Origin: Akkermansia muciniphila
GTDB lineage: Bacteria > Verrucomicrobiota > Verrucomicrobiia > Verrucomicrobiales > Akkermansiaceae
Assembly: GCA_945901795.1 (NCBI GenBank)
Contig: CAMDLP010000004.1
Location: forward strand, 1-64,000
Direction: 5' to 3'
Length of the DNA stretch: 64,000 bases
In this document: positions 1 to 64,000 of the stretch, in pieces
Layout: the number at the start of each line of letters is the position of its first letter
How positions within the stretch are numbered: position 1 is the first letter of the stretch
Position numbers and translations under genes: made by a program
The notes under the pieces: model-generated
Told to the model about the DNA's origin: nothing
Database searches by the model: none
What the model saw: only the letters and a program-made list of their open reading frames with translations

Positions 1-580
1 AGGCGATCTGGCGCGGATAGACTTTCAGCGTCACCGGCTCGCCGGCGTTGATCGCTTTCATCTGCTCTTCCAGCTCGACGATGCCTTGCGCGCCGGAGCC
101 CGAGACCGCCTGATAGGTCGAGGCGATGACCGAGCGCAGGCCGAACGCCTGGTGCAGCGGGGCGAGCGCCATCAGCGAGATGATCGTCGTGCAGTTCGGG
201 TTGGCGATGATGTTGCGCGGATGGTTTTTGGCGGCTTCCGGGTTGATTTCAGGAACGACGAGCGGCACGTCGGCTTCCATCCGGAAGGCGGAGGAATTGT
301 CGATCACCACCGCGCCGGCGGCTGCGGCGGAGGGGCCGAATTCGAGGGAAATCCCGCCGCCCGCGCTGAAAAGGGCGATGTCGATGCCGGTGAAGGAATC
401 GTGGGTGAGTTCCTGCACGGTGATTTCCTCGCCGCGGAAGATCATCTTTTTGCCGGCGGATCTCGCCGATGCGAGCAAGGTCAATTTGCTGAGCGGGAAA
501 TTCCGCTGTTCGAGGCAAAGGAGCATTTCGACGCCGACGGCGCCCGTCGCACCTACGATCGCTACATGGGGATGATTCAT
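1..580 (-). CDS. asd: Aspartate-semialdehyde dehydrogenase, partial (N-terminal 193 residues)
   Basis: Reduces aspartyl-4-phosphate to aspartate semialdehyde with NADPH, the branch point to lysine/diaminopimelate, threonine, methionine and isoleucine. Seen in the sequence: the nucleotide-binding loop VGATGAVG at residues 9-16, an NSSAFR segment at 95-100 and NPNCT with the catalytic Cys130. The gene reads leftward and its C-terminal substrate-binding part lies outside the window. The ATG at 580 puts the dinucleotide loop at the expected distance from the N-terminus. It is divergent from the SDR gene at 902; the spacer holds hairpin repeats. Identity is certain; only the full length is unknown. 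Confidence 0.95.
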   Translation of the reverse strand, partial: MNHPHVAIVGATGAVGVEMLLCLEQRNFPLSKLTLLASARSAGKKMIFRGEEITVQELTHDSFTGIDIALFSAGGGISLEFGPSAAAAGAVVIDNSSAFRMEADVPLVVPEINPEAAKNHPRNIIANPNCTTIISLMALAPLHQAFGLRSVIASTYQAVSGSGAQGIVELEEQMKAINAGEPVTLKVYPRQIA

Positions 581-661
581 GGGATAAAAGCCGGTGTTTT
601 TCGCCGGGGCGCGGAGCATACCTCCTTGCCGCCCGCTGGCAATCGATTCGTTTTCAATAAT

Positions 662-690
662 GTGTCCCGACTGTCTCAGTCGGGAGCGCA
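662..690. repeat. Dispersed hairpin repeat, family A
   Basis: Arms TCCCGACTG and CAGTCGGGA flank a TCT loop. The same hairpin with changed arms recurs at 11719, 26272 and 45675. It sits in the 321-base spacer between asd and the SDR gene, where no coding signal is seen. Confidence 0.7.
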
Positions 691-730
691 CGGGAAACAT
701 CGGGTGTCGCTGAAAGTGGCGGCGGATGCC

Positions 731-845
731 GTAAGGAGGGCGGACATTTTTGTCCGCCCGGACGATGGGGAGAGAAAGAGATAAGCTTCGCGATCCCGCT
801 TTCGCCAGGCATCGGCCAGTGGACAAAAATGTCCACGCCCCCTAT
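731..845. repeat. Dispersed element with two facing hairpins, family B
   Basis: Left hairpin GGGCGGACA-TTTT-TGTCCGCCC at 738-759 and right hairpin TGGACAAAAATGTCCA near 820-835 are inverted copies of each other, so the outer ends form an imperfect terminal inverted repeat. The same design with a different core word occurs at 14094-14208 and 20941-21024. It fills the rest of the asd/SDR spacer, so any promoters for the two divergent genes lie within or beside it. Confidence 0.65.
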
Positions 846-901
846 TTTTGCCTTCCCGGAACCATCTTGCGTCGCGCGACGGGGTGGTTTAATGACCCGT
901 C

Positions 902-1714
902 ATGCCCGACACCGTTTCATTTTCCTGCGCCCTGGTCACCGGGGCTTCCTCCGGCTTGGGCGAGGAGTTCGCCATTCAAATCGCACCGCGGGTCGGGACG
1001 CTGGTGTTGGTGGCGCGTCGCGAGCCCTTGTTGCAGGAACTCGCGGATCGCATCCGGGCCGGGTTTCCGCACGTCGCGGTGGCGGTGTTCGCGGTCGATT
1101 TGAACAACGCTGCCGAGCGCGACGCACTGGTGGCGATCTTGGCTGCCAGAGGGCTGCTGCCTGATTTGCTGGTCAACAACGCGGGGCTGGGAGATTACGG
1201 CGAGTTCATTTCCTCGGACTGGGGGAAACTCCAGTCGATGCTCAGCGTCAACATCGAGGCGCTCACGCATCTCACTCACGCGTTGGTCCCGGAAATGATC
1301 CGGCGCGGCGGCGGTGGGGCGATCGTCAACGTGAGCTCGCTCGCCAGCGTGATCCCGATTCCGGATTTCGCGGTGTATGCGGCGACCAAGGCGTATGTGA
1401 CGAGTTTCTCGGAGGCGCTGCGGATCGAGCTGCGGGAGCACCGGATTTCGGTGCTCGCGGTGTGTCCGGGGCCGGTGCGGACGGAGTTCGGGCAAGTCGC
1501 CCGTCGCGGCGGAAACGCGGCGGAGATCCCGGCGAAGAAGTCGTTTTACGTGCCGAAAGGGCAGGTCGTCGCCGAGTCGCTGGCGGCCGTGGACCGCAAG
1601 TCCGCGCGGGTCTATCCGGGGCTGAAGACGGCGGCGGCGGCGCTGGCTTTATGCGCCTTGCCGATCGCGGTGCTGCGGTTCGTGCTGGGATTCCGGCCGC
1701 GGAGGAATGGGTAG
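902..1714 (+). CDS. Short-chain dehydrogenase/reductase (classical SDR)
   Basis: A 270-residue NAD(P)-dependent oxidoreductase of the classical SDR family; the substrate cannot be told from the sequence. Seen: the cofactor loop TGASSGLG at residues 13-20, NNAG at 92-95, the catalytic Ser near 145 in NVSSLAS, and the YxxxK pair Tyr159/Lys163 in YAATKAY. A PGPVRTEF segment follows at the usual place. A hydrophobic stretch near residues 240-262 suggests a C-terminal membrane contact, as in the DltE/YqjQ-like SDRs. It converges with the gene ending at 1734, with only 19 bases between the stops. Confidence 0.92.
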   Translation: MPDTVSFSCALVTGASSGLGEEFAIQIAPRVGTLVLVARREPLLQELADRIRAGFPHVAVAVFAVDLNNAAERDALVAILAARGLLPDLLVNNAGLGDYGEFISSDWGKLQSMLSVNIEALTHLTHALVPEMIRRGGGGAIVNVSSLASVIPIPDFAVYAATKAYVTSFSEALRIELREHRISVLAVCPGPVRTEFGQVARRGGNAAEIPAKKSFYVPKGQVVAESLAAVDRKSARVYPGLKTAAAALALCALPIAVLRFVLGFRPRRNG

Positions 1715-1733
1715 AAGCGGGCTGCTGCCCGGA

Positions 1734-3925
1734 TCACATGTCCTGCTTTCTGAACGTTTCGCATTCGCGCAACATTTTGCCGAAGTAGGGGGAAAGCTTT
1801 CCGCGGTGGTTTTCCAAGGCGGCGTTGGCGTTTTGGAAACACTCGACCGCCTGCTGCGCGTAGAATTTCTGCCGGCTCGTTTGGCCGGCCGCGCCCGCTG
1901 AGACGCTGAGTTCGTACAAATACTGGCCCTTGAACGAGTGGGCCATGAACAGCGATTCGTTGCCGCCTTGAATGGCGATGGCGTGATTGTAAAAGTTCAG
2001 CGCGGATTCCGCATCACCTGCCCAGCCGATGATTTCCGCGAGCTGGAGCGCCGCGCCCGGGTCGGTCCGCCAGCCGGGAATCGCGCGGACAATCCGCGGT
2101 CGATAGGCCGTGGCCCAGTATTCGCGGGCTTCCTGGCTCTTGAATTGATAGATGCAGTCTCTGGCGGCGGACAGGACTTTGCGGTCGATGCCCAAGCCGG
2201 GATTTTTTCGACCACACTGAGGAGTTGGTTGAAGCGTTGGGAAACCGACAGCTGCTGCGGGTGGTAAACCGGGACCCAGGCGGCGATGAGGGCTTGGGTG
2301 AGGGTTGCTCCGGCGAGCAGGATGGGAAGCGCGCATCCGGCGAGAGTGAGATTTCCGAGCATGCGGCTGCCGAAGCGCTCCCCGGGGCACGGGGTTTTCT
2401 TTGGCGAAAGGCGGTTGAGTTCCTCCGAGGATTGGACGCCCAAGCCTGTCACCGCTTTGGCAAGCGCGTCTTGATTGTGGACTTTTGCCCAGTAAATGAG
2501 GCGATATGACCCTCTCCGCCACTGTTCGTCCTTGGACTGCGAGAGCAAGCTCACCAGCTTGGAGACCGCTTCCGGGTCGCCTGCGGCATACTCGGCGACA
2601 TGCGATTTGACCGCAGCGAGGAAATGGAGATCGGGACGGTTTTTTTCGTTTGGCGCCTCGGCGGTTCCGAGGGCTGGGATCGGCTCCACGCCCCACAGAC
2701 CGCGGCTGATTTGGCCGAGAATGAGCGCTGCGACAAACGCTCCGGGAGCGGCGTGCAAAATACTTTCGAAGTTGGATTGGAACAACATCGCCAGCAGCCC
2801 GACCGCCGCCCACGAGGTGTTGGTCGCATCGGTTCTGTTCACAAAGCGCCAGAAACAAAGGATCACGGGGATGAAAATGAGCGCGACCATGGCGATGAGG
2901 GCCGGATACCCGAAATCCACCACCAACTGCAACGCCTCGTTATGGACCATGCCGGGCTCCACCGTCAGACCGTCCATCGCGTGAAAGACGTCCCGCGCGA
3001 AGCTCCCCGGGCCTCCACCCAACCAGGGGTGGTTCGCTGAAATCCGGGTGGCGGCATTCCAAAATCCCATTCTCACGTCGTCGGCATAGAATTCGCCCGG
3101 CCCCTTGCCGCGGCCGATCAACGGGACCAGCGAGCTTGCGAAAATCAGAACCAGACCCAGCAGCGAGACGGCTGGCAGCCAGGTGCTGATGGCCGACTTG
3201 GATTTCGAAAACGCCCGGGCGAGGAGGAGCGCGCAGGCAGCGGCGACCATGAAGGCGATGGCCAGATTCCCACCGCGCGAGAGGCTGAGCGGAATGGTGA
3301 CGAGGGCGCAGACGGCCCCGGCGATGAAAACGGCCTTCAGCCAGAGGGGTTGTCGAGAACAGCGCGAGAGGAGCAGGCCGATCGTGCCGAGACAAAAAGC
3401 CGCGGAATAGCTGTAATGGGCGAACAGTCCGCAGTGAGGCGGCGCCGAGCGCTGAGGGTAAATGAGATTCCATTCCGGATCGCCCATCTGCCGCACCGAG
3501 CAGAACAGGTTGAGCATGGAAACCAATGCGAGGCCGATGAAGAGCGCGCGGGATTTGGCCGTGCCGGCCAGTTTGCCGATGAGGAAACCGGCGGCCACCA
3601 AGGCGAGCAGGGCGGAGTGGTTCGCCGTGGCCGAGACGTCCGGTGAGTGGCGCGCCCGGACAAACAAGAGCCCGAGCAGTAGCAGGAAACCGCCGGTGTG
3701 AAGCGCGCCGCCAGCCAATGCGAGGCGGTCCTTGCCGAGCAGTAGCAGACAGGCAGCGCCCGCAAGCAGCAGTCCCGGACCCCAGTTGATGAGATTGGTC
3801 GAGCCGCCCCACGCAGCCAGAGCGGGAAAGAGCAGGCCGAACGCGAGCACCCCCAAGAGCATCACGCCCTTACGGGCGATTCCTGAAAGCGTCCCGTGCC
3901 CTAAATTGGGTAGAGGGATCGCCAT
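1734..3925 (-). pseudogene. O-antigen ligase-type membrane protein with C-terminal TPR region, interrupted by a frameshift
   Basis: Polytopic membrane protein of the O-antigen ligase/polymerase (Wzy_C) superfamily, expected to join lipid-linked glycans in the inner membrane. The first frame runs from the ATG at 3925 through many hydrophobic segments, LSLSRGG at residues 213-219 and HNEALQLVVDFG at 328-339, followed by a soluble region and one more membrane segment. At about residue 572 the homology moves to the next frame at a run of six T (2203-2208 on the plus strand). The second frame then gives a helical, TPR-like tail ending KQDM at 1734. One extra A on the coding strand would restore a reading frame of about 730 codons. 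It may be a real mutation, a homopolymer sequencing error or, less likely, ribosomal slippage. It lies 8 bases downstream of the secreted-protein gene at 3934. Confidence 0.8.
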
Positions 3926-3933
3926 GAAAACGT

Positions 3934-4392
3934 TTATTTGGCGCGTCGCGCCACGGTATTACTCGCTACGCTTGTCGTGCTGGGATTGGCGGGCGTGCTA
4001 GCAGGTATAGCGGCTTTGGTGGCTTTGGTGGCTTCATTCTGCAGCACTATTTTTGCGAGAGCTTCGGATTCGATCCGTTGCAGTTCGATTTGCGTCGCCT
4101 GGTCTATGGCGTTTTCCGCGTTGTTATTACCTCCGCTGTTGCCCGGCGCGTCCTGGTCGCCATTGCCCCCGCCGTTGTTACCTCCGCTGTTGTTACCTCC
4201 GCTGTTGCCCGGCGCGTCCTGGTCGCCATTGCCCCCGCCGTTGTTGTCGTGATCGAAATCAACGCGGGTGGTTTTTTTTGAATTCCCGGGGCTTGGATCC
4301 TTGACGTGTTCTGGTTTATGATCGGCATAGGCTGGTGCCACGCAGAGGGCGATGACAGCGCTGATCAGGGGGAGTGAAGATAATGATTTCAC
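3934..4392 (-). CDS. Secreted Gly/Asn-rich protein with an internal repeat, unknown function
   Basis: 152 residues starting at a GTG (4392). Residues 1-23 form a signal peptide ending in PAYA-DH, so the product is exported. Residues about 50-90 are a low-complexity segment in which NNGGGNGDQDAPGNSGG occurs twice, then a helical, Ala/Thr-rich tail. In the DNA the duplication is a 53-base direct repeat (4127-4179 and 4193-4245) with a 66-base period. It is the likely upstream partner of the O-antigen ligase gene. No family is recognised. The start codon has no clear ribosome-binding site. Confidence 0.7.
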   Translation of the reverse strand: MKSLSSLPLISAVIALCVAPAYADHKPEHVKDPSPGNSKKTTRVDFDHDNNGGGNGDQDAPGNSGGNNSGGNNGGGNGDQDAPGNSGGNNNAENAIDQATQIELQRIESEALAKIVLQNEATKATKAAIPASTPANPSTTSVASNTVARRAK

Positions 4393-4784
4393 GATTCGTA
4401 TGAGTGATTGGATTAATCAGTGAGGGGGAGATGGTTAAAATTGAAAGGTGAATTCAACGTTCATGCGCTACCGACACGGTTGGTGGGGAACGATTGCAAG
4501 AATTTTTTTTCGAAAGGACGGAGTCAAAGAGCTTGGGGAATTTAGTTAAATTTACTATATTAATCATCAATGAATATTATAAGTTTTTAAAAATATTCTT
4601 GGCTAGTTGAATGTAAGGCGTAATGAATTCATCCCTCCGGCGTTGGCAGCAGGGGATACGGACATTCAGGCGACTTCCTCAGTCTCCGCTTTGGCGCGGA
4701 GCTTGGGGGCGATACAAGGGGGGCGTCCTTTCCCAGAAGAGTTGGAGTCGCTTCGCGGCGCAGATCAAGCGTTCGGTTTTTTGA
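4393..4784. other. Gene-free spacer with an AT-rich core
   Basis: No coding signal on either strand. Positions about 4495-4605 are strikingly AT-rich against the GC-rich surroundings (for example TTAAATTTACTATATTAATC near 4550). It lies upstream of the leftward secreted-protein gene and probably holds its promoter. No specific -10/-35 pair is claimed. Confidence 0.5.
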
Positions 4785-5255
4785 TCAGTGGTTGCCGAGG
4801 TCCACCACGAGATCATCGAACAAACCGTCTCCGCCGGTTCTGCCGCTGCGGTCGAGTCCGATGTGGCTCAATTTCCCGATCACGCTTCCATTCAGGATTT
4901 TCCTCTCGCTGAAAGACTTCTTCCCATCCGCAACCACGACATCTAACTCCACCCTTCCGCCGGCCAGGCGTTTCACCCCGATGCTCATCCGTTGGAGTTT
5001 CCCGGGCAGCGGATTAAATCCCATCCTGGTGTTATCGGAAAGCTTCTCGTGGGTATCAACCCGCTCGAAACGAAACGCTCCGGTTTGGTAACCGGGATGA
5101 AACAAGGCTCGCACATTTCCGATAGAGACACCCACATGATAGGTGCCTTGTCCGCCATCCTCGCCACCCAGGTTGGTGACTGCTTTCTCCAAGCGTTCCG
5201 TCGTCATCTGGAATCCATTTTTCAATGCTTGCAAGGCGGCGGTCTCGGTCGGCAA
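4785..5255 (-). CDS. Hypothetical protein, possibly a truncated jelly-roll (LamG-like) domain
   Basis: A frame of about 156 residues from a TTG at 5255, preceded by an AAGGAGGAAGG ribosome-binding match. The in-frame stop upstream, near 5313, overlaps the end of gltA. The C-terminal half alternates strands and polar turns and ends [10 protein letters not shown]...[10 protein letters not shown], which resembles the last strands of a concanavalin-like domain. There is no signal peptide, so the gene may have lost its 5' part. The family is not certain. It could be a remnant kept only as an open frame. Confidence 0.5.
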
Positions 5256-5314
5256 ACCTTCCTCCTTCAGTCGATGCCTCGCTCCAAACTTCCGGCCACG
5301 CTTCGTTTCTTAAA

Positions 5315-6601
5315 TCAGGCGCGCTCGGCGAGCGGCTTGTAGGTGCGGAGGGTGGCTCCGGTGTAAATCTGGCGCGGGCGCGAAATGCGGCTGTCGCGGT
5401 CGTCCATGACTTCCTTGAAATTGGCGACCCAGCCGGGCATCCGGCCGATGGCGAACAGCACGGTGAACATGTCCACCGGGATGCCGATGGCGCGCATGAT
5501 GATGCCGCTGTAGAAATCGACGTTCGGGTAGAGCCTGCGGGAGACGAAGTATTCGTCGTGGAGGGCGATTTCCTCCAGCTTCTTGGCGATGTCGAGCAGC
5601 GGGTCGGACTTGTGAAGCTGGGCGAGGACCTTGTCGCACTGTTCCTTGATGATGACGGCGCGGGGGTCGAAATTCTTGTAAACGCGGTGGCCGAAGCCCA
5701 TCAGGCGGCGGTTGCCGGTCTTGTTTTTGACCTCGTTGAGAAACTTGGTGCCGTCGTCGCCCTCGCGGTGGATTTCCTCGAGCATTTCGAGGACGGCTTG
5801 GTTGGCGCCGCCGTGAAGCGGGCCCCAGAGGGCGCAGACGCCGGCGGAGGCGGAGGCGAAAAGATTGGCGCGGCTGGAGGCGACCATCCGCACGGTGGAG
5901 GTGGAGCAGTTCTGCTCGTGGTCGGCGTGGAGCAGGAAAATCAGGTCGAGCGCCTTGACGATTTCCGGCTTCAACTCGCAGTCCTCACCCGGATACGAGA
6001 ACATCATGTGAAGGAAGTTCTCGGTGTATTTGAGGGTGGTTTTCGGATAGATGGAAGGCAGTCCGTGGGCCTTGCGGTAGGAGAAGGCGGCGATGGTGCG
6101 GACTTGGGAAATCAGGCGCGCGGCGTGGCAGGGGAAGTGTTCTTCCCGGGCGTGGATGAGGTTGGGATGGTAGGAGGAAGCCGCGTTGATCATCGAGGAA
6201 AGAATCGCCATCGGGTGGGCGCTGGGCGGGAATCCCTCGAAGTGGTGGCGCATGCCCTCGTGGAGCATTTCGTTGTCCGTGAGCAGGCCGGAAAACTCGG
6301 CGAGCTGGGCGGCGGTGGGCAGCTCGCCGTAGATCAGGAGGTAGGCGGTCTCGATGAAGGTGCTCTTCTGCGCGAGCTCGGCGATGTCGTAGCCGCGGTA
6401 TTGGAGGATGCCCTTTTCGCCGTCGATGAAGGTGATCGCGCTCTTGCAGGCACCGGTGTTGCCGTAGCCGGGATCGAGCGTGATGGCCCCGGTTTTGCTG
6501 CGAAGGGTGGCGATGTCGATTCCGACTTCTCCCTCAGTTCCTACAAATGTCGGCAGCGTGATAGGCTTGCCGTCGATGATTAATTCCACTGTTCCGTTCA
6601 T
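5315..6601 (-). CDS. gltA: Citrate synthase
   Basis: Condenses acetyl-CoA with oxaloacetate to citrate, the entry step of the TCA cycle. The 428-residue length and N-terminal extension fit the hexameric, Gram-negative type that can be inhibited by NADH. Seen: catalytic His263 in PLHGGANQ, His305 in GFGHRVYKN and Asp362 in PNVDFYSG, plus the early motif [10 protein letters not shown] at 64-73. It reads leftward between pheA and the small hypothetical at 5255. No accessory TCA gene is adjacent. Confidence 0.97.
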
Positions 6602-6668
6602 GCGGCGGGATGCTAATCCGCTTTATTTCGGGAAGGCTAGCCTGCAATGCATCGATTTTTTAGCAATT

Positions 6669-7739
6669 TCATTCGCCTGCGTCCGGGTAGGAGCCGAGGA
6701 GTTTGACGAGCGAGCAGTGTTTGCCGAGTTCTTCGAGGGCTTCGGCGACTTTCGCGTCGTCGCAATGACCGGCGAGATCGACGTAGAAGATGTATTCCCA
6801 GTCCTTGCGCTTGGACGGCCGGGATTCGATTTTCGACATATTGATGTGGAATTGGTCGAAGGCCTGGAGCGCCTTGACCAGCGAGCCGGGCCGGTCGTGG
6901 ATGGCGAAAAGAATGGAAGTGCGGTCGTTGCCGGTGGGCGGGCAGGGTTTCTCGCCGATGACGAGGAAGCGCGTGGTGTTGGTAGCGCGGTCCTGGATGG
7001 ATTCCTCAAGCAGTGTGAGCCCGTACATTTCCGCGGCGAGCGGGCCGCCGAGCGCGGCGGCTCCGTGGGCGGCCTGGTCGCGGGCGATCTGCGCGGCCTT
7101 GGTGGTGGAGGAGACCTCGACGAGATCCGCCTCCGGGAAATTTCTCAGGATCCACGCGCGGCACTGGCCGAACACCTGCGGGTGCGAATAGAGCGTCTTG
7201 ATTTCCGAGCGCGGGATCGCCGCCATCAGGCCGTTTTCGATGCGGAGCAGGATCTGCGCGCAGATGTGCAGCGGCGAGTCCACGAACAAATCGAGCGTGT
7301 GCGAGACCGCGCCTTCGGTGGAGTTTTCAATCGGCACGACGCCGTAGTTCGCGGCGCGGCGGGCGACTTGGTCGAAGACGTCGGAGAAATTCGGCTGCGC
7401 GGAGTAATTCACCGAGTGGCCGAATTTCTTGATCGCGGCCTGGTGCGTCCAAGTGCCTTCCGGGCCGAGGTAGGCGATGGTGAGATCGTCCTCCAGCGCG
7501 AGCGCGGCGGACATGATTTCCCGGTAAATCGCGCGGATGGATTTCTCCGGCAGGCGGCCTTGGTTCATCTCGATGAGCCGGCGGAGGAGGGCATCCTCGC
7601 GCTCGGGCGCGTAGATTTGCAGGTTGTCGCGCTTTTTCACCACGCCCACTTCATGGACGAGATCGGCGCGGCGGGAGAGGAGGTCGAGCAGGTCGTGATC
7701 GATGGTGTCGATCTGGCTGCGGATGTCGTCGAGATTCAC
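6669..7739 (-). CDS. pheA: Bifunctional chorismate mutase/prephenate dehydratase
   Basis: Converts chorismate to prephenate and then to phenylpyruvate, for phenylalanine synthesis. Domains in order: an AroQ-type chorismate mutase helix bundle (residues about 1-85), the prephenate dehydratase domain starting AYLGPEGTWTHQAA at 89 and including the catalytic TTRF at 255-258, then an ACT regulatory domain (about 273-350) with GSLVKAL at 285 and ESRP at 305-308, the elements that bind phenylalanine in feedback-controlled enzymes. It follows scpB with a 15-base gap and probably shares its transcript. Confidence 0.96.
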   Translation of the reverse strand: MNLDDIRSQIDTIDHDLLDLLSRRADLVHEVGVVKKRDNLQIYAPEREDALLRRLIEMNQGRLPEKSIRAIYREIMSAALALEDDLTIAYLGPEGTWTHQAAIKKFGHSVNYSAQPNFSDVFDQVARRAANYGVVPIENSTEGAVSHTLDLFVDSPLHICAQILLRIENGLMAAIPRSEIKTLYSHPQVFGQCRAWILRNFPEADLVEVSSTTKAAQIARDQAAHGAAALGGPLAAEMYGLTLLEESIQDRATNTTRFLVIGEKPCPPTGNDRTSILFAIHDRPGSLVKALQAFDQFHINMSKIESRPSKRKDWEYIFYVDLAGHCDDAKVAEALEELGKHCSLVKLLGSYPDAGE

Positions 7740-7754
7740 GGGAGAAATGGGAAG

Positions 7755-8480
7755 TTAGGACTCGCTGGAGGATTCATCGCTCGCGGCGGCGGCGGGGATG
7801 CCGATCGCGCCGAGGGCGAGTTGTTGCTCGGGATCGGTGGCGGCTGCCGGGGCTTGTTCGGGCTCGGGCAGCTTCACCTTGCGGAGTTCCGTGGCGTTCG
7901 GCAGGTCGTCGATGGAGCGGATGCCGAAGTGTTCGAAGAAGAGATCGGTCGTTTCATAAAGTAGCGGGCGGCCGGGAAGTTCCGCGCGACCGCCGATGCG
8001 GATCAGGTCGCGGTCGAGGAGTTTTTGGATCATCCCGTCGCAAGCCACGCCGCGGACGGCCTCGATGGCGGCCTTGGTGATGGGCTGGCGGTAGGCGATG
8101 ATGGCGAGGGTTTCCATCGCCGGGCCACTCATCCGTTCGGGTTTGCGGCCGGGGAAAAGCTGGCGGACGAAGTCGCCGTATTCGATGCGGGTGAAGACTT
8201 TCCAGCCTTTCGGGCGCTCGATGACGGTGAAGGCGCGCTGGCTCTCCTGATAGGCGTGGTTCAACTCCGCGATCGCTTCGGTGACTTTTTCTGCGGATGT
8301 CGCGCCGAGGGCGAGCAACCAGTCCGGCAGGGCGGGGGCGTCCTGTCCCTCTTCGGTTTCGCGGATTTTCACGTCCTCCGCCTCGGCGACGCGGGCCCGC
8401 ACCAACCGGGCGATTTCCTCGGATGGCAGAGGATTTTGGGAGGCGATTAAAAGGGCTTCGACGATGGCGCTGAGCTGCAT
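7755..8480 (-). CDS. scpB: Segregation and condensation protein B
   Basis: ScpB is the winged-helix (kite) subunit that, with ScpA, binds the Smc ATPase to organise and separate chromosomes. The core motifs are visible: VEALLIASQNPL at the N-terminus, AFTVIERPKGWKVFTR, then the conserved ETLAIIAYRQPITKAAIEAV and LPGRPLLYETTD. The C-terminal tail is Ala/Glu/Ser-rich. The ATG at 8480 (MQLSAIVEALL) is preferred to an upstream in-frame start at 8519, because family members begin just before this helix. No scpA is adjacent in this window. Confidence 0.93.
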   Translation of the reverse strand: MQLSAIVEALLIASQNPLPSEEIARLVRARVAEAEDVKIRETEEGQDAPALPDWLLALGATSAEKVTEAIAELNHAYQESQRAFTVIERPKGWKVFTRIEYGDFVRQLFPGRKPERMSGPAMETLAIIAYRQPITKAAIEAVRGVACDGMIQKLLDRDLIRIGGRAELPGRPLLYETTDLFFEHFGIRSIDDLPNATELRKVKLPEPEQAPAAATDPEQQLALGAIGIPAAAASDESSSES

Positions 8481-8686
8481 GGTGGGGCCGCACCTTAGGG
8501 GCCCGCGCGGGCATTTCAAGCCTCCTGCCTAAAACCTGACAAATCACTTATTTTGGCAGGGCGTGAAGTTTCCGCTTGATGGAGTGTGGATCACGGGCTA
8601 ACCCACCGCGCTCGTCGCGTCGCCGAAATTTCATTTCGGGTAGAGCGGCGAAGTTTTTCCATCACCCGCATCCTCATCTCTGCGCC

Positions 8687-10072
8687 ATGGCCGCGAAGAA
8701 AACCACCTCAAAACCTGCCCCCCAAAAGGGGAAAGCGAAGCCCGCCGTCAAGCCCTCGAAGCCCGCGCCCGCGGCGAAGAAGCCTGCGCCCGCGGCGAAG
8801 AAGCCTGTTGTCAAAGCGTTGAAGAAGCCAGCTCCGGCCGCGAAGAAACCCGCTCCGGCCGCGAAGAAGCCCGCTCCGGCCGCGAAGAAGCCCGCTCCGG
8901 CCGCGAAGAAACCCGCTCCGGCCGCGAAGAAACCCGCCCCGACAGCGAAGAAACCCGCCCCGGCCGCGAAGAAGCCCGCCCCGGCCGCGAAGAAACCCGC
9001 CCCGGCAGGGAAGAAACCCCTCGCCAAAGCGGTGAAAAAGCCCGCTCCAGCCGCGAAGAAACCCGCCCCGGCCGCGAAGAAACCCGCCCCTGCAGGGAAG
9101 AAACCCCTCGCCAAAGTGGTGAAAAAACCTGCTCCAGCAGTGAAGAAGCCGCTTGCCAAAGTGGTGAAAAAACCTGCTCCAGTCGCGAAAAAGCCAGCTC
9201 CGGTCGCGAAGAAGCCCGCTCCCAAAGCCGTGAAAAAGCCGGCTCCGGCCAAGAAAACGGCTCCGGCCAAAAAAACGGCTCCGACTCCAAAAGCCGCGCC
9301 TCTCAAGAAAACGGTCGCCGAGAAGCCCGTGAAAAAAGTTTCTCCACCTGTCAAGGAAATCGCCAAGCCGGTCGTCAAGGAAGTGAAATCTCCGAAAGCC
9401 GCCCCCGCCGCCGTCGCACCGGTCAAGGTCGAGGCTCCGGTCAAGCCGGTCGCGCCCGCGAAAAAGGTGCCTGCCACCAAGCCGCGCTCTTCCGTCGTTG
9501 ATTTTCCCGCGCCTCCCGCTCCGGTCAGGCCGCCCTTCGTTCCGCCCAAGGCCGCGCCATCCCATTCGGACGGTCCGGTCACTCCGGGCAGCAACGGCAC
9601 CCACAGCGTCACCTTCGTCCAAAAACAACGCCAGCGCCTTCTCGATCTCCGCGACGACCTCGTGGACGCCGTTTCCGGCATGGCCCGCGACACCATCCGC
9701 AACGCGCCGGAAGGTTCCGAAGCCTCCGGCAGCGGCCAGCATCAAGGCGACGCCGGCAGCGATGCTTATGACCGCGACTTCGCCCTCTCCGTCCTCGCGA
9801 AGGAGCAGGACGCGCTTTATGAAATCGAGCAGGCGCTCTATCGGATCAAGCACGGTTCCTACGGCATTTGCGAAATGTCCGCCCGTAAGATTCCCTCAGC
9901 CCGTCTCGAAGCCATCCCGTTTGCCCGGCTCACGGTCGAATGCCAGGGCCAATGGGAGAAGGAATATGGCAACCGCCGCTTCCGTCCGTCCAACGAAGTC
10001 GGCTTCAGCGGAGGCAAATATGCCGAAGATGAAGATTCCGAAACAGTTTCTCTTGACGAAGACGACGATTAA
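8687..10072 (+). CDS. DksA/TraR-type C-terminal domain with a long Lys/Ala/Pro (histone H1-like) N-terminal tail
   Basis: 461 residues from the ATG at 8687. Residues about 1-260 are almost pure AAKKPAP-type repeats, strongly basic and expected to be disordered and to bind DNA, like the H1-like tails seen in PVC-group and chlamydial proteins. A Pro-rich linker follows, then a C-terminal 160-residue region with a coiled coil (VQKQRQRLLDLRDDLVDAV), a DYDRDFA-like helix and a DksA-type finger. The finger keeps only two cysteines: YGICEMSARKIPSARLEAIP and LTVECQ, where the family has CxxC twice. The protein ends in an acidic tail. It may act on RNA polymerase or on chromatin. It is upstream of rpmG and rpsR on the same strand. 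Confidence 0.85.
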   Translation: MAAKKTTSKPAPQKGKAKPAVKPSKPAPAAKKPAPAAKKPVVKALKKPAPAAKKPAPAAKKPAPAAKKPAPAAKKPAPAAKKPAPTAKKPAPAAKKPAPAAKKPAPAGKKPLAKAVKKPAPAAKKPAPAAKKPAPAGKKPLAKVVKKPAPAVKKPLAKVVKKPAPVAKKPAPVAKKPAPKAVKKPAPAKKTAPAKKTAPTPKAAPLKKTVAEKPVKKVSPPVKEIAKPVVKEVKSPKAAPAAVAPVKVEAPVKPVAPAKKVPATKPRSSVVDFPAPPAPVRPPFVPPKAAPSHSDGPVTPGSNGTHSVTFVQKQRQRLLDLRDDLVDAVSGMARDTIRNAPEGSEASGSGQHQGDAGSDAYDRDFALSVLAKEQDALYEIEQALYRIKHGSYGICEMSARKIPSARLEAIPFARLTVECQGQWEKEYGNRRFRPSNEVGFSGGKYAEDEDSETVSLDEDDD

Positions 10073-10096
10073 AGCAAAGTCCGCGCCCCACAAGTC

Positions 10097-10270
10097 ATGC
10101 CACGCGAGATTATCATCCTAGAATGCACCGAAGCGAAAGCCGAGGGCAAGCCGACCTCACGTTACGTCACCACACGTAACAAAAAGAGCCTCCGTACTCC
10201 AGGTCGCCTCGAGAAAGTGAAATTCAATCACTTCCTCAAGCGCCGCACCCTTCACCGCGAACTTCGCTAA
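10097..10270 (+). CDS. rpmG: 50S ribosomal protein L33
   Basis: A 57-residue gene. The product begins [17 protein letters not shown], contains [19 protein letters not shown]-type residues in the order typical of bL33 (Y-x-T-x-x-N-K-K), and ends [10 protein letters not shown]. Only one cysteine is present (Cys10), so this is not the zinc-ribbon form with four. It lies 24 bases after the DksA-like gene and 18 bases before rpsR, consistent with co-transcription. Confidence 0.9.
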
Positions 10271-10288
10271 CACCAGCTTCTGCTTCCC

Positions 10289-10531
10289 ATGTCCGAGCCA
10301 AAAACTATCCAGCGCCGTATTAACTTCCGCAAGGCGAACCGTCGGATGACGCGTCGCCGTCACGACATCCCGGCCGATCAAGTCGTCGCCACCAACCCGG
10401 AGCTTCTCACCAAGTTCACGACCGAAACCGGAAAGATCCTTCCGCGCCGCGTCACCGGAGTTTCCGCGAAACTTCACCGCAAAATCAACAACGCGATCAA
10501 GCAATCTCGCGCGATCAACCTGCTTCCTTAA
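10289..10531 (+). CDS. rpsR: 30S ribosomal protein S18
   Basis: 80 residues, a component of the small-subunit platform next to S6. The family core is visible: [19 protein letters not shown] followed by [12 protein letters not shown] at the C-terminus. The N-terminus is basic, with [12 protein letters not shown]. rpsR usually sits with rpsF or rplI, but here it follows rpmG. A rho-independent terminator lies 26 bases after the stop. Confidence 0.96.
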
Positions 10532-10557
10532 TCGGTCGCTAAGATTCGTTTTTTAAC

Positions 10558-10596
10558 AGAGCCAGTCCGTGAAAATCGGGCTGGCTCTTTGCTTTT
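10558..10596 (+). terminator. Rho-independent terminator after rpsR
   Basis: Arms AGAGCCAG and CTGGCTCT (extended by CC/GG pairs) around a short A-rich loop, followed by TTTGCTTTT. It ends the dksA-like/rpmG/rpsR transcript before the HPr gene. Confidence 0.8.
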
Positions 10597-10688
10597 CCAG
10601 CGTGTCGCGGGAGGAAATTGTTCCGCAACTTTTACCTTGGAGCTGTCCGTTTCACTTCCTACATTCCGCCCGGCACAAGCCTTTTCCC

Positions 10689-10955
10689 ATGGCCCAAAAA
10701 GACTACACCATTCTCAACAAGCTCGGCATCCACGCCCGCCCCGCCGCGCAATTCGTCAAAACGGCCAATCGCTTCCAGTCCGACATCTTCGTCGAGAAGG
10801 ATGGCGAGGAAGTCGATGGCAAGTCCATCATGGGCCTCATGATGTTAGCCGCCGGAAATGGCTCGATCATTTCCATCAGCGCGGACGGCGCCGATGCGGA
10901 CGCCGCGCTCGAAGCGCTCGGTGACCTCATCACCCGCAAGTTCGAGGAGGAGTGA
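10689..10955 (+). CDS. HPr family phosphocarrier protein
   Basis: 88 residues, the full length of HPr. The active-site motif GIHARPAAQF places the phosphorylatable His at residue 15, and GKSIMGLMML places the regulatory serine at residue 46, the site used by HPr kinase in organisms that have it. No enzyme I, EII or HPr kinase gene is in the window, so it may serve sugar transport or, as in many organisms with incomplete PTS, regulation only. The ATG at 10689 is chosen because the upstream in-frame extension has no HPr similarity. Confidence 0.93.
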   Translation: MAQKDYTILNKLGIHARPAAQFVKTANRFQSDIFVEKDGEEVDGKSIMGLMMLAAGNGSIISISADGADADAALEALGDLITRKFEEE

Positions 10956-10966
10956 GCGTCCGTCGT

Positions 10967-11398
10967 TTACCTGTCACCCGGCGTGATCACCTGATAGCCC
11001 GCCGCGATGGCCGCTTGCGCCTGGTGTTGATCGTGGGTCATCAAGCGCTTGATACCCAGTTCTGCCATGGCGGCCAAGTGCATGCGGTCGAGGGAACGAC
11101 AGTGAACAAGTGAAGCTTCGTGTTGGGTGATGGCGGTTTCGAAAAGGGACCCTTGGAGCTTCTTCCGTGAAAACGGCGCGCAACCGATAATTTCCATCAG
11201 GCGGTCACGAAGTCGCTGTGTCCGGGCTTCGCTCAATTTGCCCCCGAGAAAAAGCGTCCGGATTTGCACGCGCGCTTCCAGATCGGCCAGCGTCGACACC
11301 GCCACGGACTTTTCGGCGAGAACCGCCGTCCTCGTGGCTTCCGATTGAAGATCAGGCAGAACGAGTTTCAGCAAACTGCTCGTGTCGATGTAGATCAT
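10967..11398 (-). CDS. PIN-domain ribonuclease toxin (VapC-like)
   Basis: 143 residues. PIN-domain acidic residues are visible: Asp5 in MIYIDTSSLLKL, a Glu in STLADLEAR near residue 41, Asp in SLDRMHLAAMAEL and Asp in LMTHDQHQA near the C-terminus. Family members are Mg-dependent RNases that cut tRNA or rRNA and are neutralised by the partner antitoxin. The start codon overlaps the antitoxin stop by four bases (ATGA, 11395-11398), the usual arrangement of such pairs. The RNA target is unknown. Confidence 0.88.
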   Translation of the reverse strand: MIYIDTSSLLKLVLPDLQSEATRTAVLAEKSVAVSTLADLEARVQIRTLFLGGKLSEARTQRLRDRLMEIIGCAPFSRKKLQGSLFETAITQHEASLVHCRSLDRMHLAAMAELGIKRLMTHDQHQAQAAIAAGYQVITPGDR

Positions 11399-11655
11399 GG
11401 CAGTTGGCGATCCTCACGGTCCTCCAGCAATCCCGTGAGGCTGTCGAAAGCGACGTCCTTTCCCCAGAACTCTTCCATCCAGAGCCGCTGCTCCTCCGGA
11501 TCGAACTGTTTCTTCGGAGCGCCCTCCTCCATTAGTGGCAACAATCTCGCCACGGGGCGACCGTCGCGGGTGATCAGAATCTCTGCCTCCGTCGCCAGCG
11601 CCCGCTCGGCCTCCGGCCAGTGATGCCGAATATCACGAATAGTCATCGTCCTCAT
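11395..11655 (-). CDS. Phd/YefM-type antitoxin
   Basis: Small protein with MTIRDIRHHWPEAERAL followed by EILITRDGRPVARLLPL, the N-terminal DNA-binding fold typical of Phd/YefM and similar antitoxins, and an acidic C-terminal half that would wrap the PIN toxin. The start at 11655 (MRTMTIRDI) or 11646 (MTIRDI) fits the family better than a longer frame from 11691. Such antitoxins usually repress their own promoter, which would lie in the spacer at 11656-11718. Confidence 0.86.
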   Translation of the reverse strand: MRTMTIRDIRHHWPEAERALATEAEILITRDGRPVARLLPLMEEGAPKKQFDPEEQRLWMEEFWGKDVAFDSLTGLLEDREDRQLP

Positions 11656-11718
11656 GCTTTTAGTGATACATGTGTCACGCCGTGCGGTCAAATCGTCGTT
11701 CGGCTCATGTCCGGCAAG

Positions 11719-11779
11719 GTGTCCCGACTGTCTCAGTCGGGAGCGGAGCCTCGGAGTCCAACTGAGGCGGCCGGAACAC
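11719..11779. repeat. Dispersed hairpin repeat, family A
   Basis: Begins GTGTCCCGACTGTCTCAGTC and ends GGCGGCCGGAACAC, an imperfect terminal inverted repeat of the same design as the copy at 45675-45735. It sits between the toxin-antitoxin operon and the end of the octaheme cytochrome gene. Confidence 0.7.
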
Positions 11780-11781
11780 CA

Positions 11782-14082
11782 TCAACGTGACGGGCGGGAA
11801 AGCGCCTGGATGAGTTGCATGGCCTCGGGGAAATCCGGGCGCAGCTGGAGGGCGCGGGCGGCGGCGGATAGAGCTTCGTTTCTCTGGCCGAGGCGGGCGT
11901 GGATGGTGGCGCGGGCGTAGGGAATTCCGGAGTCGTTAGGATCGGCAGTCTCGCCCTGGAGCAGCGCGGCGATGGCCTCCTGCGGCTGGCCCATCCCGTT
12001 GCGGGCGAGACCGAGATTATACCAGGCGCGGGCGTATCCGGGATCGAGTTTCACGGTTTTCTCCAGCTCGGCAATGGTCTCGGCCGTCGTGCCGGTTTCG
12101 CTCAGGGCGAGCGCGAGCTTGTAGTGGTATTCGGAATTCTCCGGGTCGAGGCGGATGGCTTCCCGCAGCGACTTGACCGCGCCGGCGGAGTCGCCGGTGG
12201 TGCTGAGCAGGATGGCGAGATCGTGATGGAAGGGCGGGGAGCTCGGGTCCCATTCGATGGCCTTGCGCATCTGGCGGATGGCCCCGGCGTTGTCGCCGCG
12301 CAGCATCGCGAACTGGCTGAGCTGCATCCGTCCGGTCGGTTGGTCGGCGTTGATGTCGAGCGTGTGGACGAGCTCGCGGCCGGCGCGGGAGGCGAGATCA
12401 AGTGTGTCGCACAGCGCCCACGCGGCGGCGATGCGGACCGAGCGGACCGGGTCATCCAGCAGCGGTTGGATCGCGCTGCGGACGCTGGCGTTGTTTGCCC
12501 GGGTTTGTTGGCCGAGCGTGCGGACAGCGGCCTCGCGGACGAGCGGGCTTGCGTGGGCGAGCTGGTCTAGCAGCGCCTGGGTGGCGGCGGGGTCCATGAC
12601 CCAGCGTTCCAACAGGTGGCAGGCGGTGGCTTTCCAGGCGGGGATTTCCTCGCTGGCGAGCAGCTTGATGAGCTGCTCGCGGGCGGCGGGATCTCCGCGG
12701 CGGGCGTTGGCGACGGTGAGGGCGCGGGTGCGTGACGGGCGGTCGGGTTTCTCGCCGTAGAATTTCCTGCTAGCCTCGATCGCCCAGTCCACGTCCTTGT
12801 CGGTGTGGCATTTGTTGCAGGCGTTAGGAACGCCGAACTCCTTGGTGAGTTTGGGATCGGGGATGCTGAAGCTGTGGTCGTGGCGCGGGTCGCGCTGCAT
12901 GTAGGTGGTGACCGGCATGTGGCAGGAAACGCACTGGTTGCCGGTGCTGTCCGCGCCGTGGTGGCTGTGGGCGGTGGGATCGATGACGGGAGCCGTGGGG
13001 TAGTCTGGACGCGGCGCGGTGTGGCAGTTCATGCAGAGCTGGTTGCCCTGCACGATGTTTTTGTTGGAGTGCGGATCGTGGCAATCCACACAACGCACGC
13101 CGGCGTGGTGCATGCGGCTGGATAGAAACGAGGCGAACTCGTAGTTCTCATCCCGCACCTGGCCGTCGGGGTGATAGGTGTCCGTCTCGTCGGTGACGGT
13201 GAGGCTGAAGTGGTCGTAAAACGACTCGCCGGGAATGAGGTCGCCGGTGAGTTCCGCGCGGCGGGCGTGGCAGGCGGCGCAGGTTTCCATGACTTGGTCG
13301 CGGCTGAACTTGGAAATCGTCGGGTCTTTTTTGGCGTTGAGCGGTGGTTTCTTCTGCCACTCGACGTGGTCCTTCATCGGGCCGTGGCAGGACTCGCAGC
13401 CCACGCTCATCTCTGCCATGGTAGTGTGATAGCTGTTGGTTTGCGGCTCGTAGTTTTTCCGCAGGCGGGTGTTGTGGCAGGCGGCGCACATGGCGTTCCA
13501 GTTCATGCCCTGGCCGGTCCAGTGGCCCCAGTCGCCGGGGGCGCGCTCGTCTTCATTGCCGGAAACGTCGAACCATTCGTTATTGGCCGGGTCGAGGGTG
13601 ACGTCGCAAGTCTGCATCCGGCCGCCGGGCGCGGGGATGAGGAACTGGCGCAGCGGGTCGTTGCCGATGACGCGCACGACCGGATAGGCGTGGCGCTTTT
13701 TATCGAGTCCCTGCGTGAGGATTTTTGCGAGTCCGTCGGCATCGACGAAGGCTTCCGAGGTGTCCTTGCCGTGGACGAGGGTTTGTTTCGGCTCGAAGGC
13801 CTTGTAGTCCTCGTCCTTGCTGACCACCCGCTCGGCTTGGCCGTGGTTGGAGGGATGCCATTTTTCAAACTCGGCGGCGTGGCACTTTTTGCAGGATTCG
13901 GAACCGGCATATTTGGCGTGGACCTCGTCCTCGGGCGCGAGCATGGGCGCGTTCGGATCGGCGACAGCGACCGGCTCGGGCATTGGGGCGGGGGAGTTGA
14001 AATGGCGGATGAAGAGGAATGCGGCAGCGACGGTGGCGACTGCTAGAGCAACGAGGGCGAGTGGTTTTTTCCGGATGCGCAT
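11782..14082 (-). CDS. Octaheme c-type cytochrome with HEAT-like and TPR repeats
   Basis: 766 residues exported by an N-terminal hydrophobic anchor (residues about 9-26). Eight CxxCH heme-binding sites are present between about residues 63 and 430: CKKCH, CAACH, CESCH, CAACH, CVDCH, CMNCH, CVSCH and CNKCH. The region after the last heme has HEAT-like helices (LVREAAVRTLGQQ, VRIAAAWALCD), then at least four TPRs (for example AGAVKSLREAIRLDPENSEY). The layout matches the periplasmic multiheme/TPR proteins common in Planctomycetes and Verrucomicrobia. An electron-transfer role is expected; the partner is unknown. There are no neighbouring respiratory genes. Confidence 0.9.
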   Translation of the reverse strand: MRIRKKPLALVALAVATVAAAFLFIRHFNSPAPMPEPVAVADPNAPMLAPEDEVHAKYAGSESCKKCHAAEFEKWHPSNHGQAERVVSKDEDYKAFEPKQTLVHGKDTSEAFVDADGLAKILTQGLDKKRHAYPVVRVIGNDPLRQFLIPAPGGRMQTCDVTLDPANNEWFDVSGNEDERAPGDWGHWTGQGMNWNAMCAACHNTRLRKNYEPQTNSYHTTMAEMSVGCESCHGPMKDHVEWQKKPPLNAKKDPTISKFSRDQVMETCAACHARRAELTGDLIPGESFYDHFSLTVTDETDTYHPDGQVRDENYEFASFLSSRMHHAGVRCVDCHDPHSNKNIVQGNQLCMNCHTAPRPDYPTAPVIDPTAHSHHGADSTGNQCVSCHMPVTTYMQRDPRHDHSFSIPDPKLTKEFGVPNACNKCHTDKDVDWAIEASRKFYGEKPDRPSRTRALTVANARRGDPAAREQLIKLLASEEIPAWKATACHLLERWVMDPAATQALLDQLAHASPLVREAAVRTLGQQTRANNASVRSAIQPLLDDPVRSVRIAAAWALCDTLDLASRAGRELVHTLDINADQPTGRMQLSQFAMLRGDNAGAIRQMRKAIEWDPSSPPFHHDLAILLSTTGDSAGAVKSLREAIRLDPENSEYHYKLALALSETGTTAETIAELEKTVKLDPGYARAWYNLGLARNGMGQPQEAIAALLQGETADPNDSGIPYARATIHARLGQRNEALSAAARALQLRPDFPEAMQLIQALSRPSR

Positions 14083-14093
14083 GATCGGCTGGG

Positions 14094-14208
14094 ATAAGGA
14101 GCGCGGACACTCCTGTCCGCGAGGTCAATGTGAAGAGAAAAGAGAGTCTGAAAAGGCTGATCTTTCACGTTTCATGGGCAAGCGGACAGGAGTGTCCACT
14201 CTCCTTAT
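14094..14208. repeat. Dispersed element with terminal inverted repeats, family B
   Basis: The outer 27 bases at 14094-14120 and 14182-14208 are inverted repeats that differ at only two or three positions (each ATAAGGAG.. then GGACACTCCTGTCCGC). Each arm is itself a hairpin, GGACA-..-TGTCC. The roughly 60 bases in the middle do not code. It lies between the cytochrome promoter side and the nrdJ remnant. Confidence 0.75.
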
Positions 14209-14220
14209 ACCGGCGTTCCA

Positions 14221-15517
14221 TCAACTGCATCCCTGGCTGGTGCCGCACTGGGTGCACACGCCGCAGGCACCCGCGCGGATGACTTTGTCCGAGCCGCAGT
14301 GCGAGCAGATGACGCCCATGTAGGCGCTGCCGAGCGCGCGGTTGACGCGGGTCTGGCTGCTGTCGAGATTGAGCTCGCGGACCGGGCGGTTGAGCGCGGA
14401 TTGTTCCATCTCGGCGATTTCCGGCAGCGGCAGTTCGCCCTGGCCGTGGTCGGGCGAGGTGGCTTGGCGATAGCCCTGGATGAACTCACAGCCCATCCAG
14501 CGGAAGACGTAGTCGGTGATGCTGAAGGCGGTGGTCTTGCGGGTGTTGAGCGGGGCGCTGCGTTTTGAGCCGTCCCGATAGATGGCGACCGCCGTTGTAG
14601 CTGCCGTCGTAGCCTTGCTCGATGAGCGCCCAGGCTTTTTTTTCCTCGATGGTCTTGGCCTCGATGAAGTCCTCGATGTCCGGATGCCAGTCCTTGAGCG
14701 TGTTCATTTTCGCGGCGCGGCGGGTCTTGCCGCCGGACTTCACGGCGTTGGCGACCTAGTCGTAAATCCGCAGGAACGACAACGGTCCGGACGGCCTGCC
14801 GCCGCCTGATAGTTTCTCGCGGGAGGTGCGCAAAGTGGACAGGTCCGAGCCGGAGCCGGAGCCGTATTTGAAGAGCATGGCTTCGGAAGTCGCGAGGCGC
14901 ATGATGTCCTCCATGTTGTCCTTCACGCCCTGGATGAAGCACGCGCTGGCCTGCGGGTAGTGGTATTGGCCGGGCGCGCGGCGGGCTTTTCCGGCCGCGG
15001 GGTCCCAGAACCAGGAACCTTCGCCGCCGTTCTCGCCGACGCCGTAGTGGTGGTGCAAGCCGACGTTGAACCACACCGGCGAGTTGAACGCGCCGTGCTG
15101 ATGGAGGCACAGCCAGGTGAGGTCCTGGTAGAAATTCTCCGCGCTCGTTTCATCCGCGAAGTAGCCGTCGGCGAGTCCCCAGTCGGCGATGGTGCGGGTG
15201 ACGCGGTGGATGAGCTGGCGGACGGATTGCTCGCGGCCGCCTTTGAGCGGGTCTTTGCCGAGGGACGCATCGCCATAGAAATATTTCGAAACGGCGATCT
15301 TGGTGGCGAGTTCGCTCCAAGCCTTGGGCACCTCGACGTTCTCTTGGCGGAACATCGCCTTGCCGCTGTCGTCCGTAATTTCTGCCGTGCGGTGATCCCA
15401 CTCGATTTCGTCGAAGGGTGAGATTCCGGGCGTGGAAAATCGGGCTTCGAAGGCGAGTCCGGACGTTTTTGACAGCGGGCGGGACGGTGAATCGAGGGTG
15501 GCGGCGGGCGGGTTCAT
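14221..15517 (-). pseudogene. nrdJ: Vitamin B12-dependent (class II) ribonucleotide reductase, decayed
   Basis: NrdJ makes deoxyribonucleotides with adenosylcobalamin. Three blocks survive. 15517-14759 encodes the N-terminal 253 residues, with FNSPVWFNVG and ASACFIQGVKDNMEDIM. An in-frame TAG at 14756-14758 stands between LRIYD and VANAVKSGGKTRRAAKMNTL, where the family has a glutamine codon. After DGSYNG (near 14590) the frame shifts and the sequence jumps to VAIYRDGSKRSAPLN, then the TSCPD-like and Cys-rich end (CSHCG...CGVCTQCG). The middle, including the active-site barrel core, is missing. One nonsense mutation, one large deletion and one frameshift leave it without function. Confidence 0.92.
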
Positions 15518-15536
15518 GGGTGAAGTTCGTCCCGCT

Positions 15537-15795
15537 ATGAGTCATTCACCAACCGTATTTTCGCCCACCGGTTTCCCGTTCAAGGTCGCGCAAGTGGCCG
15601 GCTCCATCGCCGATCCGGCCGTCTATCAAGAGCGCGAGTGGGTGTGCGATCTCGGCGTGCTGCGCGAGATGTATCAGAAGCCCGACGGCGGCGTTGGCTT
15701 CCGATGCTCGGCGGAGCCGGAGGAATCCTATCTCGCGAAAGGCGGCGATCCGGCCCACACCGCGGGCCGCGTGTGCCTGTGCAACTCACTTTTGC
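15537..15795 (+). pseudogene. Nitronate monooxygenase (2-nitropropane dioxygenase) C-terminal remnant
   Basis: About 86 codons with the distinctive C-terminal block of this FMN enzyme family: SPTGFPFKVAQV, ERE-VCDLG-LRE-Y, GFRCSAEP, YLAKGGDPAHTAGR and CLCNSLL. The usual family length is about 450 residues, so the whole FMN barrel is gone. The sequence stops being homologous near 15795, where it runs into the 3' end of cimA on the other strand. The ATG at 15537 is fortuitous. No function is expected. Confidence 0.85.
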
Positions 15796-17353
15796 GTTGC
15801 AGGAACAGGTCGATGCCGTCCACCAGCGCGAGCCAGCTGGCTTCGATAATGTTGTCCGAGACGCCGACGGTGCCCCAGGTGGTTTCGCCGTCGGTGGAGA
15901 CGATGAGCACGCGGGTTTTGGCGGCGGTGGCGTCGTGGCCGTCGAGGATGCGGACCTTGTAATCGACGAGCGAGACGCCGGAGATTTCCGGATAGAACGG
16001 GAGCAGCGCCTTGCGCAGTGCGAGGTCGAGCGCGTTGACCACACCGTGGCCCTCGGCGACGGTGAGCTCGGAAGCGCCATCGACGGTGAGCTTCACGGTT
16101 GCCTCGCAGACCGGCGGGTGGCCGTCGCGGTATTTGCGGAAGGTGGTGTGGTATTCCTTGAGGTCGAAGGATTTCACGTAAGTCCCGAGCTCGCGGCGGA
16201 TGAGGATTTCCAACGAGCCACCGGCGGCTTCGTAGGAGTAGCCTTCGTTTTCGAGTTCCTTGACGCGGCGCAGGATCGCGCCGGCGACGGGCGAGCCTTT
16301 CTCCAGCGGAAGGCCGAGTTCCTGGGCTTTGACGAGGATGTTCGACTGGCCGCTGAGTTCGGAGACGAGGATGTTTTGCGCATTTCCGACGCTGCCGGGG
16401 ACGATGTGCTCGTAGCTGCGGGCGAGTTTCTGCACGGCGTTCACGTGCATCCCGCCCTTGTGGGCGAAGGCGGTGCGGCCGATGAAGGCGGCGCGGGCGA
16501 AGTGCGGGTTGTTCGACACGTCGTCCACGAAATACGACAGGTCGCGGAGCTGTTCGAGGTGCGGGACGACCGGCATGTCCATCTTGAGCTGGAGGATGGG
16601 GATGACGGAGGTGAGGTTGCAGTTTCCGGTGCGCTCGCCGTAGCCGTTGATGGTGCCTTGGATTTGGCTCGCTCCGGCTCTAACGGCGACGATGGCGTTG
16701 GCCACGGCGAGCTCGCAGTCGTTATGCGTGTGGATGCCGAACGGGGTGTCTGGCAGATGCTTTTTGACGGCCATGCAAATTTGCATGACTTCTGATGGAA
16801 GCGTGCCGCCGTTGGTGTCGCAGAGGACGAGGCAGGCGGCGCCACCGTCGGCGGCGGCCTGGAGCGTGGCGAGCGCGTGGTCGGGCGAGTCCTTGTAGCC
16901 GTCGAAAAAGTGCTCGGCGTCATACACCACCTCGCGGCCGTGTTTGACCAGATAGGCGACGGTGTCGCGGATCATCGCCTGGTTTTCCCCGACGGTGGTG
17001 CGGAGGACTTCCGTGACTTGGAGCTCCCAGCTTTTTCCGAAAATGGTGACGACCGGCGTCTCGGCTTCGAGCAGCAGGCGGACCTGCGGATCTTCCTCGA
17101 CCGGTGTGTCCGCGCGGCGGGTGGAGCCGAACGCGGCGAGCTTGGCGTGCTTGAGTTTGAGGTGCTTCGCCTCGCGGAAAAACTCGATGTCCTTCGGGTT
17201 GGAGCCCGGCCAGCCGCCTTCGATGTAGTCGATGCCGAACTCGTCCAAACGCTTGGCGATCCGCAGCTTGTCGAGGCCGGAAAGTTGGAATCCTTCGCCC
17301 TGCGTGCCATCGCGCAGGGTCGTGTCGTAGAGAAATACAGGTTTGGAGCTCAT
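15728..17353 (-). CDS. cimA: (R)-citramalate synthase
   Basis: Condenses pyruvate with acetyl-CoA to citramalate, the first step of the threonine-independent isoleucine route. LeuA/CimA-type TIM barrel with YDTTLRDGTQGEGF near the N-terminus, LCDTNGGTLP, the metal-binding GIHTHNDCELAVANA, and NGYGERTGNCNL, followed by KGGMHVNAV and a C-terminal LeuA-type dimer domain. The ATG at 17353 (MSSKPVFLYDTTLRDG) is preferred to an upstream start at 17455, whose extra 34 residues are low-complexity. The last roughly 18 residues (HRHTRPAVWAGSPPFAR) are antisense to the nitronate monooxygenase remnant and replace the original end. The enzyme core is intact. Confidence 0.93.
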   Translation of the reverse strand: MSSKPVFLYDTTLRDGTQGEGFQLSGLDKLRIAKRLDEFGIDYIEGGWPGSNPKDIEFFREAKHLKLKHAKLAAFGSTRRADTPVEEDPQVRLLLEAETPVVTIFGKSWELQVTEVLRTTVGENQAMIRDTVAYLVKHGREVVYDAEHFFDGYKDSPDHALATLQAAADGGAACLVLCDTNGGTLPSEVMQICMAVKKHLPDTPFGIHTHNDCELAVANAIVAVRAGASQIQGTINGYGERTGNCNLTSVIPILQLKMDMPVVPHLEQLRDLSYFVDDVSNNPHFARAAFIGRTAFAHKGGMHVNAVQKLARSYEHIVPGSVGNAQNILVSELSGQSNILVKAQELGLPLEKGSPVAGAILRRVKELENEGYSYEAAGGSLEILIRRELGTYVKSFDLKEYHTTFRKYRDGHPPVCEATVKLTVDGASELTVAEGHGVVNALDLALRKALLPFYPEISGVSLVDYKVRILDGHDATAAKTRVLIVSTDGETTWGTVGVSDNIIEASWLALVDGIDLFLQRKSELHRHTRPAVWAGSPPFAR

Positions 17354-17532
17354 CGGCAGGGGCGCGGAACTTAATGGCCGCCGCGCGGATGGGCAAGGGA
17401 GAAGCGCGGGGGCGTCAGGGTTGGGGGAGGCCGGGGCGGAGCGGCAGGCATTCATGGTTTCTCGTGGTGAAAGATTTCATCTGGAAATATCGTTTGGGGA
17501 GCTTGCCGCTTTGCAACCGCTGAATTTTGAAA

Positions 17533-19446
17533 ATGACCGCTTCACGACCATCCTCGCTCCCCGGAATGTTGCCGCTTCTTTTGAGCGGAATGGCGCTGAT
17601 TGCACCGGTCTCGGCCGCCCCGGATTTCGTTCACGAGGTCGCGCCGATTTTGAGAAAGCACTGTTCCGAATGTCACACCGACACCAAGAAAAAGGCCGGA
17701 CTCTCGATGAATGACGAGGCGTCGTTCCGGGAAGGCTCGGAAAACGGCCCGGTCATCGACGCCGCGCACCCTGAAAAAAGTCTGATGCTCGAACTGATCT
17801 CGTCCGATGACGAGGACCTCCGGATGCCGCCGAAAGGCAAGGGCCTCAGCGACCCGCAGGTGGAAATCATCAAGGCCTGGGTGCTCTCCGGGGCGAAATG
17901 GGAGCCGGGTTTTGCATTCAAAAAGCCGGCCTACGAGCCGCCGCTTCGCCCTCGGAATCCCGAGCTTCCGGCCGCCCGCGACGGCCGAGCCAACCCGATC
18001 GACCGGATCATCGACCACTACCTCGCCGAGAAAAAACAGCCCCGGCCCGCGCCGCTCGACGACACCGCGTTTCTCCGGCGCGTCCACCTCGATCTCGTCG
18101 GATTGCTTCCCTCGGTGGAAGCCATGCGGACTTTCACCGCCGACCGGGCACCGGACAAGCGGGCCCGCCTGGTGGACAGCTTGCTCGCGGACAAGACCGC
18201 CTACGCCGAACACTGGCTGACGTTCTGGAACGACCTCCTTCGCAATGACTATGCCGGCACCGGCTACATCGACGGCGGCCGCAAGCAGATCAGCGGCTGG
18301 CTCTATCAGGCGATTTACAACAACATGCCCTACGACGAGTTCGTCCGCCAGCTGGTCGCGCCGAATCCCGAGAACGAGGGTTTCGCCAACGGCATCAAAT
18401 GGCGTGGCAGCGTTTCCGCGGCGCAAATCACCCCGATGCAATACGCCCAGTCGGTCGGCCAGACCTTTCTCGGCATCAACCTGAAGTGCGCGTCCTGCCA
18501 CGATTCATTCGTCGACCGCTGGAAGCTCAGCGAGGCGTATGGTCTGGCGGCGATCTATGCGGACGAACCGTTGGAAATGTTCCGCTGCGACAAGCCGACC
18601 GGCAAGACCGCCGTCCCCGGCTGGTTGTTCCCGGAACTCGGCACGGTTGACGCCAGCCTGCCGAAGGCCGGGCGCTTGAAACAGCTAGCGGCCCTCATCA
18701 CCCATCCGGAAAACGGACGCACCCCGCGCGCCATCACCAACCGTCTCTGGCAGCGTTTGATGGGACGCGGCATCGTGCATCCGGTGGATGCGATGCAGTC
18801 GCCGCCGTGGAACGAGGATCTTCTGGATTACCTCGGAGTGCACCTCGCGGGAAACCAGCAGGATTTGAAAAAAACGCTGCGACTGATTTGCCTTTCGGCG
18901 GCCTATCAATCGAAGTCCGAGTCGTTCGAGGAGATACCGCGGGAATCCAACTATGTCTATCAAGGCCCGCGCCCCAAGCGGCTCACCGCCGAGGAGTTCA
19001 CCGACGCGATCTGGCAGATCTGCGGCACCGCGCCAGGCAAGATCGATGCACCGGTGAAGCGCGATGCGTCCGCCACCCCGCAGCCGATGGTTCGCGCGGC
19101 GTTGTTGAAATCCGACTTGCTGATGCGCACGCTCGGCCGGCCGAACCGTGAACAGATCGTGAGCACCCGGCCGAACGATCTCGCGACCTTGGAAGCGATG
19201 GATCTCAACAACGGCGCGATCCTCGACCAGCGCCTAGCCGAGGGCGCGCAATCGTTGTTAGCCAGGAACCTCGCTTCTTCCGCCGATCTCGCCAAATACG
19301 TCTGGCAGGCCGCGCTTTCCCGGGATCCGACGCCGGACGAGCTCAGGCTCGCCGTCTCCCTGCTGGGCGCGAAGCCGGAAGCCGCCGCCATCCAGGACTT
19401 CTTATGGGGAGTCTTCATGCTGCCTGAATTCCAGATCGTCCGTTGA
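17533..19446 (+). CDS. Planctomycete-type cytochrome c protein with DUF1549 and DUF1553 domains
   Basis: 637 residues from the ATG at 17533. A signal peptide (to about residue 29) precedes a PSCyt1 heme domain with CSECH at 44-48 and the distal MPPKGKGLS methionine loop. The DUF1549 region follows (RRVHLDLVGLLPSVEAMRTF, then FWNDLLRNDY), with a second CASCH near residue 325, and then DUF1553 (GRTPRAITNRLWQRLMGRGIV, LNNGAILDQRL). Pairs of this gene with DUF1501 are a hallmark of Planctomycetes and Verrucomicrobia and often accompany polysaccharide degradation, but the reaction is not established. The DUF1501 gene starts 22 bases downstream. Confidence 0.93.
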   Translation: MTASRPSSLPGMLPLLLSGMALIAPVSAAPDFVHEVAPILRKHCSECHTDTKKKAGLSMNDEASFREGSENGPVIDAAHPEKSLMLELISSDDEDLRMPPKGKGLSDPQVEIIKAWVLSGAKWEPGFAFKKPAYEPPLRPRNPELPAARDGRANPIDRIIDHYLAEKKQPRPAPLDDTAFLRRVHLDLVGLLPSVEAMRTFTADRAPDKRARLVDSLLADKTAYAEHWLTFWNDLLRNDYAGTGYIDGGRKQISGWLYQAIYNNMPYDEFVRQLVAPNPENEGFANGIKWRGSVSAAQITPMQYAQSVGQTFLGINLKCASCHDSFVDRWKLSEAYGLAAIYADEPLEMFRCDKPTGKTAVPGWLFPELGTVDASLPKAGRLKQLAALITHPENGRTPRAITNRLWQRLMGRGIVHPVDAMQSPPWNEDLLDYLGVHLAGNQQDLKKTLRLICLSAAYQSKSESFEEIPRESNYVYQGPRPKRLTAEEFTDAIWQICGTAPGKIDAPVKRDASATPQPMVRAALLKSDLLMRTLGRPNREQIVSTRPNDLATLEAMDLNNGAILDQRLAEGAQSLLARNLASSADLAKYVWQAALSRDPTPDELRLAVSLLGAKPEAAAIQDFLWGVFMLPEFQIVR

Positions 19447-19468
19447 ACCACTTCCTGAACTAACCGCC

Positions 19469-20905
19469 ATGCAACCGCTCCAGCTCGACCCCGAACAGCC
19501 CCGCCGGGATTTTCTGAAAAAACTTTCCGCCGCCTCCATCGCCGCGCTGATGGCCCGCGCGCCCCGCGCGGCGGCGGAGATTGTCATCCAGCCGAAGGCC
19601 ACGGCGGACGCCTGCATCCTGCTGTGGATGGGCGGCGGCATGGCGGCTCCGGAAACCTTCGATCCCAAAGCCTATCAGCCGTTCGTCAAGGGCGCGCCCG
19701 TTTCGAAAATGTTATCCACTTTTCCGAAAATCGATACCTCGGTGGACAATATTAAAATCTGCCAAGGCCTCGAAAATATTGCCAAAGTGATGGATCGCGC
19801 GACTCTTATCCGCTCGGCCGTGCAGCCGGATCTCGGGACGATTCTGCATTCCCGCCATCAATACCACTGGCACACCGGCTACGTGCCGCCGCAAACCGTC
19901 GCCGCGCCACACATCGGCGCGTGGATGGCGAAGGTGCTCGGCCCGCGCAATCCCGTCATGCCGGCCTTCATCAACATCGGCCAGCGGCTCGAAGGCCACG
20001 GCGAAAGCGAGGAACTCAAAGCCTTCACCACCGGCGGATTCTTCGGTGCGGAGTTCGGGCCGATGAATCTCCCCTTCCCCGGCGAAGCCAAGCTCGCCGT
20101 GCGCCCGCCCAAGGGCATGGATCCCGGACGTTTCGCCAACCGTCGCGCGTTCTTCAAAAATCTCATCGATCGCAATCCCCACCGCGATCTGATTTCCGAC
20201 TACCAGCAAGAGTCGATGCTCCGCTCGCTGGACAGCGCCCACAAACTGCTTTCGGCCCCCGAGGCGAAGGCCTTCGATCTCGATCTGGAGTCCAAGGAAT
20301 CCCGGGCGGCCTATGGTGACAGCCACTTTGGCCAGGGTTGCCTGTTAGCGAGAAACCTGGTGGCGAACGGCGCAAGATTTGTCGAGGTCACGACCGAATA
20401 TGTGCCATTCCTTCATTGGGACACCCACGCTGACGGACACGCGGTGGTGGAGCGGATGCACCGCGAAATCGACTCGCCAATCGCCCGCTTAATCCTCGAT
20501 CTGGAGGAGAGAAACCTGTTGGATCGCACGCTCGTTATCATCGCCTCCGAATTCAGCCGCGATGCGATGATCGAGGGCGTCCCCGGCTCGAAGGCGCAGG
20601 ATCAATCCAACGCGAAGTCGGATGTGCTGTTGGAGCCAAAACACTACGGCCTGCACCGCCATTTCACCGGCGGCTCGTCGGTGGTGATGTTCGGCGGCGG
20701 AATGAAAAAGGGCTTTGTTTACGGCTCCACGGCAGACGAGCGCCCGTTGATCGCGACCACGAACCCGGTTTCCATCAGCGACCTCCACGCCACGATTTTC
20801 ACCGCCATGGGCATCAGCCCGAAGACGATGTATGAGGTCGAGCAGCGTCCGTTTTACGCGACCGAAGATGGCAAGGGAGTTGCTGTGAAGGAAGTTTTTG
20901 CTTGA
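19469..20905 (+). CDS. DUF1501 family protein with Tat-type signal
   Basis: 478 residues. The N-terminus PRRDFLKKLSAASIAALMA is a twin-arginine export signal. The body has the DUF1501 features, related to the alkaline phosphatase/sulfatase fold: CILLWMGGGMAAPETFDPK, LIRSAVQPDLGTILHSRHQYHWHTG, FVEVTTEYVPFLHWDTHAD and VIIASEFSRDAMIEG. The His/Asp positions suggest a metal site, but no enzyme activity is established for the family. It is probably co-transcribed with the DUF1549/DUF1553 gene upstream. Confidence 0.92.
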   Translation: MQPLQLDPEQPRRDFLKKLSAASIAALMARAPRAAAEIVIQPKATADACILLWMGGGMAAPETFDPKAYQPFVKGAPVSKMLSTFPKIDTSVDNIKICQGLENIAKVMDRATLIRSAVQPDLGTILHSRHQYHWHTGYVPPQTVAAPHIGAWMAKVLGPRNPVMPAFINIGQRLEGHGESEELKAFTTGGFFGAEFGPMNLPFPGEAKLAVRPPKGMDPGRFANRRAFFKNLIDRNPHRDLISDYQQESMLRSLDSAHKLLSAPEAKAFDLDLESKESRAAYGDSHFGQGCLLARNLVANGARFVEVTTEYVPFLHWDTHADGHAVVERMHREIDSPIARLILDLEERNLLDRTLVIIASEFSRDAMIEGVPGSKAQDQSNAKSDVLLEPKHYGLHRHFTGGSSVVMFGGGMKKGFVYGSTADERPLIATTNPVSISDLHATIFTAMGISPKTMYEVEQRPFYATEDGKGVAVKEVFA

Positions 20906-20940
20906 GGGATTCCATCGCCCGCTGGCGGGGGTGTTTTTTC

Positions 20941-21024
20941 GGACTGCGGTGACATGTCCTGCCCGTTTGCCACTGGCCGACATGTCGGCCAGTGGCAAAG
21001 CTCCGACATGTCGGAGCAGTCCAT
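20941..21024. repeat. Palindromic intergenic element, family B
   Basis: Outer inverted repeat GGACTGC...GACATGTC / GACATGTC...GCAGTCC. Inside it is a perfect 34-base palindrome at 20966-20999 (centre CGACATGTCG) and a perfect 18-base palindrome at 21000-21017. It lies between two convergent genes and could serve both as a bidirectional terminator. Confidence 0.8.
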
Positions 21025-21037
21025 ACGGCGGCCGTCC

Positions 21038-22012
21038 TTAGGGTTTCGGCGTCTCGATGTGCTTGAAGAGGCGGAACAGGTCGCTGTTGGAGGTGAAGAT
21101 GGTGGTGGTGTCCTTGCCGAGCGTCTTCTGATAGGTATCGAGGGTTTTGACGAATTGGTAGAAGTCCGCGGCGGAGGGGCTGGAGTTGTAGGCGGAGGCG
21201 TAGATGCCGGTGGCCTGCGCGTCGGCCTTGCCTTTGATTTCCTGCTCCTTGCGGTAAGCTTCGGACTGGATGGAAAGCAGGTCTCGCTCTTTGCGACCGA
21301 GGATTTTGGCGGCCTCGCCGGCGCCTTCCGAGCGGAAGCGGTCGGCGATCTGCTCGCGCTCCGAGGACATGCGCTTGTAGATTTTATCGATCACGCCGGG
21401 TTTGTAATTGATGCGCTTGAAGCGGACGTCGAGCAACTCGATGCCCCAGGAGCGGACTTTCGGCTGGGCGGCTTTGAGGATTTGCTCGTCGAGTTTGTCT
21501 CTGCCGAAGCGGATCGGCGGGAGCTGGCCGAGGTTGGCACTGGCCGCGGCGAGTGCTTCGTCACGGACGGGCTTGCGGTCTTTATCGCTGCGGATGACCT
21601 CGATCAAATCGTGCGAGGCGATGACGTTGCGGGTTTCGCTGCCGATGATGTCGTCGAGCCGGGAAAGGGCGCTGCGCTCGTCGCGGAGTTTTTCGAAATA
21701 GGTCTTGGGGTCTGAAATGCGCCAGCGGGCGAAGTTGTCCACGGTGATGTAGAGCTTGTCGCGGGTGGGCATTTCGGTGGCGGGGCCGTCCCATTCGAGC
21801 ATCCGCTTTTCGATGCGGTTGACCTGCTGGATGAAGGGTTTTTTCCAATGCAGGCCGGCTTCGTTTTTCGCGGGGTCCGAGTTGATCGGATTTCCAACGG
21901 GTTTGCCGAACTCGGTGATGAAGACCTGCTCCGTTTGGTTCACGGTGAAGGCGCTGCTGGAGATGATGATGACGCCGACGAGGGCGATGAGGAGGATGGA
22001 AATGGTTTTCAT
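21038..22012 (-). CDS. hflC: SPFH-domain membrane protease modulator HflC
   Basis: 324 residues: one N-terminal membrane helix (ISILLIALVGVIIISSSAF), then an SPFH/band-7 domain beginning TEQVFITEFGKP and a long helical region (FRSEGAGEAAKILGRKERDL, RKEQEIKGKADAQAT). In other bacteria HflC forms with HflK a cage around the FtsH protease in the membrane and modulates its access to substrates. It lies 23 bases downstream of hflK in the same direction, as in the usual hflKC operon. No ftsH is in the window. Confidence 0.93.
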   Translation of the reverse strand: MKTISILLIALVGVIIISSSAFTVNQTEQVFITEFGKPVGNPINSDPAKNEAGLHWKKPFIQQVNRIEKRMLEWDGPATEMPTRDKLYITVDNFARWRISDPKTYFEKLRDERSALSRLDDIIGSETRNVIASHDLIEVIRSDKDRKPVRDEALAAASANLGQLPPIRFGRDKLDEQILKAAQPKVRSWGIELLDVRFKRINYKPGVIDKIYKRMSSEREQIADRFRSEGAGEAAKILGRKERDLLSIQSEAYRKEQEIKGKADAQATGIYASAYNSSPSAADFYQFVKTLDTYQKTLGKDTTTIFTSNSDLFRLFKHIETPKP

Positions 22013-22035
22013 GGAATTGGAAAGTTAGAAACGGA

Positions 22036-23004
22036 TCACTTGAGGTTCATGAGCGGGAGGAACTGTTTGGCGTCCTCGTCGATGATGATTTTCGAGCCGA
22101 GCTTGGGCAGCACCTCGTTCATGGTTTCCAGATAGAGACGCTGCTTGGTGATGGCCGGGGCTTTGTCGTATTGGACGAGCAGTTCCTTGAAGCGGGCGAC
22201 GTCACCCTCCGCCTCGTTGATGCGCTGGACGGCGAAGCCCTCGGCTCCGGAGATCCGCTGGTCGGCGAGTCCCTTGGCGCGCGGGATGACTTTGTTATAC
22301 TCGCCGTTGGCCTCGTTGATCATTTGCTCGCGCTCCTGCTGGGCGCGGTTGACCTCGTCGAAGGAGCGCTGCACCGGGCCGGGCGGGTGGACGTTCTTGA
22401 GTTGGATCTGCTCGGCGGTGACTCCCATGTTGATTTTTTCCAACAGAACCTTGAGGCGGATGAGCGCCTCGGTTTCGATCTCGGTGCGGCCGATGGTGAG
22501 GACCTCGTCCACGGTGCGGTCGCCGATGACCTCGCACATCACGCCCTCGGTGAGATCGCGCAGGGTGGAACCGGGGCGGCGGACTTGGTAGAGGTAGTCC
22601 TGCGGCGAGGAAATGCTGTATTGGAGGATCCACTCGACCTGGGCGGCGTTGAGGTCGCCGGTGACCATGTCGCGCTCGAGCTCCGGAGACTCGCTGGCTT
22701 GGTCCGGATTGGTCGCGCCGCTGGTGGTGAATCCGAACTCGAGTTTCAGCTGGCGGCGGACCGGGACGATGGTGGCGGTGTCGATGCCGTAGGGCAGCTT
22801 GAAATGCAGGCCAGGCTTGGCGATTTCCTTGAATTTTCCGAAGCGCTCCACGACCGCTTCCGACTCGGGACTTACGGTGTAATAGCTGGAAAACAGGCCT
22901 ATCAGGAGAAATACACCCAGCGGCGCGAGGATCAGCCACTTGGGATGGAAGTTCAGCTTCGGGCGCGGGAAATCGATGGTGTTGTTGAACGGAGGTGGCT
23001 TCAT
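22036..23004 (-). CDS. hflK: SPFH-domain membrane protease modulator HflK
   Basis: 322 residues: a short cytoplasmic N-terminus, a membrane helix at about 25-45 (LILAPLGVFLLIGLFSSYYT), then the band-7 domain with SPESEAVVERFGKFKEIAKPGLHFKLPYGIDTA-type residues, VEWILQYSISSPQDYL, and the helical tail with RSFDEVNRAQQEREQMINEA and RISGAEGFAVQRINEAEGD. It is the partner of HflC just downstream. The promoter should lie in the spacer at 23005-23159, shared with the divergent TPM-domain operon. Confidence 0.93.
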   Translation of the reverse strand: MKPPPFNNTIDFPRPKLNFHPKWLILAPLGVFLLIGLFSSYYTVSPESEAVVERFGKFKEIAKPGLHFKLPYGIDTATIVPVRRQLKLEFGFTTSGATNPDQASESPELERDMVTGDLNAAQVEWILQYSISSPQDYLYQVRRPGSTLRDLTEGVMCEVIGDRTVDEVLTIGRTEIETEALIRLKVLLEKINMGVTAEQIQLKNVHPPGPVQRSFDEVNRAQQEREQMINEANGEYNKVIPRAKGLADQRISGAEGFAVQRINEAEGDVARFKELLVQYDKAPAITKQRLYLETMNEVLPKLGSKIIIDEDAKQFLPLMNLK

Positions 23005-23159
23005 GATGGGGCTCGAAAATGTCGAAGGCCGGAGGCTAAGGATAAAACAAACGATTAGGAACCTTGAAAATTCATCGATGATTGTAATCGGCCGGATCTA
23101 AGCCAGGCCCGGCGAGCGGAATTTATTCCACACTTCCTGATGATTCGCTTTGACGGATT

Positions 23160-23855
23160 ATGACAATCACCATAAAAAAATCCGTCGTTGCCATTATGAA
23201 GTGCCCGCGTTGTGTCCAGCGAATCCACCGAGCTGCGGCGTCCTGCCCGCATTGTGGATTCACGCTCGCTGATGCGGACGCGCGCTTCGGCGCGGAGGAG
23301 GTGAGAATCCGCTGTCTGACTGACAGCGCGGGCATCCTCCGCCGCGGCGACCGCGAGAAGGTCGAGCTGGCGATGGAGAAAATCACCCGCCGCTTCCCGC
23401 AGGTTTTCGTGGCGATTTATACCGGCTCGCTGGGCGAGGTGGCGAACATCCGGCAGTTCGGTTTCTGGCTGTTGAACCGCTCGGCCTTCGAGGACGTGCC
23501 GGTGGAAAAGCCGAACGAGGCCGGCATCCTCATCACCATCGATCCCGAGTCCAAGGCAGCCGGGATGGTTTTCGGTTATCTGCTCGATCCGTTTCTCGAA
23601 GAGTCGGACACCTTCGAGTGTCTTTCCCGCGCGCACGCCTACTGGCTTGAGGGGCGCTACGCGGAGGGGATTTTGAGGGCGCTCAACCACCTCGACGGGA
23701 TTCTCCGCAAGCGCAGCCGCCAGGCCCGCCGCGATCCGGAGCACTTCGAGCGCAAGGTCATGCCTCCCACGCAGATGGGCGATCTGGTCCGCCGCATCCG
23801 GGCAGGTCACCGCCCGGTCGTCCAACAGGAAGAAACCTCGGAGGTCGTGTCGTGA
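23160..23855 (+). CDS. Zinc-ribbon protein with a TPM domain
   Basis: 231 residues, or 219 from the second ATG at 23196, which may be the true start because the ribbon MKCPRCVQRIH...CPHCGF follows at once. Two CxxC pairs form a zinc ribbon. The rest resembles a TPM domain (VEKITRRFPQVFVAIYTGSL, GILITIDPESKAAGMVFGYLLDPFL), here probably cytoplasmic because no signal peptide or membrane helix is seen. TPM domains have been linked to acid phosphatase activity and to photosystem assembly in other organisms, but no role can be fixed here. The stop overlaps the next start (GTGA). Confidence 0.8.
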   Translation: MTITIKKSVVAIMKCPRCVQRIHRAAASCPHCGFTLADADARFGAEEVRIRCLTDSAGILRRGDREKVELAMEKITRRFPQVFVAIYTGSLGEVANIRQFGFWLLNRSAFEDVPVEKPNEAGILITIDPESKAAGMVFGYLLDPFLEESDTFECLSRAHAYWLEGRYAEGILRALNHLDGILRKRSRQARRDPEHFERKVMPPTQMGDLVRRIRAGHRPVVQQEETSEVVS

Positions 23856-24880
23856 GGTTTTTGCCGGTCATCGCCACGGCCGTTTTCATTGCTGACGCGC
23901 ATGCCCTCGTCGAGCCGGCGCTTCCGGTCTGGGGCCTCAAGGAACGCGCCGAAATGGAAGCCACCGGCTGGATTCCCGGAGCCATCCTGCTAACCGACGC
24001 CCCCGTGCCCGACGAGCCGGCGCATGCCGCCCCCGAGCCGCTCCAAGTCGAGCAACCCAAGCCGGAGGAAATCGCCGGAGACCTCAAGCCGTCGTCCGAC
24101 ATCGCCGAGAAATTCCTGCCCGCCTATTTCGCCGAGCGCCCCAAAACTTTCCTCATCGATCCCCAGGGCCTGCTCTCCCCGGCCGACTACCGGGACCGCC
24201 TGAGCTTCCTCAATTACCACGCCAGCGACTCGTCCATCGACCTATTCGTTTACGTGATGGGCGGCGACCAAGAGATCCCCAGCGATGTCCGCGAGGAGGA
24301 AATGATCGAGCGCTTTTTCTCGGAGGGCCGCCCCGCCGCCATCGTTTACTACTACCTCGGAGCTCCGCAGCGCTCGGTCGTCTATCTGAGCCCGTCTATC
24401 ACCGACTCGATCTCCGCCGCCGAGCAACACCGCGCGCTCGAAAGCTCGGTCATGCAGGCGTTTGAAAAAATCAGGCCCGCCGAGCAGATCGAGAAATTCC
24501 TCGTTCAGATGTCCATCCGCATCTACTGGATGGAGCGGATGTTAGCCGGTGGGTCGGTCGTCAGCGATGCACCGATGCATGCGGTTTCCGCGGTTGCCGT
24601 GCAAAGCGCCGCGAAATCCGCGAAACTTCTCCACCTGCAGGAACTCGCTTTCAAGTTTGCTGCTCCCGCAGGCATGGTCCTCGGCACCATCGTGCTCGTC
24701 GTGGGTTTCAGTCGCTGGTTGCGCCTCGGTGCCCGCTATCGGTTCCCGGATTTCGAGGTCGAGCCTCGTCTCGGCGGAGCACACGCCGCCGGAGTCGGTG
24801 CGGTGATCTCCTTCGCCAGCGCCGCCGTGCCACCCGCCTCGCAGCGGGACCAGGTCCCGGATTATTTGCGCCGGGCGTGA
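23852..24880 (+). CDS. Exported TPM-domain-like membrane protein
   Basis: 342 residues from a GTG that overlaps the upstream stop by four bases, so the two genes are translationally coupled. A signal peptide (FLPVIATAVFIADAHA) is followed by a domain with FLIDPQGLLSPADYRDRLSFLNYHA, DLFVYVMGGDQEIP and AAIVYYYLGAPQRSVVYLSP, a TPM-like alternation of strands and helices. A single membrane helix (about 268-288, GMVLGTIVLVVGFSRWL) precedes a cytoplasmic tail. One partner is inside and one outside the membrane, which suggests a joint envelope function. The family role is unknown. Confidence 0.78.
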   Translation: MRFLPVIATAVFIADAHALVEPALPVWGLKERAEMEATGWIPGAILLTDAPVPDEPAHAAPEPLQVEQPKPEEIAGDLKPSSDIAEKFLPAYFAERPKTFLIDPQGLLSPADYRDRLSFLNYHASDSSIDLFVYVMGGDQEIPSDVREEEMIERFFSEGRPAAIVYYYLGAPQRSVVYLSPSITDSISAAEQHRALESSVMQAFEKIRPAEQIEKFLVQMSIRIYWMERMLAGGSVVSDAPMHAVSAVAVQSAAKSAKLLHLQELAFKFAAPAGMVLGTIVLVVGFSRWLRLGARYRFPDFEVEPRLGGAHAAGVGAVISFASAAVPPASQRDQVPDYLRRA

Positions 24881-24936
24881 GGTTCGACGCGGCCGCCTCC
24901 GTCCGCACGATTGATCTTTATCCATGCTCGGGTTTC

Positions 24937-25123
24937 CGCGAGCTCGAAGTCTTCCAACTCAATCGGCGAAGGGCTGACCTCCCGTGAAATCTCCGTCCGG
25001 CTCAATCTCGGCCCCTCCACCGTGGACAGCTACCGGGCGCGGATCAAACAGAAGCTCGCCCTCAAAAACGCCGCCGAACTCTACCAGCGCGCCGCGCTGT
25101 GGGTCGCCGCCCGCGAGGCCTGA
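24937..25123 (+). pseudogene. LuxR/NarL-type helix-turn-helix remnant with a frameshift
   Basis: The final 60 codons of a response-regulator output domain: RELEVFQL (24937-24960), then, after one extra A at 24961, IGEGLTSREISVRLNLGPSTVDSYRARIKQKLALKNAAEL. Removing that base restores the family consensus RELEVFQLIGEGLTSREIS. The receiver domain is absent; the upstream bases do not code for one. It is the end of a two-component regulator lost by deletion. Confidence 0.8.
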
Positions 25124-25173
25124 ACAAGGAGCGGGGGCAGCTTGCCTGGCGTAGCCTTCCTGACCGCCGTAGT

Positions 25174-25355
25174 TTTATACTGCCGCGCATGAGGATTTGT
25201 GGAAAAGCTCGGGCAGAAAAGTGGCTGGCGCGTCTCGCGCCAGACCGTTGCGGAGGCGTCTTGCCTCGCGCTTCTCAGGTCCGGGCGAGACGCCCGGACA
25301 ACGGACTGTAGCGAGACGCTCCAGCCACGTTTCCAAAAATGATGACGCGCGACAG
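25174..25355. repeat. Large imperfect palindrome in a gene-free stretch
   Basis: Nested inverted repeats: outer TATACTGCCGCGCATGA against the complement of the sequence near 25340-25358; middle GTGGCTGGCGCGTCTCGC (25221-25238) against GCGAGACGCTCCAGCCAC (25311-25328); inner perfect hairpin GTCCGGGCG-AGA-CGCCCGGAC (25279-25299). The hairpin GGCGCG-TCT-CGCGCC (25225-25239) recurs as its complement at 38633-38647. The rest of 25124-25556 shows no gene. Confidence 0.75.
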
Positions 25356-25556
25356 TATAGCAGAGGAGGTGGCGAAGACGGATGTCCGCCGATGCCCATG
25401 AGGGGCCAATGATCTGAGCCCAGTACTATGCATTGTCACCTCATGGGCAGGGCGAACACGTTTCGCCCCTCCATGGGCATCGCGTCGGCTCCGCCCGCAG
25501 GCCACCGTCGCTCTCGCGGCTTCGACGGCTTGTCCGCGGGCTGCTGGTATGTGCCG

Positions 25557-26159
25557 ATGGATTTTCAATTGTTCTCCTTGTTGCTGGGCTGCCTCTGGCT
25601 GGCAGGAAGCATGGGCGATGGAGTCGAGTGGGGGAAGGCGACCGGTTTTTTCCTCGTGGTCTCGCTCGCTCTCTCATCATTATTTTACTTCAACCGGGAT
25701 TCGGTTTGGGATGTCTGGGCGCTCTATTTCTTCGGGGCTTACGCCCTCGGTGTGCTCGCTTATTGGGGGGCGGGTCGGAAGAACGCGGGCTTGTGGTTCC
25801 TGGGCATCGCCGTGGTGGTCGGGGCGGGCTTGTGGCTTGAATGGCGTTCCCGCATCGCTGTCGCGCTGCTGACTTCGCTGGCACTCGGGCTGGGACAAAA
25901 ATATGATTTTCTGAGCCGCTGGCCACGATCGCGCCTGATCGGCTGGCTTGGAGAAATTTCCTACTCGGTCTTCCTCGTGCATTTTTCAGTTTGCCTGGTG
26001 ATCAACGGCCTGTTCGCCCGCTTTGCCGGTCATGGCCTTTCAGTCAATGCGGTGGGCATGCTTGTCGCCTGGGGCGCCAGCATCGCCGCGGGCGGGCTTT
26101 TTTACCACTGCGTCGAAAAGCGGGTCCGCTTGATGCTGAAAAAGGAAAATCGAAGGTAG
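25557..26159 (+). pseudogene. Acyltransferase-3 family membrane protein, 5'-truncated
   Basis: 200 residues forming only the C-terminal membrane half of an acyltransferase-3 (OafA/YrhL-like) protein: WYVPMDFQLFSLLL, which in full proteins sits mid-protein after the catalytic N-terminal part, several hydrophobic segments, then LIGWLGEISYSVFLVHF, the characteristic late motif with SYSVFLVH, and a final helix. The conserved N-terminal catalytic histidine and the first five or so helices are missing. The frame can be extended upstream of the ATG at 25557, but those codons are repeat DNA without similarity. Confidence 0.78.
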
Positions 26160-26271
26160 CCGTTGACCACGGGAAACGGGGTTAGGGTGCAAATGACTCA
26201 GACCGTGGCGAGTTTTGGAGCAGGGAGGATTTCTCTTTGGATTTGAGGGCCTTTGTCGGCGAGGGCTTTGC

Positions 26272-26292
26272 TTCCGACTGAAACAGTCGGAA
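26272..26292. repeat. Dispersed hairpin repeat, family A
   Basis: TTCCGACTG-AAA-CAGTCGGAA followed by CACATTCC. This is the same hairpin as the copies at 662, 11719 and 45675, with changed outer bases. It lies between the acyltransferase remnant and the methyltransferase. Confidence 0.65.
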
Positions 26293-26347
26293 CACATTCC
26301 GGGTGCAAGGCGCTTGCATGGCGGCGTTTAACGGGGGAAGTTCCGGC

Positions 26348-26947
26348 ATGACCGATTGGGAAAACCGTTATCAGGCGGGTGACATGCCGTGGGAAAAAGG
26401 CCAGCCGTCGCCGCCTTTGTTGGAGCTGCTGGAAAAATTTGAGGATTGGGGAAGCGGGCCGATTCTGGTGCCGGGCTGCGGATTCGGGCACGACGTGCGG
26501 GCGTTGGGCGTGCTGGGGATTCCGGTGGTGGGGGTGGATCTGGCGCCGACGGCGGTCGAGCGGGCGCGGGAATTTCCGGGGACCGGGATAGAGAGTTACG
26601 AGTTGGGAAATTTCCTCGATCCGGAATGGCGGGTGGGGCGGGAGTTTTCGGCGATCTGGGAGCACACGTGTTTTTGCGCGATCGATCCGGGTGACCGCCA
26701 GCGCTACGCGGAGGCGGCGGCGGGTTGTCTGGCGGAAGGCGGTTTGCTGGCGGGGGTGTTTTTCCTGACGCCGTTCGATCCGGGCGAGGAGGCGGTCGGG
26801 CCGCCGTTCGCGGTGACGGTGGAGGAGCTCGACGCGTGGTTTTCGCCGTGGTTCGAGCGGTTGGACGGTTGGGTGCCGCAAGCGGCGTTTCCGGGACGGG
26901 CGGGGCGGGAATGGATCGGACTATTCCGCAAAATCGCACAGCCATGA
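26348..26947 (+). CDS. SAM-dependent methyltransferase, thiopurine methyltransferase (TPMT) family
   Basis: 199 residues from the ATG at 26348 (MTDWENRYQAGDMPWEKG), which matches the family start and has a GGGGGA box 12 bases upstream. The motif DMPWEKGQPSP, SAM-binding ILVPGCGFGHDVRALG and VVGVDLAPTAVERA, and the later FSAIWEHTCFCAID are typical of TPMT-like enzymes that methylate S, Se or halide groups. The substrate is unknown. Its stop overlaps a possible ATG of the protease gene (26944), so the two may be co-transcribed. Confidence 0.88.
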   Translation: MTDWENRYQAGDMPWEKGQPSPPLLELLEKFEDWGSGPILVPGCGFGHDVRALGVLGIPVVGVDLAPTAVERAREFPGTGIESYELGNFLDPEWRVGREFSAIWEHTCFCAIDPGDRQRYAEAAAGCLAEGGLLAGVFFLTPFDPGEEAVGPPFAVTVEELDAWFSPWFERLDGWVPQAAFPGRAGREWIGLFRKIAQP

Positions 26948-26994
26948 GTTGCGCGAAAGACAGGATGCCGATAGCTTGCCGCTCCACCTACACG

Positions 26995-27975
26995 ATGAAG
27001 TTAACATGGATTTTCCCGATGCTGGCGCTGCTGCCGTGGTCCGCCATCGCCCAGGACGGCCGGGCGTATGTGAATGACCTGAAGGCGCCGGAAAGCCGCA
27101 AGGACCTGGAAACCATCCAAACGGCGGTGGGCGACGCGCTGCCCAATGCGCGGGCGGCGACGGTGTGCATCGAGATCAAGGAGGGCTCGGGGACCGGAGT
27201 GATCGTCTCGGCGGACGGGCTCGTTCTAACGGCGGCGCACGTGGCGACCGGCGTGAAGCAGAAGGTGACGGTAATCCTGGAGGACGGCACCCGGCTGAAG
27301 GCGGAAACGCTGGGCCTGGTGGCTGACAAGGACGCGGCGATGATCCGGATCACGGAGCAGGGGACCTATCCGTTCGTGGAAATCGACCGCGCGGAAACGA
27401 CCAAGCTCGGCGACTGGGTGTTCTCGCTGGGGCACTCGGGCGGCTTCGACAAGGAGCGCGGATCGGTGGTGAGGCTGGGCCGGTTAGTGCGGATCGCCAA
27501 CTCGACATTTCAATCCGACTGCATGCTGATCGGCGGCGATTCGGGCGGGCCGTTGTTTGACCTGACGGGGAAACTGGTAGGCATCCACTCGCGGGTCGGC
27601 CAGCAGATGCAGGTGAACATGCATGTGCCGATGACGGAATTCATCGCGAACTGGGAGGGCATGTTGAAGGGGGAGTTCATCGGCGAGGGGCCGTATGCGG
27701 AGAAGCCGGTGAAGGGCAACGGCTTCCTCGGTTTGGCGACGGAGTCCCGGACGGAAGGCGGCCTGCGGGTGACGAAAGTGGGCGACAAGAGTCCGGCGCA
27801 AGTAGCGGGGATCAAGAAAGGCGATGTCCTGTTGAAAATGAACGGCGTGGCGTTGGAGAAACGCGAGCAGATGCAGGAGCTTCTCAAGGAAATGTCGGCC
27901 GGGGACGAACTCAATCTCGAAACGGAACGCGGCGGCAAAGCCCAAACCTTTACCCTCAATCTCGGTGAACGCTAA
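26995..27975 (+). CDS. Trypsin-like (HtrA-type) serine protease with PDZ domain, periplasmic
   Basis: 326 residues from the ATG at 26995, whose first 20 residues (FPMLALLPWSAIAQ) are a signal peptide; in-frame ATGs at 26944 and 26968 would only add a poor leader. The catalytic triad is visible: His82 in LTAAHVATG, Asp113 (or 111) in VADKDAAMIRI and Ser183 in IGGDSGGPLFD. A PDZ domain follows (about 235-320, GLRVTKVGDKSPAQVAGIKKGDVLLKM). Architecture is that of single-PDZ HtrA/DegS proteases of envelope quality control. The next gene, a related pseudoprotease, starts 11 bases before this stop. Confidence 0.92.
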   Translation: MKLTWIFPMLALLPWSAIAQDGRAYVNDLKAPESRKDLETIQTAVGDALPNARAATVCIEIKEGSGTGVIVSADGLVLTAAHVATGVKQKVTVILEDGTRLKAETLGLVADKDAAMIRITEQGTYPFVEIDRAETTKLGDWVFSLGHSGGFDKERGSVVRLGRLVRIANSTFQSDCMLIGGDSGGPLFDLTGKLVGIHSRVGQQMQVNMHVPMTEFIANWEGMLKGEFIGEGPYAEKPVKGNGFLGLATESRTEGGLRVTKVGDKSPAQVAGIKKGDVLLKMNGVALEKREQMQELLKEMSAGDELNLETERGGKAQTFTLNLGER

Positions 27976-28966
27976 CTGGATTTTCTCAATCGCAAGCGCC
28001 GGTCTGACGCTCGCCGCGGCCGGGCAGCAGAGCCTGGATTCCGCCTACCGGACCACCGGCACGGCGGTGGTGGCGGCGTTCGAGACGCAGCGCCAGGTCC
28101 TGCAAACATCGAGCGCGGTGATTCTGGACGGCCGCAAGGAGATCGGCTACGGCGTGGTGATTTCCGCGGACGGGCACATTCTAACCAAGGCGAGCGAGAT
28201 TCTCGACGTGAAGACGCTGGCGGTCACGGTGGACCAGACGAAATACGAAACCGTGAAGCTGCTGACGGTGGACCCGACGTGGGACGTGGCGCTGTTGAAA
28301 ATCGAGGCGAGCGGGCTGGTGCCGGTCGTTTATGCGCCGACGAGCGCGGTTCCGCAGGGGACTTGGGTGGTGGCGAACGGCGCGACGACCCGCACGGCGA
28401 GACGCTTGTTAGCCGGGATCGTCAGCGCGAAGATCCGCGAGATTCCGCCATCCGGCGGTGCCGCGCTCGGGGTGGTGCTCAACGGGAAGTCGAAAGTTCT
28501 CGAAGTGGACGCGGTGAATGAAAAAAGCGGCGCGAAGGAGGCCGGCTTGCAGAAGGGCGACGTGATTTTATCGATCGAGGGCAAGAAGCTGAAAAAGATC
28601 GAGGACATCGCGGAAATCATCAAGGACCGCAAGGCCGGCAGCACGGTGAAGATGACTTACCGCCGCAAGGGCGCGGAAATCACGGTGGATGTCCGGCTGG
28701 CCGCCCGCGGCGAGATGTTCACCGACCAGATGAACCGCAACGACCAGATGAGCGGCGAGTTTTCCCCGCGGCGCAGCGGATTTCCACGGGTGATGCAGCA
28801 CGACATCCTCGGTAGCAGATCGGTGGTGGGCGGGCCGGTGCTCGATCTCGACGGGCGCTGCATCGGGATGAACATCGCACGGGCGAACCGCGCGGAGAGT
28901 TTCGCGATCCCGGTGGAAGATCTTCAGGAGCTAGCCGGGCGCTTGATGAAGCAGGGGGGAAACTAG
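27965..28966 (+). CDS. HtrA-like pseudoprotease with the PDZ domain inserted in the protease fold
   Basis: 333 residues from a GTG at 27965, overlapping the active protease gene. Signal peptide at about 1-19. The trypsin-like fold begins SAVILDGRKEIGYGVVISADGHILT, but the catalytic His is replaced (LTKASEI, Ser77) while Asp107 remains. After residue 160 a PDZ domain (about 165-245, VNEKSGAKEAGLQKGDVILSI) comes before the second half of the protease barrel, which reappears as RSVVGGPVLDLDGRCIGMNI with Val288 where the nucleophilic Ser should be, and SFAIPVEDL. Two triad residues are lost, so no proteolysis is expected. It may regulate or chaperone with the upstream enzyme. Confidence 0.85.
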   Translation: MNANWIFSIASAGLTLAAAGQQSLDSAYRTTGTAVVAAFETQRQVLQTSSAVILDGRKEIGYGVVISADGHILTKASEILDVKTLAVTVDQTKYETVKLLTVDPTWDVALLKIEASGLVPVVYAPTSAVPQGTWVVANGATTRTARRLLAGIVSAKIREIPPSGGAALGVVLNGKSKVLEVDAVNEKSGAKEAGLQKGDVILSIEGKKLKKIEDIAEIIKDRKAGSTVKMTYRRKGAEITVDVRLAARGEMFTDQMNRNDQMSGEFSPRRSGFPRVMQHDILGSRSVVGGPVLDLDGRCIGMNIARANRAESFAIPVEDLQELAGRLMKQGGN

Positions 28967-30385
28967 TCAGCGGCCGGCGGCGCGGTGATTCTTGAAAATC
29001 GCCAGCGTGCGCTCGCGTTCGGTTTTGTGATCCACGCAGGGCAGGGGATAATCCGGGGCGATGGGGTTTCCGTCCTTGGGAGCTTCCAGAAAGCGGGACG
29101 GGTGGGTTTTCGCGAGTTCGGGCACCCATTTCCTGATATATATACCGTCGGGGTCGTAGCGGGCGCTTTGCGACCACGGATTTTGGATCCGGAAATAGGG
29201 TGCCGCGTCCGCTCCGGTGCCCGCCGACCACTGCCAGCCGCCGTTGTTCGAGGCGATTTCCCCATCGACAAGATTCTGCATGAACCACGATTCGCCCTGC
29301 TTCCAGTCGATGTGCAGGTCCTTGGTCAGGAACATCGCGGTGATCATGCGCAGGCGGTTGTGCATGAATCCGGTGGCCTTGAGCTCGCGCATCCCGGCAT
29401 CGACGATGGGGAAGCCGGTCATTCCTTCCTTCCATGCCTCAAACCGTTGGTCCGGCTCGTCCCACGGCAGGCCGCGCCAGTCGGCGTTGAATTCCTCGTC
29501 GAGCACGTTCGGAAAATGGTGGAGGATCGCGAAATAGAACTCCCGCCACGCGAGCTCTTTGATGAAAACGTCGATTCCGGCCCGTCCCGCGACATCGGCG
29601 GCCGCGCGGGCTTTCATCACTTCCGCATAGACGGTGCGGATGGAAACGAGGCCGAACCGCAGGTCCTGGGAAATCCGCGAAGTGCCGCTTTGCGCTGGAA
29701 AATCACGTTTCGCGGCGTAGTTCTGGATTTTTCCGGCGATGGCGCGCTTCAAGCGCTCCCGTGCCGACCGTTCGCCGGGCTCGACGATCCGGGCCGCGGG
29801 GATTTCCAAGTCCCAGGCCGCGACGGTGGGCAGCGGCAGCGATTTGATCCCGGCCGGAGTGCGCAGCGCGGGCGGTTTCGCAAGCGGTGACGGCTTCGGC
29901 AGTCCGAGCCAATTCCGGCTGTAAGGCGTGTAAACCCGGTATGGCAGCGCGCTTTGGGTCAAAATCTCATCCTGCCCGTGCAAGGTGGCGTCCGCGTGGG
30001 CGTGACATTCCACTCCGAGCTCCGCGCACAGCTCCCGCACCGCCTTTTCCACGGATTTCCCGAAAGGATCGGGATCGGCGTTGAAATGAACCGCCACGGC
30101 CCGGCACTCCTTGATGAGCTTGCGGAGTTCGTCAACCGCTTTGCCTTGGCGGATGATCAGGCGGCCGTCGAGGGTTTCGAGGTTCTTGGCCAGCGACTCC
30201 AACGAGCCACAAAGGAAATGCTGGCGATTCGGTCCCGTCCAGGCATGGACGCCGCGCCAGTCGCTTGAAATATAAACAGGAACAACGGGAAGTCCGGGTT
30301 TCGCCGCGCGACACAAGGCCGTGTTATCCGCAATTCGCAGATCGCGGCGAAACCAATGGATTATGGAGGCTTTCAGGTCCGGCAT
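28967..30385 (-). CDS. phrB: Deoxyribodipyrimidine photolyase (class I CPD type)
   Basis: 472 residues from the ATG at 30385 (MPDLKASIIHWFRRDLRIADN); an upstream ATG at 30412 is less likely. It uses blue light and FAD to split cyclobutane pyrimidine dimers. The N-terminal alpha/beta antenna domain is followed by the FAD domain with WREFYFAILHHFPNV, GFPIVDAGMRELKATGFMHNR, the SWFMQNLVDGEIASNNGGWQW block and a final NPWSQSARYDPDG. The Trp residues of the electron-transfer chain are in place. Its stop abuts that of the pseudoprotease on the other strand. Confidence 0.93.
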   Translation of the reverse strand: MPDLKASIIHWFRRDLRIADNTALCRAAKPGLPVVPVYISSDWRGVHAWTGPNRQHFLCGSLESLAKNLETLDGRLIIRQGKAVDELRKLIKECRAVAVHFNADPDPFGKSVEKAVRELCAELGVECHAHADATLHGQDEILTQSALPYRVYTPYSRNWLGLPKPSPLAKPPALRTPAGIKSLPLPTVAAWDLEIPAARIVEPGERSARERLKRAIAGKIQNYAAKRDFPAQSGTSRISQDLRFGLVSIRTVYAEVMKARAAADVAGRAGIDVFIKELAWREFYFAILHHFPNVLDEEFNADWRGLPWDEPDQRFEAWKEGMTGFPIVDAGMRELKATGFMHNRLRMITAMFLTKDLHIDWKQGESWFMQNLVDGEIASNNGGWQWSAGTGADAAPYFRIQNPWSQSARYDPDGIYIRKWVPELAKTHPSRFLEAPKDGNPIAPDYPLPCVDHKTERERTLAIFKNHRAAGR

Positions 30386-30453
30386 GTGCGGAACTTGTCG
30401 TGCATCAGGCACGGCGCAAACCCTGAAATTCCCAGAATCCCGGAGTTTTCGCT

Positions 30454-30717
30454 TTAGACCGCTTCCGCAAGCAGCTTTTCAGCCTTCTTGATGGTGGTTG
30501 GGGTCAGTTTGTTGTCAACGCGTTTGGCACCTTCGATGATTCCCTTGAGCTCGGCCAAGGTCTTCTCGGCGGCAGCCAAGGACTTCTTACCGCCACCGAA
30601 CTTCTTGTCAGGGAAGTAACGGGTGAAGGTCGTGCCGGCCCGGCTGATGCACAAGCGCCATCCTTCGAATGCTGCGCTCTCGTAGGTGAATCGGGTTAGG
30701 TTCTTTTTAGATTTCAT
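30454..30717 (-). CDS. Small basic protein, possibly AP2-like, unknown function
   Basis: 87 residues, rich in Lys. The middle (SAAFEGWRLCISRAGTTFTRYFPDKKFGG then KSLAAAEKTLAEL) has the three-strand-plus-helix pattern of AP2/integrase-type DNA-binding domains, a weak similarity only. There is no signal peptide or membrane segment. It stands alone between phrB and rpoA, reading leftward. Confidence 0.6.
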   Translation of the reverse strand: MKSKKNLTRFTYESAAFEGWRLCISRAGTTFTRYFPDKKFGGGKKSLAAAEKTLAELKGIIEGAKRVDNKLTPTTIKKAEKLLAEAV

Positions 30718-30910
30718 ATGTTTTTAGTGGTGGATTGCCCCAGCACCCTATTTCCCCCTGATAGAAAATCTAGGTTTTTTTTCATAAAAGTGAGAAAATA
30801 GTGCCGAAATGGTAACTCGGGCCGGAAAATGGTGGAAAAAATGCTTTGCAAGCAGCCCCGAGCCGTCATTTAGTCGCGCCCCCGCGGGCAATCGCACCAC
30901 GCCGTCGGTC

Positions 30911-30940
30911 CTCTGAGAGTCCCTTTTCGGGACTTTCCGC
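30911..30940 (+). promoter_or_regulatory. Possible leader hairpin upstream of rpoA
   Basis: AGTCCC-TTTTC-GGGACT (30918-30934) followed by TTTCC, about 40 bases before the rpoA start. It could be a leader structure for control of the rpoA-rplQ transcript. It is too weak to call a terminator. Confidence 0.3.
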
Positions 30941-30974
30941 TCGCAAGAGGGTAACCCGGCAACCAAGAAATAAC

Positions 30975-32057
30975 ATGTCAGCAGTCAAACTCGCTCGTTT
31001 CGAGCTCCCTAACCGCCTCGTTCGCAACGAGGACACCGCCACCGATACCTACGCCCAATTCATCGCCGAGCCATTCGAGCGTGGATACGGCCACACCATC
31101 GGTAACTCCCTCCGCCGCGTTCTCCTTTCCTCTTTGGAGGGCGCGTCCATCACTTCCGTCCGCATCGCCGGCGTCCAGCACGAGTTCTCCAGCCTTCCCG
31201 GCGTGGTGGAAGATGTCACCGACATCGTGCTCAACCTCAAGAAGGTGAAGTTCAGCCACAACGAGAAGGAGCCACGCATCCTCACCATCAAGGTGGAGAA
31301 AGAAGGCGTCGTCACCGCTGGCGACATCATTGCCGACCACATCTACGACATCGTCAACAAGGACCAGGTCATCTGCACCCTCGACAAGAAGGTGAAGTTC
31401 GACTGCGAGTTCGAAGTCCGCGTCGGACGCGGCTTCTCCACCGGCGACGAAAACAAGCGCAAGGATCAACCGATCGGCGTCATCGCCATCGACTCGATCT
31501 TCTCGCCGGTCACCCGGGTGAAATACTCCGTGGAAAGCACCCGCGTCGGTCAGATGACCGAATTCGACAAGCTGATCCTCGACATCTGGACCGACGGCCG
31601 CATCACCCCGCAAGACGCGCTGCTCCAAGCCTCCGCGATTCTCCGTCACCACCTCGATGTCTTCGTCAACTACGACGAAAACGCCGTGGACTTCGAAGAG
31701 GCACCGGCCGAGTCCAGCGAAGAGAACGCCGCTCTCAAGAAGCTTCTCAACATGTCGGTCAACGAAATCGAACTCTCGGTGCGTGCCGCCAACTGCCTCA
31801 ACAACGCGAACATCACCTCGGTGGGCCAACTCGCGATGAAGTCGGAAGCGGAAATGCTCAAGTATCGCAACTTCGGCAAAAAGTCTCTCAACGAGATCAA
31901 GGACAAGCTCGTCGAGCTCGGCCTCGGCCTCGGAATGTCCTTCGAATCCTCGTTGCTTTCCGGCCCTGCCGCAGCATCACGCGGCCCGCGCCTCGGTGCC
32001 GAAGACGAAGCTCCGGTCGGCCTTGCCGATCTGATCGCTCAAAACCTCGACGACTAA
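30975..32057 (+). CDS. rpoA: DNA-directed RNA polymerase alpha subunit
   Basis: 360 residues from the ATG at 30975. The alpha N-terminal domain that dimerises and nucleates polymerase assembly shows YAQFIAEPFERGYGHTIGNSLRRVLLSSLEGASI, and the C-terminal domain that contacts UP elements and regulators shows NMSVNEIELSVRAANCLNNANITSVGQL and NFGKKSLNEIKDKL. A further 40-residue tail follows the C-terminal domain. rplQ follows as usual, but the ribosomal genes that normally precede rpoA (rpsM, rpsK, rpsD) are not here. Confidence 0.97.
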   Translation: MSAVKLARFELPNRLVRNEDTATDTYAQFIAEPFERGYGHTIGNSLRRVLLSSLEGASITSVRIAGVQHEFSSLPGVVEDVTDIVLNLKKVKFSHNEKEPRILTIKVEKEGVVTAGDIIADHIYDIVNKDQVICTLDKKVKFDCEFEVRVGRGFSTGDENKRKDQPIGVIAIDSIFSPVTRVKYSVESTRVGQMTEFDKLILDIWTDGRITPQDALLQASAILRHHLDVFVNYDENAVDFEEAPAESSEENAALKKLLNMSVNEIELSVRAANCLNNANITSVGQLAMKSEAEMLKYRNFGKKSLNEIKDKLVELGLGLGMSFESSLLSGPAAASRGPRLGAEDEAPVGLADLIAQNLDD

Positions 32058-32085
32058 CCTTCAAATCTAGAAACGGAAGCAACCG

Positions 32086-32565
32086 ATGAGACATCGCAGC
32101 AAAACAGTTAAACTCAAACGCAACGCCTCGCACCGCCGGGCCCTGCTTGCCAACTTGGCAATCAGCCTGATCGAGCATGGCCGCATCAAAACCACCCTCG
32201 GAAAAGCCAAGGCGCTTCGTCCGGTCGCGGAAAAGCTGATCACCCTCGCCAAGCGCGACGATCTGCACTCCCGCCGCCTGGCCATCGCCTTCCTTCGCCA
32301 GAAGGAAACCGTCCAGAAACTTTTCTCCGAAACGGCTCCCGCTTCGAAGGATCGCCAAGGCGGTTACTGCCGCATCACCAAGCTCGGTGCCCGCATGAGC
32401 GACTCCGCACCGATGGCAATCATCGAGTGGGTCGACCGCGTCGCCACCGGTGAAGAGGCTCCTGTCGAAGAAGTCGCCGCCGCCGAGGCCGCCGAAGCTC
32501 CTGCTCCCAAGAAAGCAGCGAAGAAGAAGGCTGCCGAAGCGGTTGTCGACGTCGCCGCAGAGTAA
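32086..32565 (+). CDS. rplQ: 50S ribosomal protein L17 with a C-terminal extension
   Basis: 159 residues. The L17 core is MRHRSKTVKLKRNASHRRALLANLAISLIEHGRIKTT, then AKALRPVAEKLITLAKR and GGYCRITKLGARMSDSAPMAIIEWV. An Ala/Glu/Lys-rich tail of about 40 residues is added after the core, as in several GC-rich bacteria. It follows rpoA by 28 bases and ends before a strong terminator. Confidence 0.96.
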   Translation: MRHRSKTVKLKRNASHRRALLANLAISLIEHGRIKTTLGKAKALRPVAEKLITLAKRDDLHSRRLAIAFLRQKETVQKLFSETAPASKDRQGGYCRITKLGARMSDSAPMAIIEWVDRVATGEEAPVEEVAAAEAAEAPAPKKAAKKKAAEAVVDVAAE

Positions 32566-32584
32566 TTCTGAAAACAATCACCCA

Positions 32585-32618
32585 AGCCGCCTGCGTTCAC
32601 CCGCAGGCGGCTTTTTTT
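32585..32618 (+). terminator. Rho-independent terminator after rplQ
   Basis: Stem GCCGCCTGCG / CGCAGGCGGC with a six-base loop, followed by seven T. It ends the rpoA-rplQ transcript. Confidence 0.9.
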
Positions 32619-32650
32619 ATAGGTCCTATAAGTCGGATATGACCTATAAA
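32616..32650. promoter_or_regulatory. Inverted repeat, possible operator upstream of the MazG-like gene
   Basis: Arms TTTATAGGTC and GACCTATAAA, 10 bases each, separated by 15 bases that contain further CCTATA/GGATAT similarity. It lies 39 bases before the next start codon. It could bind a dimeric regulator or be another short dispersed repeat. Confidence 0.4.
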
Positions 32651-32688
32651 TCCTCGCAGTCACCGGGCTTCCCCCCTAAAACCTCCGC

Positions 32689-33039
32689 ATGAGCGATTCC
32701 ATAGCCGAACTGACCGCGCAAATCCAAGAATTCGTGGACGCCCGCGAGTGGCGGAAATTTCACAACGCCAAGGATCTCGCTGTGGCCATCGCCGCCGAGG
32801 CCGGGGAGCTGATGCAGCATTTCGTCTGGCAGCAGGAAGAGCAGATCGAAAAACGCTTGGAAAAAAACCGCGAGGAAATCGCCTCCGAGATCGCTGACGT
32901 CGCGATCCTGTTATTTGAATTCGCCGACAACCTCGGCATGAACCTCGGCGATGTCATGCAGGCGAAGATCGCCCGCAACGACGTCCGCTATCCGGTGGAG
33001 AAATCCCGCGGCAACAACCTGAAATACTCCGAACTGTGA
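32689..33039 (+). CDS. MazG-like nucleotide pyrophosphohydrolase
   Basis: 116 residues, all-alpha NTP-PPase fold. Metal ligands are visible in AIAAEAGELMQHFVW (ExxE type) and EIASEIADVAILLFEFAD (ExxD type), with KSRGNNLKYSEL at the end, close to the RS21-C6/dCTPase and MazG-like group that hydrolyses non-canonical or excess dNTPs to dNMP and pyrophosphate. It overlaps the rsmH start by four bases (GTGA). Confidence 0.9.
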   Translation: MSDSIAELTAQIQEFVDAREWRKFHNAKDLAVAIAAEAGELMQHFVWQQEEQIEKRLEKNREEIASEIADVAILLFEFADNLGMNLGDVMQAKIARNDVRYPVEKSRGNNLKYSEL

Positions 33040-34067
33040 GCGACGACGAATCCCCGCGCCCGCCGCGGCGCAAGCGCTACAGCGGGAAAAACCCCCGCCG
33101 TTTCGAGGACAAATACAAGGAGCACGACCCCGCCCGCTACGGCGAGACGGTCGCCAAGGTCATCGCCTCCGGCAAGACGCCCGCGGGTTCTCACATTCCG
33201 ATCCTCACGGACGAATGCCTTGAAGCTCTCAAGTTAGAACCCGGCATGATCGGCGTGGACGCGACGCTCGGCTACGGCGGCCATGCTGCGAGGATTCTGG
33301 AGAAAATCGCTCCTGATGGAAAACTCATCGGCCTGGATCTCGATCCGTTGGAGCTTCCGAAAACCGCCGCCCGCTTGCGCGCGACGGGCTTCGCCGAGGA
33401 TCGTTTTGAAGCCGTGCGCTCCAACTACGCCGGCATTGCCAAAGTTCTGGCAGAACGCGGCTTGCAGGAGGTGGATTTCATCTTCGCCGATCTCGGTTGC
33501 TCCTCGATGCAGTTCGACGATCCGTCACGCGGCTTCAGTTTCAAAGCCGCCGGCCCGCTCGACATGCGGATGAATCCAAGCCGCGGCCTATCCGCTGCCG
33601 ACTGGCTGGCGAAAGTCAGTATCGAGAAACTCGAAACCGCCCTTCACGAGCATGCGGACGAACCCCGTGCGGAATCCATCGCACTTGCTCTCGCGGGAAC
33701 TTGGTTTTCCAGCACCATCGCCCTTGCCCAGGCGATCCGCGAGTCTGTCCGCATCAGCGACGAGGACGAGCGGGAGCTCACCGTGCGCCGGGTCTTCCAG
33801 GCGGTTAGGATCGCGGTGAACGAGGAGTTCACCGCGCTCGACGCGTTTCTGCGGGTCCTACCCAAGTGCCTGAAGCCGGGCGCGCGGGCGGCCATTCTCA
33901 GCTTCCACTCGGGCGAGGACCGCCGGGTGAAACAGTCGATGAGAGCCGGCGTCCGCGACGGGATCTATTCCGAAACGAGCGACGGCCCCATCACCGCCGG
34001 CCCGGAAGAGCGGCGCTTGAATCCGAGGAGCAGCGCCGCCAAGTTGCGCTGGGTCACGCGGGCCTAA
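33036..34067 (+). CDS. rsmH: 16S rRNA (cytosine-1402-N4)-methyltransferase
   Basis: 343 residues starting at a GTG coupled to the upstream stop. It methylates C1402 in the decoding centre with SAM. After a basic N-terminal extension of about 50 residues the family motifs appear: HIPILTDECLEAL, GVDATLGYGGHAARIL, FIFADLGCSSMQFDDPSRGFSF, GPLDMRMNP and the late ILSFHSGEDRRVKQ. The gene is usually first in the dcw cluster, but here it lies outside that context. Confidence 0.95.
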   Translation: MSDDESPRPPRRKRYSGKNPRRFEDKYKEHDPARYGETVAKVIASGKTPAGSHIPILTDECLEALKLEPGMIGVDATLGYGGHAARILEKIAPDGKLIGLDLDPLELPKTAARLRATGFAEDRFEAVRSNYAGIAKVLAERGLQEVDFIFADLGCSSMQFDDPSRGFSFKAAGPLDMRMNPSRGLSAADWLAKVSIEKLETALHEHADEPRAESIALALAGTWFSSTIALAQAIRESVRISDEDERELTVRRVFQAVRIAVNEEFTALDAFLRVLPKCLKPGARAAILSFHSGEDRRVKQSMRAGVRDGIYSETSDGPITAGPEERRLNPRSSAAKLRWVTRA

Positions 34068-34158
34068 CGAATGAAGCTGCGCGGTCCGGCATGGGTTCTT
34101 CCTCGACGGCGGCGCGTGACCCGTGCTGGCTATTGCCCGTCACGCCATCCATTGAATC

Positions 34159-34977
34159 ATGCCCGAACTTCCCGAAGTCGAAACCACCCGCCGCGGCATC
34201 GAGCCGCATGTCAGCGGGGCGCGGATCAAGGAGCTGATCATCCGGCGTCATGATTTGCGCCAGCCGGTTTCGGAGAACATCTTGGAAATCGAAGGGCGCA
34301 AGATCCGGCGCGTGACGAGGCGCTCGAAGTATCTGTTACTTGAAATCGACGACGGCTCCACTCTGCTGATCCACCTCGGGATGTCCGGCAGCTTGCGGGT
34401 GATCGATCCGGCGGATGAGTGGAAAAAGCACGACCACATCGGCATCACGCTGGGAAATGGCAAGCAGCTGCGCTTCCACGATCCCCGGCGCTTCGGGCTG
34501 GTGCTGCGGCTGATGGAGTCCGACCCGATGACGCACGCGTTGCTAAGAAGCCTCGGCCCGGAACCGTTGGAAAGCGGCTTCACCGTTGAGCACCTCAAAG
34601 CCGCCTGCGCGAAACGCTCGGCCGCGATCAAGCTCGTCATCATGGATGCGAAAGCCGTCGTCGGCGTGGGAAATATCTACGCTTCCGAGGCCTTGTTCCG
34701 CGCCGGCATCCGGCCGCAAACCCCGGCGCACAAACTCACGAAACCGCGCTTGGAAAAACTCGTTGCGTCGATCTGCCAGGTTCTATCCGCCTCCATCGAG
34801 GAAGGCGGCACGACGTTGCGGGATTTCCTCAACTCTGACGGCAAGCCCGGTTATTTCAAACAGCGGCTCTTCGTTTATGACCGGAAGGGCGAGCCTTGCC
34901 GCGGTTGCGAAACTTCTATCCGCCATGAGGTTCTCGGTCAGCGCGCGACGTATTGGTGCCCGGTCTGTCAGAAGTAG
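34159..34977 (+). CDS. mutM: Formamidopyrimidine-DNA glycosylase
   Basis: 272 residues. It removes 8-oxoguanine and formamidopyrimidines and cuts the abasic site. The catalytic Pro2/Glu3 start MPELPEVETTRRGIEP is intact, as are the His/Asp region HDPRRFG, the helix-two-turn-helix MDAKAVVGVGNIYASEALF and a complete C-terminal zinc finger CRGCETSIRHEVLGQRATYWCPVCQ. It follows rsmH by 91 bases on the same strand and converges with prmA. Confidence 0.96.
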   Translation: MPELPEVETTRRGIEPHVSGARIKELIIRRHDLRQPVSENILEIEGRKIRRVTRRSKYLLLEIDDGSTLLIHLGMSGSLRVIDPADEWKKHDHIGITLGNGKQLRFHDPRRFGLVLRLMESDPMTHALLRSLGPEPLESGFTVEHLKAACAKRSAAIKLVIMDAKAVVGVGNIYASEALFRAGIRPQTPAHKLTKPRLEKLVASICQVLSASIEEGGTTLRDFLNSDGKPGYFKQRLFVYDRKGEPCRGCETSIRHEVLGQRATYWCPVCQK

Positions 34978-34983
34978 CTTTCC

Positions 34984-35847
34984 TCAGGCCCCCGCCGCGA
35001 TCAAGTCCGCCAGATGCCCGCCGTGCGCGGTCACCCATTTGCCCTTTTTCACCACCTTGGTGAAACCGAGTCCGCTGGCCGCCGCGGCTTTGAAAACGTC
35101 CCAAGCCTGCGTCGCAAGGATGCCGGAAACGATCAGGTCGCCGCCGGGCGCAAGCGATTTCGCGATCACCGGCCAAGCCTCGATCAGGATGGTGGAAAAT
35201 AAGTTAGCGAGCACCACGTCGTAGCCCTTTTTGCGCGGCTTCCATTTCAGGACGTCCTGTTCCCGCATCAGGATGTCCGGCGTGCCGTTGCGTTCGATGT
35301 TGCGAATGCCGACGGCGACGGCGAACGGGTCGAAATCACAGGCGAAGGTCTCTCCCGCACCCAGCTTCTTCGCGGCGATGGCCAGCACGCCGGTGCCGGT
35401 GCCGAGGTCGGCGACCGTCCAGTTGGTGCCTTTGCGGGCGCGGGCGACGTCCACGAGCAGACGCAGGCAGGTCGATGTGGTCGCGTGATCGCCGGTGCCG
35501 AAGGCCATTTCCGGCGGGATCACGATGATCTCGCGCTTCGGATTCGCCTTTTTCAGCGCGGCGAGTTCCTTCGGGCGTTTTTCCGCGGTCAGCATGAAAA
35601 CGTCGCGCACCTTGACCGGGCGGGGGGCTTCGACCGGCTTGTCCCACTCGGCGGCGGCCATTTTGCGGACGCTGCCGCCGAATTGCGCGACGACGGCGTC
35701 GGCTTCCTTTTGGGTGGCGCAGAAGAGCCGGACGCGGATGGATTTGCCGCCCTTGATCATCTCGATGACCAGATTCGGATTTCCAGCGAACCGTTCTTCC
35801 CAGGCATCCATCCACTTCGCGGCGGAGAGTTTCGACCAAACGAACAT
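34984..35847 (-). CDS. prmA: Ribosomal protein L11 methyltransferase
   Basis: About 287 residues from the ATG at 35847 (MFVWSKLSAAKWMDAWEERF). It trimethylates L11 using SAM. Family features: the N-terminal ferredoxin-like domain with W-W-rich segments, IIVIPPEMAFGTGDHATTSTCLRLL, the SAM loop VADLGTGTGVLAIAA, and the VLANLFSTILIEAWPVIA motif (canonical NILA replaced by ANLF). The gene begins 36 bases after a tRNA-Gly and could be read from its promoter. The start is set there because further upstream codons would run through the tRNA. Confidence 0.9.
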   Translation of the reverse strand: MFVWSKLSAAKWMDAWEERFAGNPNLVIEMIKGGKSIRVRLFCATQKEADAVVAQFGGSVRKMAAAEWDKPVEAPRPVKVRDVFMLTAEKRPKELAALKKANPKREIIVIPPEMAFGTGDHATTSTCLRLLVDVARARKGTNWTVADLGTGTGVLAIAAKKLGAGETFACDFDPFAVAVGIRNIERNGTPDILMREQDVLKWKPRKKGYDVVLANLFSTILIEAWPVIAKSLAPGGDLIVSGILATQAWDVFKAAAASGLGFTKVVKKGKWVTAHGGHLADLIAAGA

Positions 35848-35882
35848 GAGAAATTGCGGAGGGAAATGCGCTCCGGGGAAAT

Positions 35883-35957
35883 TGGAGCGGGCGATGAGAT
35901 TCGAACTCACGACATCCACCTTGGCAAGGTGGCGCTCTACCACTGAGCTACGCCCGC
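35883..35957 (-). tRNA. tRNA-Gly (anticodon GCC)
   Basis: On the minus strand the 75-base cloverleaf has acceptor arms GCGGGCG / CGCCCGC, D arm GCTC-AGTGGTA-GAGC, anticodon stem CCACC/GGTGG around TTGCCAA (anticodon GCC, reading GGC/GGU), T arm with GTTCGAATC, discriminator T and an encoded CCA end. Confidence 0.97.
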
Positions 35958-36067
35958 GTCGGAAAACGCGTCGACGGCTTTCTACATGGGGCCGGATCAC
36001 GGGCAAGCCAAAATTCACAAATTTTCCATGTTCATTTTTCCGGCGCTGCGTTTCCTTTGCCGCACGC

Positions 36068-36856
36068 ATGTCCGACAAGCTCGCTGAAATCATCGCCACC
36101 AAACACCTCGAAGTCGCCGCCCTCATGCCGCGCGCCGCGTTGCTCCGCGCCGGAGCCCTCCAGCGCAACGATTTCGGCGGCTTCCGCGCCGCGCTCGATC
36201 GCGGCCCCGGCCGGCTCGGGGTCATCGCCGAGGTGAAAAAGGCGTCGCCCTCCGTCGGCCTGATCGATCCGGACTTCGATCCCGTCCGCCAGGCGAAGCG
36301 CTATCTGGACGGCGGCGCGTCCTGCCTCTCGATCCTTACCGACGAACAATATTTCCAAGGCTCGCTCGCCTATCTCTCGCAAATCTCGAAATTTTCCGCC
36401 GCCCCGCTCCTCCGCAAGGACTTCATGATCCACGAGGTGCAAATCCACGAAGCCGTCGTCACCGGGGCCGACGCGATCCTTCTCATCGTTGCCGCGCTCG
36501 ACGACGAAACGCTCCGCCGCCTCTATGACGAGGCAAAATCGTTCTCGCTCGACGTGCTCGTCGAAGTCCATGACATCCGGGAAATGGAGCGCGCGCTCGA
36601 ACTTGGCGCCGACCTGATCGGCGTGAACAACCGGAATTTGAAGACCTTCGCCGTCGATCTCGCCACCACCGAGCAGCTCGCCGAGGAAGTCCCGGACGAC
36701 GTGCTGCTCGTTTCGGAAAGCGGGATCAAGTCCGTGGAAGACGCCCGCCGCGTGCTCGAAGCCGGGGCAAACGCCGTGCTCATCGGCGAAGCACTCATGC
36801 GCGCCCACGACCCATCGCGGGAAATCGAGGCCTATCTGGCGCTTGAAAGTGTCTGA
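36068..36856 (+). CDS. trpC: Indole-3-glycerol phosphate synthase
   Basis: 262 residues, the single-domain TrpC barrel that closes the ring of CdRP to indole-3-glycerol phosphate in tryptophan synthesis. Motifs: VIAEVKKASPSVGLI (catalytic Lys), SILTDEQYFQGS, LLRKDFMIHEVQIHEA, DVLVEVHD, IGVNNRNLKTF and LVSESGIKS with a final VLIGEALM phosphate loop. The ATG at 36068 is chosen; the upstream frame is non-coding and runs across the tRNA region. No other trp gene is adjacent. Confidence 0.96.
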   Translation: MSDKLAEIIATKHLEVAALMPRAALLRAGALQRNDFGGFRAALDRGPGRLGVIAEVKKASPSVGLIDPDFDPVRQAKRYLDGGASCLSILTDEQYFQGSLAYLSQISKFSAAPLLRKDFMIHEVQIHEAVVTGADAILLIVAALDDETLRRLYDEAKSFSLDVLVEVHDIREMERALELGADLIGVNNRNLKTFAVDLATTEQLAEEVPDDVLLVSESGIKSVEDARRVLEAGANAVLIGEALMRAHDPSREIEAYLALESV

Positions 36857-36976
36857 CGGCAGGCTTATTGCTGCTTTGCAAGCGGCGGTTTTTGTGGAAT
36901 TGAATGCCTGCTGCACTTTCATCCGGGCTGCTGATTTATTTGAAACCCATCTACTTTTCCGGCTCCAGACTGATCC

Positions 36977-38605
36977 ATGAAACGAAATTTCCGGCCTATC
37001 GTCACCTTTGGGATCGTCGCGTTTTGCGGCCTTCTCGGGTGGTTGGCGCTCCGGGACACGGGTGGGACCGCTGCGCGCCGCCAGTCGGAGCGACCGCTCC
37101 GGGAAGTCGCGGCGTCCGCCAGGTCGAAGGCTCCGCGGACCGCGAGACACCTCGTCCGCGACGAGTTCCGGGACGGTACGACCGTGGAGATTTTCGCCAG
37201 CAGCGAGCCGGGCGAGGTGATCCTGCGTTTTCCCTCGGAGGAAACTTACGGCAACTTCCTGTTCGCGCTCGAGGGCGGCGGCAAGACCCGCCTGATAGGA
37301 CGGCTGGACCCGCTCAAAGCCGTCCGTCTCGGCTACGACGAGTGGTCGGATCTCTCCAACCTTTTGGCCGGGGAAAACATCAGCGCCTACGATTCGCTGC
37401 CCTCCGTGCCCGCCCCGACTCCGGTTAGTGGCGGCTATCAGGACGAGCTCGTCGGATTCGGCGACGGACTGCTGCCGTGGCTCGGCATCACCTCGGACAA
37501 TTCCAACTGGGGAGCCGGAGTTAGAATCGCGGTGCTCGACACCGGCGTTGTCCCGCATCCCGCGCTGCCGGGGCTTATGAAATCCATCGAGATCAAACCT
37601 TTCCCGCAGGATTTTAGCAAAACGCGCGGCCACGGCACGGCGGTCGCCTCGCTGATCGCGGGCAACGACGCGTCCGCGCCCGGAGTCGCCCCCGCGGCGG
37701 AAATCATTTCCATCCGGATCGCCGACGAGTCCGGAAAGGCCGACTCCTTCGCGCTCGCCGCCGGCATTATCGCCGCCATCGACGCCGGGGCGCAGATCAT
37801 CAATATCTCGATGGGCACCCCCGAGAACAACCCGCTCATCGAGGATGCCGTGCTCTACGCCCACAAGCGGCAAGTTCTGATCGTCGCGGCATCGGGAAAT
37901 TCCGAGCAAGCCGATGCCTCCTATCCGGCGGCTTATCCGAGCGTCATCAGCGTCGGTGCGGTGGACGCGCGCGGCGAGCACCTCGAGTTTTCTAACTACG
38001 GCACCTATCTCTCCGTCACCGCGCCCGGCCACTCGCTCAACGTGGCCTGGCCGGGAAATCGCTACGCCCGGATCAGCGGCACCTCGGCCAGCGCGCCCAT
38101 CGTCGCCGGAGCTATCGCGGCGACCATGTCCAGCGGTGCCGGCGTCACGATGAGCGCCAGCCAGGCGGCGGAAATCGTCATGAACTATTCGAACGAGGCC
38201 GGCATTCCGGGGCCGGATTCCGAATACGGCGTGGGCATCATCGACATGGGCCGCGTCATGAGCCGCGGCGTCCCGGGAATCATCGATGCCGCGATCACCC
38301 ACCAGCAGATTTCGAAATCCAGCGATCCCGCTGCCAGCGACGAGATCCAAGTCACCGTGCAAAACCGCGGCACCGCTGTCCTAGTCAATACGCTCGTGGA
38401 AATCACCACGCCCATCGGCAGCCGTCAGTTCAATGTGACGACTCTCGCCCCCGGAGCGGTGCAAACCTTCTCGATGCCTGTCCGGCTGGGCGGCCTGCCG
38501 AAAAACGAGCCGCTCCAAGTCAGCTCAGCGCTGGATTTCGGAGCGATGGGGCAGGACGTCACGCCGCATAACAACCGCCGGAGCGACGCGCTCTACCGGC
38601 GCTAA
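36977..38605 (+). CDS. Subtilisin-like (S8) serine protease with a C-terminal CARDB-like domain
   Basis: 542 residues with an N-terminal membrane anchor or signal (residues 8-26). An inhibitor-like pro-region of about 150 residues precedes the catalytic domain with Asp188 in IAVLDTGV, His219 in RGHGTAVASLIAG, Asn308 in AASGNSE and Ser370 in SGTSASAPIVAG, so the triad is complete. The last roughly 110 residues form a beta-rich domain (DEIQVTVQNRGTAVLVNTLVEI) resembling CARDB adhesion modules. An exported protease. It is monocistronic, with a dispersed repeat downstream. Confidence 0.92.
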   Translation: MKRNFRPIVTFGIVAFCGLLGWLALRDTGGTAARRQSERPLREVAASARSKAPRTARHLVRDEFRDGTTVEIFASSEPGEVILRFPSEETYGNFLFALEGGGKTRLIGRLDPLKAVRLGYDEWSDLSNLLAGENISAYDSLPSVPAPTPVSGGYQDELVGFGDGLLPWLGITSDNSNWGAGVRIAVLDTGVVPHPALPGLMKSIEIKPFPQDFSKTRGHGTAVASLIAGNDASAPGVAPAAEIISIRIADESGKADSFALAAGIIAAIDAGAQIINISMGTPENNPLIEDAVLYAHKRQVLIVAASGNSEQADASYPAAYPSVISVGAVDARGEHLEFSNYGTYLSVTAPGHSLNVAWPGNRYARISGTSASAPIVAGAIAATMSSGAGVTMSASQAAEIVMNYSNEAGIPGPDSEYGVGIIDMGRVMSRGVPGIIDAAITHQQISKSSDPAASDEIQVTVQNRGTAVLVNTLVEITTPIGSRQFNVTTLAPGAVQTFSMPVRLGGLPKNEPLQVSSALDFGAMGQDVTPHNNRRSDALYRR

Positions 38606-38632
38606 CGGGATAAGGGGCGTGGTATTAGACTC

Positions 38633-38804
38633 GGCGCGAGACGCGCCAGCCACGGAGTGCGGCACGCTCTGCTGCCGCCGGCGGGGGATGGAAGCTCTGC
38701 TCCATGGGGTGCGGAGCTCTTGTTTTTCCATGCGAAGAGCTCCGCGCCGCATCCGGCAGAGCCGGAGCTGCCGGGGGCGCGAGCAGAGCATCGCGCACTC
38801 CGGG
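38633..38804. repeat. Dispersed long palindromic element, family C (plus a short hairpin)
   Basis: 38633-38647 is the hairpin GGCGCG-AGA-CGCGCC followed by AGCCAC, also seen inverted at 25221. From 38656 to 38804 lies an element of about 150 bases that recurs on the opposite strand at 55369-55522 with most positions identical. Its ends (AGTGCGGCACGCTCTGCT and the complement of GAGCAGAGC..GCGCACTC) are inverted repeats, and inner hairpins are also present. Confidence 0.85.
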
Positions 38805-38834
38805 ACATGCGAAGGGAGGAGACCTCCCTTCCCC

Positions 38835-39401
38835 TTAGAGGTAATACGGCTTGAGCATCCAGTAACAGACCGGGCCGGTGACGGCGACGTAGAGCCACAG
38901 CGGGAAGACCCAGCGGGCGAGCTTGCGGTGGGCGGCGAAGCGGTTGGTCCAACCGGCGATGAAGGTGAACAGGATGAACGGCAGGCTCACCGCCGCGGAG
39001 ACGATGTGGGTGATGAGCAGGAGGAAATAAACCGTGCGCATGGTGCCCGTGCCGCCGTAGCGCGTCGGGTCGTTGGTCATGTGATAGGCGACGTAGGAGA
39101 GTAGGAACAGCACCGAGAGGAACATGGCAAAAACCATGGTGGCGCGGTGCAGACGGACATTGCCGAGCTTGATGAAGATCACGGAGACGAGCAGCACCAC
39201 GGCGGCGAGCGCGTTGATCCCGGCGTGGAGCGGCGGCAGGAAGGTGGTGCTCCAGCCTTCCGGCAGCGGCAGCTTGACCTTCTGCATGACCACCACGAGC
39301 AGCAGCACTGCGGCGGATAGAATCCATGCGGCGAGGCCGAGTTTTTTCGAGAGCTCCTCCTGCGGCGGGCGGGCGAGCCATTGGTTGCGTTCGTCGTTCA
39401 T
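38835..39401 (-). CDS. DUF420 family membrane protein
   Basis: 188 residues with five hydrophobic segments. DUF420 features are visible: PPLHAGINALAAVVLLVSVIFIK, then HRATMVFAMFLSVLFLLSYVAYH, YFLLLITHIVSAAVSLP and the basic HRKLARWVFPLWLYVAVTGP. Histidines on the helices resemble heme-copper oxidase assembly proteins (CtaM-like), and DUF420 genes often lie with caa3 oxidase and SCO genes. Here two SCO-like genes precede it and the starts and stops overlap by one base, so the three form an operon. Confidence 0.88.
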   Translation of the reverse strand: MNDERNQWLARPPQEELSKKLGLAAWILSAAVLLLVVVMQKVKLPLPEGWSTTFLPPLHAGINALAAVVLLVSVIFIKLGNVRLHRATMVFAMFLSVLFLLSYVAYHMTNDPTRYGGTGTMRTVYFLLLITHIVSAAVSLPFILFTFIAGWTNRFAAHRKLARWVFPLWLYVAVTGPVCYWMLKPYYL

Positions 39402-40126
39402 CAGATGCCGGGGGATTCGTTTTTTTCAAGTTCCGCGCGGATGCGGCCGAACAACTCGTCCTTGAGCTTCTGGTAGAGATTTGGATCGAGCTTCTTGCCT
39501 TCCTCGGAGCGGGCGTCGGCGAGCGGCCATTTGCCGATCACCTTGAAATCGCGGTCCACCAGGATGAAGCCGAGGTCGTGCGCGTATTTGCCGTTGGCCT
39601 CGATGTCGAGCGGGTCGGTGCGCTCGCGGATGCCGAAGAACTTGAGTTCCTTTTCGAGATACTGGTGGGTGGCCTTGGCGTCACCGGCGTTGAGGAACCA
39701 CCAGTTCTTGGTGTCGGCGCTGAGGGCCTTGGCGTAGTCGGCGAGCTTCTCCTGCTTGTCGTTTTCCGGGTCCACGGAGATACAGGTGATGTGGAAATCC
39801 GGGTGCTTGCCGAACTCGTCGTAGAGTTTCCGCAGCTCCTCGCCGTTGCGGACGGCGCAGTGCGGGCAGATCGCGAAGAACTCGGCGGCGATCCAGACCT
39901 TGCCGCGCAGGTCGGAGAGTTTGACCGGCTGGTTGTCCTGGTTGACGGCGGATAGATCCTTGGCGATTTCAAACCACTGAGGCGGGGTTTCCTTGCCGGT
40001 GTCGATCACCGGTGCCTGATAGGGCGTGTCAAGTCCCGGCCGCAGCCACATGGCGAGGCTGATGATGCCGACGGAGACTGCAGCGACGCCGGTGTAGAAG
40101 AGGGCGATGGTGGTGTTGCGTTTCAT
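39401..40126 (-). CDS. SCO1/SenC-like thioredoxin-fold protein with a CxxC pair
   Basis: 241 residues: an N-terminal membrane anchor (IALFYTGVAAVSVGIISLAMW), then a thioredoxin fold with KLSDLRGKVWIAAEFFAICPHCAVRN, where a CPHC pair replaces the CxxxC of classical SCO proteins, and HDLGFILVDRDFKVIGKW. Proteins of this type insert copper into or reduce the CuA site of cytochrome oxidase, though the motif here is closer to a disulfide reductase. The ATG at 40126 shares its last base with the upstream stop. Confidence 0.85.
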   Translation of the reverse strand: MKRNTTIALFYTGVAAVSVGIISLAMWLRPGLDTPYQAPVIDTGKETPPQWFEIAKDLSAVNQDNQPVKLSDLRGKVWIAAEFFAICPHCAVRNGEELRKLYDEFGKHPDFHITCISVDPENDKQEKLADYAKALSADTKNWWFLNAGDAKATHQYLEKELKFFGIRERTDPLDIEANGKYAHDLGFILVDRDFKVIGKWPLADARSEEGKKLDPNLYQKLKDELFGRIRAELEKNESPGI

Positions 40127-40902
40127 CAGTTTTTGAAGGGTTCCGCGAGTAGTTTGTCGATGGTTTGGTTGAGCAAGACTTCGAGTTCTTCGGCGTTGGT
40201 GTTGGCGGTGCCGGTCTTGGCTCCCTTGGCGTCCCACGCGGCGGCCTGCTCGAAATCAAAGGTGGCGATGAACGGCGGGCCGCCCTGTTTTTGCGGCACC
40301 ACGGCGCGGCGGATGTGGCCGTTCTTGTCGATCAGGACGATGGCCGCGTCGTAGTCCCATTTGCCGGTCTTCTCGTTCGGATCGGTAGTGGCCTTGAGTT
40401 CGTTCTTGATGAACTTGTGGAGGGTTTTCGGCTCGTTGCCGCCGAGCCACCACTGCGGCAATTTCATGCCGTGGGTGGCCGCGGTCTCGGTGAGGGTGGC
40501 GAGAAGTTTTTCCGCGGGGAGAGGATCGATGACGAGCGAGACGAGGTGGAAATCCGCATCTGCCGCACGGGATTCGGCCAACCGTTTCATAACGGCCATG
40601 CTGCGCGCGGCGATCTCCGGGTCTCTCAGGCTGAACACGTTGATGGCGATGACTTTTCCACGGAGGTCGGCGAGATCGGCGGTTTTTCCGTCCTGGCGGA
40701 GCATCCGCAAATCCCGCTCCGGAGTGATGCGGTAGATGACGGCGGGGCGGTCGTCCTTGGCCTGGCCGACCGACCATTTTTCGTAAGCCTTGAGCACCAG
40801 CCAACCGCCTAGCAGCATGATGCCAACGAGAACGAAGGCGGTGTTGCGGAGTTTTTTGGGGTCGCGGATGGCGGGTTCGAGACTGGGATCGGGCAGGGGC
40901 AT
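40126..40902 (-). CDS. SCO-like thioredoxin-fold protein lacking the active-site cysteines
   Basis: 258 residues with one membrane helix (FVLVGIMLLGGWLVLKAY). The fold matches the next gene (LADLRGKVIAINVFSLRDPEIAARSMAVMKRL, YDAAIVLIDKNGHIRRAVVP), but the redox motif position reads FSLRDPE with no cysteine, so it cannot do thiol or copper chemistry at that site. First gene of the operon with the CxxC protein and DUF420. It is probably a structural partner; a helper role in oxidase assembly is inferred from context only. Confidence 0.82.
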   Translation of the reverse strand: MPLPDPSLEPAIRDPKKLRNTAFVLVGIMLLGGWLVLKAYEKWSVGQAKDDRPAVIYRITPERDLRMLRQDGKTADLADLRGKVIAINVFSLRDPEIAARSMAVMKRLAESRAADADFHLVSLVIDPLPAEKLLATLTETAATHGMKLPQWWLGGNEPKTLHKFIKNELKATTDPNEKTGKWDYDAAIVLIDKNGHIRRAVVPQKQGGPPFIATFDFEQAAAWDAKGAKTGTANTNAEELEVLLNQTIDKLLAEPFKN

Positions 40903-41007
40903 GGGCGGCGGAAGTTGGATTGGCCGGAGAGCAGGCGGAAATTCCTACGTCACGGGGCACGAGCGGCGGAAGTTAAACGGGAGCGGCGGTGAGGCAAGTG
41001 GAAGCAG

Positions 41008-41766
41008 CTATTTTTTAGCGACCTTGATTTCAAACATCTGCGGCCAGTATTTGCCGGTGACGAGGAGGTGGCCGGTGGCGTGGTCGTGGGCGATGCCGTT
41101 GAGGACCTCGGCGCGGTTGGGTTTGGGGAGTTGTTTTTTCAGGCCGGCGAGGTCGAGCCAGCCGGTGACCTGGCCGTCTTCGGGCGAGATGCGCGCGATC
41201 CTGTCGGTCTGGTAGATGTTGGCGAAGATCTCGCCGGCTATCCATTCGAGCTCGTTGAGGTTTTTGAGCGGGCTTTTGCCGTCTTTGACTTCGAGGGTTT
41301 TGACGACGGTGAAATCCTTGGGGTTGATGAATTTCAGGGAGCTGCTGCCGTCGCTCATGATGAGGATTTTGCCATCGCTGGTGAGGCCCCAGCCTTCGCC
41401 CTGATAGGTGTGGCTGCGGATCGGTTTGAAGGTGTCCGGCTCGAAGACGTAGGCGGTGTTTTCCTTCCAGGTGAGCACGAACATTTCGCCGTCGAGGACG
41501 GTGAGGCCTTCGCCGAAGACGGTCTTGGCGAGCGGGCGCTTGCGGAGGATTTTTCCGCTGGCGGGCTCGATTTCGCGGAGGGTGGACTCGCCGTATTGGC
41601 CGGTGCTTTCAAACAGGCGGCCGCCGGTGAGTTGCAGGCCCTGGGTGTAGGCGGTGGGATCGTGCGGGCGGGTGGAAATGACCTGATAGCCGAGCTGCTC
41701 CGGCGCGGATTTCTGGCAGGAGGTGAGCGCCAGCACGGCGGCGGCGAGCGAGGCGAACCATTTCAT
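41008..41766 (-). CDS. Glutaminyl-peptide cyclotransferase-type (plant/bacterial QC fold) lipoprotein
   Basis: 252 residues with a lipoprotein signal (AAAVLALTSC, lipid-bound Cys near residue 17). The rest is a five-bladed propeller of the plant-type glutaminyl cyclotransferase family: RPHDPTAYTQGLQL, STGQYGESTLREI, GEGLTVLDGEMFVLTW, GWGLTSDGKILIMSDGS, LNELEWIAGEIFANIYQTDRI and VLNGIAHDHATGHLLVTGKYW. Family enzymes cyclise N-terminal glutamine to pyroglutamate. It is 4 bases downstream of the rsmA-Nudix gene. Confidence 0.9.
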   Translation of the reverse strand: MKWFASLAAAVLALTSCQKSAPEQLGYQVISTRPHDPTAYTQGLQLTGGRLFESTGQYGESTLREIEPASGKILRKRPLAKTVFGEGLTVLDGEMFVLTWKENTAYVFEPDTFKPIRSHTYQGEGWGLTSDGKILIMSDGSSSLKFINPKDFTVVKTLEVKDGKSPLKNLNELEWIAGEIFANIYQTDRIARISPEDGQVTGWLDLAGLKKQLPKPNRAEVLNGIAHDHATGHLLVTGKYWPQMFEIKVAKK

Positions 41767-41770
41767 GAGG

Positions 41771-43105
41771 TCAGAGGGCGGTGAATTTTTTCCAGCATTC
41801 CATGAAGCCCGGCGCGAAATCCGCCGGGTGGGCGGCGATCCACGCGGCGATTTCCGCGAGCGGGAACCACATCACAGCGTCCACCTCGGCGGCGGGGAAA
41901 CGGAGGGCTCCATCGTGGCGGATCCGGTAGAGACGGACGTGTTCCCAGCCGGTTTCGACGCCGGGGGCGATGCGGGCGATTTCCTCGGGCACGGTCTCGG
42001 TGGTGATGCCCATTTCCTCCTCCAGTTCGCGGATGGCGGCAGTTTCGTAGGACTCGCCGGAGTCGAGGTGGCCGGAAACGCTGGAGTCCCAGAGGCCGGG
42101 GCACATGTCCTTGAGGAGCGAGCGTTTTTGCAGAAGCAGGTCGCCGCGCTTGTTGAAAACGAAGACGTGGACGGCGCGGTGGGTGAGCCGTTGCGCGTGG
42201 ACTTCCGCGCGGGTGGCGGTGCCGGTGACTTGGTCGTCGGTATCCACGACGTCGAAGATTTCCCCGGATTTCTGCGGCAGATCTTTCAGCGGATGCGGAT
42301 CGTAAGCGCGGGTGAGATCGACCCACTGCGCCAGCGTGAGTTCCTCGCCGCGGACGGTGGCGGTGACGCCGAGTCCGGCGGTGATGTCCTCCCACTGCGG
42401 GCCTTCGGGGAGTTGTTTTTTGAGCTGCTTGCGGCGCTGGGCGAAGCCGCGGCGGATGAGTTCGTCGAAAAGGCGGTAGTCGAAAGTGGGCAGCCCGCTG
42501 GTCCGCGGGGTGAGCACGGCGACGCTTGAGTCGATTTTCGGCTGCGGGTAAAACGCCTCGGGCGGCACGGTGCGCAGGGATTTCACCTCCCAATTTGCCT
42601 GCGTGCGCAGCGAGAGGATGCCGTAGTCCTTGGTACCTGGCGCGGCGCCGAGGCGGTCGATGACTTCTTTTTGCAGCATGATCACCGCGCGCTCGAACGG
42701 GTGGGGGCGGCTGAGCAGGTTTTTGAGAATCGCGCCGCCGCAGGAGTAGGGGAGGTTGCCGAGGAATTTCAGCGGGCGGTGTTTGAAGAGCTGGCGGCCG
42801 TCGAATTTCACGCCGTCGGCGTGGTGGACTTCCACGCTCGGGTCGTCGCGGAAGCGGTGTTTCAGGGCTTCGGCGAGGCGGGCGTCGAACTCGATGAGGA
42901 TCAATTTGCGGACTTTTCCGACCAGATGTTCGCTGAGCGATCCGGTGCCGGGGCCGACTTCCACTACCGCGTCGCCCGCCGTGATTTCCAGTTGCGAGAC
43001 GATCCAGCGCGCCATGTTCGGGTCGATGAGGAAATTCTGCCCCAGCTGTTTGCTCGGCATTACTCCCGCGTGAATCAGCGCTTCTCGAATTTCCCGACCG
43101 GTCAT
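41771..43105 (-). CDS. rsmA: Ribosomal RNA dimethyladenosine transferase fused to a C-terminal Nudix domain
   Basis: 444 residues. Residues 1-275 are RsmA/KsgA, which dimethylates A1518/A1519 of 16S rRNA: SKQLGQNFLIDP, VVEVGPGTGSLSEHL (SAM loop), FLGNLPYSCGG with catalytic NLPY at 117-120, and RRGFAQRRKQLKKQLP. A complete Nudix domain follows from about 280: GEIFDVVDTDDQVTG, then AVHVFVFNKRGDLLLQKRS and the Nudix box G345-I367 with every ligand (REL-EEMGI) present, closest to the IDI-like Nudix group. RsmA alone is about 270 residues, so this is a fusion. No frame break is seen at the joint. Confidence 0.92.
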   Translation of the reverse strand: MTGREIREALIHAGVMPSKQLGQNFLIDPNMARWIVSQLEITAGDAVVEVGPGTGSLSEHLVGKVRKLILIEFDARLAEALKHRFRDDPSVEVHHADGVKFDGRQLFKHRPLKFLGNLPYSCGGAILKNLLSRPHPFERAVIMLQKEVIDRLGAAPGTKDYGILSLRTQANWEVKSLRTVPPEAFYPQPKIDSSVAVLTPRTSGLPTFDYRLFDELIRRGFAQRRKQLKKQLPEGPQWEDITAGLGVTATVRGEELTLAQWVDLTRAYDPHPLKDLPQKSGEIFDVVDTDDQVTGTATRAEVHAQRLTHRAVHVFVFNKRGDLLLQKRSLLKDMCPGLWDSSVSGHLDSGESYETAAIRELEEEMGITTETVPEEIARIAPGVETGWEHVRLYRIRHDGALRFPAAEVDAVMWFPLAEIAAWIAAHPADFAPGFMECWKKFTAL

Positions 43106-43143
43106 GGCCGCCGTTTATGCCGCATCGCGGCGCGGCGCGCAAC

Positions 43144-43801
43144 TCAAACGCGTGAACGGCGGCGTCTCGAGAAAATTGCCAGGCCAGCAAGAAACACCAG
43201 TGCGGGGGCGGCCGGCTCGGGGATCAAAGTGACGCCGGCCAGCGAGGAGTTGATCGCAGTGCTCGGTTCCAACGGTGACGGAAACCGCGTCCGACGTGGA
43301 GCCGTTGAGCGTTGCGTTCTGAGTCCGGTTTTGGCCGTAGCCGGCCATGAAAAGTCCGGTGCCCGCCGTAGGAATGGACGTGGAAATATTCACCGCCGGG
43401 AGCGTCGGCACCGCGAGGTCTCCCCGATTGTAGCGGACCAGGCGCAGGTCGCCGCCCGGCAGCAGTCCGAAGCCATCCGCCCCGTTCGGTTGGCGGTTGT
43501 AAACCAATCCGTCGATGGTGACGGTGGCTCCCTGGGTGAGGCTGCTGCTGACGTGGCGGGCCGTTAGCACCCAGACGTCCTTGGTGGCCGCGTCATAGCC
43601 CAGATAAATCCCGGATGCGTCCGAGTAGCGGATCACGTTGTCATAGGCGGGAAAGGAAATCCCATACTCGCTTTGAAACTGCGCCGCCGTCGTGTTGTTC
43701 GTCGTGTTTCCGCCGCCGCTGGCTCCCGCCACGATCACCGCAGATGCGGGAAGAGTCAGGCTGGCGAGGATCAGGCCGATATTCTGGATATTGGTTTTCA
43801 T
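43144..43801 (-). pseudogene. PEP-CTERM trypsin-like protease, internally deleted and frameshifted
   Basis: From the ATG at 43801: signal peptide (IGLILASLTLPASAVIV), then a trypsin-like start with WVLTARHVSSSLTQGATVTIDG, the catalytic-His strand, and MAGYGQNRTQNATLNG. Near 43250 (VTVGTE) the sequence jumps, in another frame, to STAINSSLAGVTLIPEPAAPALVFLAGLAIFSRRRRSRV-type PEP-CTERM sorting signal (PEP, membrane helix, Arg run) ending at 43144. The catalytic Ser region between them is missing. The surviving anchor shows that the genome uses exosortase sorting. Confidence 0.82.
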
Positions 43802-43900
43802 GAAAACTGCAACAGTCTCGGTGGGTAGGATTTCACCCCAGATCAATCAAGCGAATTTCTCGCCATTGACGCCTGCCCCTCCATCGTTTCCCATCCGCGC

Positions 43901-45667
<1,767 letters not shown>

Positions 45668-45674
45668 TGGCAAA

Positions 45675-45735
45675 GTGTCCCGGCTGTCTCAGCCGGGAGC
45701 GGTGGCTCGGAATCCGGTTGAGACAGCCGGGACAC
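45675..45735. repeat. Dispersed element with perfect 17-base terminal inverted repeats, family A
   Basis: Ends GTGTCCCGGCTGTCTCA (45675-45691) and TGAGACAGCCGGGACAC (45719-45735) are perfect complements, and the left end contains the family hairpin CCCGGCTG-TCT-CAGCCGGG. The best-preserved copy of the family in this window. It starts eight bases after the ABC transporter stop. Confidence 0.85.
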
Positions 45736-46295
45736 ATTGGGAGACTGGTCTGCATCCGTTTTTTCCTTCCCGTCCGCCCTTGGGATGTTAGTCCCCGGAC
45801 AAGCAAGCAAACCGCTACAATTTCCCTCCATGCCCTCGAATTCCGCCCGGTTCATAGGTTGGCTGGTTATCCAAAAAACGTCATTCCGTGGGAGCGATCA
45901 AGATTCAATAGAAATTCCTTTTATATCCAAAATCCTTGGTGTAGTCATGCAATTGGTAATCCCCCCAAAGCCATTATCTGAAAATGTATGAACGCTACCC
46001 AATACCCAAGCGCGGGCGTGCGGTCCGTGACCGCTAAATCCCCCAAAACCGGATTGCAAAAATCCAAAAATTCATCCGCCGATTCTTCCGGGTCGAGCGA
46101 GAACTGGATGTGCGGTTGTGATGAAAAATGGATCAATCATTACACGGCGGAATGGCAGGCTTTCATTGCGGCGCATTCCTCGCAAAATTCCTGCACCGAA
46201 AACTTCAGCAGAGACGACGCTCTTCCCTGCGTTTGGAATATCCCTGCGGAGTAAGTGCTTGAGTTCGGGCGGGGGGTGGTCTTTCGTGGCGGCCT
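45736..46295. other. Gene-free stretch between the ABC transporter and the PhnA-like gene
   Basis: 560 bases with no convincing gene. One open frame at 45988-46254 (88 codons, with CGCDEKWINHYTAEWQAFIAAH) has a plausible composition but no start signal and no recognised family, so it is not called. The rest is slightly AT-richer than average. No RNA structure was recognised. Confidence 0.4.
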
Positions 46296-46640
46296 ATGAG
46301 GGAAACCGCCTGCCCGATGTGCGAGATGACCGATGTTTTGACTCACTCGGACCACTTCGAGTGCGTCACTTGTGGTCATGATTGGAAAATCGAAGCGCAG
46401 GCGGAAGATGCTGCGGCTGCGGACCGGATCGTCAAGGACGCCTATGGCAACGTGCTCGCGGATGGCGATGTGGTGGCGATGATCAAGGACCTGAAATTGA
46501 AGGGTTCGTCGCAGGTTCTCAAGGTCGGAACCAAGTCGAAGCCGATCCGTCTGGTGGACGGTGACCATGAAATCACCTGCAGGATGGACGGCATCACCAT
46601 CGGCCTGAAGGCGTGCTTCGTGAAGAAAGTCGTCGCCTGA
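46296..46640 (+). CDS. PhnA-like zinc-ribbon protein
   Basis: 114 residues. An N-terminal zinc ribbon (CPMCEMTDVLTHSDHFECVTCGHDW) is followed by the PhnA C-terminal barrel: IVKDAYGNVLADGDVVAMIKDLKLKGSSQVLKVGTK and IRLVDGDHEITCRMDGITIGLKACFVKK. Despite the historic name, this family has no demonstrated role in phosphonate breakdown here, and no phn genes are near. It converges with the copper ATPase, with the stops adjacent (46640/46641). Confidence 0.93.
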   Translation: MRETACPMCEMTDVLTHSDHFECVTCGHDWKIEAQAEDAAAADRIVKDAYGNVLADGDVVAMIKDLKLKGSSQVLKVGTKSKPIRLVDGDHEITCRMDGITIGLKACFVKKVVA

Positions 46641-48974
46641 TCAGCTTTCTAGCAACTTTGTTTTTCGCAGGCGCAGCGCGTTGCTGATGACCGAAACGGA
46701 GCTTAGGCTCATCGCGGCACCCGCGAGGATAGGACTGAGTAGGATGCCGGAAAATGGATACAAAATGCCGGCGGCCACGGGCACGCCGAGGGTGTTGTAA
46801 ATGAAGGCAAAGAACAGGTTTTGGCGGATGTTCCGCATCATCGCGCGGCTGAGCGTGATCGCTTGGGCGATGCCGCGGAGATCGCCTTTCACCAGGGTGA
46901 TGCCGGCGCTTTCCATCGCGACATCGGTGCCGGTGCCCATGGCGATTCCGACATGGGCTGCGGCGAGGGCGGGCGCGTCGTTGGTGCCATCGCCCGCCAT
47001 GGCGACGATGTGGCCTTGCTCGCGGAGCTGGCGGATGCGCTCGTGTTTGTGCTGCGGTTCGACGCCGGCTTCGACGTGATCGAGGCCGAGGGATTTGGCG
47101 ACGGCTTGGGCGGTGCGCTCGTTGTCGCCGGTGAGCATGATGATTTTCAGACCGAGCGCGTGCAGCTTTGCGATCGCTTGTGGGGTGGATGCTTTGATCG
47201 GGTCGGCGATGGCGAGGATGCCCGCGGCTTTGCCATCGATGGCGGCGAAAATCACGGTGCGGCCTTGAGATTGCAGCTCCGCGGCTTTGATTTCGAGAGC
47301 TTCCAATCCGGTGACAGATTTTTGTTGGAGGAATTCAAGTTTGCCGATGACGACCTGGCGCGCGGCGAGATTGCCAATCACTCCGCCGCCGGTAACGGAG
47401 TCGAAACCGGTGACCGACTGCGGTGTGATCCCACGTTGTTTGGCTCCGTTGACGATGGCGGCGGCGAGGGGATGCTCGCTATTTTGCTCGATGGAGGCGG
47501 CGGCGAGGAGGAGGTCGTTTTCGCTGGTGCCTTCCGCGGCGACGACTTCGGTGAGGCGGGGTTTGCCCTCGGTGAGCGTGCCGGTTTTGTCCACGACGAT
47601 GGTGGTGACTTTTTCCATCACCTCGATGGCTTCGGCGTTGCGGATGAGGATGCCGGCCTGCGCGCCGCGGCCGATGCCAACCATGACAGACATCGGTGTG
47701 GCGAGGCCGAGGGCGCAGGGGCAGGCGATGATGAGGACGGCGACCGCGTTGACGATGGCGAAGGCGAGGCGTGGCTCGGGTCCGAACACCGACCATAACA
47801 GAAACGTGACCAGCGAGACGGCGAGCACCGCCGGGACGAAATAGCCTGCGACTTGGTCCGCCAGCGCTTGGATCGGGGCGCGGCTGCGCTGGGCTTCGGC
47901 GACCATTTTCACGATGCGGGCGAGCACGGTGTCGCTGCCGACGCGGCTGGCGGTCATGATGAAACTGCCGGTCGTGTTGAGCGTGCCGCCCGTCACCGGA
48001 TCGCCAACGGTTTTACTCACGGGCATCGGTTCGCCGGTGATCATGGATTCGTCCAGCGACGACTGGCCTTCGAGGATGTCGCCATCGACGGGGACTTTCT
48101 CGCCGGGGCGGACGCGGAGGTTCGCGCCGGTTTGGACGGTTTCGAGCGGCACGTCGCGTTCGTTGCCGTCCTCGACGAGGCGCGCGGTCTTGGGCGCAAG
48201 ATCGAGCAGCGCGCGGATCGCGCTGCCGGTTTTGCCGCGGGCGCGGAGTTCGAGGACCTGGCCTAGCAGGACGAGCACGACGATCACCGCGGCGGCCTCG
48301 AAATAGATGGCGACCCGGCCGTGGGTGGCGAGTGATTTGGGAAACGCGCCAGGTGCTAACATCACCGCCGCGCTGAACGTGTAGGCGGTGCCGACGCCGA
48401 TGGCGATGAGCGTGAACATGTTGAAATTCCGGCTCACGAGCGAACGCCAGCCGCGTTTGAAAAACGGCCAGCCCGCCCACATCACCACGGGCGTGGAGAG
48501 GATGAACTGGGTCCAGCGCGAGGCATCGCCGCTGAGCCGCGGATCGTGGGCGAGCGAGGGAATCACGTGCGACATCGCCAGCAGGAAAACCGGCAGGGCC
48601 AGCGCCGCGCCAATGCGGAGGCGGCGGGTCATGTCCACGAGTTCGGGGTTTTCCTCCTCGTCGGGAGTTTCCGTGACCGACTCTAACGCCATCCCGCATT
48701 TCGGGCAGTCGCCGGGCGTGTCCTGGCGGATCTCCGGGTGCATCGGGCAGGTGTAAATGGTCTTGCCGGCGAATGTCGGGTTCCGTTCCAGCGCCATCCC
48801 GCACTTGGCGCATTCGCCGGTTTTGTCGGATTCCATGCCGGGGCACATCGGGCAGAAAAATTTGGCGTCCGCTGTGGGTGTGACCGGGGCGTGATTTCCG
48901 CCGCAGCAGGAATGAGCGGCCTTGGGCGCGGTGCCTAGGGCCACGTGCATTCCGGAAATCGGGTCTTTCGCCAT
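46641..48974 (-). CDS. Copper-type P1B ATPase with two N-terminal CPMHP metal-binding segments
   Basis: 777 residues. The N-terminus has a Cys/His-rich stretch (SCCGGNH) and two heavy-metal-binding segments, [11 protein letters not shown]...CAKCGMAL and [24 protein letters not shown]. Eight hydrophobic segments, then the P-type core: GEKVPVDG with DESMITGEP, the transmembrane CPC motif in [14 protein letters not shown], phosphorylation site [18 protein letters not shown] and [21 protein letters not shown]. It exports Cu(I) (CopA/CopB group). No chaperone or cue regulator is adjacent. The hinge reads GDGTND rather than the usual GDGIND. Confidence 0.93.
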
Positions 48975-49021
48975 GGCGGCTTTTACTTCGGGGGCGACAA
49001 GTTCTTCAAGCGGGTAAAAAG

Positions 49022-49056
49022 AAAAAGCCGCCTTCCCGGTGGGGAAGACGGCTTTT
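49022..49056 (-). terminator. Rho-independent terminator after glnA
   Basis: AAAAGCCG(T/C)CTTCCCC with a short GGT-type loop and its complement; runs of A and T on both sides make it symmetrical. It follows the glnA stop by 24 bases in the reading direction. Confidence 0.85.
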
Positions 49057-49079
49057 GAATGAATCGTGCGGGGTCTAAC

Positions 49080-50096
49080 TCAAGGAGTCGGCACCAGCGA
49101 GATGGTCTTGAGAATCCGCGAGGCGATTTGATAGGGATCGCCTTGCGAGTTCGGACGACGGTCTTCGAGGTAGCCCTTGTAGTCGTTCTGCATGAAGCTG
49201 TGGGGCACGCGGACCGAAGCGCCGCGGTCGGCGAGACCGTAGGTGAACTTGTCGATCGACTGGGTCTCGTGAAGGCCGGTGAGGCGGAGGTGGTTGTCCG
49301 GGCCATAGACGGCGATGTGCTCTTCGCAATGTTCGCCGAACGCTGCCATGAGTGCTTCGAAGTAAGCCTTGCCACCCTTTTCGCGGAGATAAGTGGTGGA
49401 GAAATTGGCGTGCATGCCGGAGCCGTTCCAGTCGCCCTTGACCGGTTTGCAGTGGTATTCCACGTCGATGCCGTATTTTTCGCAGAGGCGGTTGAGGATG
49501 TAGCGGGCGGTCCAGATTTCATCGGCGGCGCGCTTGGAGCCCCTGCCGAAGATTTGGAATTCCCATTGGCCTTTGGCGACCTCGGCGTTGATGCCTTCGT
49601 GGTTGATGCCGGCGTCGAGGCAGAGGTCGAGGTGCTCCTCGACGATCTGGCGGGCGATGTCACCGACGGCTTTATAGCCGGCACCGCAGTAATACGGGCC
49701 TTGCGGGGCGGGGAAGCCATCGGCAGGGAAGCCGAGCGGGCGGCCGTCCTGATAGAGGAAATATTCCTGCTCGAAGCCGAACCATGCGCCGGGATCGTCG
49801 AGGATGGTGGCGCGGCCGTTCGAAGGATGCGGGGTGACGCCGTCGGGCATCATCACTTCGCACATCACGAGGGCACCGTTCTTGCGGGTGCTGTCCGGGA
49901 AGATGGCGACTGGCCTGAGCATGCAGTCTGAGCTGCGGCCCTCGGCTTGCTGGGTCGAGCTGCCGTCGAAGCCCCACAATGGAAGTTGTTCGAGGCTTGG
50001 AAAGCTGGCGAATTCTTTGACTTGGGTTTTGCTGCGGAGATTCGGCACGGGGGTGTAGCCGTCGAGCCAGATGTATTCCAATTTGTATTTGGCCAT
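49080..50096 (-). CDS. glnA: Glutamine synthetase, eukaryote-like type II
   Basis: 338 residues, shorter than the 470-residue bacterial type I enzyme. It makes glutamine from glutamate, ammonia and ATP. Visible: EYIWLDGYTPVPNLRSKT, PLWGFDGSSTQQAEG, ILDDPGAWFGFEQEYFLYQ, YYCGAGYKAVGDIARQIVEEHLDLCLDAGI, and PHSFMQND near the C-terminus, all typical of GSII. There is no adenylylation-site loop like that of type I. The promoter is in the 134-base spacer to the phosphatase gene upstream, unless all three genes are co-transcribed. Confidence 0.95.
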   Translation of the reverse strand: MAKYKLEYIWLDGYTPVPNLRSKTQVKEFASFPSLEQLPLWGFDGSSTQQAEGRSSDCMLRPVAIFPDSTRKNGALVMCEVMMPDGVTPHPSNGRATILDDPGAWFGFEQEYFLYQDGRPLGFPADGFPAPQGPYYCGAGYKAVGDIARQIVEEHLDLCLDAGINHEGINAEVAKGQWEFQIFGRGSKRAADEIWTARYILNRLCEKYGIDVEYHCKPVKGDWNGSGMHANFSTTYLREKGGKAYFEALMAAFGEHCEEHIAVYGPDNHLRLTGLHETQSIDKFTYGLADRGASVRVPHSFMQNDYKGYLEDRRPNSQGDPYQIASRILKTISLVPTP

Positions 50097-50230
50097 GATG
50101 ATGTTGATTTTCAGTGATTAACGGTAATTAGTTTCAAAAATCCCCGGAGATGGAGGCGTGCCTACATCCGCCAGAGACGGCTGACGCGCATGAAAAAGCA
50201 TCATGCGTGCCAAGCTTCAAGCCGATTTTT

Positions 50231-51070
50231 TCAGCCGTGATTTTCGCTCCCGTGAGGGGCTGCAACCGCGATGACGATGAGGCTTGTATCGTCGATTCCG
50301 GAGTTGTCGATCGCTCGTTTTAGAAGTGTTTGCGCGGTGGCTTCCGGGGCGTCGCAGCAGGTGGCGAGAGCATCGGAAATGTGGCGCTCCCAGAGTCCGT
50401 CCACGAGTCCGTCCGAGCAGACGAGGAAGCAGTCGCCGACTTCGTAGGTGATGGCCGCGAAATGGGGATTCACCTTTTCGTGGCCGCCGCCGACCACTTC
50501 GTAAAGGGCGGCCCGGCGCGGGTGGGAGCGGTATTGGATTTCGCTGATTTCGCCGCGTTTCCACTGGCTCCAGGCGTAGGTGTGGTCGCGGCTGAGTTGT
50601 TCGAGATTGCCGCCGCGGGAGCGGTAAATGCGGGAGTCGCCGGCGTTGGCGAGGTAGAGATTTTCCGGGGTGAACCAGGCGAGGGCGAGGGTGGCGGCCA
50701 TGCCGGATTTATCCGCGCTGCCGTTGCCGGTGGCGTTGATCTCGTCGTGAATCGAGCGGAGGGCGTCGGCGAGGTGGCTGAGTGAGTCAGGAAACAATCC
50801 GGAGGCGGCGGCTTTGAAGGTTTCAGGAATGATTTCGGTCATCTGTTGGAGGATGATCGAGGAGGCGATGTGGCCGGCATTGCTGCCGCCCATGCCGTCG
50901 GAAACGGCGAAGACGAGGTCATGAGTGGTGAGGGCGTGACTGCCTGTTTCCGGAAGGGGTTCCGCGCCCTTTGGACCGGAGGCGAAGGCGATCAGGGAAT
51001 CGTCGTTGCGGAGCTTGCGGGAGCCGCTGTGGGTGAGGGCTGCCCAGTGGAGGATCGCGGTTTCGGTCAC
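50231..51070 (-). CDS. PP2C-family serine/threonine phosphatase
   Basis: 279 residues. Metal-binding aspartates of the PPM/PP2C fold are present: SRKLRNDDSL at the start, FAVSDGMGGSNAG, LANAGDSRIYR, FLVCSDGLVDGLW and GIDDTSLIVIAVA at the end. No membrane segment, so it is cytoplasmic. The kinase-like gene is 22 bases upstream and glnA follows 134 bases downstream, all on the same strand. The first two probably form a kinase/phosphatase pair. The target protein is not known. Confidence 0.93.
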   Translation of the reverse strand: MTETAILHWAALTHSGSRKLRNDDSLIAFASGPKGAEPLPETGSHALTTHDLVFAVSDGMGGSNAGHIASSIILQQMTEIIPETFKAAASGLFPDSLSHLADALRSIHDEINATGNGSADKSGMAATLALAWFTPENLYLANAGDSRIYRSRGGNLEQLSRDHTYAWSQWKRGEISEIQYRSHPRRAALYEVVGGGHEKVNPHFAAITYEVGDCFLVCSDGLVDGLWERHISDALATCCDAPEATAQTLLKRAIDNSGIDDTSLIVIAVAAPHGSENHG

Positions 51071-51091
51071 GGGTGGGTTTTTTGAAAGGGC

Positions 51092-51529
51092 TTAGGGTGC
51101 TGGCATCGGCAGGATTTCCGCGAGCTCGAAGTCGATGATGCAGAAACAGCCGAGTTTGTCCGAGTAGGTGATGTTGCGCGGCTCGGCGTCGAGGTGGCGG
51201 ATGCCGTATTCGCGCTCCAGCTTGGCGAAGAGCTGGTCGGCTTTGGTTTTGGAAATCTGGGTGGCGAGTTTCCCGCAGTTGGTCGAGACGAAGTAAAGTT
51301 CCTCCGGGTGTTCCTCGAGCAGGCGGGGGACGTACGGGCAGCCGCGCTCTTCGAGCGCTTTGAGCACGGCGATCTCGGTGGCGTAGCGCTTGTCCGCGTC
51401 GGTGCCTCGCAAGCGTTTGTGGACGTTGCCGTAAAAGTCGATCCGCACGTTTGAGCGGATGCCGTCTTTGAGAGGTTCGAAGGCCATGCGGGTGCTCTTG
51501 AACAAATCTCCGGCGACCGGTCCTGTCAC
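51092..51529 (-). CDS. Minimal protein-kinase-like protein (RIO/BUD32-like core)
   Basis: 145 residues from a GTG at 51529; the ATG at 51487 would give 131. An ATP-anchoring Lys (VHKRL, residue 38) and a Glu in the following helix, then YVPRLLEEHPEELYFVSTNCG as the hinge-like strand, and a catalytic loop HLDAEPRNI (His112, Asp114, Asn119) with metal-binding IDFELAE (Asp133) are all visible. The C-lobe beyond the DFG-like motif is almost absent, so this is about half the usual kinase size, as in BUD32/Kdo-kinase-like minimal folds. First gene before the PP2C phosphatase. Confidence 0.72.
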   Translation of the reverse strand: MTGPVAGDLFKSTRMAFEPLKDGIRSNVRIDFYGNVHKRLRGTDADKRYATEIAVLKALEERGCPYVPRLLEEHPEELYFVSTNCGKLATQISKTKADQLFAKLEREYGIRHLDAEPRNITYSDKLGCFCIIDFELAEILPMPAP

Positions 51530-51607
51530 GCCTTTGTTCTGATTTTCGCAGGGAAAATTCCCGCAAATGTCCGTTGCCAGTCGGGGCCTGCAAGGTTATT
51601 CAGCGCC

Positions 51608-52033
51608 ATGTCCATTGTTGCCGAAGACTCCGCCGTGATCGTAAAAACCAAGGAACTGTGCGCCCAGATCGCCAGCGATCCTTCATTCCTCAAGCTTCAA
51701 GCCGACGTCGAGCGCTTCCTGGGCGACGATTCGGCGCGCCTCCAATACCAAAGCGTGCATGAGCGCGGCGAGGAGCTTCACCACAAACAACACGCCGGCG
51801 TCGAGCTCGGCGCGTCGGAAATCCGCGAGTTTGAAAGTGCCCGCGACGCGCTTTTTGAAAACGAGATCGCCCGCGATTTCCTCTCCGCCCAGCGCGAACT
51901 GGAGACGCTGCAGAAGGAGATCGGCAAATACGTCGGCAGCACGATCGAGCTCGGCCGGGTGCCGAATGCGGAAGATCTCGTGGATAAAGGCGGCTGCTGC
52001 GGTGGCGGCGGCGGCGGCGGTTGCTGCGGCTAA
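51608..52033 (+). CDS. YlbF-family protein with a Gly/Cys tail
   Basis: 141 residues. The helical body (VKTKELCAQIASDPSFLKLQADVERFLGDD, ASEIREFESARDALFENEIARDFLSAQRELETLQKEI) matches the YlbF/YmcA family, whose Bacillus members act with RNase Y on mRNA processing and competence. The C-terminus is unusual: VDKGGCCGGGGGGGCCG, four Cys in a glycine run, suggesting metal or Fe-S binding. It stands alone, divergent from the kinase, with a bidirectional terminator downstream. Confidence 0.82.
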   Translation: MSIVAEDSAVIVKTKELCAQIASDPSFLKLQADVERFLGDDSARLQYQSVHERGEELHHKQHAGVELGASEIREFESARDALFENEIARDFLSAQRELETLQKEIGKYVGSTIELGRVPNAEDLVDKGGCCGGGGGGGCCG

Positions 52034-52050
52034 AGCATTTTGAATTTTAC

Positions 52051-52086
52051 AAAAAGGCCCGCCATTTTCCGATGGCGGGCCTTTTT
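52051..52086. terminator. Bidirectional rho-independent terminator
   Basis: AAAAAGGCCCGCCAT and ATGGCGGGCCTTTTT around TTTCCG: a perfect 15-base stem with A/T runs at both ends, shared by the convergent YlbF-like and NagB-like genes. Confidence 0.92.
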
Positions 52087-52100
52087 CGTGGCGAGGTGCG

Positions 52101-52865
52101 TTATTGGTGCTTGAGACGCGAGGCGGCCGGGCCGTCGAGGAAGAATTGCGCTGCCGGGTGTTTTTTGAGGCAGGAGACCCCGACCTTGGTGGTGACGGGG
52201 CCTTCGATCGCTCTGCGGACGCCACGCGATTTCAGGGTGCCCCAGGCGAGCACCACGATCTTGCGGGCCTCTAAAATCGTGCCGTAGCCCATGGTGATAG
52301 CGTGGGTGGGGACCTGCTGGATTCCACCGAACGCGCCGGCGGCGTCCTGCCGGAGACGGTGGCTGAGCAGGACCCGGTGGGTGCGGGTATCGAGCGGGAT
52401 CTCCGGCTCGATGAATCCGATCTCACCGAAGCGTCCGATGCCGAGAATCTGATAGTCGATGCCGCCGGCGTGGGCGATTTTCGCCTCGTAGTGGGCGCAA
52501 TGCCCGAAGGCTTTGGCGTCGGAGATGGTCGTCGAGAGGAAGTGGGTGTTGCGGGGCGGGATGTCGATGTGGTCGAACAGATTTCGTTGCATGAAGGAGC
52601 GGAAACCGGCCGGGTGGCCGTTTTCGAGTCCTTGGTATTCGTCGAGATTGAAGGTGACGACGTTGCGGAACGAAAGGCGTTCCTCGCGGTGGAGATAGAT
52701 GAGTTCCTGATAGAGCGGCAGCGGGGTTTTTCCGGCGACGAGGCCGAGGACCGCGGTTTGCCCCAGAATGGCGCGGTCGCGGATCAGTTGCGCGATTTCC
52801 GCCGCGATCTGGGCGCAGGCGGAATCACGAATGGAAAAAATGCGGTAGCGGGGGGGCGGTGGCAT
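52101..52865 (-). CDS. Glucosamine-6-phosphate deaminase-like (NagB fold) protein with altered active site
   Basis: 254 residues from the ATG at 52865. NagB fold: LGLVAGKTPLPLYQEL phosphate loop, TFNLDEYQGL with Asp75, then IDYQILGIGRFGEIGFIEP at 136-154, where true deaminases have G-x-DGHI-FNEP. Here the catalytic Asp is Phe146 and the catalytic His is Glu148, while Glu153 remains. The late TMGYGTILEARKIVVLAWG sequence is kept. The deaminase reaction (glucosamine-6-P to fructose-6-P plus ammonia) is therefore doubtful. It may be a sugar-phosphate sensor or have another activity. A RidA-like gene lies upstream. Confidence 0.85.
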   Translation of the reverse strand: MPPPPRYRIFSIRDSACAQIAAEIAQLIRDRAILGQTAVLGLVAGKTPLPLYQELIYLHREERLSFRNVVTFNLDEYQGLENGHPAGFRSFMQRNLFDHIDIPPRNTHFLSTTISDAKAFGHCAHYEAKIAHAGGIDYQILGIGRFGEIGFIEPEIPLDTRTHRVLLSHRLRQDAAGAFGGIQQVPTHAITMGYGTILEARKIVVLAWGTLKSRGVRRAIEGPVTTKVGVSCLKKHPAAQFFLDGPAASRLKHQ

Positions 52866-52883
52866 CACTGGGGGATGCTAGAC

Positions 52884-53342
52884 TCAAGATTCAATTTCGA
52901 CAATCAGATTGATCTCGACCGCGACATCGAGCGGGAGGGCAGCGACGCCAAGGGCGGTGCGAGAGTGTTTGCCTTTGTCGCCGAAGATCTCGACGAGCAG
53001 TTCGGACGCACCGTTGATGACTTGCGGATGACCGTGGAAGTCGGGCTCGGAGTTGACGAATCCGTTGAGGGTGACGATCTGCCTGACCTTATCGAGCGAG
53101 CCGATTTCATCGCGGATCACGGCGAGGCGGTTGAGAATGCACATGCGGGCGGCTTCCTTGGCCTCGTCGATAGAGATCTGGCTCGGGACTTTGCCGATGA
53201 CTTTCTTGTCGCCGTCGATGGGCAGGCCGCCGGAGAGGAAAAGCAGGTTTCCGGTGCGGACGCAGTTGACGTAGGAGGCGATGGGGGTGGGGACGGCGGG
53301 CAGGGTGAGGCCGAGCGCGGTGATTTTTTCGAGGATGGACAT
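52884..53342 (-). CDS. RidA/YjgF family protein
   Basis: 152 residues, the long RidA type. Visible: ASYVNCVRTGNLLFLSGGLPID, EEAARMCILNRLAVIRDEIGSLDKVRQIVTLNGFVNSEPDF, ELLVEIFGDKGKHSRTALGVAALPLDVAVEINLIVEI; the Arg in KHSRTALGV matches the substrate-carboxylate Arg of active RidA enzymes, which hydrolyse reactive enamine/imine intermediates released by PLP enzymes. It precedes the NagB-like gene with an 18-base gap and follows the M23 gene by 12 bases, so the three probably share a transcript. Confidence 0.92.
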   Translation of the reverse strand: MSILEKITALGLTLPAVPTPIASYVNCVRTGNLLFLSGGLPIDGDKKVIGKVPSQISIDEAKEAARMCILNRLAVIRDEIGSLDKVRQIVTLNGFVNSEPDFHGHPQVINGASELLVEIFGDKGKHSRTALGVAALPLDVAVEINLIVEIES

Positions 53343-53354
53343 GGGGAGGCTTGG

Positions 53355-54380
53355 TTATTGGGTGATGGGGAAATCGTCAGTGATGAGGGCGACTAACTGC
53401 TGGCCGGAGCGAGTGAGTGTCGCTTGGTTGCCTTCCCCGGTGATGAGTCCGCGGGTGAGGTAGCGCTGCGGGACGTTAGACGGGCGGACGGAGGTGACGA
53501 GCGGTGCGGCGACTTCGCGCTGGCTGGGATTGAAAGCCACGGGCAGGCCGGTGGCGCTGAAGCTGATTTCCCACGAGACGGCGGTGGCGGCGGACCCGCG
53601 CTTGATCCACGGGTAACGCGCGACGAAATCCGGCGTGCCGCGGGACGGGACGGTGACTTTGAAATAGACCGGGGTGTTGGCGATGAATTGGCTGAACTGG
53701 AGCGCGGGATTGACCCGATGTTCGAGGAAGAATCGCGAGACTTCGGAGCCGCTGAGGTTCATGCCGTTGAAGATGCCGTGGAAATTCGTCCCGCCGCCGC
53801 ATTTCTGGTGCCAGTCTTCATAGTGGGCGCTGAGCAGCATGCCGAGTTCGAGGTGGCAATGGGCGCGTGTCCGGTCGATGCCCGCGCCGGTGTAGCCCAT
53901 CCGCCCGAGCACGGAACCCGCGCTGACCGGGTCGCCCGGCTGGCAGGTGATTTCCGCGAGGTGGGCGTAGAGCGAGAAGACCGACGAGTTTTCCCAGAGA
54001 TGTTCGACGACGACGTATTTGCCGTAGTTGCTGCGTCCGGCGACGGGGCTGACGTGGGCGACGCGGCCCGCGGCGATGCTGGAAACCAGGTCGAGCGGAG
54101 TGCCGGCCTTGTCGCGTTTCACCGGGGAAATATCGATGCCTTCGTGGAATTTCGTCAGCAGGACCTGGTCGTTGACGCGGATGGCGGTGCGGACGAATCC
54201 GTAGGAACCCGCTTCCCACGGCTTGCTGGTCTGGCCCTCGAAAGTCCGGTCCACATACATGTAGAAGCGGTCCAGCTCGCCGGTGAAAAGGTGGTGGTTT
54301 TCCGTCGGCAGGCGGAGATCGATCGGCGCGGCGGCGAGGCTGCCGGTCAGGAAAAGGAGGAGGGTGGGGAAACGGATCAT
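53355..54380 (-). CDS. M23-family metallopeptidase (LytM domain), exported
   Basis: 341 residues with a signal peptide (FPTLLLFLTGSLAAA). The LytM/lysostaphin-like zinc domain shows TKFHEGIDISPVKRD (first His/Asp), GRVAHVSPVAGRSNYGKYVVVEH, SVFSLYAHLAEI and RAHCHLELGMLL (HxH), so the zinc site seems complete and peptidoglycan endopeptidase activity is likely. A C-terminal 140-residue beta domain is of unknown type. It precedes the RidA-like gene. Confidence 0.9.
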   Translation of the reverse strand: MIRFPTLLLFLTGSLAAAPIDLRLPTENHHLFTGELDRFYMYVDRTFEGQTSKPWEAGSYGFVRTAIRVNDQVLLTKFHEGIDISPVKRDKAGTPLDLVSSIAAGRVAHVSPVAGRSNYGKYVVVEHLWENSSVFSLYAHLAEITCQPGDPVSAGSVLGRMGYTGAGIDRTRAHCHLELGMLLSAHYEDWHQKCGGGTNFHGIFNGMNLSGSEVSRFFLEHRVNPALQFSQFIANTPVYFKVTVPSRGTPDFVARYPWIKRGSAATAVSWEISFSATGLPVAFNPSQREVAAPLVTSVRPSNVPQRYLTRGLITGEGNQATLTRSGQQLVALITDDFPITQ

Positions 54381-54389
54381 TTCGAGCGG

Positions 54390-54875
54390 CTACTTCTTTT
54401 TGTTTACTTCTTCGGGGCGCGGCAACTCCTCGTCGAGAAGCTTTACGTCTGCAAGCGTCACGCCCTTCCAAATCACGATGAAACCGTCGTTGATCTGCTT
54501 GTCGATGATCACGGCATCCACGGCGCGGCCGTTGACCTGCGCGATCAGCCAGCGGCTCTGGTTGGCGGCGGTGACGGCCGCGAAACGGTTCACCGCGTTG
54601 CTCTTGAGCTTGAAAACGATCCCGAAACCCTCGCTCGTATCCGAGGGAAAGGGGCTGAATGACACGAAATCCTTCAGGCTGACTTCCGCCATACGGCGGA
54701 AATAGCGGGTTTGATTACCGATCACCTGCGGGAAAATCATCTTCGGGTTGTCGGTGGCCTCCGTCTCCAGATGGAAAGTGACAGACGCCTTGTTCTCATT
54801 CTTCCCGCCCCCGAAAAGCGGCGGCGCGAGAGCCAGAATGGCCACCATCAGGAATGCTGCGACGTGCGATTTCAT
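54390..54875 (-). CDS. Secreted protein, unknown function
   Basis: 161 residues from the ATG at 54875, which begins a signal peptide (SHVAAFLMVAILALAPPLFGG). The mature part is mixed alpha/beta with RYFRRMAEVSLKDFVSFSPFPSD, GFGIVFKLKSNAVNRFAAVTAANQSRWLIAQVNGRAVDAVIIDKQINDG and a basic end EEVNKKK. No family is recognised. It ends 9 bases before the M23 gene start and is the likely first gene of that operon. Confidence 0.75.
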   Translation of the reverse strand: MKSHVAAFLMVAILALAPPLFGGGKNENKASVTFHLETEATDNPKMIFPQVIGNQTRYFRRMAEVSLKDFVSFSPFPSDTSEGFGIVFKLKSNAVNRFAAVTAANQSRWLIAQVNGRAVDAVIIDKQINDGFIVIWKGVTLADVKLLDEELPRPEEVNKKK

Positions 54876-55745
54876 GGCGGGAGTGAAGCACAACAAGCCG
54901 ATCCCGGAAGAAAAATCGGGTGCATCGGCGGCAGATGGGGGTTCACCAACATCGATTCCCGCCAAGTTCCACATCCTTGGCAGCCGCCGCGACATCGCCC
55001 TCCGCTTCCAGGGGAAAGCCCCCGGCAGCCTTCACATCACCCGCGACCGTCGCCCGGATCGAGAGCTGCTAGTTCCCACATCGGTCTCCGGTGCTATTCA
55101 CCGCATGCCCGCCCTTGGAAACATCGCCCCCGCCTTTGGCCACATCGATCTCCGGTGCTATCCACTTCGATCTCCGGCGCTCTCTACATCGCCCGATGGA
55201 TCACAATCCATTGATTTTCAATGAAATTTTCCGCATTCAGATTGAAAACCGCCGGTTTCCGCGTATCACGCGCCCTTTCTGTGTGCCTCACGGCGGATTT
55301 TTGCACGGTGAAACGCCACGCGGTTGAGGATTGGGAATCAGGATAGTTTCCTTGAGCGGTTTTGAGCCGCACTCCGGAGTGCGTGACGCTCTGCTCGCGC
55401 CCACGGCAGCTCCGGCTCTGCCGGATGTGGTGCGGAGTGACTTCTCTTCGCACAAAGAGCTCCGCACCGCATGGAGCAGAGCTTCCATCCGCCAAAGGCG
55501 GCAGCAGAGCGTGCCGCACTCTGGCGGGGGTGTTCGTAATGGTGCCGGGATGAGCAGACTGCCCATCTCGAATCCTTAAAGGCATTACGCTAAAACGCGA
55601 ACTCCGGACCAGTCCTTGGTGGCACACGCTGAATCCGTCTTTCGATTGAGTCGGGAAAAGAGCGGAATGCGACAAAACCACGGCAAAAGCCATTGCGCTC
55701 ACCATTGCCGTTGACCCACCCCCGTTCACTGGCGAGTGTCCGCCC
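54876..55745. other. 870-base gene-free region with repeat DNA
   Basis: No gene is supported. About 55085-55185 holds three imperfect copies of TCTCCGGTGCTAT (at 55085, 55149 and, altered, 55171), with CACATCG before each of the first two. 55369-55522 is the family C element described separately. Upstream and downstream of it are only short open frames in shifting phase. Promoters for obgE (rightward) and the secreted-protein gene (leftward) should lie at the ends. Confidence 0.5.
55369..55522. repeat. Dispersed long palindromic element, family C, inverted copy
   Basis: The reverse complement matches 38656-38804 with most positions the same; shared runs include GGAAGCTCTGCTCCATG, GGCAGAGCCGGAGCTGCCG and GCGCGAGCAGAGC. 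The central part differs by small indels. Its ends are inverted repeats. No coding role. Confidence 0.85.
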
Positions 55746-56798
55746 ATGTTTATCGATCACATCCGCATTTTCGGAAAGGCTGGCGACGGCGGCAACGGCG
55801 TTGTCTCATGGAAACGCGAGAAATTCGTCCCCCGCGGCGGCCCGGACGGCGGCGATGGCGGTGCCGGTGGAGACATCGTCCTTGTCGTGGATAACTCCGT
55901 GGACAACCTCCGCGCCTATCATTACGACCCCAAGCTCATCGCCGAGGACGGCAAAAACGGCGCGGGCGGGCGCAAAACCGGGAAAAGCGGCAAGATCGTC
56001 ATCGGCAAGGTCCCGCCCGGCACGGTCGTTTTCCGCAGCAACGCGGTCACCGTGCAGGAGGCCGTGGAATTCGAGCGCAGTGCCGAGGGAATCGACCTCG
56101 AACCCATCGCCGACCTCACCGAGATCGGTCAGGAATTCGTCCTCTGCAAAGGCGGCGATCCCGGCAAGGGCAACTGGAATTTCAAGACCGCCACCAACCG
56201 CACCCCGGTCGAACACACGCTCGGCACTCCGGGCGAGGTCTCCGTATTTTATTTGGAACTCCGCCGCATCGCGGATGCCGGTCTGGTCGGATTTCCCAAC
56301 GCCGGAAAATCGACGCTGCTCGGCAAGCTTTCGGCCGCCAAGCCCAAGGTCGCTTCCTATCCGTTCACCACGCTCCAGCCGGTCGTGGGCGTCGTCGAGT
56401 TCCCGAGCTACCGCCGCTGCACCGTCGCGGACATTCCCGGCTTGATCGAGGGAGCGCACGAAAACCGCGGCCTTGGCCATGAGTTCCTCCGCCACATCAC
56501 CCGCTGCCGGGTGCTGCTTTTCGTCATCGACATGGCGGGCAGCGAGGGCCGCGACCCGATTTCCGATCTGGAAATCCTCCGCCGCGAGATCAAGGAATAC
56601 GACGACGAGCTCGCCCGTTTCCCGTGGAAAATCATCGCCAACAAGATGGATCTCGAAGGTGCCGCCGAGAATCTCGAAATCTTCCGCGCGCGCTTTCCCA
56701 AGATCGATATCATCCCGATCTCCGCGGAGGGTGAAACGGGCTTGGACGATCTCAAGCAAGTTCTCGACAACGAGATCGGCCATCGCAGCGATAAATAA
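55746..56798 (+). CDS. obgE: Obg-family GTPase
   Basis: 350 residues. Obg acts in late assembly of the large ribosomal subunit and in stress control. The glycine-rich Obg fold opens the protein (FIDHIRIFGKAGDGGNGVVSWKREKFVPRGGPDGGDGGAGG), then the G domain: VGFPNAGKSTLLG (G1), PFTTLQPVVGVVE, DIPGLIEGAHENRGLGHEFLRHI (G3), NKMDLEGA (G4) and PISAEGETGLDDL (G5). There is no long C-terminal extension. The ATG at 55746 is the only start that gives a whole fold. Confidence 0.96.
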   Translation: MFIDHIRIFGKAGDGGNGVVSWKREKFVPRGGPDGGDGGAGGDIVLVVDNSVDNLRAYHYDPKLIAEDGKNGAGGRKTGKSGKIVIGKVPPGTVVFRSNAVTVQEAVEFERSAEGIDLEPIADLTEIGQEFVLCKGGDPGKGNWNFKTATNRTPVEHTLGTPGEVSVFYLELRRIADAGLVGFPNAGKSTLLGKLSAAKPKVASYPFTTLQPVVGVVEFPSYRRCTVADIPGLIEGAHENRGLGHEFLRHITRCRVLLFVIDMAGSEGRDPISDLEILRREIKEYDDELARFPWKIIANKMDLEGAAENLEIFRARFPKIDIIPISAEGETGLDDLKQVLDNEIGHRSDK

Positions 56799-56813
56799 GA
56801 GACAGCCCGATTC

Positions 56814-57206
56814 ATGGACACTTCCTCCCAGCGGGTATTCGTTTACGGCACGCTTCGCCGTGGTGGCTCGAACCATTTCCGGATGGCCGGGGCGGAGTTC
56901 ATTTCCTGCGGCACCATCAGCGGGCGGATGTATCGCATCGACTGGTATCCCGGCTTGGTCCTCGACCCTGCGGGCGATGAAATTCACGGCGAGGTTTACG
57001 CAGTCGGGCCTGAGCTGCTTTCCGTGCTCGATATCTTCGAAGGCGTTTCGGCCGGCGAGGTCGAGGGCAGCGAATACCGCCGCGTCGAGACCACGGTCAT
57101 GAAACAAGACAGCCAGACGTTGAGCGCCTGGGTCTGGGAATGGCGCGGCCCTGTCGATGAAAGCCAGCGCGTGTCCGGCGGCAACTGGCTGAAAGAGGAA
57201 TTGTAG
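56814..57206 (+). CDS. Gamma-glutamylcyclotransferase-like (AIG2/GGCT fold) protein
   Basis: 130 residues. The GGCT-like fold is visible: VFVYGTLRRGGSNHFRMAGAEF (the YGTLR loop), GRMYRIDWYPGLVLDP, EIHGEVYAVGPELLSVLDIFEGV (with the catalytic-type Glu in the DIFEG turn) and EYRRVETTV. Family members act on gamma-glutamyl amines or peptides. It begins 15 bases after obgE and is probably on the same transcript. Function is inferred from fold only. Confidence 0.86.
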   Translation: MDTSSQRVFVYGTLRRGGSNHFRMAGAEFISCGTISGRMYRIDWYPGLVLDPAGDEIHGEVYAVGPELLSVLDIFEGVSAGEVEGSEYRRVETTVMKQDSQTLSAWVWEWRGPVDESQRVSGGNWLKEEL

Positions 57207-57218
57207 CCGACCGCGCGG

Positions 57219-57683
57219 TTAGCAGCATCCCGGATTCACTTTCGACACCGGAAGCGGGTAGATGGGCGGGAAATAAAAGCGGTCGAGCGGATTCGGGACG
57301 GGATCGACGACGACCACCACCTTGGTGTTTTTCGTGTTTTTGGCGCTTTTCGCACCCTTCGAGCTGTAAAGCTCTTCATTGCCGCTGTTCGGATCGAGCT
57401 TGGCGAGCAGTGCTTGGACGGAGGCGACTGACTCGGGCATCGTGGCGATCGCGCATTGCGAGGCGATCCGCATGCAGTCCGGGGCAGCGGTGATGGCGGC
57501 TTCGACAATGGCGGTGACGAGGGCGACATCGGCGTCGCTGGCGGTGATGGCCGTTTTGACGATTTCGCAAGCGCAATTGGGATTGGCTTGGACTTCGGAT
57601 TCGACGATTTCGAGCACCTTGGCGACGTTGAGTTTGATCCGCTGTTCGACGGAAAGGGCGACCGCTAGGCAATCCGGGCCTTT
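57219..57683 (-). pseudogene. Downstream part of a split gene (in frame after a TAA)
   Basis: 154 codons that continue in the same frame as the secreted-protein gene at 58130 after its TAA stop (57684-57686). The sequence after the stop reads coding-like: GPDCLAVALSVEQRIKLNVAKVLEIVESEV, CACEIVKTAITASDADVALVTAIVEAAITAAPDC and a C-terminus LDRFYFPPIYPLPVSKVNPGCC. The only start codon of its own is the GTG at 57617. It is either the back half of one gene interrupted by a stop, or a separate weakly started gene. Confidence 0.55.
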
Positions 57684-58130
57684 TTACGACTTTCCGGATT
57701 CACGATAAACTGCGGAGATCAGCGCGAGGCCGGTTTGCAAGGTGTCGGCGGAGATTTCGTAGGTTTCGCCAGCGGTGCTGGTGGCGACCTTGCGGTAAGG
57801 AGACGGATTGCGCAAGATGCCGAGATCGACCACGGATTCCACATTCTGCTGGCGTGCAGCCTGTGGATTGAGAGTCAGGGCGTCTTGAGAGGCGTAAACC
57901 GGGCCTCCTTCGGGAAGAAAGCCTTGGGCTTTTTCCGTCGCCGGCATCACGTAGTTACCAGCCACTGCGGCACCTTCGCGGAAGCGTGGTTCGATGGTCC
58001 CATCGAAGTCGCCAGCATTGCTGCTGATCTCGGTGGTGCGGGAAGTGCTGGCCAGGTTTTGAGCGGAAAGCGGGGCGATCGCGCTGAGAAGAAGGAGAGC
58101 AGCCATGCGGGGAGACACGGGTGGTTTCAT
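57684..58130 (-). CDS. Exported protein, unknown function (front part of a possibly split gene)
   Basis: 148 residues from the ATG at 58130 with a signal peptide (MAALLLLSAIAPLSAQ). The mature region (STSRTTEISSNAGDFDGTIEPRFREGAAVAGNYVMPATEKAQGFLPEGG, YEISADTLQTGLALISAVYRE) has no recognised family. If the TAA at 57684 were a sense codon, the product would be about 303 residues and end at 57219. The promoter should be in the AT-rich spacer at 58131-58448. Confidence 0.65.
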   Translation of the reverse strand: MKPPVSPRMAALLLLSAIAPLSAQNLASTSRTTEISSNAGDFDGTIEPRFREGAAVAGNYVMPATEKAQGFLPEGGPVYASQDALTLNPQAARQQNVESVVDLGILRNPSPYRKVATSTAGETYEISADTLQTGLALISAVYRESGKS

Positions 58131-58448
58131 GGGGGTGGGGGTGGTCGGGTAACCGGGAAGAACCTAATCAATCGGAGCGGGTATTGGCAAATATTGATAT
58201 TCACTTGATCCCGTAGGGGCGGTGGCTGGATTTTAAATTGCTTGAAGTTAATGGATTATGGCGAATTTGATCCTTGGCTTCACGAATAGCTTCGGTTTCT
58301 TAAAATTCGTTGAAGCAAAAATGAATCGCTAGAGGGGGGAATCATCGATCGGATGGAGGGACGACTGGAACCCGTTGTCCGCCCGTGTTTAATTTAATTT
58401 TTTTACTCTGGAAGAACGCAAAAAGAGTCATCGTAATAGCTGCATCCC
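58131..58448. other. Divergent promoter spacer, AT-rich
   Basis: 318 bases without a gene. The right half is AT-rich (for example TTTAATTTAATTTTTTTACT near 58390). It separates the leftward secreted-protein gene from the rightward cytochrome gene. No specific operator was identified. Confidence 0.45.
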
Positions 58449-59981
58449 ATGCCCAACCATGACCTTCCCACATCTCGGCGCAGCAAGCCGTGGTCGCTTA
58501 CCTTCTTCGGACTTCTCGCCGCCGGCGGCTTGATCGCCATGCCGTTCCTGGCCGGTGGCCCGGATGGCGAGAAGATGCCGGATCTCGTCCGCTTTCTCGG
58601 TCATTTCCATCCGGTCCTGCTGCATCTTCCGATCGGGGTTTTCGTGTTGATCCTGTTTCAGGAGCTCGGAGCAATTTTCAGCAAGCGCGGAAAAGAGCCG
58701 GGAGAAACGCCGCTGTTTCCGCTGTTTTTCGGAGCCGCCAGCGCCATCGTCGCGGTTCTCGCGGGGTTCCTGCTGTATCACGGCGAGGTGCGATTCCGCG
58801 GCAACGAGCTGGCCGAGCGGCATCTGTGGGGCGGACTCATCTTCGCCGTGGCGGCGGTGGTGACTCTGATTTTCAAGGCGTGGACGATGGCCTTGAATGG
58901 CAACGCCGCGTTTTACCGCTTGCTGTTATTTGGCAGCGTGGGGGTGATGGGATTCGCGAGTCATGACGGCGCTTCGCTCACTCACGGCGAGGATTATTTA
59001 ACGGAATACGCCCCGGAGCCGATCCGGAATCTGCTGGAAATCGAGCCGGCGAAGGATGCGCCCGCGATCGTTCCGGCGAAGGTGGCGGGAGAGCAGTCGG
59101 TTTATGCTAACATCGTCGCGCCGATTCTGGAGCGCCGCTGTGTCCAGTGCCACAAGGAAGGTAAGGCGAAGGGCAAGTTCCGGATGGATACTTATGAATT
59201 ACTGGTGAAGGGTGGCAAGGAAGGCCCCGGCCTGGAAGCCGGCAATTCGGCAGAAAGCAACATTCTCATCCGCATGAACCTGCCGATGGATGACGAGGAG
59301 CACATGCCGCCGGAAGGCAAGCCGGACATCGAGGACCCGGAAGTCGCCGTCATCACCTGGTGGATCGATAACGGTGCCGATCCAAAAAAGTCACTGACGG
59401 AATTCGACGTTCCCGCACCGATCCAGGAGGCGATCGCCAAGGTGGCTTCTATCGCTCCCGCGCAGGTGGCTACAACCGCCGGGCCCGCCCATGCCGCCGG
59501 ACCGGATGAGGCGCTGAAGTCGTCGGTGGCCGGTTTTTCCAAGCAGTTTCCGGGCGCGCTGAGCTTCGAGTCGCAGCAATCCTCGCTGCTGACATTCACC
59601 GCGGTCTCGCTGCGCGGGAATCTCGACGACGCGGGTTTCAAGACGCTCGCGCCGGTCTTGCCGCACCTGGTGACCGTCGATCTATCCGCCACGAAAATCA
59701 CGGATCAGGCGGTCTCCCAGCTCTTGTCCGCCAAGAATCTCCGTCTTGTCCGCCTTGCGGAAACCGGCGTGACGGATGCTTCCATCGACACCTTGCTGAT
59801 GATCCCGAGTTTGGAATCCATCAATCTCTACGGCACGAAAGTCACCGATGCCGGTGTGAGCAAACTTTCCGCGATGCCGAATCTCAAGCGGCTCTATCTC
59901 TGGCAGACGGCGGTGACTCCGGAAGCCATCAAGACGCTCAAGGAGAAGCTGCCGAGCTGCGAGATCATCACCGGAGCATGA
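58449..59981 (+). CDS. Membrane protein with DUF2231-like region, cytochrome c domain and leucine-rich repeats
   Basis: 510 residues. Four hydrophobic segments near the N-terminus with a FHPVLLHLPIGVFVLIL motif (DUF2231-like, His residues possibly heme-related) are followed by a single-heme Planctomycete-type cytochrome domain (CVQCH near residue 236, MPPEGKPDIEDPEVAVI with the distal Met) and a C-terminal LRR segment (LVTVDLSATKITDQAVSQL, SINLYGTKVTDAGVSKL, KRLYLWQTAVTPEAI). The mix of cytochrome and LRR is typical of PVC-group bacteria. It probably transfers electrons or binds partners at the membrane. Substrate unknown. Confidence 0.9.
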   Translation: MPNHDLPTSRRSKPWSLTFFGLLAAGGLIAMPFLAGGPDGEKMPDLVRFLGHFHPVLLHLPIGVFVLILFQELGAIFSKRGKEPGETPLFPLFFGAASAIVAVLAGFLLYHGEVRFRGNELAERHLWGGLIFAVAAVVTLIFKAWTMALNGNAAFYRLLLFGSVGVMGFASHDGASLTHGEDYLTEYAPEPIRNLLEIEPAKDAPAIVPAKVAGEQSVYANIVAPILERRCVQCHKEGKAKGKFRMDTYELLVKGGKEGPGLEAGNSAESNILIRMNLPMDDEEHMPPEGKPDIEDPEVAVITWWIDNGADPKKSLTEFDVPAPIQEAIAKVASIAPAQVATTAGPAHAAGPDEALKSSVAGFSKQFPGALSFESQQSSLLTFTAVSLRGNLDDAGFKTLAPVLPHLVTVDLSATKITDQAVSQLLSAKNLRLVRLAETGVTDASIDTLLMIPSLESINLYGTKVTDAGVSKLSAMPNLKRLYLWQTAVTPEAIKTLKEKLPSCEIITGA

Positions 59982-60065
59982 CCCGCGACAAGCGGCCCCT
60001 CCGCGAACAGATAGGGCGCCTGTGTGCATTGCAGGTCATTCGTCGGGGGGCTGGCTTGCCCGGCT

Positions 60066-61487
60066 TCAGAGTTTATAAAACTGCTCCCAATCCTTGCGGG
60101 GTGGGGGTCCGGTGAGGAATTCGTTAGCGAGCTTGTGATTGGTAATCGACTGGGTGGCGGGGTCGAAGGTGAGCTTGGCGTTCACGCGCTGGGCGATGAT
60201 GCCGATGGCCATGGCCTGACAGAGCGGACCGGCGACGGCGAAGGAGGAGCGGCAGGTTTCCTTGCCTTGGCAGGCGAGGAGGAAGTTGGCGAAGTGATTG
60301 GACGGGCTTTTCGGCACCTCGGGGCCTTTGGACTTCATGTCCTCGGCTTTCGGGCCAAGGATCTGGAGGGTGGTGCCGTGGGAGCCGCCTTTGAAGGTGA
60401 GGCCTTCGCCGTAAATGACTTTGCCGGGCGGGCGGGATTTGTTTTCGGCCTTGCCGGTGGATGGCGGTGGGATGTTGGCATCCACCACGGACTCGCCGAG
60501 GTTGTTCGGGAGGGGCGGCAGATTGTTCACGCCGTCATACCACATGAGTTCGACGGGCGGCAGGTCGCCGCGTTTCGGGAAGCGGAAGGCGAGGGTGGTG
60601 GCCTGCGGGAAAATCAGCGGGCTGTAGCCTTCGATGAGAACGGGGTCCACTTCGGTGGGCATGCCGAGTTTGAGGAACTCGTGGGCGGTGTCGAAGATGT
60701 GGGCACCCCAGTCGCCAAGTGCGCCGTTTCCGAAGTCATACCAAGAGCGCCACTCGCCGTTGACGTAGCCTTTGTTGAATTTGTGGGTGGCGGCGGTGGC
60801 GAGCCAGCAATCCCAATCGAGGGTTTCCGGGACGGGTTGTTCCGGCAGGTAGTCGGCAACATTCATGCCGTGCCAACGCCGCTTGCTGTTCATGTAAGCG
60901 GTGATTTTGGTGACGTTCTTGATGATGCCGGCGTCGGTCCACGCCTTGAACTGGAAGTAGTTGGCTTCCGAGTGGCCTTGGTTGCCCATTTGGGCGGCGA
61001 CCTTGTATTTGGTCTCGGCTTCTATCATGAGCTGGACCTGGCGGTAGCTGTGGCCCATCGGTTTTTCGCAATAGACGTGCTTGCCGAGCGACATCGCCAG
61101 CATCGCGACGGGGAAGTGGGAGAAATCCGGTGTGCCGACGCTGACGGCTTGGATGTGCTTGCCCATCTTGTCGAACATCTGGCGGAAGTCCTGGAAGCGC
61201 GGCACATCGGGGAACATTTTGAGGATGTCCTGGGTGTGTGGGGCGCCCATGTCGGTGTCGCAAAGGGCGACGATGTTGCAGAGGCCGGTTTTGTGGAGCT
61301 CGATGATGATTTGCGCGGCGCGGTTGCCGATGCCGACGCAGGCGAGATTGACTTTGTCACCGGAGGCGGCCGCTTGGCGGGCTCCGAGAAGGCGGGAAGG
61401 GGTGGCGATGTAGGCTCCCGCGCCGATGAGCCCTCCGATGAATTTGCGGCGCTCGATGCGGGACAGGTCGTGGTTTTGCGGTGTCAT
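60066..61487 (-). CDS. Gfo/Idh/MocA-family oxidoreductase with Tat signal
   Basis: 473 residues from the ATG at 61487. RIERRKFIGGLIGAGAYIA is a twin-arginine signal, so the enzyme is exported. The Rossmann fold carries NLACVGIGNRAAQIIIELH and IQAVSVGTPDFSHFPVAMLAMSLGKHVYCEKPMGHSYRQV, whose EKP lysine is the family's catalytic residue. The rest includes YVNGEWRSWYDFGNGALGDWGAH. In Planctomycetes and Verrucomicrobia such proteins act on sugars or glycosides, but the substrate is unknown. Monocistronic; the divergent spacer to 61775 holds no gene. Confidence 0.92.
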   Translation of the reverse strand: MTPQNHDLSRIERRKFIGGLIGAGAYIATPSRLLGARQAAASGDKVNLACVGIGNRAAQIIIELHKTGLCNIVALCDTDMGAPHTQDILKMFPDVPRFQDFRQMFDKMGKHIQAVSVGTPDFSHFPVAMLAMSLGKHVYCEKPMGHSYRQVQLMIEAETKYKVAAQMGNQGHSEANYFQFKAWTDAGIIKNVTKITAYMNSKRRWHGMNVADYLPEQPVPETLDWDCWLATAATHKFNKGYVNGEWRSWYDFGNGALGDWGAHIFDTAHEFLKLGMPTEVDPVLIEGYSPLIFPQATTLAFRFPKRGDLPPVELMWYDGVNNLPPLPNNLGESVVDANIPPPSTGKAENKSRPPGKVIYGEGLTFKGGSHGTTLQILGPKAEDMKSKGPEVPKSPSNHFANFLLACQGKETCRSSFAVAGPLCQAMAIGIIAQRVNAKLTFDPATQSITNHKLANEFLTGPPPRKDWEQFYKL

Positions 61488-61775
61488 GGTGTTAGTGGCG
61501 GATGGGTTGCAGGAAATCACGGGTGTGATGTTTCAAATACGGCGGAATTTGCCGGGAGAAGCGACTCTTTTCTCGGGCAACCGCTAGGAAAGTGCGGGAG
61601 GACGCTGAGTCGAGGGCATGGCTGGAGGGGTTAGCGGTGTCCACGAACGAGCGGAGTTGCGCGCAGCGTGAAGTGTGCGCTTGCTGGAGGCGTTCCGCAT
61701 GACAGCTTCACCATCAGCGGTGGCGTAGTGACCTACACCTTTCCCGCCTCGTTTCGAGTGAGATTCAGCTTCATA
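61488..61775. other. Gene-free spacer
   Basis: 288 bases between the oxidoreductase start and the terminator after secDF, carrying the promoter of the leftward oxidoreductase gene. No coding signal or recognised RNA was found. Confidence 0.45.
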
Positions 61776-61814
61776 AAAAACCCCGCATCGCTGTTGAGCG
61801 ACGCAGGGTTTTTT
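61776..61814 (-). terminator. Rho-independent terminator after secDF
   Basis: Stem from CCCCGC-TCGCT against AGCGACGCAGGG with a GTTG loop, flanked by A6 and T5 so that it can work in both directions. It ends the leftward secDF transcript, 17 bases after the stop. Confidence 0.85.
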
Positions 61815-61830
61815 ATTGGATCGGTTAAAA

Positions 61831-64000
61831 TCAGGCGGAGGCCGCCTTGGTCTCTGCTGCGATTTCCGTGGCGAGCACGTCGGTGCGGAGGTCGCCACCC
61901 TTGCGGGTGCTCCACCAGAGCACGACGGGGGAGGCGACAAAGATCGAGGAGTAGGTTCCGACGAGCAGACCGATGAGGATCATCACGGAGAAATCCCGGA
62001 GCGAGGATCCGCCGTAAAGGGATAGAATCGCGACGGTGATGATGGTGGTGGCGGATGTCAGCAAGGTCCGTGACAGCGTGGCGTTGATCGCCTCGTTCAT
62101 GATGCCCTTGATCGAGCCGCTGCGAGTGAGCAGGCTTTCGCGAATCCGGTCGAAGACGACGATGGTGTCGTTGATCGAGTAGCCCGCGATGGTCAGGATC
62201 GCGCCGACGTGGATCAGCGAGAGTTCGCCGCCGAAGAGGACGACGAGTCCGACCGCGACGACTACGTCGTGAAGGATGGCGATGAAGCCGCCGAGGGCGA
62301 ATGAGAATTCGAAGCGGACGGTGATGTAAACCAGAATACCCAACAGACCGAGGACGAGCGCGAGCAAGGATTCCTTGAGGAAGGTCCCGCCGATGAGGGG
62401 GGAAACTTCTTCCTTGCTGCTGTCGATCACGTAGTCGGTGGAGCTGTCGGCAGCCACTTTGTGCTCGCCGAGAACCGGAATCGATTCGCGCAGTTTGGCG
62501 GTGATTTGAGCCGCGTCTTTCGAGTCGCAACGGACGGTGAGCAAGGTGCCGGTGGCGGGATTGCTTTGTTCCTGCGGATAGGCGGCCTTGGCAAGGGTGA
62601 GGGTCCCGATGGCTTTTTCGACATCCGAGATCGCGACTTTCTTGTCCTTGCCTAACTGGAATTGGATGAGGGTGCCGCCGGTGAAGTCGATGCCCAGCGA
62701 GCGTTCGCGATGAATCCCGAAGGCCGCGAAGGACAGCACCACCAAGGCCAGGGAAACCATGGCCGCCGTCCGGCGCTTGCCGAGGAAGTCGTAGTTGGTC
62801 GCGCGGATGAGATTGAGGAAACTGAGTTTTTTGAGGATGTTGAGGTCGATTCCCCAACGGAACAGCACGCGGGTCACGAGGATGGCGGAGAACATCGACG
62901 CCAGAATGCCGATGGTCAGGGTGACGGCGAAGCCTTTGATCGTGCCGCTGGCCATCCAGAACAGGATGATCGCGGTGATCAGCGAGGTGAGGTTGGAGTC
63001 GAAAATCGCGCTGAACGCCTTTTCATAGGAAGCGGCAATGGCGTTCTTGAGGGATTTTCCGGCTTCGATTTCCTCCCGCAGGCGCTCGTAAATGAGCACG
63101 TTGGCGTCCACGGCCATGCCGATGGTCAGGATCATCCCGGCGATGCCCGGAAGCGAGAAGGTGAATCCGAACATGGCCATCACGCCGAACAGGATCACGC
63201 CGTTTACCAGCAGACCGAAGAGGGCGATGATACCGGCCAAGCGGTAATAAAGGAGTACGAACACGAAGGTGATGGCCAGGCCGATGATGCCGGCCCAGAT
63301 GCCTTGTTCGACCACGGCCTTGCCGAGGGTGGGGGAAACCGTGCGCTCTTCTTCGACAACGAGCGAATTTTCCAGCGGGTTCATCAGGGCGTTGGCGAGG
63401 TTTTGAACTTCACCGGGCTCGCTGAGTCCGTCGATCTGGAACTGTTTCCCGAGGGGGCCGTGCTCCTTCAAGCCCGGAGCACTGATGACCTCGCCATCGA
63501 GCACAATGGCGATGCGGTCGCCGGCATTCATGTCCTTGGTGAGGGCGATCATTTTGTCCTCTCCGTCACTGTTGAGAGTGATGGACACTGCGTCTGCTTG
63601 TTGGGGCGAAGGGGTCGCGAGGGAGATGTCTTTTCCGCCGAGTGCGGCTACGCGCTTGAGCAGGATCGGGCGTTGGAACTCCTTGCCGTCCTGATCCTTG
63701 CTCTTTTGATTGAATGCGAGATAGCCCGGTTCCTTCTTTGAACCCTCGAAAACCTGCTGGGCAAGAGTCTTGCCGTCTGCTCCAACTTCATCATTTCGCG
63801 CGCTGACCTTGTGAAGTTGGAGCTTGGCGACTTTTTCCAAGGTGGTTCGGATGCGGGCGGATTCCTCGGGTTCCACGCCTGGCATTTGGACGATGATACC
63901 GTCCTCGCCTTGGCGGGCGATCATCGGTTCGGCGGTGCCCATGCTATTGAGGCGCTTTTCGATGACGATGATGGCTTGGTCCACCTGCTCCTTGGTGATC
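61831..64000 (-). CDS. secDF: Protein-export membrane protein SecD/SecF fusion, partial
   Basis: SecD and SecF use the proton gradient to pull exported proteins out of the SecYEG channel. The reading frame runs past the right window edge, so the SecD N-terminus is missing. Seen in order: SecD periplasmic parts (RLNSMGTAEPMIARQGEDGIIVQMPGV), its membrane region (LPGIAGMILTIGMAVDANVLIYERLREE), then the SecF half from about the FLGKRRTAAMVSLALVVLSF helix, with LGIDFTGGTLIQFQ and TIAGYSINDTIVVFDRIRE. One continuous frame, so the two halves are fused. An internal GTG at 63984 is not the real start. Confidence 0.95.
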   Translation of the reverse strand, partial: ITKEQVDQAIIVIEKRLNSMGTAEPMIARQGEDGIIVQMPGVEPEESARIRTTLEKVAKLQLHKVSARNDEVGADGKTLAQQVFEGSKKEPGYLAFNQKSKDQDGKEFQRPILLKRVAALGGKDISLATPSPQQADAVSITLNSDGEDKMIALTKDMNAGDRIAIVLDGEVISAPGLKEHGPLGKQFQIDGLSEPGEVQNLANALMNPLENSLVVEEERTVSPTLGKAVVEQGIWAGIIGLAITFVFVLLYYRLAGIIALFGLLVNGVILFGVMAMFGFTFSLPGIAGMILTIGMAVDANVLIYERLREEIEAGKSLKNAIAASYEKAFSAIFDSNLTSLITAIILFWMASGTIKGFAVTLTIGILASMFSAILVTRVLFRWGIDLNILKKLSFLNLIRATNYDFLGKRRTAAMVSLALVVLSFAAFGIHRERSLGIDFTGGTLIQFQLGKDKKVAISDVEKAIGTLTLAKAAYPQEQSNPATGTLLTVRCDSKDAAQITAKLRESIPVLGEHKVAADSSTDYVIDSSKEEVSPLIGGTFLKESLLALVLGLLGILVYITVRFEFSFALGGFIAILHDVVVAVGLVVLFGGELSLIHVGAILTIAGYSINDTIVVFDRIRESLLTRSGSIKGIMNEAINATLSRTLLTSATTIITVAILSLYGGSSLRDFSVMILIGLLVGTYSSIFVASPVVLWWSTRKGGDLRTDVLATEIAAETKAASA

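Follow-up and report, generated by a model that had tools for sequence, protein, structure and literature searches.

An active HtrA-type protease paired with an HtrA-fold pseudoprotease that carries a PDZ domain within loop L3 in Akkermansia muciniphila and other Verrucomicrobiota

In magnetotactic alphaproteobacteria the pseudoprotease MamO is needed noncatalytically for MamE-dependent proteolysis (PMC4794232). In plants, the inactive protease domain of Deg7 has a protein-protein role (PMC3473262). Yeast Nma111 likewise has an active and an inactive HtrA domain in one chain. In DegP, the residues T176, S183, R187 and Q200 form an activation cluster that acts across subunits, and in DegS residue R178 of loop L3 reaches the LD loop in the subunit next to it, a PDZ ligand being able to activate both in cis and in trans (PMC11642142). 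Loop L3 of HTRA1 spans Ser298-Leu307 and includes Arg302 (PMC5666011). Of the plant proteases Deg5 and Deg8, the former lacks a PDZ domain and the latter has one (PMC3640471). Deg5 and Deg8 form a complex; both keep the catalytic triad, and the PDZ domain of Deg8 is C-terminal.

The window, that is, the whole stretch of 64,000 nucleotides of Akkermansia muciniphila DNA that was analysed, contains two overlapping genes on the forward strand, here called P1 and P2. P1 (26995..27975, + strand, 326 aa) was assigned as an active HtrA (S1C) protease with a C-terminal PDZ domain on the basis of Pfam matches and triad conservation. Pfam identified Trypsin_2 at residues 66-197 (1.3e-25) and PDZ_2 at residues 243-323 (5.6e-15; 27721..27963). 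The first-pass annotation had named His82, Asp113 and Ser183 as the triad, and this held both in the sequence and in the alignment of relatives (codons at 27238..27240, 27331..27333 and 27541..27543, all + strand, the last within the motif GGDSGGPLF). Among 103 distinct P1 relatives, Asp and Ser are present in all 103 and His in 102; the single row without His is truncated ahead of the His site. P1 thus meets the criteria of an HtrA/Do peptidase of family S1C, a chymotrypsin fold with a His-Asp-Ser triad and a C-terminal PDZ domain, and is an ordinary HtrA protease. Its activity is inferred, there being no assay data, and its export is inferred from sequence alone through a putative Sec signal peptide, MKLTWIFPMLALLPWSAIAQ (26995..27054, + strand). 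The possibility that P1 lacks loop L3 was rejected, since its R163 aligns with DegP R187, the L3 arginine, and is 95% conserved. The P1 position matching DegP Q200 is Q in only 55% of relatives by weight, and that matching DegP S183 is mostly V or L, a result that rests on a gapped alignment.

P2 (27965..28966, + strand, 333 aa, GTG start) overlaps the end of P1 by 11 bases (27965..27975), and comparable short overlaps occur in many relatives. Its N-terminus, like that of P1, has a hydrophobic stretch resembling a Sec signal; this is a reading of the sequence only, and export of P2 is likewise inferred. Pfam matched Trypsin_2 to residues 61-158 (4.3e-14) and PDZ_2 to residues 167-245 (4.9e-14), and the PDZ match sits between two portions of the protease fold. 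The first portion comprises residues 61-160 (28145..28444). It is followed by an insert of residues 161-267 (28445..28765), consisting of the PDZ domain (residues 163-246; 28451..28702), which has the LG motif of the carboxylate loop with L168 and G169 conserved, and a linker. The chain ends with the strand block of the protease fold (residues 268-333; 28766..28963). Alignment of P2 with the DegP-like chain 22kg placed residues 58-162 on 95-199 and residues 268-331 on 198-265, and the family profile breaks between residues 200 and 201 of the same chain. The insert begins two residues past Arg158 (28436..28438), the L3 activation arginine that corresponds in alignments to DegP R187, DegS R178 and HTRA1 R302. 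Since Arg158 aligns with HTRA1 Arg302 and DegP Arg187 and the insert starts two residues later, the insert sits in loop L3.

Structure prediction of P2 alone gave a complete protease fold with an inserted PDZ domain (AlphaFold2, mean pLDDT 85.8, pTM 0.72, 31-row alignment). Using VIA-align, the model matched the protease domain of AlgW (7co5_B, residues 53-276) over 185 residues with a Z score of 24.7 and an rmsd of 2.3 Å, the aligned P2 residues being scattered across positions 37-332, and for DegS without its PDZ domain the match covered 186 of 198 residues. The P2 protease fold is therefore complete and the PDZ domain is an insertion. Whole-chain TM scores from Foldseek were low (approximately 0.3), as expected given the different domain order. 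Measured against the HtrA/Do S1C criteria, P2 has the protease fold and has neither the catalytic triad nor a C-terminal PDZ domain.

These results agree with what had been read initially from the letters. The 11-base overlap, Ser77 at the His position and Val288 at the Ser position all held. The claim that the PDZ domain of P2 comes ahead of the strand block that usually precedes it held in both the sequence alignment and the predicted fold, and the statement that this is not the ordinary HtrA layout also held, with loop L3 now identified as the site of insertion. The first-pass annotation had added that its reading would be refuted if P2 aligned as a simple protease followed by PDZ, or if close relatives of P2 kept an intact triad. 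The former did not occur: a plain protease-then-PDZ protein is ruled out by the 22kg alignment, the profile break and the fold superposition. An intact triad was found in none of 104 distinct P2 relatives.

Relatives were collected from 39 related genomes, a bacterial genome collection and 387 genomes of the phylum, and systematic searching was confined to Verrucomicrobiota. About 100 distinct Verrucomicrobiota relatives share the architecture and the lost residues, so the layout of P2 is not a chance or local artefact; on the same grounds a frameshifted or decayed gene was rejected. The PDZ domain lies inside the sensor loop L3 in every P2 member. At the His site the 104 distinct sequences have S (98), E (2), T (2) or a gap (2), and H in none. 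The triad Asp (Asp107; 28283..28285) is retained in 102 of the 104. The nucleophile position, occupied by Val288 in the window (28826..28828), varies elsewhere among V, M, C, T, I, Q, A, E and N, with one gap and a single S. The locus of this lone S was not traced and it may be an alignment effect; the row of the fused homologue L120 is irregular at this position.

Weighted conservation (Neff 67) was 98% for R158 and R309, 97-98% for Q278, 97% for D107 and K75, 95% for S77, 92% for R306, 90% for S154 and 86% for E78, while position 288 is variable; K75, S77, D107, R306, R309, S154, R158 and Q278 are among the most conserved positions of the protein. K75, A76, S77 and E78 form a remodelled His-loop (motif TK-x-SE; 28187..28198) in which S77 takes the place of the catalytic His. 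The high conservation of these residues indicates that the dead site has been rebuilt and is under constraint, and that it is not decaying. One explanation is that K75, S77, E78, D107, R306 and R309 bind a metal, an anion or a peptide or perform new chemistry, the pair then sensing that ligand. In favor of this, the residues equal the structural glycines of the fold in conservation whereas position 288 varies, and MamO has reused the HtrA fold for metal binding (PMC4794232). However, the residues may form a salt-bridge plug that stabilizes the dead cleft, no ligand is known and the geometry is unchecked. We consider this explanation unlikely.

Three of the four residues of the DegP activation cluster have equivalents in P2 that are strongly conserved, namely S154 (DegP S183), R158 (DegP R187) and Q278 (DegP Q200, DegS Q191; 28796..28798). 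The P2 equivalent of the fourth, T176, shows no conservation. At the Q200 position P2 has Q in 97% of sequences, compared with 55% in P1, which supports a role of P2 in switching.

Pairing of the two genes is near-obligate. P1 lies directly upstream of P2 on the same strand in 87 of the 104 distinct P2 segments, and in 11 others the two are fused, ten as P1-P2 and one as P2-P1. No P1 was found at the cutoff for the remaining six, of which three are at contig ends, two have a weaker P1 nearby (L072, L124) and one is unlinked. The unlinked case, the only clear one, is genome G268, with P2 on contig C46 (L132) and P1 at C38:18682-19593. The reversed fusion (L120, 2572-4482, - strand), with P2 before P1, is the only one of its kind and comes from another family of the phylum (f44). 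The same genome as the window contains a second active/dead pair on contig C39 (L069, 2264-4449), the P2 of which has the motif TKWSE and an extra C-terminal tail that is coiled-coil-like. In a plasmid search with P2 all matches were partial, and none covered more than 32% of the query.

On the P2 tree the fused/separate label changes at least 5 times, 4 of these being forced by well-supported branches; as such changes are gains or losses, several fusions or splits have taken place. P1 and P2 each form a single clade (SH-aLRT 99) with many subgroups common to both in an unrooted tree, and on this evidence P2 as a recent copy of P1 was rejected. The P1 and P2 profiles pick the same 37 of the 387 phylum genomes with almost equal copy numbers, and ten genomes of one genus (g13) lack both. 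The genomes are not independent, and this co-occurrence should be counted as one lineage-wide association together with joint absence within that genus. The proposal of a dedicated pair, made at first reading, is well supported by adjacency, by the repeated changes between fused and separate forms and by identical presence and absence in the 387 genomes.

The partner does not always carry its own PDZ domain. Among the 87 adjacent P1 proteins, 75 have one and 12 have a match that stops short of the PDZ end; ten of these 12 belong to genus g13, in which P1 has lost the domain. The g13 partner is a protein of 246 aa (L127, 4208-4948), and because it has no PDZ domain, that of P2 is the sole PDZ of the pair. 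P1 is also without PDZ in some fusions. The g13 pair resembles Deg5 and Deg8 in joining a PDZ-less protein to a PDZ-bearing partner. Such cases, together with the conserved carboxylate loop of the P2 PDZ (L168 86%, G169 97%), would fit a substrate adaptor in which the PDZ domain of P2 catches the C-termini of clients and passes them to P1 without allostery. However, this PDZ would be redundant in the 75 adjacent pairs where P1 has its own, and the adaptor leaves both the insertion in L3 and the conserved old active site unexplained. It is therefore improbable in our judgement.

A fused homologue of 632 aa (L121) was predicted as two modules with a pLDDT of 84.7 and a pTM of 0.78 (21 rows). Two equal modules rotating freely should give a lower pTM, which suggests that P1 and P2 pack in a defined manner. 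This is an inference from a model of a single homologue, and the interface coordinates were not inspected. A scaffold comparable to Deg7 can also be envisaged, in which the dead domain oligomerizes or anchors P1 and the PDZ domain tethers clients or a partner with no catalytic switching. The inactive protease domain of AtDeg7 is reportedly involved in trimerization (PMC3473262), and the fusions and the pairing fit a scaffold equally well. A scaffold would not, however, need the L3 arginine and the activation-cluster glutamine at approximately 98% conservation, nor a PDZ domain in the sensor loop of every member. It remains possible but is not likely.

We favor a different reading, in which P1 and P2 would together make up a single exported protease machine, each supplying one half. 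P1 would cut. P2 would have lost catalysis and kept the sensing half, physically fused through the PDZ domain spliced into L3, the loop through which, in DegS and DegP, the PDZ domain signals to the LD loop in the neighboring subunit. The two proteins may assemble as mixed, trimer-like complexes in the periplasm, where a C-terminal peptide or a misfolded client would bind the PDZ domain of P2. The ligand-bound PDZ would move L3 and Arg158 and thereby order the active site of the neighboring P1 together with its LD loop, making P2 a trans-acting allosteric switch and not an enzyme. Whether P2 gates or anchors P1, as the first-pass annotation had suggested, is still a matter of inference without interaction or activity data; because P2 keeps the HtrA activation-cluster residues, allosteric gating is favored over simple anchoring. 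We believe that a mixed complex in which ligand at the P2 PDZ switches the neighboring P1 is the best explanation, although we would give it no better than an equal chance of being right, since the complex, the ligand and the direction of control are all inferred and there are no interaction, oligomer or activity data. The bolder reading, a split allosteric protease in which a dead-subunit L3-PDZ sensor switches a separate active HtrA in a mixed ring, with sensing and catalysis split between co-inherited genes, is offered more tentatively, as the balance lies slightly against it.

Several points weigh against the switch. The cluster residues of P2 may serve the fold or homotrimers of P2, and P1, which mostly keeps its own PDZ and L3 arginine, may activate itself without P2. 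The T176 equivalent is not conserved, and a single fused homologue underlies the argument from pTM. P2 could also be a dedicated inhibitor that keeps P1 off until its PDZ domain is occupied. In ligand-free DegS, L3 makes autoinhibitory contacts with PDZ (PMC11642142), and a covalent link between L3 and PDZ could serve likewise. However, the retained cluster residues stabilize the active state and an inhibitor would have no need for them, and we regard this as very unlikely. None of the scaffold, adaptor, new-ligand and inhibitor readings can be excluded.

The surroundings of the pair were also recorded. A TPMT-type methyltransferase gene (26303..26947, + strand; Pfam TPMT, 8.8e-26) ends 47 bases upstream of P1, and relatives of it lie near the pair in approximately 40 of the loci fetched, a number that includes many duplicate records. 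The gene may belong to an operon with the pair and be transcribed together with it. A DNA photolyase gene (28967-30412, - strand) is convergent with P2 and ends where P2 ends; a relative is near the pair in approximately 30 of the loci fetched. Further upstream are tandem SPFH/Band 7 genes (21038-23004, - strand) that resemble an HflK/HflC pair, and a gene for a TPM-domain protein with a zinc-ribbon-like N-terminus (23160-24880, + strand). The latter overlaps by four bases a second gene, with a possibly exported product and no Pfam match.

Compared with the described systems, P1/P2 shares with MamE/MamO an active HtrA-type protease functionally coupled to a trypsin-fold pseudoprotease, the coupling being inferred for P1/P2. 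Because MamO activates MamE without catalysis, the proposed working principle has a precedent. MamE/MamO belongs to another phylum and another setting, and P2 scored only 29 bits against the NCBIfam MamO model, below its cutoff of 800. No PDZ domain within the fold has been described for MamO, whereas the PDZ of P2 is inserted in the fold and nothing follows the protease fold at the C-terminus of P2. A single Deg7 chain combines an active with an inactive HtrA domain, a feature shared by the 11 fused relatives only; the window pair and most others are separate genes. The order in Deg7 is PD-PDZ-PDZ-PDia-PDZ-PDZ, with PDZ domains after each protease domain, whereas that of P2 is inside L3 of the dead domain. 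DegS, DegP and HTRA1 resemble P1/P2 in fold, in the L3 arginine and glutamine of the activation cluster and in the logic of signaling from PDZ to a neighbor. They are, however, homo-oligomers in which every subunit is active and has its PDZ domain at the C-terminus, while in P1/P2 a PDZ lies covalently within L3 and sensing and cutting would be divided between two genes. Neither a pair of this type nor a PDZ domain inserted in a chymotrypsin fold was found in the literature searched, which is weak evidence since most subscription journals lie outside it. Most likely, the coupling of active and dead HtrA proteins is already known and the PDZ domain inserted in L3, absent from MamE/MamO and Deg7, is new.

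P2 and its relatives constitute a defined family of pseudoproteases whose domain topology is new. The lineage in which they occur takes in Akkermansiaceae and the cultured species Luteolibacter pohnpeiensis. Studies of signaling from PDZ to the active site through L3 and the LD loop of the neighbor have used homo-oligomers, in which cis effects are difficult to tell apart from trans effects. In P1/P2 nature has apparently separated the two, as one subunit can cut and the other seems to be kept for sensing and relay. Mutations in the dead subunit would probe trans-allostery directly.
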